In this document: one piece after another, positions 1 to 37,459 of the stretch
Numbering within the stretch: position 1 is the first letter of the stretch
How the letters are laid out: each line of letters begins with the position of its first letter
Assembly: GCA_025062235.1 (NCBI GenBank)
Contig: JANXAE010000015.1
Coordinates: 1 to 37,459 of the forward strand
Source of the DNA: Bryobacteraceae bacterium
GTDB lineage: Bacteria > Acidobacteriota > Terriglobia > Bryobacterales > Bryobacteraceae
Reading direction: 5' to 3'
DNA: 37,459 bases
Notes under the pieces: model-generated
The model's input: only the letters and a program-made list of their open reading frames with translations
Told to the model about the DNA's origin: nothing
Database searches by the model: none
Made by a program: the position numbers and the translations under genes

Positions 1-81
1 GTCGGTACGCAATCTGCCCGGCAGGCTCGGGGCTATCAATGCCGCCAAGCGGACGCGCTGGCTGGGCCCCGTCGGCCGTGT

Positions 82-2676
82 TCAGGAGGCCCACGTGATC
101 AGATTCGGCAGGAAGGGCGAGATCAGGTCCGGGTGCGAAGGAAGGATGCGAATCGTGTACCCGTGACGCCCGCTGCGCGTGCACGGAGCGATGCCCCCTT
201 CGAAGATCCAGCTATTGCCGGAGCGTTCACCGGTAGGTTCCAGGCGAGCGGTGACCGGGTCCACGATGCGGCCGTCGGAATCGAGCTTGCCCAGGTAGAG
301 CTCGACCCTGACGTCATCGGGAAGGAGCGGGCCGAGATGGACGCGGACGCGGACTTGGGCGCGCTGGCCGACCAGAAGGTCGGCGAGGCCGCGCTCGACG
401 GCTTCGACACGCACCTCATGCCAGGCTGAGCGGACGCGGGCGAGCCAGGCGGCGAGCGCGCGAGCGCGAGCGGCCCCGTTGTCAGCCAAGGTGCGGTAGA
501 GGGCATTGCAGACCAAATAGAAGCGCTCCGTGTATTCGCGGACCATGCGGTGCGTGTTGAAGAAGTGGCAGAGGCTGGCGATCGAAGTGCGCATGCGTTC
601 GATCCAGCGGCGGGGCAGGCGGTCGCGCCCGCGCTCGTAGAAGGTGGGAACGACGTCGCGTTCGAGTACGTCGTAGAGAGCTTCCGCCTCGACCATGTCC
701 TGGTATTCGCGCTGATCGTAGGTCTCGCCGCGGCCGATGGCCCAGCCGATCCTGTGGTTGTAACGGCTCCAAGCTTCGTCCCACCAACCGTCGAGCGTGC
801 TCAGGTTGAGAGCGCCGTTGGCAGCGGCTTTCATCCCGCTGGTTCCACTGGCTTCGAGCGGGCGCAGGGGGGTATTGAGCCAGACGTCGCAGCCCTGGAC
901 GAGGTACCGGGCGACAGCCATGTCGTGGTCTTCGAGGAAGACGAGGCGGCGACGGAAGTCCGGCTGGCGCGCCAAAGCTACGATCTGGCGGATGAGCTCC
1001 TTGCCCGCGCCGTCGCGGGGGTGCGCCTTGCCGGCAAAGATGACTTGGACGGGACGCGCCGGGTCGTTGAGGATACGCTTGAGGCGCTCGACGTCGCGCA
1101 GGATCAGGGTTGCACGCTTGTAGGTGGCGAAGCGGCGCGCGAAGCCGATGGTCAGGGCTTCGGGATCGAGCGCCTCGTCGGCGGCCTCGATTTCCGCGCG
1201 CGGAGCCCCGCGGCGCTCGAGCTGCTGGCGCAGTCGGCGGCGCGCGAAAGCCACCAGCCGTTCGCGACGGCGCTCGTGCGTGCGCCAGAGCTCTTCGGCG
1301 GGGATGGTTTCGGCGCGGCGCCAGAGGGCAGGATCGGCGGGCTCTTCGCGCCAGGCGGGGCCGAGATAACGATCGTAGAGCTGGTTCATTTCATAGGAGA
1401 TCCAGGAGCGGAAGTGCACGCCGTTGGTGACGTGGCCGATCGGCACTTCCGACTCCGGCACGCCAGGCCAGATGCCGCCCCACATGCGGCGCGTGACCTC
1501 GCCGTGCAGCCGGCTGACGCCGTTGGAGAAGGCCGCCAAGCGCAAAGCGAGGATCGTCATGCAGAAGCTTTCGCTGGCGTCGTGGGGATTCCTCCGCCCC
1601 AATCCGAGGAACTCGTCCCGGGAAAGGCCAAGTTGTGGGTAGTAGCCCGAAAAGTAGCGGTCCATCAGCTCTGGGGGGAAGAAGTCATGTCCGGCCTCGA
1701 CAGGAGTGTGAGTGGTGAAGATCAAGCTCGGGGAGGCCAGTTGGCGAGCCTCTTCGAAGGAGAGGCGGTGGCGCTGCATGAGGCGGCGGACGTGCTCGAG
1801 GGCCAGGAAGGCGGAGTGTCCTTCGTTCATGTGGTAGACGGTGGGGTCGAACCCCAAAGCTTCCAGCGCCCGGTAGCCGCCCATGCCAAGGACGATTTCC
1901 TGACGGATGCGCATTTCGCTATCGCCGCCGTAGAGCTGATCGGTGATGTCGCGATCCTCGGGATTGGGGTTCGCCGGAATGTTGGTGTCGAGCAGGATCA
2001 AGGAAACCCGGCCGACGTGGGCCTGCCATAGCTGGGCGCAGACGGTTCGACCCGGGAACTCGAGCGCGACGAGCACGGGGTTGCCGTCGGGGCCGCGAAG
2101 CAGCTGGATAGGGAGGTTGTGGAAGTCGTTATCCTCGTACGCTTCCTGCTGCCATCCGGATTCGTTCAAGTATTGCTTGAAGTATCCCTGTTGGTAGAGC
2201 AACCCTACGCCCACCACCGGTACGCCCAGATCGCTGGCCGATTTCAAATGGTCGCCGGCCAACACCCCGAGACCGCCGGCGAAGATCGAAAGGCATTCGG
2301 TCAGGCCGAACTCGGCCGAGAAGTAAGCCACCGACAGGCTGTCGGCCTTCCCGTAGACGCGCCGGAACCACGAGCCTTCGCCCGCCAAGTACGTCTCCAG
2401 GTCGCGCGCCACACGCTCGACGTGAGCGAGGAAGGCCTCATCATGGGCTGCCGCTTCCAGTTGCGCCTGGCTGATGGAGCCCAGCATGAGTACGGGATTG
2501 TGTCCCGTGGTCTCCCAGAGTTCGCTGTCCAGGCGCCGGAACAGTTCGATGGCGTCATGATTCCATGCCCACCAGAGGTTGTAGGCGATTCGGCGCAGCG
2601 GCTCCAGCCGGGGCGGCAACGCCGGCGCGACGTTGAAGGCTCCAATCGGTCTCATGCGCGGTCTCTCCTCTTTCAT
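82..2676 (-). CDS. glgP: Alpha-glucan (glycogen/maltodextrin) phosphorylase with DUF3417-type N-terminus
   Basis: Translation contains RRIAYNLWWAWNHDAIELFRRLD (DUF3417-like), YFSAEFGLTECLSIFAGGLGVLAGDHLKSASDLGVP, HMNEGHSAFLALE, FARRFATYKRA and NTPLRPLEASGTSGMKAAANG (PLP-site region). Start moved from 2784 to the ATG at 2676, which overlaps the upstream stop codon (ATGA). Confidence 0.93.
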   Translation of the reverse strand: MKEERPRMRPIGAFNVAPALPPRLEPLRRIAYNLWWAWNHDAIELFRRLDSELWETTGHNPVLMLGSISQAQLEAAAHDEAFLAHVERVARDLETYLAGEGSWFRRVYGKADSLSVAYFSAEFGLTECLSIFAGGLGVLAGDHLKSASDLGVPVVGVGLLYQQGYFKQYLNESGWQQEAYEDNDFHNLPIQLLRGPDGNPVLVALEFPGRTVCAQLWQAHVGRVSLILLDTNIPANPNPEDRDITDQLYGGDSEMRIRQEIVLGMGGYRALEALGFDPTVYHMNEGHSAFLALEHVRRLMQRHRLSFEEARQLASPSLIFTTHTPVEAGHDFFPPELMDRYFSGYYPQLGLSRDEFLGLGRRNPHDASESFCMTILALRLAAFSNGVSRLHGEVTRRMWGGIWPGVPESEVPIGHVTNGVHFRSWISYEMNQLYDRYLGPAWREEPADPALWRRAETIPAEELWRTHERRRERLVAFARRRLRQQLERRGAPRAEIEAADEALDPEALTIGFARRFATYKRATLILRDVERLKRILNDPARPVQVIFAGKAHPRDGAGKELIRQIVALARQPDFRRRLVFLEDHDMAVARYLVQGCDVWLNTPLRPLEASGTSGMKAAANGALNLSTLDGWWDEAWSRYNHRIGWAIGRGETYDQREYQDMVEAEALYDVLERDVVPTFYERGRDRLPRRWIERMRTSIASLCHFFNTHRMVREYTERFYLVCNALYRTLADNGAARARALAAWLARVRSAWHEVRVEAVERGLADLLVGQRAQVRVRVHLGPLLPDDVRVELYLGKLDSDGRIVDPVTARLEPTGERSGNSWIFEGGIAPCTRSGRHGYTIRILPSHPDLISPFLPNLITWAS

Positions 2677-3197
2677 CGGCAGGGGGGCTCCCCGGGCTTC
2701 AGGGGAGGGCCGTCTTGTGCGGGCCCATTGGCGGGGTACCTTCCCAGCAGTCGCAGCAGGGCGGCGTGCGTGCGGTGCGGCCACGGAGCGGCCGGCAAGA
2801 ACATGACGGGGCAGTAGCCGGCGACCACTTGCAGGTCGGCTTGGCGGCAGAGCGCGAGGGCTTCGCTGCTAACGGCGCCGCGGCCCACGGCTGCGTAGAA
2901 CCAAACTCTGCGGACGCCTGCCGCCGCGCAATCGCGCGCAATCGCCGCGGCCTGCCGGCGGTGGGTGAGCACCAGCGCCACGTCGGGCGGCGGCTGGATG
3001 GCTGAGACCTGCGGGTAGCACGCCATCCCATCCATTTGCGCGACATGGGGATTCACCGGAACGACTTCGTAGCCCCGCCGGCGCAACTCGCCGAGCAGCC
3101 ACCGGCTGAAGTCGAGCCGTCGCCGGGATACGCCGACCAGGGCCCACCGCCTTTGCCGCAGGAATTCACGTATGTTTTCCAGCGTACCGACGGTCAT
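2673..3197 (-). CDS. CoA-binding domain protein (YccU/Rossmann-like)
   Basis: MTVGTLENIREFLRQRRWALVGVSRR..FSRWLLGELRRRGYEVVPVNPHVAQMDGMACYPQVS is typical of the CoA-binding domain 2 family. AGAGGAGG Shine-Dalgarno before the ATG at 3197; ATGA overlap with glgP. Confidence 0.85.
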   Translation of the reverse strand: MTVGTLENIREFLRQRRWALVGVSRRRLDFSRWLLGELRRRGYEVVPVNPHVAQMDGMACYPQVSAIQPPPDVALVLTHRRQAAAIARDCAAAGVRRVWFYAAVGRGAVSSEALALCRQADLQVVAGYCPVMFLPAAPWPHRTHAALLRLLGRYPANGPAQDGPPLKPGEPPCR

Positions 3198-3221
3198 GAC
3201 GCCTCCTCTGCCGACCAACCG

Positions 3222-3227
3222 ATTATA
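3222..3227 (-). promoter_or_regulatory. Predicted -10 element (TATAAT) for the CoA-binding/glgP operon
   Basis: ATTATA on the plus strand at 3222-3227 gives a perfect TATAAT on the minus strand, 24 bp upstream of the ATG; the -35 is weak. Confidence 0.5.
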
Positions 3228-3251
3228 AAGCGCGAGGCTGGAAAGGAAAGT

Positions 3252-3265
3252 AGAAACGCGTTTCT
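3252..3265. promoter_or_regulatory. Candidate operator, perfect 14-bp palindrome AGAAACGCGTTTCT between divergent genes
   Basis: Exact palindrome with a central CpG, as in LacI-family operators, located between the divergent CoA-binding/glgP operon and the TonB receptor gene. Confidence 0.5.
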
Positions 3266-3310
3266 GCCGTCGGTTAGAATGGGCGGTTGCCTGGCAACTG
3301 GTTGCGCTGG

Positions 3311-5077
3311 ATGAGTTGGTGGCTGGCCGTCGCCGCCTCGGCGCAGCAAGCTCCGTCTCTGCGCGAGCAGGTCGTGGTGACGGGGTCTTGGGAGCCCATC
3401 CCGCTGGAGGAAGCTGACCGCTCAGTGCGCTCGTTGCCCGTGCGGGCGTCGCTCCTGACGCACGGAGGCTGGGCGGATTTGCTTCGCCAGGATCCCTCGC
3501 TCGATTTGCGGGCGCGCGCTCCGGCCGGCGTGCAGACGGATCTTTCGGTCCGCGGCGGCACCTTCGGGCAGACGCTGGTGCTGCTGGACGGCATGCGCTT
3601 GAACGACCCCCAGACAGGCCATCACAGCTTGAACTTGCCGGTTACGGGGGAGGCGCTCTCTCGGGTGGAGGTGCTCCACGGATCGGGTTCGACGTTGTAT
3701 GGTGCAGACGCCGTGGGTGGTGTGGTGAACTTCGTGACCGCGAAGCCGGAGCGCTGGGAAGCGCGCGTGCGCGCCGGAGCCGGCAGCCACGGCACGCGCG
3801 AGCAGGGGGTCCTGCTCGAAGGAATTCTGGGACCCTGGAGCCAGCACCTTTCGGCCGCGCGGGAATCCAGCAGGGGCTTCATGCCGAACCGGGAGTACCG
3901 AAACCTGGCGGTGACCTCGATCACGCGCCGGGAAACCAAAAGCGGCGGCGTCAGCCTGGTGCTGGGCCACGGCGACCGGCCTTTCGGCGCTGAAGGCTTC
4001 TACGCTCCTTATCCTTCCTGGGAGCGGACGCGGGTGTGGTTCGGCGCGGTGCAGCAGCGGTGGCGTGACACCCGCCTGGCGGCGGCTTACCGCCGTCACA
4101 CGGATCTGTTCGTGCTCGACCGTGCGCGCCCGGAATTCTACGTGAACCGGCACCGGAGCCAGAGCTGGCAGGCGGCGTTGCGGCGCAGCGAGGCCACCGG
4201 GTTGAACGCGCGGTTGCACTACGGCGTGGAAGCCTTCCGCGACTCGATCGTGAGCACCAACCTGGGCGTTCACGCGCGCTCGCGGGCCGCGGCCTACGCG
4301 GCGTGGGACGTCCGTGCCTTGCGCCGCTTCTCGCTTTCGCTCGGGGCCAGGCAGGAAAGTTATCGCCCGGGGCGCGCGCCTTTCAGCCCCACCGCCAGCG
4401 GCGGCGTCTGGCTCAACTCGCGCTGGAAGTTGCGAGCAGCCGCGGCGCGCGCGTTCCGGTTGCCCAGCTTCACCGACCTGTACTATCGAGATCCCGTGAC
4501 ACGCGGCTCGCCCGAACTGCGGCCGGAGAGCGCCTGGAACTGCGAAGTGGGTGCGGATTGGCGCGGCGAGCGTGTCGCGTTCAGTGGGACGCTGTTCGAG
4601 CGGCGCGAACGGGACGGCATTGACTGGGTGCGGCTGCCCGGCGAGCAGCTCTGGAGGGCGATGAATCTCCAGCGCATTCGCATGCGCGGAGTGGAAGCCA
4701 GCCTGCTTTACGTACCGGTGCAGCGTCACCGGATCGAGCTGGGCTGGACAGGGCTCTCAGGGACGCGCCGGGGACTCGGTGAGTTCCAGTCGCGTTACGT
4801 TTTCAATTACCCGGTCCAGGTGGCGGTGGCGACCTGGGACGGCGCGGTCGGAGAGAAGTTGGTTGCTCGGATGCGAGTCCACGCCGTCGGTCGCCTCCAC
4901 CGAAAGGCGTACGCCACAGTAGATGTCGCGCTGGTGTGGCAAGGCGGGCGGTTCTGTCCCTTCCTGCGCGCATACAACCTGAACGGCGCTCGTTACGAAG
5001 AAATCCCGGGCGTGCCAATGCCGGGAAGAACACTGGCGGCCGGCATCGAGCTGCGCTGGCAAAGACGGAACCCCTAG
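3311..5077 (+). CDS. TonB-dependent receptor (BtuB/FecA-like plug and barrel)
   Basis: Signal-like MSWWLAVAASAQQ; LREQVVVTGSWEPIP TonB-box-like; plug motifs VRGGTFGQTLVLLDGMRLNDPQTGHH and VEVLHGSGSTLYGADAVGGVVNFVT. The ORF track starts at a TTG (3287); the ATG at 3311 fits the signal peptide better. Confidence 0.9.
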   Translation: MSWWLAVAASAQQAPSLREQVVVTGSWEPIPLEEADRSVRSLPVRASLLTHGGWADLLRQDPSLDLRARAPAGVQTDLSVRGGTFGQTLVLLDGMRLNDPQTGHHSLNLPVTGEALSRVEVLHGSGSTLYGADAVGGVVNFVTAKPERWEARVRAGAGSHGTREQGVLLEGILGPWSQHLSAARESSRGFMPNREYRNLAVTSITRRETKSGGVSLVLGHGDRPFGAEGFYAPYPSWERTRVWFGAVQQRWRDTRLAAAYRRHTDLFVLDRARPEFYVNRHRSQSWQAALRRSEATGLNARLHYGVEAFRDSIVSTNLGVHARSRAAAYAAWDVRALRRFSLSLGARQESYRPGRAPFSPTASGGVWLNSRWKLRAAAARAFRLPSFTDLYYRDPVTRGSPELRPESAWNCEVGADWRGERVAFSGTLFERRERDGIDWVRLPGEQLWRAMNLQRIRMRGVEASLLYVPVQRHRIELGWTGLSGTRRGLGEFQSRYVFNYPVQVAVATWDGAVGEKLVARMRVHAVGRLHRKAYATVDVALVWQGGRFCPFLRAYNLNGARYEEIPGVPMPGRTLAAGIELRWQRRNP

Positions 5078-5312
5078 AGTCCCCGCACCGGCGCCGGAGG
5101 ACTCGGCCGAGCTTTCGTTGGGCGACCGCCAAGGGCTGAACCGGCGAAAGCAAGGGGCTGCATGCGCTGGCTGCTGCGTGCGGGCTCTACGAGTGGTTCG
5201 GACGCGGCATGCGGCTCGAAAGCGCCGGTCCGTTCGGTGCCTCGCGCCAGAAGTCCGAAGGGGGCGGCGTCAACTCGGGACCGCCATAGGGTTCCGCACA
5301 CCCAAGGATCGG

Positions 5313-5334
5313 AGGCCCGCGGGAGCGGGCCTAC
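5313..5334 (-). repeat. REP-like hairpin with GTAG head (minus strand GTAGGCCCGCTCCCGCGGGCCT)
   Basis: Perfect 8-bp stem AGGCCCGC-GGGA-GCGGGCCT; flanked by GTAG when read on the minus strand and by GGAG when read on the plus strand. Confidence 0.4.
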
Positions 5335-5892
5335 GGTGGTTCGAACGGCCGGGGGGCCGGGCTTGCCGCCAAAGCCAATCCATCCGGGAAGCCGCCGATT
5401 GCGTGCGCTCTTGCTGAGGCCGGGCGCCTTAGGTTCCGGAAAGTCCGTAGCGGCGGGCAACAGTGGGACACCGTCTTCGCCCCGCAACTCGCTTGTGGCT
5501 GTCCTCGCGTTCCATAATGTCACCCTGCCAGAAAGAACGGTGGCGACGTCCCCGGCAAAACAGGACGGTCGTTGGGCGCATTGCAGGGCGGCGGCCGAGC
5601 GCGGGTCGCGAAACATCCCCGCAAGGCACGCGTCGCGAACGACGGCAACCCGGGGCTGCCGGGAGCGAACTCTTAGAAGGCATAGCAGGCCTCGCGCTCG
5701 CGTGCGCGAGAGCCCGTGAGCGCCGAGCCCTTGGTGAGCGAAGCAACCATCGGTTCGCCGGGCGGCCGAGGCGCGGGGATTCGCTCCCGGGGGAAGCTGG
5801 CCTCTCAACCCGGCGCCCTTGCGGAACCTTCCCCTCCGTCCGGCACGGACGACCGGCCGCGTTCCGCGGGCCTTGGTTTGTAGGGTTATCGG

Positions 5893-7191
<1,299 letters not shown>

Positions 7192-7274
7192 AATACCTCC
7201 TTTCCGATACCTGGATCAGTGTACAACTGTTGGGGTTCGGCTCGCGCGACGGAGTGTCGGCTTCGCGCCAGGGC

Positions 7275-8582
7275 TCAGGCGGCTTTGCGCAGCCGTGGCG
7301 ATGTCTTGGGCGCCAAGTCACGGAACTCGACGCTGCGGTCCGCCCGCTTGTGCAGCTCAAAGGCGTCGTAAAGGGCGCCGGAGGCAGTGCGGGCCTCGAA
7401 GCGCAAGCGGTCATTCTCGATGCGGATGACTTGGAACAGCTGGGTCTGCTCCGCGGCTCGCTCGAAGGCCTGCGGCCGATCCATCTCGTACATCTTCGCG
7501 CCGCTGACCGAGCTCACGTAGACCGCGCCGGCATGACCCGATGAGGCGGAGCCGAAACGTCGTGGACCGGTCCTTGCGTAGGTATGGTCGTGGCCCTGTA
7601 AGACGAGGTCCACGCCGTGCTTGTCGAAAACCGGTTGCCAGAGCTCGCGCAGCTCCCTGTTGTCGCGGCCGCGCGCGCTCGAATAGATGGGATGGTGGAA
7701 GACCACGACGGTCCAAGCGGCGGGATTGCGTGCCAGCAGGGCATCCAGCCACTCGGCCTGCTCCTTGCGTTTCTCGACCGAATTGAGCACGACCAGCCGC
7801 AACCCCTGGATATCGAGCCAGTAGCAGGTCTCTTCCAGACCGGCTGGGCCGTTGGCGGGAAATGCAAACTGCGGCCGCCAGTTCGGCGTAAGCCGCCGCT
7901 CCCGGGAGCTATACTCGTGATTGCCCGGCGCGGCGAGTACGGGAATCATGCGATGGATGAAGCCGGCTGCGGCGTGGAATTCGCCCCATTGCTCGTCCCG
8001 GTCGTTGTCGTTGATCAGGTCGCCCGCATAGACGATGAACTTGGCTTCCGGGGCGGTCGCGAAGGCTTGCCGGATGACGCGTGCCCAGAGCGAATGGATC
8101 TCGGACTGGACATCTCCCAAGTACAGGAAGGTGAGCGGATCGCCTCTGCCACCCGCGGTTCGGAATTGGTTCCACTCGCTCCAGCGTTTCCCGTCGCCGA
8201 CCCGATAGAGATAGGCGCGCCCGGGCTGGAGGTTGCGGAAAGTCACGCTGTGGCTGTGCGCTGCGCCGGCGTTGGTCTGGTAGCGCTCGGTCGAGGCTTC
8301 GACGCGGCGGGCCTGCTTGGCGACGTCGGGGCTGTCCAGGGCTTCGGCGATTTCGGCGAACCCTCGGCTGACGCTGGCATCGGTCCGCCAGGTGACGGAC
8401 ATGGTCGTCGCCGGGTCTTCCGACCAGGTGAGAATCACGCGGTCGGGAAACGGCCCAGGCGGATAAGCGACTTCGGGCGCCTCTTGGAAGCTGAAGGTGA
8501 CGCCGGCGACAGTCAGGAGCACGGCTATGGCCAGAAGCGGCGACCCGGCCATCGAGAGCGACGCTCGGATTTGTCGTGCCAC
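7275..8582 (-). CDS. Purple acid phosphatase-like metallophosphoesterase with N-terminal fibronectin-III-like domain
   Basis: PDRVILTWSEDPATTMSVTWRTD (PAP N-terminal domain), YLGDVQS, YAGDLINDND, APGNHEY, VVVFHHPIYS, LQGHDHTYART. Start probably the GTG at 8582, preceded by GGAGGG; the ORF track extends to 8675. Confidence 0.88.
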   Translation of the reverse strand: MARQIRASLSMAGSPLLAIAVLLTVAGVTFSFQEAPEVAYPPGPFPDRVILTWSEDPATTMSVTWRTDASVSRGFAEIAEALDSPDVAKQARRVEASTERYQTNAGAAHSHSVTFRNLQPGRAYLYRVGDGKRWSEWNQFRTAGGRGDPLTFLYLGDVQSEIHSLWARVIRQAFATAPEAKFIVYAGDLINDNDRDEQWGEFHAAAGFIHRMIPVLAAPGNHEYSSRERRLTPNWRPQFAFPANGPAGLEETCYWLDIQGLRLVVLNSVEKRKEQAEWLDALLARNPAAWTVVVFHHPIYSSARGRDNRELRELWQPVFDKHGVDLVLQGHDHTYARTGPRRFGSASSGHAGAVYVSSVSGAKMYEMDRPQAFERAAEQTQLFQVIRIENDRLRFEARTASGALYDAFELHKRADRSVEFRDLAPKTSPRLRKAA

Positions 8583-8800
8583 AGGTATGCACCCTCCACG
8601 CGGAACAGGGCTGGGGAGCCAGCCCATGGAGCGGGTCATGGCTCGCTCGAACCCACCAATATAAAGGATGCTCATCCGCCCGCGCCCGGAGCACGTCCCA
8701 AACCGTCAAAATGTGCTCGCCTGTCCGGGCCCGGCGCATTACAATACACCTGAGGCAAGCGGACCCGCGGGCGAACCCCGGGCCGCAAGGAGGGCCGGTC

Positions 8801-10228
8801 ATGCCCGCTGCCGTGTCCCACTATTCGCCCTACGCAGGCTCTTGGTATCCCGATGATCCCTCCGAGCTGCGCGAGCTGCTCGAAAGGGTTTTCACCGAAT
8901 CCCGGGAGCGTACGGGCCCCTATCTCACCCCTCGGGCTTTGGCTTTCGTGGTTCCGCACGCCGGCATCGTGTACTCCGGGGTAGTGGCGGCCGCAGTGTA
9001 CCGGCACATCGAGCAGGCAGCCCCGCGGCGCATCGTGTTGCTCGGCTTTTGCCACCGGGGGGCGCCGCCGGGGCTCTGGATCCCGCGCATTGATGCCTAC
9101 CGGACGCCACTGGGCGAGGTCGTGCTGGATCAGGCGCTGGCGGCGGAACTGGCGGCGCGGCCGGAGTTCGGTTTCTTGCCGGAGTCCAGCGTCTGCGATC
9201 ACTCCATCGAGATCCAGTTGCCGTTCCTGTGCCGCGTGGCGCCGTCAACGCTCCTCATTCCCCTCTACGTCAGTCACCTCGATCCTGCGGTGCGTGACGA
9301 GGCTGCGAAGGCGCTGGCGGAGCTGGCGCGCGATGGCGCGGTACTGTTGGCCAGCTCCGATTTCACGCACTACGGCAAGTCGTTTCACTACGAACCATTC
9401 CCGGCCGACGCGTGGGTGTCGGACCGTTTGCGCGACCTCGACGAGAGCCTCATGGAGGCGACAGGCAGCCTGCGACCGGACTTGTTCCTCGAAACGCTGC
9501 GCTCGACGCGCGCCACGCTGTGCGGCTACGAACCGATAAGCCTGCTGTTGGCCACACTCCGGCATTTGGAAGACCGTGAGGAGATCTTCCAGGAGACGCT
9601 GGACTACCAGACTTCCGGCGAGCTCACCGGCGACTACCGTCATTCGGTGAGCTACGCCGGGCTCGGCTATTTTCCTTATTCCGCTTTCCATCTCGGCCAC
9701 GAGGACCAGGCGGCTCTGCTCGAAAGCGCGCGGCGCACGCTCGAGCACTACCAGCGCACCGGCGAGCGGCGACCCATCCTTCCTCAAGGGGGCACGCCGG
9801 CGCTGGAGCGCCGCGCGGCGGCTTTCGTAACCTTGCACAAGCAGGGGCAGCTCCGTGGCTGCGTGGGCAGGCGCACCGCATTGGAACCGCTGGCGAGGAC
9901 GGTGCCGGAGATGACGTTGGCAGCAGCGCTGGACGATACCCGTTTTCCGCCCGTCGGGCGGGAGGAGACCGGGCTGGACATCGAGATCTCCGTGCTTTCG
10001 CCTTTCAAGCGGATAGCCGACCGCAGCGGATTCCGCGTCAACGAGCACGGAGCGGTGCTGCACTCGGGCGTCCACCATGGCTTGCTGTTGCCGCAGGTGG
10101 CGACGGAGCGCAACTGGACGGCGGATCAGTTCTTCGAAGCCCTGGCGCGGAAAGCCGGCGCCGGCAGCCAGGTTTACCGGGATCCCAACACCCGCCTTTA
10201 CGTCTTCCGCGCTCAGATCATCCACTGA
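8801..10228 (+). CDS. AmmeMemoRadiSam system fusion: Memo (protein B) N-terminal domain plus AMMECR1 (protein A) C-terminal domain
   Basis: Memo motifs: YAGSWYPDD, VVPHAGIVYSGVVAAAVY, SVCDHSIEIQLPFL, SSDFTHYG. C-terminal AMMECR1: AAFVTLHKQGQLRGCVGRR, DTRFPPVGREETGLDIEISVLSPFKRI, GLLLPQVATERNWTADQFFEALARKAG. AAGGAGGG before the ATG at 8801. Confidence 0.93.
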   Translation: MPAAVSHYSPYAGSWYPDDPSELRELLERVFTESRERTGPYLTPRALAFVVPHAGIVYSGVVAAAVYRHIEQAAPRRIVLLGFCHRGAPPGLWIPRIDAYRTPLGEVVLDQALAAELAARPEFGFLPESSVCDHSIEIQLPFLCRVAPSTLLIPLYVSHLDPAVRDEAAKALAELARDGAVLLASSDFTHYGKSFHYEPFPADAWVSDRLRDLDESLMEATGSLRPDLFLETLRSTRATLCGYEPISLLLATLRHLEDREEIFQETLDYQTSGELTGDYRHSVSYAGLGYFPYSAFHLGHEDQAALLESARRTLEHYQRTGERRPILPQGGTPALERRAAAFVTLHKQGQLRGCVGRRTALEPLARTVPEMTLAAALDDTRFPPVGREETGLDIEISVLSPFKRIADRSGFRVNEHGAVLHSGVHHGLLLPQVATERNWTADQFFEALARKAGAGSQVYRDPNTRLYVFRAQIIH

Positions 10229-10289
10229 AGGGCGACTGGGCGTGGTCCGGCGGTTGACGCGGCCGGAAGCACTCGCCTGCGCTCGGGAG

Positions 10290-12482
10290 GTGACGGACCG
10301 TCGCGTATCCATCCTGCGGGCTCTGACATTCGCGCTCCCGGCGTTGGCCCTCGCTACGGCGCTGGCGGCGGCCGCCCCACGCGTGACGCTCGGGCGCACG
10401 CAGGAGCCGCTGCGCCTGGACGGCCGCCTGGACGAGGCGGCGTGGCGAACTGCCCCCGTGGTGCGCCTGACGCAGCAATCGCCCCAGCCCGGCGCGCCCA
10501 CGCCCTACGAAACCGAGGTCCGTTTGCTGCGCGCCGGGGAACTGCTCTACTTCGGTTTCCTCTGCCGCGATCCGGAACCGGCCAAGATCTCGGTCCGCAC
10601 CTGGCGGCGCGACGGGCAAATGCGGGGCGACGACGCCGTGGGCGTGGTCCTGGACACCTACGGAGACCGGCGCACCGGGTACTTCTTCTTCGTGAATGCA
10701 GCAGGCGCGCGGGCTGACGGGCTGATCTCGGACCCTGAACACCCCTCGCTCGACTGGGACGGCATTTGGGACGCGCGCACGCGACGAACTGCGGAGGGCT
10801 GGACGGCGGAAATTCTCGTTCCTGCGCGGACGCTGAATTTCACGCCGGGGTTGGAAGCGTGGGGCGCCAATTTCCAGCGCTACGTGCCGCGCGAGCGGGT
10901 GACGCTCCGCTGGACGGGCGTCACGTTGGACGCCTTCTTCTACGATCTGAGCCGGGCCGGTGCCCTCGCCGGCGTCGGCGATCTTCGGCAAGGCTATGGC
11001 CTGGAAGCCAGCCCATACTCGCTGGGACGGACGACCGCGCAATTCGGCCCCGGGTCGCGGGCGTGGCAGGGCGCCACCGGCGGCGACGTGACGTGGAAAA
11101 TCACGCCGCAACTGGTGACGGTTTTCACCGCGAACACGGACTTCGCCGAGACCGAGGTGGACACCCGGCAGATCAACCTCACCCGTTTTCCTCTGTTCTT
11201 TCCTGAAAAGCGTGCGTTCTTCCTGGAGGGTCTGAACCAGTTCGAGTTCGGGTTGGGCCTCGGGCGACACTTCATCCCCTTTTTCACGCGCCGCGTCGGT
11301 CTGCTCAAGGGACGGCCCATACCGATCGAGGCGGGCGCCAAGCTGAACGGGCGCATCGGCCGGTGGAACCTCGCGGCCCTCGAGGTTCGTACGCGCGCCA
11401 CCGAGCTGGTACCGGCGTTGAACCTGGGCGCCTTGCGAGCTTCCTGCGATCTGACCTCGCAGTTTCGGGTGGGGACGCTGGTGACACACGGCGATCCCGA
11501 GGGCCTGCGCGAGAATGCCCTGGTCGGCTTCGACGCGGTCTGGCGCACCTCAAGATTTCGGGGCGACAAGAATCTGCTGATCGGCGGCTGGACTGCTTTC
11601 ACGCGGGGCGACCGCAGGCCGGGCCAGCACGGCGGCCGGACCGGTTGGGGATTCAAGCTCGACTACCCGAACGATCTGGTGGATTGCTCGACGACGCTTT
11701 ATCAGGTAGGCCCTGCGTTGGATCCCGCCCTCGGCTTTCTGCCCAGGCCGGGCGTCCGCCATTCGATCTACGGATGCCGCTTGCAGCCCAGACCGGCGCG
11801 TGACGGCTCGCTGGCTTGGATCCGGCAGTATTTCCTGCGCGGCTACTACGAACGGGTGGTGAATCATCTCGGCCAGCTGGAGTCGTGGCGCTATCAGTGG
11901 TCGCCGTTGGGAATGCAACTGGAAAGCGGAGACGAGTTCAAGCTGGAATGGGCGCCGCAGTACGAATTCCTGCCCGCCCCGTTCGCAATCGCACCAGGCG
12001 TGGTGATTCCGCCGGGACCTTATCGCTTCGATCGGGTGGAGCTCGATGCCGAGACCAGCGCGCACCGTCCGCTCCAGTTCGCGACCGAGAATAGCCTGGG
12101 CAGTTTTTACTCGGGCCGGCTGGTCCAGCTTGCCGGCCAGTTGCGCTGGACCTCCCCGGAGGGGCGCGCGCAAATCGGCGTCGGTGCGGAACACAACCGA
12201 GCACGCTTGCGGGAAGGCCGCTTCGTACAGCGTCTGTGGAGGCTGGAAGGCACGCTGGCGTGGAACGCCTATGTCGTTCTGACCACCTTCCTGCAGTACG
12301 ATTCGGAGTCCCGCAACTTGGGCGTGAATACGCGCCTGAGGTGGACGTTCCAGCCGGGCAACGACCTCTTCGTGGTCTGGAATCGTGGCTGGCAGCAGCT
12401 GGTGCGTTCGCCGGGGGAGCTGGCCCTGGCGCCCGAGAGCGAGATGCTTGCCCTCAAGCTCCGCTGGACCTTTCGCCCGTGA
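10290..12482 (+). CDS. CBM9-like/DUF5916 outer-membrane-type protein
   Basis: EPLRLDGRLDEAAWRTAPVVRLTQQSPQPGAPTPYETEVRLL (CBM9-like head) followed by a long beta-rich region with FPEKRAFFLEG (typical DUF5916). Start uncertain; GTG at 10290 precedes a signal-like segment. Confidence 0.85.
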   Translation: MTDRRVSILRALTFALPALALATALAAAAPRVTLGRTQEPLRLDGRLDEAAWRTAPVVRLTQQSPQPGAPTPYETEVRLLRAGELLYFGFLCRDPEPAKISVRTWRRDGQMRGDDAVGVVLDTYGDRRTGYFFFVNAAGARADGLISDPEHPSLDWDGIWDARTRRTAEGWTAEILVPARTLNFTPGLEAWGANFQRYVPRERVTLRWTGVTLDAFFYDLSRAGALAGVGDLRQGYGLEASPYSLGRTTAQFGPGSRAWQGATGGDVTWKITPQLVTVFTANTDFAETEVDTRQINLTRFPLFFPEKRAFFLEGLNQFEFGLGLGRHFIPFFTRRVGLLKGRPIPIEAGAKLNGRIGRWNLAALEVRTRATELVPALNLGALRASCDLTSQFRVGTLVTHGDPEGLRENALVGFDAVWRTSRFRGDKNLLIGGWTAFTRGDRRPGQHGGRTGWGFKLDYPNDLVDCSTTLYQVGPALDPALGFLPRPGVRHSIYGCRLQPRPARDGSLAWIRQYFLRGYYERVVNHLGQLESWRYQWSPLGMQLESGDEFKLEWAPQYEFLPAPFAIAPGVVIPPGPYRFDRVELDAETSAHRPLQFATENSLGSFYSGRLVQLAGQLRWTSPEGRAQIGVGAEHNRARLREGRFVQRLWRLEGTLAWNAYVVLTTFLQYDSESRNLGVNTRLRWTFQPGNDLFVVWNRGWQQLVRSPGELALAPESEMLALKLRWTFRP

Positions 12483-12506
12483 TCGGAGGCCAGGGCCGTT
12501 CCCTTC

Positions 12507-15500
12507 TCAGAACATCAGCCGGAGCGCGAGTTGCACGATGCGCGGATCGTTCGCCTGCGATGGCGTCACCTGCCCGAAGGCAGGCGAAGTCAAGCTGGTG
12601 TTGGGCGCCCCGAAGAACGGCGTGTTCGACAGGTTGAACGCCTCCGCGCGGAACTGCAACTTCATCCGCTCGTAGAGGGGGAAATCCTTGAAGAGCGAGA
12701 AATCGAGGATCGGCGGAATGCGCGTTCGGATTCCGGGCAGCGTGGTGCTGAGCGTGCGGAGCGTGAACGGCGGTTGCTGGATCCAGGCCACGGGCTCGTC
12801 CGGGCTGATGCAGTTCTGGCGCACGCCCGTGGTCAGCACGGTGCAGGTATTGAACCAGCGGCTCATCGTCGGCTTGGACAGTTTCGGGTTCACGCCCGAA
12901 GAGAAAGCGCCGCTCGGTGCGCTCACCAGCGTGCCGGTCATTGCGCGCAGGATGAAGTTGGTTTGCCAGCCGCCCAACAGGTGCCGCGCGAGGCCGCGGC
13001 TCTGGTTGAAGAAAGGCAGCGAATAGCCGCCGCTGACGACGAACATGTGGTTGGGCTCGGACGCCTGGTTGCGTGCGGGCTTTTGCAGCGGATCCTGCTC
13101 GTTGAGGTAGCCGGTCTGGCTCATGGGCTTCGACCATGTGTAGCTGGTGCGGAAATGCAACCCCGCGCTCAGGCGTTTCTCGAGCGAGGCCTGCAACGCG
13201 TTGTAGGAGGTCCGCCCGTAAGGCCACTGCGAGATCGTGATAGTTCCGAAGTGCGGGTAGGGGCGGAGGAGCTGTTGCCTGGGCACCGTTGGCGTGTTGA
13301 AGGCACTGCCCGGCAACAGGCCCGCCAGCGGGTTGGGCACCGGGGTCAGCAGGTCGGAGCCCAGGGCCAAATACTCCACGGGGACGAAGTTGATGTTCTT
13401 CGAGGTTCCGAAGTCGTAGGAGCGGTTGCCTATGTAGGAAACGTCGAGCAGCATCCTGAAGGGCAACTGGTGCTGGAGGCCGAACGAGAACTGCCAGGCG
13501 TTGGGCACTTCGCGCCCGAACCAGGCGGCGCTGATGTTCTGGCCCAGCAGGGTGGCCAACCCGAGCGAGCGGCCGGGGGGCACGATGATCCCGGTGGGGT
13601 ACGGGTTGCTGAGGCGATTGGCCGGGGTCAGGCCGCCGTCGGTTGATGCGACGTAGCCGGTCGAAGTGCTGAAGCCCAGGTTGCCGCCGGTGTCGAAGCT
13701 GGGCATGTAACTCAACCCGAAGCCGCCGCGCAGCACGGTGGAATCGAGCAGGCGATAGGCGACGCCGAAGCGCGGCTGGAGGTTGTTGAGGTCGCGCTGG
13801 AAGGGCAGGCGGTTGTCCTTGTCGGTGAAGAGCAAACCGCCGCGCAGGTCGAGGCCCGGTACTTGCAGCGGGCTCTTGGCGTTGAAGTCGAACCCCCGGT
13901 TCTGGCGATCGTAACGCTCGCTCATGGGCGATTCGTAATCCCAGCGCAGGCCGAGATTCAGAGTGAGCCTGTTCGTGAGGCGCCAGTCGTCGTGGAGGAA
14001 TACGGCCCAATACAGCGACTGGTAGGCCGGCGCGATGTTGTAGGGAACGCTGCCGCTGGCGGGGTAGCCGAGCAGGAAACTGGCGAAGGCGTTGCCGGCG
14101 GCGGCTTCGGCGCGCAGGGCGTCGCGCTGCGTGAAGGCGCGCGTGAAGCTGAACGTTCCGAAGTTGGAGATCGGCATCTGGAAGTTGGCACGCATGACGC
14201 GGAACTCGAACCCTGCCTTGACGGAATGCGTGCGCGCCACGCGGTTGACGGTTGTCGTCACCGAATGGGTGTCGGTGGTGGTGTACTGGCTTTCCGCAGC
14301 AGTCAGCGTGGCGTAATCGGTCACTGCGATGCCGGGGAAGGTGAGCCGGGGCAGTTGCGCCACCAGCGAGGCCGGGAAGCCCAGAGCGGACGGGTCGAAC
14401 TCGTCGCCCGGTCGCTTCAGCCCGAACGGGTGCCGTACCCAGCCGTAGCGATTGTCCCAGACCAGCGTGGGGCTCAGCACGGCAGTCCAGGTGAGCGCGG
14501 CGCCGTAGTTGTTGCGCCAGTGTTTGTAGCCGTAGTCGCCGGGGGGACTGGCGGGGAAGGGGAAGCCCGCGTCCCCTTTGGTCTGCGTTCGCACGTTGCG
14601 CACGAAGCGGCCCATCAATTTGTGGTTCTCGCTCAGTTGCTGGTCCAGGCGAACGGCGTACTGGTTGTAGCTGTCGGTGTCCGTGTTGGGGCTGGCCACG
14701 TAGTTGAAGGCGCCGGTGATCGTGCCGGGCTGGTTGGCGCGCGGCCAGTACGGGATGATCTTGCCGGCCACTGGGTCCATGCGGTTGGAGGGCACGCGGT
14801 TGGCGGGGAAAGGATCGCGCACCCAAGTGCCGCCCACTTGGCGCGTCGTCAACGGGTCATAAACGACGATCGGCTGTCCGTTGGCCTGCAAGGTCTGGGA
14901 GAAATCCCCTTGCCTTTGCAAGTCGGTGGGCACCGTGCCGACGTACGGGTTGGGGTTGCTGTTGCGGATGGCCTCGAAGGAGAACATGAAAAAGGTACGG
15001 TTGCGGCCGTCGTAGAGGCGTGGGATCCAGACGGGTCCGTCCAGTTGGACGCCGGGCTGGTTCCAGCGGTAGACGGCGCGCGGCCGGTTGGCCCAGTTGG
15101 ATTCGAACAGGTTCGCCGTCAACTTGTCGTGCCGGAAATAGTGGAACAGCGAGCCATGCAGTTCGTTGGTTCCGCTCTTGAGGGCCACGTTGATCACGGC
15201 GCCCGAGGTGCGGCCGTACTGGGCGTCGTACACGTTGGTCTGGACGCTGAACTCCTGCACGGCCTCTGGCGACGGCACGAAGCCGACGTAGGTGTGCCAC
15301 CCGCGCTCGGTGGGGGCGTTGTGGACGCCATCGAGCAGGATTTCGTAACGCCCGCCGATGCCCTGCATGGACATTTGCGCGGCCGCACCGTCGAAGGGAC
15401 GGCCGAAGGAGGCTACCTTGCCGGTGTAAAGGCCGCTGTACACGCCGGGCGTGGTCGCGGCCAGCATGAAGGGATTCCTGCCGAGCAGCGGCAGGTCGCG

Positions 15501-15938
15501 AACTTTGGCAGAGTCCACCAACTGGCCCCGGGAGGCGGTGGCGGTCTCCAGTAGCTCGGCTTCGGCCGTCACGGTGACGGTTTCGGTCGCGGCGCCCACC
15601 TCCAGCGTGAGGTCCACCTGAACCTTGGCCCCCACGTGGAGCTGGACCGGCTCGCGCACCGCCTTCTTGAAGCCGGGTGCGGTGGCGGATACGCTGTAAC
15701 GGCCGGGGATCAACAGCGGCGCAACGTAGACGCCGCTTTCGTTCGTGCGGAAGGTTTGCACAACGTTGGTGTCGAGGTTGCGGATTTCGACCGTGGCGTT
15801 GGGCACCACAGCCGCCTGGACGTCGGTGACGGTTCCCGTGATGGTGGCGCGGAATTCCTGCGCGTGGAGGGGCGAAAGCCCGATAAGGAACGTCGCGCAG
15901 GCGAGGATGAGTGCCGGTTGGCTCGCGAATCGCTTCAT
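12507..15938 (-). CDS. Oar-like TonB-dependent receptor with carboxypeptidase-regulatory-like domain
   Basis: MKRFASQPALILACATFLIGLSPLHAQEFRATITGTVTDVQAAVVPNATVEIRN..; plug VYDAQYGRTSGAVINVALKSGTNELHGSLFHYFRHD; C-terminal LALRLMF. AGGAGGTCCCGC-ATG at 15938. Confidence 0.92.
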   Translation of the reverse strand: MKRFASQPALILACATFLIGLSPLHAQEFRATITGTVTDVQAAVVPNATVEIRNLDTNVVQTFRTNESGVYVAPLLIPGRYSVSATAPGFKKAVREPVQLHVGAKVQVDLTLEVGAATETVTVTAEAELLETATASRGQLVDSAKVRDLPLLGRNPFMLAATTPGVYSGLYTGKVASFGRPFDGAAAQMSMQGIGGRYEILLDGVHNAPTERGWHTYVGFVPSPEAVQEFSVQTNVYDAQYGRTSGAVINVALKSGTNELHGSLFHYFRHDKLTANLFESNWANRPRAVYRWNQPGVQLDGPVWIPRLYDGRNRTFFMFSFEAIRNSNPNPYVGTVPTDLQRQGDFSQTLQANGQPIVVYDPLTTRQVGGTWVRDPFPANRVPSNRMDPVAGKIIPYWPRANQPGTITGAFNYVASPNTDTDSYNQYAVRLDQQLSENHKLMGRFVRNVRTQTKGDAGFPFPASPPGDYGYKHWRNNYGAALTWTAVLSPTLVWDNRYGWVRHPFGLKRPGDEFDPSALGFPASLVAQLPRLTFPGIAVTDYATLTAAESQYTTTDTHSVTTTVNRVARTHSVKAGFEFRVMRANFQMPISNFGTFSFTRAFTQRDALRAEAAAGNAFASFLLGYPASGSVPYNIAPAYQSLYWAVFLHDDWRLTNRLTLNLGLRWDYESPMSERYDRQNRGFDFNAKSPLQVPGLDLRGGLLFTDKDNRLPFQRDLNNLQPRFGVAYRLLDSTVLRGGFGLSYMPSFDTGGNLGFSTSTGYVASTDGGLTPANRLSNPYPTGIIVPPGRSLGLATLLGQNISAAWFGREVPNAWQFSFGLQHQLPFRMLLDVSYIGNRSYDFGTSKNINFVPVEYLALGSDLLTPVPNPLAGLLPGSAFNTPTVPRQQLLRPYPHFGTITISQWPYGRTSYNALQASLEKRLSAGLHFRTSYTWSKPMSQTGYLNEQDPLQKPARNQASEPNHMFVVSGGYSLPFFNQSRGLARHLLGGWQTNFILRAMTGTLVSAPSGAFSSGVNPKLSKPTMSRWFNTCTVLTTGVRQNCISPDEPVAWIQQPPFTLRTLSTTLPGIRTRIPPILDFSLFKDFPLYERMKLQFRAEAFNLSNTPFFGAPNTSLTSPAFGQVTPSQANDPRIVQLALRLMF

Positions 15939-16007
15939 GCGGGACCTCCTGAAGCTGCTGCCCCTGACGCTCTCCATTGTAAGCCTTGGAAGCGCCTCCG
16001 CGCGACT

Positions 16008-18287
16008 CTAACGAATCCGTCTGAGCCCGAGCAGCGACAGGCGCGGCGTGACGACGTCCTCGAGCGCCTGCGGATCGCCTGCGGCGGGGCCGTGCCAGAC
16101 GCTGCCGCCGAAGGTGGTGATGTAGATCATGGCGGGATCGGCCGGATCGGGGATCACGCGGTGAGCCCATTTGAAGTTGAAGCCGCGGATGCGCTGCCAG
16201 GACTCGCCGCGATCTTCCGATCGCCACGCCGAGGACTCGAAACCCGCGGCGTAGAGCACGCCGTTGCGCGGATCCACGGTCACGTCGTAGACATGCTGGT
16301 CGGCCGAGAGCACGTTGCGCCAGGTGGCGCCGCCGTCGGTAGAGAGAAAGATGCCGCCGTCCCGCGCCCCTTGGGGCGTGCGGCGGCCCCAGACCGCCAG
16401 ATAGAGGCGCTGGGGGTCTTCGGGGTCAATTGCCAGACCGTTAGGGCCATTCACCCCTTCCGGCAGGGCGATGCGGGTCCAGCTTTCAGCGCCGTCGCGC
16501 GAGCGATACAGAGCGCCGTCGCCAGGGTTGTTGAAGCTACCGTCCTCGGTGCGCCGTGCAACGATCAAGTAGAGCGTTCCTTCGCGATCACGCACCAGCC
16601 GCCAGGCGAAGGGCTCGTTGCCTTCGATCCCTTTGTTCTTGAGCGTCCAGCTCTTGCCGCCGTCCACGGACTTGTAAACGCCGCGCCCGAAGGCGGTCGC
16701 GTAGAGCACGCGGGCCTCGACCGGACTTTCCGGATCGAGCAGGATGTGGGTGACGGCAGAAGGTTCCATGCCTTCGTTGGAGGCGCGCCAGCTACGCCCG
16801 CCGTCCTCGCTCAGGCAGACGCCGCCCTCGTAGGTGGAAGGCGAAGTGGTGCGCCACATCTTCGGGCGAGGCAGGTCGTGGACGCGGCTCATGACGCCCC
16901 AGACCCGGCCTTGCACCTCGGGATCGAACTCGATCCAGTAGGTCGTGTTCCACCAGCGACGCGGGACGCCGTCTATCGAGCTCAGCCAGCTGCGCCCGCC
17001 GTCCTCGCTGCGGAACAGCCCGATGTCGGTGTAGGTGATGAAAATGCGGTTGCCGTCGAAGGGATCGAAGTGCACGCCGTAACTGGTGGTCACGTCCAAC
17101 CCTGTACTGACCCATCCCCTGTCCGGCACGCGGCGCGAGTAGACGGCGTGCCAAGTCTTGCCCCCGTCTGTGGTGCGCATGGTGCGGCCGTAGTCGGTCC
17201 CATAGCAGACGTTGGGATCGCCCGGGGCCACGCCGAGGTTGAAAGGAGGACCGGCCCAGCCTGGCCCGAATCGCTCGCTCAGCCAAGCCTCGCGGATGTT
17301 CTCGGCGGTACGGTTGGATTCCTTCCACACGAGCCGCCAGTTCTTGGCACGATCGTCGCTGCGGGCCACTCCGAACCATTGGACCCCGCTTTCGGTGAGA
17401 CCGCTGTAGGAGAGATACACCGTGTCAGGATGCCTTGCGCTGGTGGCGACGGCCAGCAACTGGGCGCCGGGCAGTCCCGATTGTCGCCAGCTCGCGCCAC
17501 CGTCCTCCGAGATCCAAAGGCTCCGCCCGGACAGGGCGTACACCACCAGCGGCTGGCCATCGCCGGGGAACCCGGCAGAGACGCTTCCGAACGAGCTGAC
17601 TCCCTCGGGCGCGGGGCCCCTTCGCCAGCGGCCGCTCTGGCGCACGGTCACGGTGCGCGAACCGATGACGTAGATGGTGCGATCGTCGAAGGGCGAGGAC
17701 GGGTCCACGTAGATTTGCAACGCGCCGTCCGGCAGGTTCTCCAGCCGGGTCCAGGTAGCGGCCCAGTCCTCGGAGACGTGAAGTGCGCCCTCGATGGCGG
17801 CATAGAGGACTCGCGAGTTGGCAGGGTCCACGGCCAGGGCCGTCATGCGGGGCGCCGGCCGGCCCGAGCTGTAGATCGTGACGGTGGCGTGGTCGTCGGG
17901 CATGAGGATTGCCGTGATGGTAGCGGGATCGGGGTAGACCAGCGACCAGCTCGCCCCCGCGTCGGTCGAGCGCCACAGTCCGATCCCGTAGGCATAGATG
18001 GTGTCGGGCTGGACGGGATCGAAGACGAAGAAGCGCGTGGTCCCGCGCAGGTTGAACATGCGCCAGGATTCGCCGCCATCGTGCGTGAGGTAGGATCCGG
18101 TCATGTCGCACGCCACAAGAACGCGGTTGGGATCGTGGGGGCTGATGGTGGGAAGGAACTGGGCGCCTCCACCGCCGGGGCCGAGAATCCGCCAGGCGTC
18201 CTGACGCGGCGCGCCTTGGCGAGCAACCAGGAGGAGCACAGCGGCGGAGGCTGCTGCGAAAGCGACGAATGCACGCATAAGGGCCAT
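16008..18287 (-). CDS. Secreted Asp-box/BNR-repeat (sialidase/VPS10-like beta-propeller) protein
   Basis: About 12 S-x-D-x-G-x-[ST]-W-like repeats ([39 protein letters not shown] twice, [32 protein letters not shown] and weaker copies); N-terminal signal [19 protein letters not shown]. Confidence 0.9.
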
Positions 18288-18325
18288 CGTACCTCGCCTG
18301 CGGGCGGTCGTGTTATCTTGCGCTC

Positions 18326-19228
18326 ATGGAACTGACCCGGCGCAGCTTGTTGGCTTCGCCAGCGGCAGTCCTGGCGACGCCGACCCGAGAGGCGGCGCGC
18401 CAGCGGATCCGCCTGGCGGTTTCCACTTACTCGTATTGGCACTTCCGCGGTGAACGGTATCCGATCGAGAAGGTGATCGAGGAGGCGGCGCGCATCGGCT
18501 TCGACGGGGTCGAGATCCTGCACCGGCAGATGCGCGACGAATCGCCGGCCTACGTGAACGAGGTCAAGCGGCTGGCGTTCCGCAATTCGCTCGCCCTGGT
18601 GATGCTATCCATTCACCAGAATTTCATTTCGCCGAACGAAGAGGAGCGCCGCAAGGCGATCCGGCACACCGAGCACTGCATCGAGCTGGCTGCGCGCCTG
18701 GGCATCCCGTGCATCCGCATCAATTCCGGGCGCTGGGGCACGATCAAATCTTTCGATGAACTGATGAAGGTTCGCGGCATCGAACCGCCCCTTCCTGGTT
18801 ACACGGACGAGGATGCCTTCCAGTGGTGCATCCAGTCCATCGAGGCGTGTTTGCGCACGGCAGAGAAGTTCGGGGTCGTGCTGGCGCTGGAGAATCATTG
18901 GGGCCTGACCACGCAGCCGGAGAACTTGCTTCGCATTTTCCGGGCGATCCGCTCGCCGTGGTTCGGAATCAACCTGGATACCGGCAACTTCCCGGGCGAC
19001 CCCTATCAGGGCATCGAAATGCTCGCGCCGCACGCGATCATCGTGCAAGCCAAGACGTATCACGGCGGCGGAGAGTGGTACACGCTCGATCTCGACTACA
19101 AACGGATCGCGGCCATTCTCCGGAAGGCCGGTTTTTCGGGTTGGGTCTCGCTCGAGATGGAAGGCAAGGAGCCGCCCGAAACGGCCGTACCCAAGAGCTT
19201 CGCCATCCTCCGGGAAGCCTTCGCCTGA
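18326..19228 (+). CDS. Sugar phosphate isomerase/epimerase-like TIM-barrel protein
   Basis: [110 protein letters not shown]: typical AP-endonuclease-2/xylose-isomerase-like TIM barrel. N-terminus [14 protein letters not shown] resembles a short Tat/signal segment. Confidence 0.88.
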
Positions 19229-19354
19229 GGGCCGGCTGCGCCAGAGGAGCGCGCCGGACCGGTCACCTGCCACGCTGCTGGGGTCCAGGGAAGAGGCGGT
19301 CGCAGGCGAGCGGTCCGCCAGCTCCCCGGTTGGCCTGCGCCCCGCACAGCCGTG

Positions 19355-19383
19355 TTGACAGGCGGGGGTCGGATTGCTAGACT
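19355..19383 (+). promoter_or_regulatory. Predicted sigma70 promoter TTGACA-N17-TAGACT of the transketolase/kinase operon
   Basis: TTGACA at 19355-19360, 17-bp spacer, TAGACT at 19378-19383; first CDS of a five-gene plus-strand operon follows. Confidence 0.6.
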
Positions 19384-19408
19384 CGCTAGTGGCAATTTAA
19401 AATCGCAT

Positions 19409-19424
19409 CTGCATGAATATGCAA
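19409..19424. promoter_or_regulatory. Palindromic site 1: CTGCATGAATATGCAA
   Basis: TGCAT-N4-ATGCA core shared with three other promoter-proximal sites; 25 bp downstream of the predicted -10 and overlapping the annotated start codon. Confidence 0.75.
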
Positions 19425-20273
19425 CAACTGGCGCGCGTGCCTCCCAGGATCTCCGTCGAGGAATTGCGGCGTCGCGCCTGCGGGATCCGGCGGCGTAGCC
19501 TGCAAATGATCCATCGCGCCGGGTTCGGCCATCCCGGGAGCGATCTTTCCTGCGCCGACATCCTCGCCGTGCTTTACTTCGCGGTGCTCCGCCTCGATCC
19601 CGCCGATCCCCGTCATCCCGGCCGTGACCGTTTCATCCTGAGCAAGGGTCATTCGTCGGCGTCGTATTACGCCACGCTGGCAGCGGCCGGCTTTTTCCCC
19701 GAGCAGGAGCTGGATTCCTATCTCCAGCCGCTTTCGGCGTTCAACGGCCACCCGGACCGCAACAAAGTTCCGGGAGTCGAGGCCAGCACGGGCGCGCTGG
19801 GTCACGGCTTGCCGATTGGCGTTGGGGCGGCGCTGGCGGCGAAAATGGACGGGGCACCCTGGCGGGTCTTCGTGCTGACGGGCGATGGCGAGCTGCAGGA
19901 AGGCAGCAACTGGGAGGCCGCCATGGCTGCCGCGCACCATAGGCTCGACAATCTGGTCCTGATCGTGGACCGCAACCGGCTCCAGCAAGGGGACGCAACC
20001 GAACGAACCGTCCGCTTGGAGCCGCTCGGGGAGAAATTTCGCGCCTTCGGGTGGGGGGTGGCGGAAGTGGACGGCCACGACCACGGGGCGTTGCTGTCGT
20101 TGTTCGAGCGACGACCCCTCCTGGCGGGCCAACCCAGTTGCGTCATCGCGCACACGCTGAAGGGGAAGGGCGTTTCCTTCATGGAGGGCAGGGTCGAGTG
20201 GCACCATGGGCATCTGAGCAGTGAGCAGCTCGCGCAGGCCCTGTTCGAGCTCGGGGAGGCCGGCCTTGACTGA
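19413..20273 (+). CDS. Transketolase, N-terminal (TPP-binding) subunit
   Basis: GFGHPGSDLSCADILAVLYF, RFILSKGHSSASYYATLAAAGFF, TGALGHGLPIGVGAALAAKM, VLTGDGELQEGSNWEAAMAAAHHRLDNLVLIVDRN: split-transketolase N-terminal half with TPP motif. Confidence 0.93.
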   Translation: MNMQQLARVPPRISVEELRRRACGIRRRSLQMIHRAGFGHPGSDLSCADILAVLYFAVLRLDPADPRHPGRDRFILSKGHSSASYYATLAAAGFFPEQELDSYLQPLSAFNGHPDRNKVPGVEASTGALGHGLPIGVGAALAAKMDGAPWRVFVLTGDGELQEGSNWEAAMAAAHHRLDNLVLIVDRNRLQQGDATERTVRLEPLGEKFRAFGWGVAEVDGHDHGALLSLFERRPLLAGQPSCVIAHTLKGKGVSFMEGRVEWHHGHLSSEQLAQALFELGEAGLD

Positions 20274-21237
20274 GCTGTTCGATTGCCGCGGGGCCTTCGC
20301 TGAAGCACTGCTCGAGCTGCTGACCGCAGATCGGGGTGTGGTGGTAGTGACAAACGACTCGGTGGGCTCGTCCAATCTCGCTGGCATCCGGGCGAGGTTC
20401 CCCGAACGCGTGATCAACCTGGGCATCGCCGAGCAGAACATGATCGGGGTGGGGGCGGGGCTGGCCAACGGCGGCAAGATCCCGTTTCTGTGCGGCGCAT
20501 CCTGCTTCCTTACCGGCCGCGCCCTCGAGCAGATCAAAGTGGATCTGGCCTACTCGCGCAGCAACGTCAAGCTCTGCGGGATGTCGGCGGGGCTCGCTTA
20601 TGGCCCGCTGGGCGCCACGCACCACTCGATCGAAGACTTGGCGTGGATGCGCGTGCTCCCCGGGCTCGTCGTGATCGTCCCTGCCGATCCTGCCGAAACC
20701 GCCCAGGCCGTGCGCGCGGCGGCGGCCCTGGAAGGTCCCGTCTATCTCCGGCTGAGTCGCATGCCAGTTCCGCCCGTTCATCCGCCGGACTACGTCTTCC
20801 GCGTGGGGAAGGCCGCCCGTCTGCGCGAGGGCAGCGACCTGACGCTGATCGCCTGCGGGACGATGGTCTCTCGCGCGCTCGCGGCTGCCGAGCTGCTCCG
20901 GGCCGAGGGCCTCTCGGCGCGCGTGTTGAACATGGCGACGATACAGCCGTTGGATTGCGAGGCGGTCGAGTGTGCCGCAAGGGAAACGGGCGCCATCGTC
21001 ACCGTCGAGGAGCACTCGGTGCGAGGCGGGCTGGGTGGGGGAGTGGCCGAAATCGTCGTCAGCTCGAGACCGGTTCCCATGAGGCTACTGGGTGTGCCCG
21101 GCACGTTCGCGCCCACGGGTTCGGCGCAGTTCCTCTTCGAACACTTCGGGCTCACCGCGGATGGGATCGCTCGCGCGGCACTGGATCTGTTGCGCACAAA
21201 GGTGACCGATGCCGGAACGCTTCATCCTTGCCGTTGA
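20266..21237 (+). CDS. Transketolase, C-terminal subunit
   Basis: GIAEQNMIGVGAGLANGGKIPF, MSAGLAYGPLGATHHSIEDLAWMRVLPGLVVIVPADPAE, VTVEEHSVRGGLGGGVAEIV, GVPGTFAPTGSAQFLFEHFGLT. Predicted TTG start at 20266 overlaps the N-terminal subunit stop; the ORF track begins in frame at 20221. Confidence 0.92.
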   Translation: MTELFDCRGAFAEALLELLTADRGVVVVTNDSVGSSNLAGIRARFPERVINLGIAEQNMIGVGAGLANGGKIPFLCGASCFLTGRALEQIKVDLAYSRSNVKLCGMSAGLAYGPLGATHHSIEDLAWMRVLPGLVVIVPADPAETAQAVRAAAALEGPVYLRLSRMPVPPVHPPDYVFRVGKAARLREGSDLTLIACGTMVSRALAAAELLRAEGLSARVLNMATIQPLDCEAVECAARETGAIVTVEEHSVRGGLGGGVAEIVVSSRPVPMRLLGVPGTFAPTGSAQFLFEHFGLTADGIARAALDLLRTKVTDAGTLHPCR

Positions 21238-22735
21238 CCAGGGAACGACGAACACCAAGGCCGTGCTGGTGGACCGGCAGGGCCGGGTCATCGCCCGAGC
21301 GTCGCGGTCCGTGCCCATCCGCTTCCCTCAACCCGGCTGGGTCGAGCAGGACGCCGAGGAATTGTGGCTAAGCGTCGTGGAGACCATCGAGGAGTGCCTC
21401 GAGCAGGCCCCGCCGGGCAGCGCGCCGGCGGCGATAGGGATCAGCAACCAGCGGGAATCCGTAGTGCTCTGGGAACGGCGTACAGGGATTCCGGTGGGGC
21501 CGTGCGTCACCTGGCAGTGCCGACGCTCGGCCCCGATTTGCGAGGAACTGCGCAGCCGCGCTCTGGATTCGCTGGTGCGCGAGCGCACGGGTCTGGCCTT
21601 GGATCCGCTGTTCTCGGCGGGGAAGATCCGGTGGCTGCTGGACAACGTGTGGGAGGGGCAGAGAAGAGCGGAAGCGGGCGAGCTTTGCGCGGGGACCGTG
21701 GACAGTTGGCTGTTGTGGAAGCTGACCGGTGGCGCCGCGCACGCCTGCGACGCCAGCAACGGCTCGCGCACGCAATTGCTGGACGTGCGGAGCGGGGTGT
21801 GGGACGAGCAGCTGCTGGAGCTATTCGGTGTGCCGCGCGCGCTGTTGCCCGAGGTGCTACCTTCAAGCGGTGTTGCCGGCGAATCGGTGAAGCTCGGGCG
21901 GTTGCCCGCTGGCGTACCAGTGGGTGCGTTGATCGGCGACTCGCATGCGGCCCTCTTCGGCCACGCGGCCTTCGGGCCCGGGGCGGTCAAGGCGACCTAC
22001 GGTACAGGCACTTCCTTGATGACGTTGACCGAGCGCCCGGTGTTCTCGGCCGGGGGGCTATCCACGACCATCGCGTGGCGGATCGGCACGGTCGTCGCTC
22101 ACGCGCTCGAGGGGAACATCCTGGTGACGGGAAGTGCGGTGCAGTGGTTAGGCGAATTCCTGGGGCTGGCCGATCCTGCCCACGATGTCGCAGGCCTGGC
22201 CGAGCGCGCCGAGCCGGCGGAAGGGCTCTACGTGGTGCCAGCCTTCGTCGGGTTAGGGGCACCGCACTGGGACGCGCAAGCTCGGGGCCTGATCTGCGGC
22301 CTGACCCGGGGCACCACGGCGGCGCAGGTCGCGCGGGCGACGCTCGAAGCCATCGCCTATCAGGTGCGCGATGTCTTCGAGGTGATGGAAATGGAGGCCG
22401 GGCAATCGCTGCCGGAGTTGATGACCGACGGCGGCGCCAGCCGGAACGATTCGCTCATGCAGTTCCAGGCCGACGTGCTCGGGCGCCCTGTGGTGCGGAA
22501 CCTCTCCACGGATCTCTCGGCCGTCGGCGCCGCCTGGCTGGCGGGATTGGCGGTTGGGTTCTGGCGCTCGCTCGAGGAGCTGGAAGCCCTACCCCGCCAG
22601 GAAGACCGTTTCGAGCCGCGGATGAGCGAGAGCGAGCGCATCCGCCGGATCGAGGGTTGGCGCGAAGCCGTGGCGCGGGCGCGTCTGCATTTGCCGCGAG
22701 GTGCTCAGGTTTCCGGAGGCCAGCCGCGGACTTAG
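21209..22735 (+). CDS. FGGY-family carbohydrate kinase (glycerol-kinase-like)
   Basis: ILAVDQGTTNTKAVLVD, PGWVEQDAEELW, AIGISNQRESVVLWER, GDSHAALFG, YVVPAFVGLGAPHWDAQARGLICGLTRGTT, DGGASRNDSLMQFQADVLG, AVGAAWLAGLAVGFW. Confidence 0.92.
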   Translation: MPERFILAVDQGTTNTKAVLVDRQGRVIARASRSVPIRFPQPGWVEQDAEELWLSVVETIEECLEQAPPGSAPAAIGISNQRESVVLWERRTGIPVGPCVTWQCRRSAPICEELRSRALDSLVRERTGLALDPLFSAGKIRWLLDNVWEGQRRAEAGELCAGTVDSWLLWKLTGGAAHACDASNGSRTQLLDVRSGVWDEQLLELFGVPRALLPEVLPSSGVAGESVKLGRLPAGVPVGALIGDSHAALFGHAAFGPGAVKATYGTGTSLMTLTERPVFSAGGLSTTIAWRIGTVVAHALEGNILVTGSAVQWLGEFLGLADPAHDVAGLAERAEPAEGLYVVPAFVGLGAPHWDAQARGLICGLTRGTTAAQVARATLEAIAYQVRDVFEVMEMEAGQSLPELMTDGGASRNDSLMQFQADVLGRPVVRNLSTDLSAVGAAWLAGLAVGFWRSLEELEALPRQEDRFEPRMSESERIRRIEGWREAVARARLHLPRGAQVSGGQPRT

Positions 22736-22747
22736 AATCGTAGGCAT

Positions 22748-23767
22748 ATGTCGCGGCTGGACGAATTGCGACTGATGGTCAAAGTGGCGCGCATGTACTA
22801 CCAGCAGGGGCTCACCCAGAACGAGATCATGGACCGGCTGCACATCCATCAGTCCACGGTTTCGCGCCTGCTCAAGCGCGCCGAACGCGAGGGCATCGTG
22901 CGGGTGGTCATCAGCGTTCCCACGGGGATCCACGCCGAGTTGGAGGAAGCCTTGCAGTCGGCGTACGGACTCAAAGACGCCGTGGTCGTGGACAGCGGCG
23001 AGGACGAGGACCAGATCGTGCGGGATCTGGGCGCGGCGGCGGCTTTCGTACTGGAGAACACGTTGAAGCCGGGCGAAGTGATCGGGATCTCCTGCTGGAG
23101 CGCGGCGCTGCTGGCCATGGTGGACGCGATGCACCCCACGGCGAAGGCGCCCGGATCGCGGGTCGTGCAGATCCTCGGGGGCGTGGGCAGTCCGGGAGCG
23201 CCCACACATGCCACCATCATGACGCGGCGGCTGGCGGGCTTGATCGGGGCCGAAATCACGCCCTTGCCCGCCCCGGGAGTGGTCGGCTCGCCGCAGGCGC
23301 GGCGGGTGCTCATGCAGGATCCATTCGTGCAAGAGGCGGTGCGCTGGTTCCGATCGCTCACGCTGGCGCTGGTCGGGATCGGATCGGTCGAGCCTTCGAA
23401 GATGCTGGCGGCCAGCGGCAATGTCTTCTCCAACGAAGAATTGAAGCTTCTGGCAAGCAAGGGCGCCGTGGGCGACATCTGCCTGCGTTTCTTCGACGCC
23501 GCGGGCCGCCCAGTGAACACGCCCCTGAACGAACGCGTCATCAGCATCGAGCTGGAGCAATTGCGGCGGGTGCCGCGGGTGATCGGCGTGGCGGGCGGCA
23601 GGCGCAAGCTCTCCGCGATACGTGGGGCCCTTGCGGGCAAGTGGATCAACGTTCTGATTACCGACCGCGGCACCGCAGAGCGCTTGCTGGAGGACCGGTC
23701 GGCGGTCCTGCCGGCAGCGGCTTCGGGCGCGGCCGCGAAACGCCGCAAGGCCGGAGGTCGGAACTGA
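22748..23767 (+). CDS. SorC/DeoR-type sugar-binding transcriptional regulator
   Basis: N-terminal HTH YYQQGLTQNEIMDRLHIHQSTVSRLLKRAEREGIVRVVI; sugar-binding domain VIGISCWSAALLAMVDAM, VQILGGVGSP, LALVGIGSVEPSKMLAASGNV, GAVGDICLRFFDAAGRPV. Confidence 0.93.
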   Translation: MSRLDELRLMVKVARMYYQQGLTQNEIMDRLHIHQSTVSRLLKRAEREGIVRVVISVPTGIHAELEEALQSAYGLKDAVVVDSGEDEDQIVRDLGAAAAFVLENTLKPGEVIGISCWSAALLAMVDAMHPTAKAPGSRVVQILGGVGSPGAPTHATIMTRRLAGLIGAEITPLPAPGVVGSPQARRVLMQDPFVQEAVRWFRSLTLALVGIGSVEPSKMLAASGNVFSNEELKLLASKGAVGDICLRFFDAAGRPVNTPLNERVISIELEQLRRVPRVIGVAGGRRKLSAIRGALAGKWINVLITDRGTAERLLEDRSAVLPAAASGAAAKRRKAGGRN

Positions 23768-23797
23768 TGTCGAAACCGCGGTGAGGAGGAACAGGAC

Positions 23798-25222
23798 ATG
23801 GCGATGACCATCGGCGTCATCATCGGCAATCGCGACTTTTTCCCCGACCGCCTGGTCAGCGAGGCGCGGCGCGACGTGCTGGCGCTCTTCGGGCAGATGG
23901 GCGTCGAGCCCGTCATGCTGGAGGAGAACGAAACCAAGCTGGGCTCGGTCGAGACGTGGGAGCACGCCAAGCGTTGTGCGGAGCTCTTCCGGGCGCACCG
24001 CGAGCGCATTGACGGCGTGCTGGTGACGCTGCCCAATTTCGGCGACGAGAAGGCAGTGGCCGAGACGCTGAAGCTTTCCGGGCTCGAGGTCCCGGTGCTC
24101 GTGCAGGCCTACCCCGACGATCTCGGACAGCTCGGCGTCGAGCGGCGCCGCGACGCCTTCTGCGGGAAGATCTCCGTGTGCAACAACCTCCGGCAATACG
24201 GGATTCCCTACACCCTCACCACCCTGCACACGGACCGGATCCTGAGCGACAGCTTCCGGACGGATCTGGCCGATTTCCTCGCGGTGTGTCGCGTCGTGCG
24301 CGGGTTGCGCAAGGCGCGCATCGGGGCAGTCGGCGCCCGTCCCGGCGCCTTCAACACGACACGCTACAGCGAGAAGCTGCTGCAGGCCGCCGGCATCAGC
24401 GTGAGCACCCTGGACCTCTCCGAGGTCCTGGCAGAGGCCGCACGCGTCAGCGACGACGACCCGCGCCTGCGCGCCAAGCTGGAGGAAATCCGGGCTTACG
24501 CGGACGCGTCCGGGGTCCCGCTGGAAGCGTTGACGCGCATGGGGAAGCTGGCCGTGGTGCTCGAAGATTGGATGGCGCGCAACGACCTGGACGCTACCGC
24601 GCTACAGTGCTGGAGCTCTCTGCAGAAGAATTACGGCGTCAACTGCTGCACGGTGATGAGCATGATGAGCGAGAGGCTGCTGCCCAGCGCCTGCGAGGTA
24701 GACGTCACCGGAGCCCTCTCGATGTACGCCCTCCAGCTCGCTTCCGGCCGGCCCAGCGCCCTGGTGGACTGGAACAATAACTACGGCGGTGAACAGGACA
24801 AGTGCGTGCTGTTCCACTGCGGCAACTGGGCGAAAAGCTACCTGCCTGATGCGACCATCGGGACCGCGCCCATTCTCGGCACCACCCTCGGCGAGCAGAA
24901 CACCTATGGCGCCCTGGCGGGCCGCACGCCGGCGGGCCCCGTGACTTTCGCACGCATCAGTACCGACGATGGCGCGGGGCGGATCCGCGCCTACGTCGCG
25001 CAAGGCCGCCTGACGGACGATCCGTTGACGACTTTCGGTAGCCGGGCCGTCGCCGAGGTACCCCGCTTGCAGCGCCTGTTACGCCACATCTGCAGGCAGG
25101 GCTTCGAGCACCACGTCGCCGTCAATCTCTCCGAGTGCGCCCGAGCGCTGGCCGAGGCGTTCCGGACTTACCTCGGGTGGCCGACCTACTGGCACGAAGG
25201 CGAGGACGGGCTTCAGGGGTAG
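23798..25222 (+). CDS. L-fucose/L-arabinose isomerase family protein
   Basis: [149 protein letters not shown] upstream of the ATG. Confidence 0.87.
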
Positions 25223-26610
25223 ACCGTTACGATCACCCGCCGGTAACGCGTCAGTGGGGGGCTTCCCCGGTCCGTGACGGCCAGTACGATGTGGATGGTT
25301 TCGGGCCGTGTTACCTTGGGCGCAACCAAGTGTGCCTCGCGCTGGTCTGCGTTTTCGATCGCCAGTAGCCGGCCGCTCGCGTAGGTGCCGGGCTCGGGGT
25401 AGTAGATCCACCGATACGTCAGGCCGTCGCCGTCGGGATCCGAGGACCCGAGCGCGCTGAGGCGAACCGTTTCACCGCTACGCGCGGCCAGGCGGTCGGC
25501 ATGAGCCAAGCGAGCGACCGGCGGATGATTGGCTTCGCGATAGGGCCTGATCGTCCAGTCCATGCGCGCGGCGAAGTCGTTCTGATAGGCGGAACGCCAG
25601 CGCCAGATGGTGGCCTTGTTGCTCGTGTACCAATTACCGTCCACCCCCTGCACCTCGTCCTCGGCATCCGTCCAGAAGGGGCGTGTTTCCGGCTCGAGGA
25701 ACCACTTGCGCGTGCGCGGAGTGTAGAACTCGTAGCGGCCGCCCCAGCTTCCCCAGTCGGGATGTTCGGGATCGCCGAGCCCGTTGGGGATCAGATAGAG
25801 GAAGGTCGGGCTGTCGCCCTCCATCTGGAACTGCACGAGGGGGTACTGTGCGCCCAGCGGGCCCTTGCTGCGGATGTTGCGCTCCAGCCACGGATTGTCC
25901 ACCAGGCTGAAGTCCGGCCCGCTGAACCGGCGCAGCCGGTCTCCGCTGATGCCGGACCAGGTGGCGTGATGGTATGCGCCTAGCGGGCCGAAACCCGGGC
26001 TGGCGATATAGAACAGCCGGGGAAAGTTCTTGCGAATCCAGGGCCCGCTGTCATCCTGGTCCGAGATGGTGTAGACGCGCAGTTTGGCGACGAACCGGTC
26101 CACGTCTTCGGGCGAACGCGTCTGGCGGACTTTCCACAGCGCCTGCGCCAGCGTGTTGGGCCCGCCCCAGACAAGAACCCACACGGGCCGCGAGTCCTCG
26201 CGATCCACCGCGCGGATGATGAGCTCGGCCCCCGGCGAATCCATGCCGGGACCGACTGCGGCCATCCCGTACGCAGGACGGCCCGAGCTCACCACCGCAA
26301 GCAGGCGGCTGGCCTCCGGGAAACCCGGTTCGTGGAGCAGCAGGTTGTCCCGCACTTTGGCGTAGGCCTGCACGACCTCGCGGATTTTTTCCGGCGCGGT
26401 GCGGTCGCGCAGGTGGGTGGAGGTGGTCGCCACCAGGCCTTCGACCTCGAAGCAGTTCGAAGACACAAGGAAGCGCACCAGCGACTGCGTGTCGTCAGGT
26501 TCGTTCTCGATGTCGGTCAGAACAATGACACGCGGTTTTGTTTGCGCCGCGAGGACCACCCAGGCAGTCAGCAGCAAGGCGGCCAGCGAGCGCGCCATGG
26601 ACCGCCTCAT
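25213..26610 (-). CDS. DUF1593 (nucleoside-hydrolase-like/Sde0182-type) secreted protein, copy B
   Basis: Signal [82 protein letters not shown]-terminal Ig/cadherin-like [31 protein letters not shown] overlap with copy A; overlaps the plus-strand isomerase gene end by 10 bp. Confidence 0.88.
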
Positions 26611-27956
26611 CGCTCGACCCCTCTCGCATGCGCAGGCGCGCCCTGCAACCGCCGCAGGCGCGCCGCGAAATCTCCCAGGAACTGCTCCCGCCAGCGGCTC
26701 ACGTGTCGGGCGCCGGCGTGAACGCCCTCGGCAGCGGCGGGATCCTGGTCGTCGGTCCACCAGTTCGGGTGGCGGCGTGAGACTTGCCGGATCCGTTCCG
26801 GCGAAGGGGGCTTCGCGGTGAAAGCACCCCGCCAGCCTCGCAGGCGGGGATCGTCGCACTCCATCACATAGGTCCAGACCTTCGCATCGCGGGGCGCAAA
26901 CCGGAAACGCAACCGCCGGCCATCGTGGAAGACGGCGACAGGGACGCGGCCGTCGAAAACGACGCGCGCCTTCAGCTCGCGGCCGACTCCCGCGGGCGCG
27001 GGCAGCGCGAACTCGACCACGCCGAAAACCTCGACCTCGTCGGCTTCCGTAGTGAGGCGCTCGAAGAGCCGGTTGCGCCCCTCCCACGCGCGGACGAACT
27101 TGCCACCCCAGCCCGGCTGCGAGGGATCTTCCGGCGTCCCGCGCAACAGATAGGCCACCGAGGGACTGTCGCCCATTTTCAGCCTTCCGCCGAGCAGCGG
27201 CGTGAAGAAAGCACCCAAGTGGCCGCGCCCCGCAACGTGCGCGCCTACAAAGGCCTCGTTTCCCCATTCGCCCTCTTGGTTGCCGCCGACGAACCACCCG
27301 CGGTAGGTGGAGTTGGCTTCGATCATCCACAGGTTCGGATGTTGGCGCTCGATGTATGCGTAGGCGTTGACGCCCCACATCTTGTTGGGGCCCCCGATGA
27401 AATATACGCGGAGCCTGGGCAGGATGTCGGGGGCGTCGTGCAGAGCTTGCGCGAGGTCCTCCGGGCCGCCCCAGACCAACACCCAGAGGGGTCTCGGATC
27501 GGGCCGCCGGGCGCATTCGACGATCCACCGCGAACCTTCGGTGGGCAGGCCGACGCCCTCCCAACCCGCGGCCTCCAAGGCGCCTTGTTTGGCGATCGAA
27601 CGCAGGTACGGCGGCGTCGGGTAGCGGTGCGAGTGGGCGCGCAGCCGGGGATAATCACGCTCGTAGCGTTCGATCACCTCAAGGATGTGCTCCTTGCGCC
27701 CCGGTCCGTAAGGCGAAGAGATCAGGCCTTCCAGATCGAGGACATCGGCATAGAGCAACAGATGGACCATGGATTGGAAGTCGTCCGGATCGGTGCCGCC
27801 GATGTCCGTAGAGACGATTACGCGCGGCCGCTCGCCCGCCAGCGCGCCGCGCGCGGGCAAGGTCTGGGCGTCAGAGACGGCTGCGGCGAGCGCGACCAGG
27901 GCGAGAGCCGCCTGGATGCGCCGCTCCCGCGGCTCAGAATTGCAGGCGCAAGGCAT
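26607..27956 (-). CDS. DUF1593 (nucleoside-hydrolase-like) secreted protein, copy A
   Basis: [102 protein letters not shown]. Overlaps the 3' end of the upstream TonB receptor gene by about 23 bp. Confidence 0.88.
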
Positions 27957-30900
27957 ATTGCAAGCGCCGGCCGAAGTGACCGGCTGCGTGGGCGTTGGTC
28001 TTGCCGAAGTCGGAGGCCGTGATGCTGGTCGTCGGATTGGCCCAGTTCATGTTGTTGAGGGCGTTGTAAGCTTCCAGGCGAAACTCCAGCTTCAAGTGCT
28101 CGCGCAGGGCGAAGCTCTTGCTGAGCACGGCATCCAGATTCAGGAAGCTGGGTCCGGTCAAGTCGTCGTACTGCCACGGGTTCGTCCGGCGAGTGTAAGC
28201 GGGCAGCCGGTTGAAGCCCGTTATGTCGAACCAGTAAGCGCCCGCTCCCACGCCGCCCAGTTTCCGGACGGTGGCGGGGGCTACCATGGCTCCGAAACGT
28301 AGCAACTGGCCCGAGCGATAGGTGAAAACCCCAGCCAGCTGCCAGCCGCCCAAGGCAGCGTCGAGCGCGCGAGGCATGCCGCTACCCAGCGCGCGTCCCC
28401 TGCCGACCGGAAGCTGCACGGTGCCGGCGGCCACCACGCGATGCCGGGGAGCGACCTCGCGCAGCCAGGTCAACCTGACGTCGTACTGATCCTGCTCGTC
28501 ATAGAAGACCATGGACTTCTCGAGGTTGTTGGCGTAGGAGGCCACGAAAGAGAATCCCTGCCGAAACGCACGCTGCAACCGGAGCTGGAAGGAGTGATTG
28601 CGGTATTTGCCGAGATCGGTAAATGTCTGGGTAATGGTCCCGTAGTGCGGATAGGGCTTGAGCAAGGCCGAAACGGCTACCTGCGCCTGGCGGCGCAACG
28701 CGCCGGGGAAGATCTCCACGGTTCCGTAGTTATAGAAGGGATTGGCCACCGTGCGGGTGAGCTCGACGCCGTACTTGTAACTGAGCCGCGGATCCATCAT
28801 GTTGAGGTTCAAACTGAGAAGGTCGCGGCTTACGAAGTTGACGAAGTAAGTGACCTCGGCGACCGTCCGCCACCAGATTTCGCGCTGGAGGGTGAGGTTT
28901 AAGCGATCACTGATGGGCGGCCTCCGCTGGTACTTGGAGATTGTGACGTTATCGCCGAGGTTCGTGTAGCGCCCGTAGCTCTTGCCGTAAGCGGGCGTGA
29001 GCCCCTGAGGGAAGGGGTTGCTCAGGAAGGCCTGCGGCACGCCCTCGAGCAGGGGCAAGACCTCGCTGATGGGGCTGAAGGCGGCCAGGTTCATCTGACC
29101 CAGCGGTTCGTTGCCGCTGTCCGTGAGGGAGTTGGGTGTGTAGAAGCGCCCGTAGCCCACGCGCAACGCCATGGCGTCGTTGAGGCGGTACGCCAGGCCG
29201 ATGCGCGGCATGAACTGCAACTTGTCGCTTTCGGTCGCCCGCTTCCGGCCTTTCTCGGTGAAGTAAAAGGCGCCGTTGTAAAGGTAACTCTTCTGGCCGG
29301 CGGACTCGGCCATTCTGGCTTTGATCTCGGCCGGGATCTTCGGATCAATGGCGGCTTGCAATCCGGGGATGGGATCGGTCAGATCCAGGCGCTGGGGCAA
29401 GCGATAGAGCGGATCCCAGTAGCCGCCTTCGTACTCGTAACGCAGTCCCAAGTTGAGCGAGAGCTTTCGGCTCACCTTGTAGTCATCCTGGACATAGAAG
29501 GCCCACATTTCCGTGTGGGCGTATTGGATGGGCACATACTGGGCGTTGGAGGCGGACGGATCCATAGCGCCCAGCAGGAAGCTGGCCCAGGGATGACCCG
29601 TGCGGACGTTGGCGCCGGCGGTGGTGTCGGCAGTGTTGTTGAAATTGAAGGTCAGATTGGCCAGACCTCCGAAGCGGGCGGCCCAGCCGCGCTTGAAGCG
29701 CGATTCGGCGCCGAACTTCAGCGAGTGGGCTGCCAGATACCTGTTCAGCAGACCGCTGACGCTGTAGCCGAGCGGTTCCTGCCACCAGAAGTTGCGAACC
29801 CCGAAGGTATCGCTGGTGGGCGCCACCTGGATGTTGGGGAAGTAAAGCAGAGGACGGCCCTGCGCGTAAGGCTTCCACCAGCCGCTGGGCCACAGGTCGC
29901 TCCATCCCTGCTCGCCGATGTCCATTTCGGGGTAGTAGCGCTTGTCCTCGGTCTTGTAATAGGCGGCGCGAACGGTCAGGATGCTGGACGGCGAGATGGT
30001 GAAGACCGTGTCGCCGGCGAAGTTGGTCCCGTGACGGATGGAGCCTTCAGTGCGGCGCATCTTGAGGACGTCCGCTCCGTTGGTGTAGTCGTTGGCGTCC
30101 TGGTTGGTGCGGAAGATACTGGCGCGGGCGAACGCCTTCCAGCGATCATTGATCTGCCAGTCCACGCGGTTGGACAGGTTGTAATAGCGGTAGGTCCGGG
30201 TAAAGTCGTATTTGTAGTTGTTCAGCCCGGTCAGGTCATCGCCCGGGTTGTTCGGCTCCCACAGGTGCTTGAGGATCTTCGCAGCCAGGGGATCCCAGCG
30301 CTGGGGGGCGATGCGGTTGCCGGGGAAGGGATCCCGCACGACGCGCCCGCCGGAGATGCGGGAGGTGAGGGGGTCGTAGATGACGCGCTGGCGGCCGTCG
30401 GTGTAGACGGAAGCCGAGAAGTCACCCTGGCGTTCGAGCGCGGTGGGCAGGGTGTAGGCCATGGCGGAAAAGGAAGCGTCGTTCTGGCGCTCGAAGGCGC
30501 TGAACAAGAAAAGCTTGTTCTTCTTGATGGGCATGCCGAGGGTGGCGCCGCCGTTCCAGAAGGTGTTGCGCGAATGCTGGCGGGTGATGCGGTTGCTGAC
30601 CGCGTTCCAGTCAGGATCGCCTCCGAAGTAGTAAGCGGTGCCGTGCACCTCGTTGGTGCCCGATTTCATGGAGATGGTGATGACACCGCCTGCGCTGTGC
30701 CCGAACTCGGCGTCCACGGCGTTCTTTTGCAGAGTGTATTCGTCCACCGCCTCCACGGGCGGGTTGTAGCCGAGCTTGGCCGAGTTGGCCAGCGGGGAGC
30801 CGTCTATGAGCACCTCGTTGCGCCCCATGGTGCGCCCGCCGAGATCGTAGGCGTTGGCTGCGTAGTGGTCGTAGTTGGCGTTGCGCGTCCAGTCGCCGTT

Positions 30901-31389
30901 GACCGAAGGGTCGAGCGCCGCCAGCGTGGCGGGATTGCGGGTGACCAGTGGCAGCTCGCGGAACAGCGAGGCCTCCACGCTGAGCGTGTGGCTGGCGGTG
31001 TTGAACTGGACGGCGACCGGCGCTTCGGCCTGCACGGTGACCGATTCCACGACGTCGGCGACGCGCAGGGTGATGTCCACGGTCACGTCGTCCCGCTGGC
31101 GGACGTGCACGTTTTTCTGAATGACGGTACTGAAGCCGGGATGCTTGACGGTGAGGCTGTACGTGCCGGGATCCACGCGATCGAACAGGTAACGACCGGA
31201 TTCCGTCGTCTGGCGCGTCAGTGAAATGCCTGTGGCGTCATTGGTGAGGGTGACGGTGACGCCGGCCACAGCGCCGCCGCTCGGGTCGAGGATGACACCC
31301 TGGACGCGGCCGCGGGTATCCTGCGCGAACCCCATGCGGGAGGCCGCCAGGCACAGGCAAGCGGTGGCGACGATCTGCCACAGTTTCAT
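27934..31389 (-). CDS. Oar-like TonB-dependent receptor (receptor 1 of the palindrome regulon)
   Basis: MKLWQIVATACLCLAASRMGFAQDTRGRVQGVILDPSGGAVAGVTVTLTN; VDEYTLQKNAVDAEFGHSAGGVITISMKSGTNEVHGTAYYFGGD; C-terminal LRLQF. GGAGGTTCGTTCCC-ATG at 31389. Confidence 0.93.
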   Translation of the reverse strand: MKLWQIVATACLCLAASRMGFAQDTRGRVQGVILDPSGGAVAGVTVTLTNDATGISLTRQTTESGRYLFDRVDPGTYSLTVKHPGFSTVIQKNVHVRQRDDVTVDITLRVADVVESVTVQAEAPVAVQFNTASHTLSVEASLFRELPLVTRNPATLAALDPSVNGDWTRNANYDHYAANAYDLGGRTMGRNEVLIDGSPLANSAKLGYNPPVEAVDEYTLQKNAVDAEFGHSAGGVITISMKSGTNEVHGTAYYFGGDPDWNAVSNRITRQHSRNTFWNGGATLGMPIKKNKLFLFSAFERQNDASFSAMAYTLPTALERQGDFSASVYTDGRQRVIYDPLTSRISGGRVVRDPFPGNRIAPQRWDPLAAKILKHLWEPNNPGDDLTGLNNYKYDFTRTYRYYNLSNRVDWQINDRWKAFARASIFRTNQDANDYTNGADVLKMRRTEGSIRHGTNFAGDTVFTISPSSILTVRAAYYKTEDKRYYPEMDIGEQGWSDLWPSGWWKPYAQGRPLLYFPNIQVAPTSDTFGVRNFWWQEPLGYSVSGLLNRYLAAHSLKFGAESRFKRGWAARFGGLANLTFNFNNTADTTAGANVRTGHPWASFLLGAMDPSASNAQYVPIQYAHTEMWAFYVQDDYKVSRKLSLNLGLRYEYEGGYWDPLYRLPQRLDLTDPIPGLQAAIDPKIPAEIKARMAESAGQKSYLYNGAFYFTEKGRKRATESDKLQFMPRIGLAYRLNDAMALRVGYGRFYTPNSLTDSGNEPLGQMNLAAFSPISEVLPLLEGVPQAFLSNPFPQGLTPAYGKSYGRYTNLGDNVTISKYQRRPPISDRLNLTLQREIWWRTVAEVTYFVNFVSRDLLSLNLNMMDPRLSYKYGVELTRTVANPFYNYGTVEIFPGALRRQAQVAVSALLKPYPHYGTITQTFTDLGKYRNHSFQLRLQRAFRQGFSFVASYANNLEKSMVFYDEQDQYDVRLTWLREVAPRHRVVAAGTVQLPVGRGRALGSGMPRALDAALGGWQLAGVFTYRSGQLLRFGAMVAPATVRKLGGVGAGAYWFDITGFNRLPAYTRRTNPWQYDDLTGPSFLNLDAVLSKSFALREHLKLEFRLEAYNALNNMNWANPTTSITASDFGKTNAHAAGHFGRRLQYALRLQF

Positions 31390-31451
31390 GGGAACGAACC
31401 TCCGGGACCCTTCGAGCGCGATCGCAAGCTGGCGCGCGCCCGTGAGGGGGG

Positions 31452-31480
31452 ATTCTACCACGGGTCCCGGCCCGGGTCAA
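31452..31480 (-). promoter_or_regulatory. Predicted sigma70 promoter TTGACC-N17-TAGAAT of receptor 1 / DUF1593 operon
   Basis: Minus strand: TTGACC (31480-31475), 17-bp spacer, TAGAAT (31457-31452); about 60 bp upstream of the ATG. Confidence 0.65.
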
Positions 31481-31494
31481 GCGATAACTCGATA

Positions 31495-31510
31495 CTGCAT
31501 ATTTATGCAA
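31495..31510. promoter_or_regulatory. Palindromic site 2: CTGCATATTTATGCAA
   Basis: TGCAT-N4-ATGCA core; 14 bp upstream of the -35 and 37 bp upstream of the -10 of receptor 1. Confidence 0.8.
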
Positions 31511-31591
31511 CTCCCGCGCCCCGTCGCCCCGCGCACCGGGACCGCCCCGCTGCGCCCCGGCCCGGGGCCAGCGGCCCGCCCATTCCGGCCG

Positions 31592-34549
31592 TCAGAAACT
31601 CAGCCGCGCGTTGAACTGGATCAGGCGGGCTCCCCGGGTGGACGTGAACCGCCCGAAGTTGGCGGCGTTGATGCTGGTCGAGATCCCCGAGAAGTTGGTG
31701 TGATTGAGCGCGTTGAACAGGTCGCCTCGCACCTGCAGCCGCCAGCGCTCCCGGAAGTGGAAATTCTTCGCCAGCGCCAGGTCCAGATTCCAGTAGCCGG
31801 GGGCGCGGAGAGCGTTGCGCCCGATGTTGCCGGGGCGGATCGGCGCGCCGCCTCCTCCGATGGGCACGAGCGCGAAAGCGCTGCGGTTCAGGTACTGCAG
31901 CGTGCGCTCGGGGTCGGGCGTGTAAGCTGGCCCACCCAGATAATCGGGCCGGCTGCTTTCGTAAGTGGTGCTCTGCGTGATGTTGATGGCGGGACCGGTT
32001 TCGGCCGTGAAGATCCCCGAGACCTGCCAGCCGCCAAGCAGCCCGCGCGCCCGGCCCGTGCGCCGTCCGGAGAGCCGGGCCAGGGGCAGTTCATAGAGGA
32101 AGTCGGTATGAAAGTGGTGCCGGATGTCGAAAGGACTGGGACCTTTGTCGGCGCGCGTGTTCCAGGTGTCCTGCGGCGGGTTGGGGAGGCCGAGATTGGC
32201 TGCGTTCGTGTAGGAAATGGTATTGGCCCAGGTGTAGACGGCGCCCATCTGAAGGCCGGAGGCGAAGCGGCGGCGGAAGGTGTTCTGCCAGGCGTTGTAG
32301 CGGACGCTTTCGCTGGCTTCGTAGTAGCGGAACTCCGAGTACTCGGGGAACGGTCGCAAGCCGGTGATGCGGTCCACCTGGTTGATCTTGCGCACGATGT
32401 TGGCGTGCACAGCGTGGTTGCCCACGTAAGCGCTTTCCAGGGACATCTCAGGCGTGATCTGCCGGGCCACGCTCAGGGTCCATTGCAGACTGTAGGGCTG
32501 CGGGAAGTCGCGCGAAATCACCGTTCCGGAAATGGGCCCGCCGCCACCCTTCACCAGGGGTAAGACCGCCGCGTTGCTGGTCGGGTAGACGATGCCGTAG
32601 CGTTGGGCTTCCAATTGGCTGAAGACTACGCGGTTCGGCTCATCCAGCGCATTCTGCACCAGCTCCACGGGGCCGCCGAAGTGGTTGTGCGAGCTGGTGA
32701 ACTTGCCGAAGCCGCCCCGCACGATCCACTTCGAAGTGGCCGACCAGGCGAAGCCGAAGCGGGGCGAGAAATCGAAGTAGTTGGCGTCCCAGATGCTGTC
32801 GGGATCGGTGAATGGGCCGATGCCGAAAGGTCCCGTGCGGTTGAAGAGGCGCTTGCTCTTCTCCTTGGGAACGGAGAAGTAATCGTAGCGCAAGCCCAGA
32901 TTGAGGATCAGGCGGCCGGTTATCCGGAAGTCGTCCTGGAGGAAGCCGCCGAGCACCCAGTTGTAGAGCGTGTACGGACGGACGCCGAAGCTGATGGTGA
33001 CCTGGGTGGGACGGTTGGCGAGCAGATCGGCCACGGTGGCGAAGCGGAACTCAGGCACGGTCTCGTTGTTGCGGCCCGAGGAGTACTTCTGGTAAAGGGC
33101 GCCGTACTTGATGGAGTGTCGGCCGCGGTGCATGGCGATCACTTCTTCGAGGCTGAAGTTGGTTCCCAGGTTCTCCATCAGCTCTCCGGAGTTGCTGAAG
33201 CCCAGGTTGCCGACGATCGCGCTGACCCCGAGCGAGTAGATGTGATCGAGACGGACGCGTTCGAACCGGTTGTAGCCGTAGCGGGTCTCGGCGCTCCAGG
33301 CGGCCGAGGAGTGGGTGTAGTTGACAACGCCCTTCTTGGTCTTGACATCGAAGGTGCGCGGGTTGGCGGGCGAAACGCGCGGAGTGAACTGGAAAGGCCA
33401 GTCCTGCGTGAAACGGACGGCGAGCAGGTCGGTGTCGGTCAGGTAGTAGTCGCCGCGCACGCTGTAGTGATCGCTATCCTCCTTGCTGGAAGCAGCGCTC
33501 TGGTAGAAACCGGTCACGGCGCCGGGCGCGTAGGGCGTGTTGGGTAGGGGGAAGGTGTCGAAGAAGGCCCTGGTGGCGGGAACCGCGGCGACGACCATGT
33601 CGCGGAATTCCTTGGTGGGCACGTTGCCGCTCACCAGCGCGAAGGCGCGCGAGCGATATCCTTCGTAGACGCCGAAGAAGAACAGCTTGTTGCGCAAGAT
33701 GGGACCGCCGAGGGAGCCGCCGAACTGGTTGAAGGTGAGCGGTGCGCGAGAGGTCAGGAACTGATTGCGGGCGGCGACGTTTTCCACTCGATTGTTCTCG
33801 AACAACGATCCATGGAACTCGTTGGTACCGCTCTTGGTGATCACGTTGACGTTGCCGGACATGGTGGGCCCGGTCTCGGCGGGGGCGATGCCGCTGACCA
33901 CGGAAACTTCGTGGATGGCTTCGAGGCTGACGGCCTTGATGTAGCCGAGCGAGGTGAGCGTTTCCGATTCGCCGCTGCCACTGGCATTGGCGCCGTCCAC
34001 AGTGAAGCGGAATCCATCCGGGGGCAGCCCGTTCATCGCCACCGCGTTGTTGCTGACCACCAGTCCCGCGCCCAGTTGCAGCAGCACGGTCCAGTCGCGG
34101 TTCAGGGTCGGCAGCTCTTGGATGCGCAGGCTCGCGACCAGGTGATCCTGCTGTGCGCTGGCCGTGTTGACGACCGGGGTCTCCGCCGAGACGGTGACGC
34201 TCTCGGCAAGTTCGCCCAGCTCCAAAGCGAAGCGCAAGCGCAGGCGCTGGCCTGCCACCAGCTCGAGGTCGGTGGTGCGCTTTTCCTTGAAACCCGGCGC
34301 GCGGACCACGACGGTGTAACGTCCGGGCGGCAGGAAGGTGAGAGTGAACTCGCCGGCGGCGTCGGCCACGGTGTTCCAGACGCCGCCGGTCTGCTGGTTG
34401 GTGGCGGCGATTTGGGCGTGCGCCACCGAAGCGCCGGTCGGATCCGTGACCGCACCGAACACCGTCGCGGTGTTGACCTGCGCGGCTGCGGGGAAGGCCA
34501 GCAGGACGCCGACCACGACGGCGGGAGAACTGCGAAGCGGACCGTACAT
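31592..34549 (-). CDS. Oar-like TonB-dependent receptor (receptor 2 of the palindrome regulon)
   Basis: MYGPLRSSPAVVVGVLLAFPAAAQVNTATVFGAVTDPTGASVAHAQIAATN; EVSVVSGIAPAETGPTMSGNVNVITKSGTNEFHGSLFENNRVEN; C-terminal FNARLSF. GGAGGTGGAAC-ATG at 34549. Confidence 0.92.
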   Translation of the reverse strand: MYGPLRSSPAVVVGVLLAFPAAAQVNTATVFGAVTDPTGASVAHAQIAATNQQTGGVWNTVADAAGEFTLTFLPPGRYTVVVRAPGFKEKRTTDLELVAGQRLRLRFALELGELAESVTVSAETPVVNTASAQQDHLVASLRIQELPTLNRDWTVLLQLGAGLVVSNNAVAMNGLPPDGFRFTVDGANASGSGESETLTSLGYIKAVSLEAIHEVSVVSGIAPAETGPTMSGNVNVITKSGTNEFHGSLFENNRVENVAARNQFLTSRAPLTFNQFGGSLGGPILRNKLFFFGVYEGYRSRAFALVSGNVPTKEFRDMVVAAVPATRAFFDTFPLPNTPYAPGAVTGFYQSAASSKEDSDHYSVRGDYYLTDTDLLAVRFTQDWPFQFTPRVSPANPRTFDVKTKKGVVNYTHSSAAWSAETRYGYNRFERVRLDHIYSLGVSAIVGNLGFSNSGELMENLGTNFSLEEVIAMHRGRHSIKYGALYQKYSSGRNNETVPEFRFATVADLLANRPTQVTISFGVRPYTLYNWVLGGFLQDDFRITGRLILNLGLRYDYFSVPKEKSKRLFNRTGPFGIGPFTDPDSIWDANYFDFSPRFGFAWSATSKWIVRGGFGKFTSSHNHFGGPVELVQNALDEPNRVVFSQLEAQRYGIVYPTSNAAVLPLVKGGGGPISGTVISRDFPQPYSLQWTLSVARQITPEMSLESAYVGNHAVHANIVRKINQVDRITGLRPFPEYSEFRYYEASESVRYNAWQNTFRRRFASGLQMGAVYTWANTISYTNAANLGLPNPPQDTWNTRADKGPSPFDIRHHFHTDFLYELPLARLSGRRTGRARGLLGGWQVSGIFTAETGPAINITQSTTYESSRPDYLGGPAYTPDPERTLQYLNRSAFALVPIGGGGAPIRPGNIGRNALRAPGYWNLDLALAKNFHFRERWRLQVRGDLFNALNHTNFSGISTSINAANFGRFTSTRGARLIQFNARLSF

Positions 34550-34617
34550 GTTCCACCTCCCGGAGCGGGCCGCAGATCGCTCGGCGCGGAGGCGCCGCCG
34601 CACCCGCTCACGGCAGC

Positions 34618-34647
34618 ATGCTAGCACGGCAGGGCAGGGCGGGGCAA
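34618..34647 (-). promoter_or_regulatory. Predicted promoter TTGCCC-N18-TAGCAT of receptor 2
   Basis: Minus strand: TTGCCC (34647-34642), 18-bp spacer, TAGCAT (34623-34618). Weaker match, supported by the same operator-to-(-10) distance as receptor 1. Confidence 0.45.
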
Positions 34648-34660
34648 GAACGAATTAGGC

Positions 34661-34676
34661 TTGCATAAAAATGCAA
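34661..34676. promoter_or_regulatory. Palindromic site 3: TTGCATAAAAATGCAA
   Basis: Palindromic arms TTGCAT/ATGCAA; 37 bp upstream of the predicted -10 of receptor 2. Confidence 0.82.
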
Positions 34677-34688
34677 AAAGCCCTCCTC

Positions 34689-35705
34689 TCAGGCGTTCGA
34701 GTATGTGATCAACGCCAGGCCCGCCAGGTAACAGGAGAACATCCAGGCCAGCAAGCGGTTCGTCCCGCCGGGCGCCTGGGCGAATTCTTTCCAGACGAGA
34801 ACACCCCACAGAATGGCGACCACTGGCGCGGCGTTGCTCAGCGCGTACGACACGGCTGGGCCCGCCGCGCCGACGGCCAGGAAGCTCGAGGTCAAACCCA
34901 GACCCCAGATCGCGCCTCCGGCCAGCCCCACCAGATGCGTCCTGGCATCGCCACGCCAGTACTGCGCCATCCGAACGGGCGGCCCCTCCACTGGCCTGCG
35001 CATGAAAAAGGGGTTGAACAGGAACGTGGTGAGGAACGCGCCGAGCGCGAAGAAAAAGGCGGCCGTCAGCGGCATCAGATCTCCCGTGCCGCCGGAGACG
35101 AACAGCGGATCAATGGCCTTGACGACCAGCCCGTAGAAGAACGCGATCAGCAACCCGGCCCCTATCGAGAGCAGGATGCCTTGTGCGCTGGTCTTCTTGA
35201 CGGCGCCGGCCAGGCGCCGGTAAGCGGCCATGCTGAGCAGAATCGCCGCTACGATCACGGCGACGCCGGCAAAAAGGACGAGGGGCTTCTTCTGGGGCGC
35301 TCCTTTGCCCAGGAGCATCAGGACGTAGTTGAAGAGGATGCCCAACACCCAGGCGATGCCACCCCCGATGGGGAAGCCTACCGCCATGCCCGCCACCGCG
35401 ATGGCAGCGACCAGCAGCAGGTTGCCTAGATTCCACACCGCGCCACCCAGCAGCGCGTAGAAGATGCTTCCGGCGCTAGCATTTCGCAGGTCCTCCATGA
35501 AGGGCCGGCCGAGCGGGCCGAAGCTACCCAGCGTGGCAGCCGAGATCGCCGACAGCAGCAACAGACCGGTGACGAAATCCCAGTAGTAGAGCTCGAACCG
35601 CCAGGCGCGTGCAACCAGTTTCTGAGTGTTGGCCCACGATCCCCAGCAGATCATGGTAAGGACGCACAGCAGCACGGCGAGGGCGTAGTTGTCCACGTGA
35701 ACCAT
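34689..35705 (-). CDS. GRP/DMT-superfamily sugar (or ureide-like) permease, about 10 TM
   Basis: ALAVLLCVLTMICWGSWANTQKLV, YALLGGAVWNLGNLLLVAAIAVAGMAVGFPIGGGIAWVLGILFNYVL, LAGGAIWGLGLTSSFLAVGAAGPAVSYALSNAAPVVAILWGVLVWKEF. GGAGG before the ATG at 35705. Confidence 0.85.
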   Translation of the reverse strand: MVHVDNYALAVLLCVLTMICWGSWANTQKLVARAWRFELYYWDFVTGLLLLSAISAATLGSFGPLGRPFMEDLRNASAGSIFYALLGGAVWNLGNLLLVAAIAVAGMAVGFPIGGGIAWVLGILFNYVLMLLGKGAPQKKPLVLFAGVAVIVAAILLSMAAYRRLAGAVKKTSAQGILLSIGAGLLIAFFYGLVVKAIDPLFVSGGTGDLMPLTAAFFFALGAFLTTFLFNPFFMRRPVEGPPVRMAQYWRGDARTHLVGLAGGAIWGLGLTSSFLAVGAAGPAVSYALSNAAPVVAILWGVLVWKEFAQAPGGTNRLLAWMFSCYLAGLALITYSNA

Positions 35706-35721
35706 GGGGCCTCCACGACCG

Positions 35722-35737
35722 TTGCATTTTTATGCAA
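35722..35737. promoter_or_regulatory. Palindromic site 4: TTGCATTTTTATGCAA
   Basis: Palindromic arms TTGCAT/ATGCAA; between the predicted permease promoter and its start codon, 22 bp downstream of the -10. Confidence 0.82.
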
Positions 35738-35759
35738 TTGAGCGTGATACTGCCACACC

Positions 35760-35788
35760 CTTATATCGCGGCGACCGGCGGCTGTCAA
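35760..35788 (-). promoter_or_regulatory. Predicted sigma70 promoter TTGACA-N17-TATAAG of the permease gene
   Basis: Minus strand: TTGACA (35788-35783), 17-bp spacer, TATAAG (35765-35760). Confidence 0.68.
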
Positions 35789-35918
35789 ATGCGGGGCTCT
35801 CGAGATAACGGCCGCGCGCCGGCGTGCCGCTGCACCCTGGTTGGAGGAAGGTCGGGATTCGCTTCGGTCATGCACGCGTGGCGCCAAGAGCGTTGCGGCC
35901 GTTCTTCGAACTGGTTCG

Positions 35919-35938
35919 CCCGGGCCGGCAGGCCCGGG
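35919..35938. repeat. Perfect 8-4-8 hairpin CCCGGGCC-GGCA-GGCCCGGG
   Basis: Exact 8-bp inverted repeat with a 4-nt loop in an otherwise non-coding interval; no T-tract, so not a canonical terminator. Confidence 0.4.
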
Positions 35939-36229
35939 AGTCGTTCGTGCTGGGCCTCCGTTCGCGCTGGCAGCGATGGCCTGGCGGACCAGTTTGCGCA
36001 GCGCGATGCGAGGCGCGGCCTGGGGCCTGAGGATACGGCAGTCCGCGCCGTCAGAATGCGCCTGGGCCCTGCGGCGATACACCTGAGCTCTTGCCGCCGC
36101 TTCTTGCATCCCTAGGCTTTCCGCCGGGCGCGCGGGCGCGTCTTTCCCCCTGGCTCAGGCTGCGCTCGGCGGAATTCCGGTTGGCAGGACGCGGCTGCGG
36201 CCGTGCTGAGGGGGTAGGCGGGTGAACAA

Positions 36230-36592
36230 TCAGGCTGGGGCGAGCGAAAGCAGGGCTTCCAGTACTTCCTTGCGGGCTGTGACGATCGGTTTCTCGAAGT
36301 CCTCGCCCGTCTCAATGACGTGTTTCAGATAGGTGGCGGCCAGCCGGGCACACCAGGGATCGGTGATGGGACGGCCGGCCCGCTGGCTAAGCTCGAGCAG
36401 CAAGGGATGGGGCAGGGCAATGACGATCGCGCGCTTCTCCTCGCCCGAGCTCAGCGCGAACTTGACGTCCACCGTGTCGCTGCGCCGGATGGCAATGGCG
36501 TTCTGGAGCCAGAGGAACTCGACGCGCCAGGTGCGGCCGAGCAAGTCGGGCCCGGCTTGGAAGTTCCGGAACCGGGTCAGCATCGCATTCAT
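36230..36592 (-). CDS. Conserved-looking hypothetical protein, 120 aa
   Basis: MNAMLTRFRNFQAGPDLLGRTWRVEFLWLQNAIAIRRSDTVDVKFALSSGEEKRAIVIALPHPLLLELSQ..: compositionally protein-like, divergent from the SDR gene. The ORF track extends to 36922; the upstream part is antisense to the SDR gene. Confidence 0.65.
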   Translation of the reverse strand: MNAMLTRFRNFQAGPDLLGRTWRVEFLWLQNAIAIRRSDTVDVKFALSSGEEKRAIVIALPHPLLLELSQRAGRPITDPWCARLAATYLKHVIETGEDFEKPIVTARKEVLEALLSLAPA

Positions 36593-36630
36593 GCTAACAC
36601 GGGGGCAGCGTTGCTCTTCCCCGCAAGGGC

Positions 36631-36636
36631 TATAAT
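36631..36636 (+). promoter_or_regulatory. Predicted -10 element TATAAT upstream of the SDR gene
   Basis: Perfect TATAAT 23 bp upstream of the ATG at 36660; -35 weak. Confidence 0.5.
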
Positions 36637-36659
36637 GGTCCGCTTGCCGGAAAGCCTCG

Positions 36660-37421
36660 ATGCAGGAACTGTTCTCGGTCCGCGACAAGGTGGTGCACGT
36701 GAGCGGGGGGTCGCGCGGCATCGGCCTGGCCATTGCGCGCGCGTTCCATGAAGCCGGCGCTCGCGTCGTGGTGAGCGCGCGCAACCGGGACACGCTGGCG
36801 GCGACCGGATTGGAGTACGAGGTTTGCGACATCCGGGACTCCGGCCAGATCCGCCGCTGCGTGGAGAGAATCCTCGAGCGGCACGGCAGGATCGATGTAC
36901 TGTTCAACGTGGCCGGGATCAACTATCGCCACGCGGCGGAGACCTATCCGGAGGAGAAGCTGGACGAGCTGCTCGCGATCAATCTGCGCGGCAATTACCT
37001 GATGGCGCAGGCCTGCGGTCGCGCGATGATCGCCGAGGGCCGGGGAAAAATCATCAACGTGGCCAGCCTCCACACGCACTTCAGCCTTGCGGGGATGGCG
37101 CCGTACGGCGCGACCAAGGGGGCCATTGCCGCGATGACGCGGGCCCTGGCGGTGGAATGGGCGCGCCACAACATCCAGGTGAACGCCATCGCGCCGGGCT
37201 TCATCCGCACCGATCTGAACCGCATGTTGTGGGAGCAGGAAGCCATCCGGCAGTGGGTCGTCGAGCGCGTTCCGGCAGGGCGCGTCGGCGCGCCGGAGGA
37301 TGTGATCGGCGTGGCGTTGTTCCTTGCCAGCGCGGCCAGCGACTACATGACCGGCCAGGTCCTGTACGTGGACGGCGGGCTTACAGCGGGACAGACCTGG
37401 CCGTTGACGGTTCCACGATGA
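36660..37421 (+). CDS. SDR-family oxidoreductase
   Basis: VHVSGGSRGIGLAIARAFHEAGARVVVSARN (GxxxGxG), FNVAGIN, INVASLHTHFSLAGMAPYGATKGAIAAMTRALAVEWARHNIQVNAIAPGFIRTD (S-YxxxK), C-terminal YMTGQVLYVDGGLTAG. Confidence 0.95.
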   Translation: MQELFSVRDKVVHVSGGSRGIGLAIARAFHEAGARVVVSARNRDTLAATGLEYEVCDIRDSGQIRRCVERILERHGRIDVLFNVAGINYRHAAETYPEEKLDELLAINLRGNYLMAQACGRAMIAEGRGKIINVASLHTHFSLAGMAPYGATKGAIAAMTRALAVEWARHNIQVNAIAPGFIRTDLNRMLWEQEAIRQWVVERVPAGRVGAPEDVIGVALFLASAASDYMTGQVLYVDGGLTAGQTWPLTVPR

Positions 37422-37459
37422 AACGAATCGCGGTGCTCACCTCGGGGGGCGACGCGCCC
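37418..37459 (+). CDS. pfkA: 6-phosphofructokinase, N-terminus only (truncated by window end)
   Basis: MKRIAVLTSGGDAP matches the PfkA N-terminal glycine-rich motif; ATGA overlap with the SDR gene. Confidence 0.8.
   Translation, partial: MKRIAVLTSGGDAP

Follow-up and report, generated by a model that had tools for sequence, protein, structure and literature searches.

A putative SorC/DeoR-type regulon linking two TonB-dependent receptors, a sugar permease and a transketolase operon in a Bryobacteraceae bacterium, with co-repression as the favoured account

The stretch of DNA analysed here (the window, 37,459 nucleotides) comes from a Bryobacteraceae bacterium that we take to be a soil acidobacterium. 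It carries on the plus strand a catabolic operon (19413-25222) encoding a split transketolase (tktN and tktC), a glycerol-kinase-like FGGY kinase, a SorC-type regulator and an isomerase with an L-fucose-isomerase C domain. The isomerase has a weak NCBIfam match to sulfoquinovose isomerase, and a search by sequence returned no PDB relative for it. Across Acidobacteriota and Chloroflexota the operon and the regulator are widely conserved together; the open literature searched held nothing useful on D-apiose/apulose transketolase pathways or on SorC-transketolase regulons. On the minus strand lie two Oar-like TonB-dependent receptors recognized by Pfam, receptor 1 (27934-31389; OMP_b-brl_4 and CarboxypepD_reg) and receptor 2 (31592-34549; orthologues at 68-72%), followed by a RhaT/ureide-permease-like sugar permease (34689-35705).

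The fourth gene of the operon (22748-23767, plus strand) encodes a SorC/DeoR-family sugar-binding transcriptional regulator. Its C-terminal sugar-binding domain (Pfam Sugar-bind PF04198, E=1e-69) and N-terminal HTH have the layout of the subfamily, at about 315-340 aa, and the protein aligns over its full length with SorC of K. pneumoniae (2w48) and DeoR of B. subtilis (8r7y, E=3e-50). Four palindromes of the form TTGCATWWWWATGCAA are present in the window. For the pattern TGCATWWWWATGCA with up to 2 mismatches, 4 sites were observed against 0.17 expected by chance, and the draft genome (3.2 Mb, 81% complete), scanned by pattern rather than by weight matrix, holds TTGCATNNNNATGCAA with up to 1 mismatch at these four places only, at most ~16 kb apart. 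In another genome (G065) the core palindrome is matched with one mismatch at 45 positions, mostly as TGCACAAAAATGCA, scattered genome-wide; these look like a separate repeat or the site of another regulator.

We compared 80 loci carrying relatives of the regulator; a further search at the order level added no new genomes. Many loci of both Acidobacteriota and Chloroflexota show the arrangement tktN-tktC-kinase-sorC, and a matching palindrome precedes the operon in most of the Acidobacteriota loci examined. The Chloroflexota version, found at many loci, is TTGAATWWWWATTCAA, a near-match to the operator palindrome of B. subtilis DeoR, TTGAACAAAATTTCAA (PMC11229326). The subfamily is marked by a palindromic operator of the TTGAA-N6-TTCAA type adjoining the regulator's own operon, and both TTGCATWWWWATGCAA in Acidobacteriota and TTGAATWWWWATTCAA in Chloroflexota are of this type. 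Across genomes of the family, the AT-centred core palindrome occurs in 7/20 with the regulator vs 12/217 without it (Fisher p = 3e-4). Because the same operon is preceded by the same motif in relatives, the four palindromes are almost certainly operators of the regulator encoded at 22748-23767, and the proposal of the preliminary description that one factor acts at all four units is supported by the shared palindrome together with this comparative link. In one relative (G126, locus L173) a good operator-like site, ATGCATGTTTATGCGG, lies at the receptor 2 orthologue; no regulator orthologue was found in that genome.

Each of the four operators accompanies a predicted promoter, from which the transcription starts used here are likewise predicted. 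The promoter of the transketolase operon (TTGACA-17-TAGACT, 19355-19383, plus strand; -35 TTGACA at 19355-19360, -10 TAGACT at 19378-19383) has its operator at 19409-19424, 25 bp downstream of the -10 and overlapping the start codon. That of the permease (TTGACA-17-TATAAG, 35760-35788, minus strand; -35 TTGACA at 35783-35788, -10 TATAAG at 35760-35765) has its operator at 35722-35737, 22 bp below the -10, and a weak tandem half-operator lies next to it towards the promoter. At the receptors, both on the minus strand, the operator lies above the promoter. Receptor 1 (TTGACC-17-TAGAAT, 31452-31480; -35 TTGACC at 31475-31480, -10 TAGAAT at 31452-31457) has a lone palindrome, TTGCATAAATATGCAG, at 31495-31510, centred at about -57.5, and receptor 2 (TTGCCC-18-TAGCAT, 34618-34647; -35 TTGCCC at 34642-34647, -10 TAGCAT at 34618-34623) has the lone palindrome TTGCATTTTTATGCAA at 34661-34676. 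Re-read to the base, operator edge and -10 are 37 bp apart at both receptors (31458-31494 and 34624-34660), with unequal -35/-10 spacers of 17 and 18 bp and operator-to-(-35) linkers of 14 and 13 bp, respectively. The equal receptor gap, the unequal spacers and the blocking position of the two catabolic operators had all been described previously, and the exact coordinates were reproduced.

The receptor 1 promoter scored 14.8, vs 15.4 for that of the transketolase operon, and its score was reached by 0/2000 dinucleotide shuffles. The receptor 2 promoter, which has a weak -35, scored 9.3, a value reached by 0.3% of 2000 shuffles; none of the 2000 had a promoter this strong at exactly 37 bp. We also looked for alternative promoters that would place the receptor operators below a -10, and in the interval from 80 bp above the sites to 100 bp below them none scored ≥8. 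The start codon of the transketolase falls within the right half-site of its operator (ATGCAA, Met-Gln at 19419), and the same overlap (start offset 10) is seen in several relatives, implying a short leader; repression could possibly be coupled with translation start.

A sister species of the same genus (G010, contig C39, locus L123; 79% DNA identity) allowed us to examine which of these distances are kept. The transketolase and permease promoters are conserved, with gaps of 25 and 22 bp as in the window, the permease gap being the same at a further locus (L031). Receptor 1 retains its promoter as TTGACA-17-TAGCCT, and its upstream operator again lies 37 bp from the -10. Only 5/14 positions of the linker between operator and -35 are identical in the two species, and therefore its length has been kept and its sequence has not; the receptor spacing reported earlier is thus conserved across an unrelated linker. 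What is more, the sister has another operator at receptor 1, located 24 bp below the -10 and 83 bp from the upstream one. Receptor 2 has been deleted in the sister and its operator is gone. Read by eye, C39 at about 8320-8480 holds what looks like a leftover of the N-terminus of receptor 2, lying between the permease and receptor 1.

The loss of receptor 2 together with its operator, and a geometry that varies among relatives so that sites come and go, would be expected if the upstream sites were relics with no effect on the receptors. We consider this quite improbable, as the window receptor sites come close to perfect, scoring 25.9 and 26.9 out of 29.0 bits in a weight matrix built from 22 Acidobacteriota sites, and the distance at receptor 1 was held while the linker turned over.

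Downstream and upstream sites also differ in their surroundings. On average the downstream sites have a second, degenerate palindrome 18 bp promoter-ward (z = 7.8 in Acidobacteriota, 7.4 in Chloroflexota), an average signal that is absent at several single sites, including the downstream site of sister receptor 1 and the site at L128. Such tandem palindromes would fit a tetramer on two half-operators, as described for DeoR and CggR (PMC11229326). No second palindrome was found at 18 bp from any of the three upstream sites, neither at the two window receptors nor at sister receptor 1: when a partner was sought at ±18 bp of the two window receptor sites, the best scores were at or near background. 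Nor was a convincing downstream operator, even a degenerate one, found within 300 bp at either window receptor.

In other relatives the operator mostly lies below the promoter. With the same weight matrix, predicted sites at transketolase promoters are found 12 bp (eight loci), 17 bp or 22-28 bp below the predicted -10, the exceptions being a few loci without a promoter call or with an additional upstream site, and permease sites lie 22 bp below the -10 in 3/3 cases. Receptor sites in relatives take the same position, 22-30 bp below the -10 (22 at L032, 24 at L039, 23 at L128, and also L035). This includes orthologues of the window receptors. In the receptor 1 orthologue of G064 (69% identity) the operator lies 24 bp below the -10 of TTGACG-17-TAACAG, a promoter read by eye for which the scorer made no call, and the receptor 2 orthologue of G051 (67% identity) has its operator 30 bp below the -10. 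At the receptor 2 orthologues of G126 and G012 there are sites but no promoter could be called, and at four other receptor 2 orthologues no operator site was found.

Five promoters have a palindrome on either side, at distances between centres of 83 bp for sister receptor 1, 127 bp for a receptor at L030, 73 bp for L041, 77 bp for L067 and 63 bp for L085. At L041 and L067 it is the transketolase promoter that is flanked, with gaps of 27 and 29 bp upstream and 24 and 26 bp downstream, and therefore the upstream position is not specific to receptors. Outside the window genus the upstream gaps (four cases) range from 26 to 29 bp, shorter than 37 by about one helical turn. The distances between flanking pairs are near whole turns in 4/5 cases at 10.5 bp per turn and in 2-3/5 at 10.3, 10.4 or 10.6; the helical phasing is therefore suggestive only, depending as it does on the number of bp per turn assumed.

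The upstream sites at catabolic promoters, together with the blocking sites at orthologous receptors, make co-repression the simplest account, and we lean slightly towards the view that all four units are co-repressed by the SorC/DeoR-type regulator as one local regulon. Without a sugar-derived inducer the regulator, a tetramer by family precedent, would repress all four units, and the inducer would relieve repression so that the enzymes are induced along with the receptors and the permease. Bound to a bipartite operator immediately below the start site, the regulator would stop polymerase from escaping or elongating at the transketolase operon and the permease. Each receptor would have a single dimer on its lone palindrome at about -57.5, which corresponds to the upstream half of the operator that relatives split between the two sides of a promoter; from above the -35 this dimer would impede polymerase, possibly together with a distant partner site. 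The adjacency of all four sites in the draft genome to the regulator's operon favours this account, as does the operator in blocking position at sister receptor 1. Against it, the repressing half of the relatives' split operator is missing at the window receptors and receptor 2 has a poor -35, a frequent feature of activator-dependent promoters. An activator touching polymerase would also account for a lone strong palindrome held at an exact distance.

The preliminary description had read the -57 position as close to the geometry of an activator and proposed that the receptors may be activated and the catabolic genes repressed. The regulator would then be a position-dependent dual regulator, which represses from downstream sites and activates the receptors from -57.5 by contact with RNA polymerase, either in the ligand-free state (the receptors being kept on as sentinels) or as a ligand-bound dimer that would remain on the lone palindromes. 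The 37 bp fixed in three promoters with unrelated linkers, the lone receptor palindromes with neither tandem partner nor blocking site in the window, and the weak -35 of receptor 2 all speak for it, and there are precedents in CcpA (PMC3463425) and in the SorC-family activator CitI (PMC10798043). An upstream site at fixed helical phase, such as class-I activation calls for, is present here (37 bp in three promoters and about one turn closer in relatives), but a repressor is placed in the same way: B. subtilis DeoR represses from -60 to -21, with its palindrome, like the receptor sites, on the upstream side of the -35 (PMC11229326), and so a location near -57 is not by itself proof of activation. 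A dual regulator would, moreover, require a change of sign between the window receptors and the orthologous receptors of other genera, in which the operator is in blocking position; sister receptor 1 has a site in both positions, transketolase promoters of relatives share the upstream one, and receptor 1 already has a good promoter. The proposed split is thus not sustained by the relatives, and we regard a dual regulator as doubtful.

A kindred reading, which we judge unlikely, has a single SorC-family regulator put the two architectures to opposite uses, tandem half-operators below the promoter repressing the enzymes and permease inducibly and lone upstream palindromes, on a fixed face of the DNA, activating the receptors. 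If true, it would mean a two-stage response, uptake then catabolism, and a switch that evolved within one genus as the operator of one and the same receptor gene moved from below to above the promoter.

Repression could, on the other hand, involve a loop, with a tetramer joining the lone receptor operators to each other or to the permease operator, which lies 1061 bp from the receptor 2 site. SorC-family proteins bind two half-operators as dimers of dimers (PMC11229326), and the paired palindromes around promoters of relatives, mostly near whole turns apart, speak for such a loop. We nevertheless hold it very improbable: the helical match was found after the fact and hinges on the assumed 10.5 bp, the window offers no nearby partner, and the literature examined contained no loops of >1 kb for the SorC family.

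Among the closest known systems is B. subtilis DeoR at the dra-nupC-pdp operator, a full-length homologue of the same SorC/DeoR subfamily with a 16-bp palindrome whose TTGAA/TTCAA half-sites are like those of the Chloroflexota version (PMC11229326). The DeoR operator is two-part (PMC11229326), whereas a second half-site is not visible at the window receptors. By our arithmetic its palindrome is centred at about -51.5, against -57.5 at the receptors, with the direct repeat below the -35 and 22 bp away; most operators here lie below the -10 and have their partner at 18 bp. The transketolase and permease sites resemble those of B. subtilis CggR, a SorC-family repressor with tandem palindromes at +32 to +77 downstream of the start (PMC11229326), although CggR belongs to another SorC subfamily with a different DNA-binding domain and operator sequence, and the tandem spacing here is 18 bp with one copy degenerate. 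CitI of lactic acid bacteria is likewise of the SorC family and controls its own catabolic cluster from two operators, but it is an activator whose ligand raises its DNA affinity (PMC10798043), a property of which the window gives no sign. The logic of the preliminary description is that of CcpA, which activates from upstream of the -35 and represses from over or below the start (PMC3463425). CcpA, however, is a global regulator of the unrelated LacI family, and lev, one of its targets, is repressed from upstream all the same.

To our knowledge no operator has been described for Oar-type TonB receptors in Acidobacteriota, and a literature search for a regulon of such receptors in this phylum returned nothing relevant. 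The locus appears to hold a new regulon of a known kind; its regulator, operator sequence and targets can all be named from sequence, and the comparative support is strong. The parts worth experiment are the tandem as opposed to promoter-flanking half-operators and the shift of the operator between orthologous receptors; with the operator above or below the promoter according to genus, these receptors offer a natural test of whether position sets sign in the SorC family. Divergent promoters are seen at L033 (4779) and L133 (7413/7547), where a hydrolase-like gene (nh1) or receptor 1 faces the transketolase; each promoter has its own downstream operator, and the operators are 118 and 134 bp apart, respectively.
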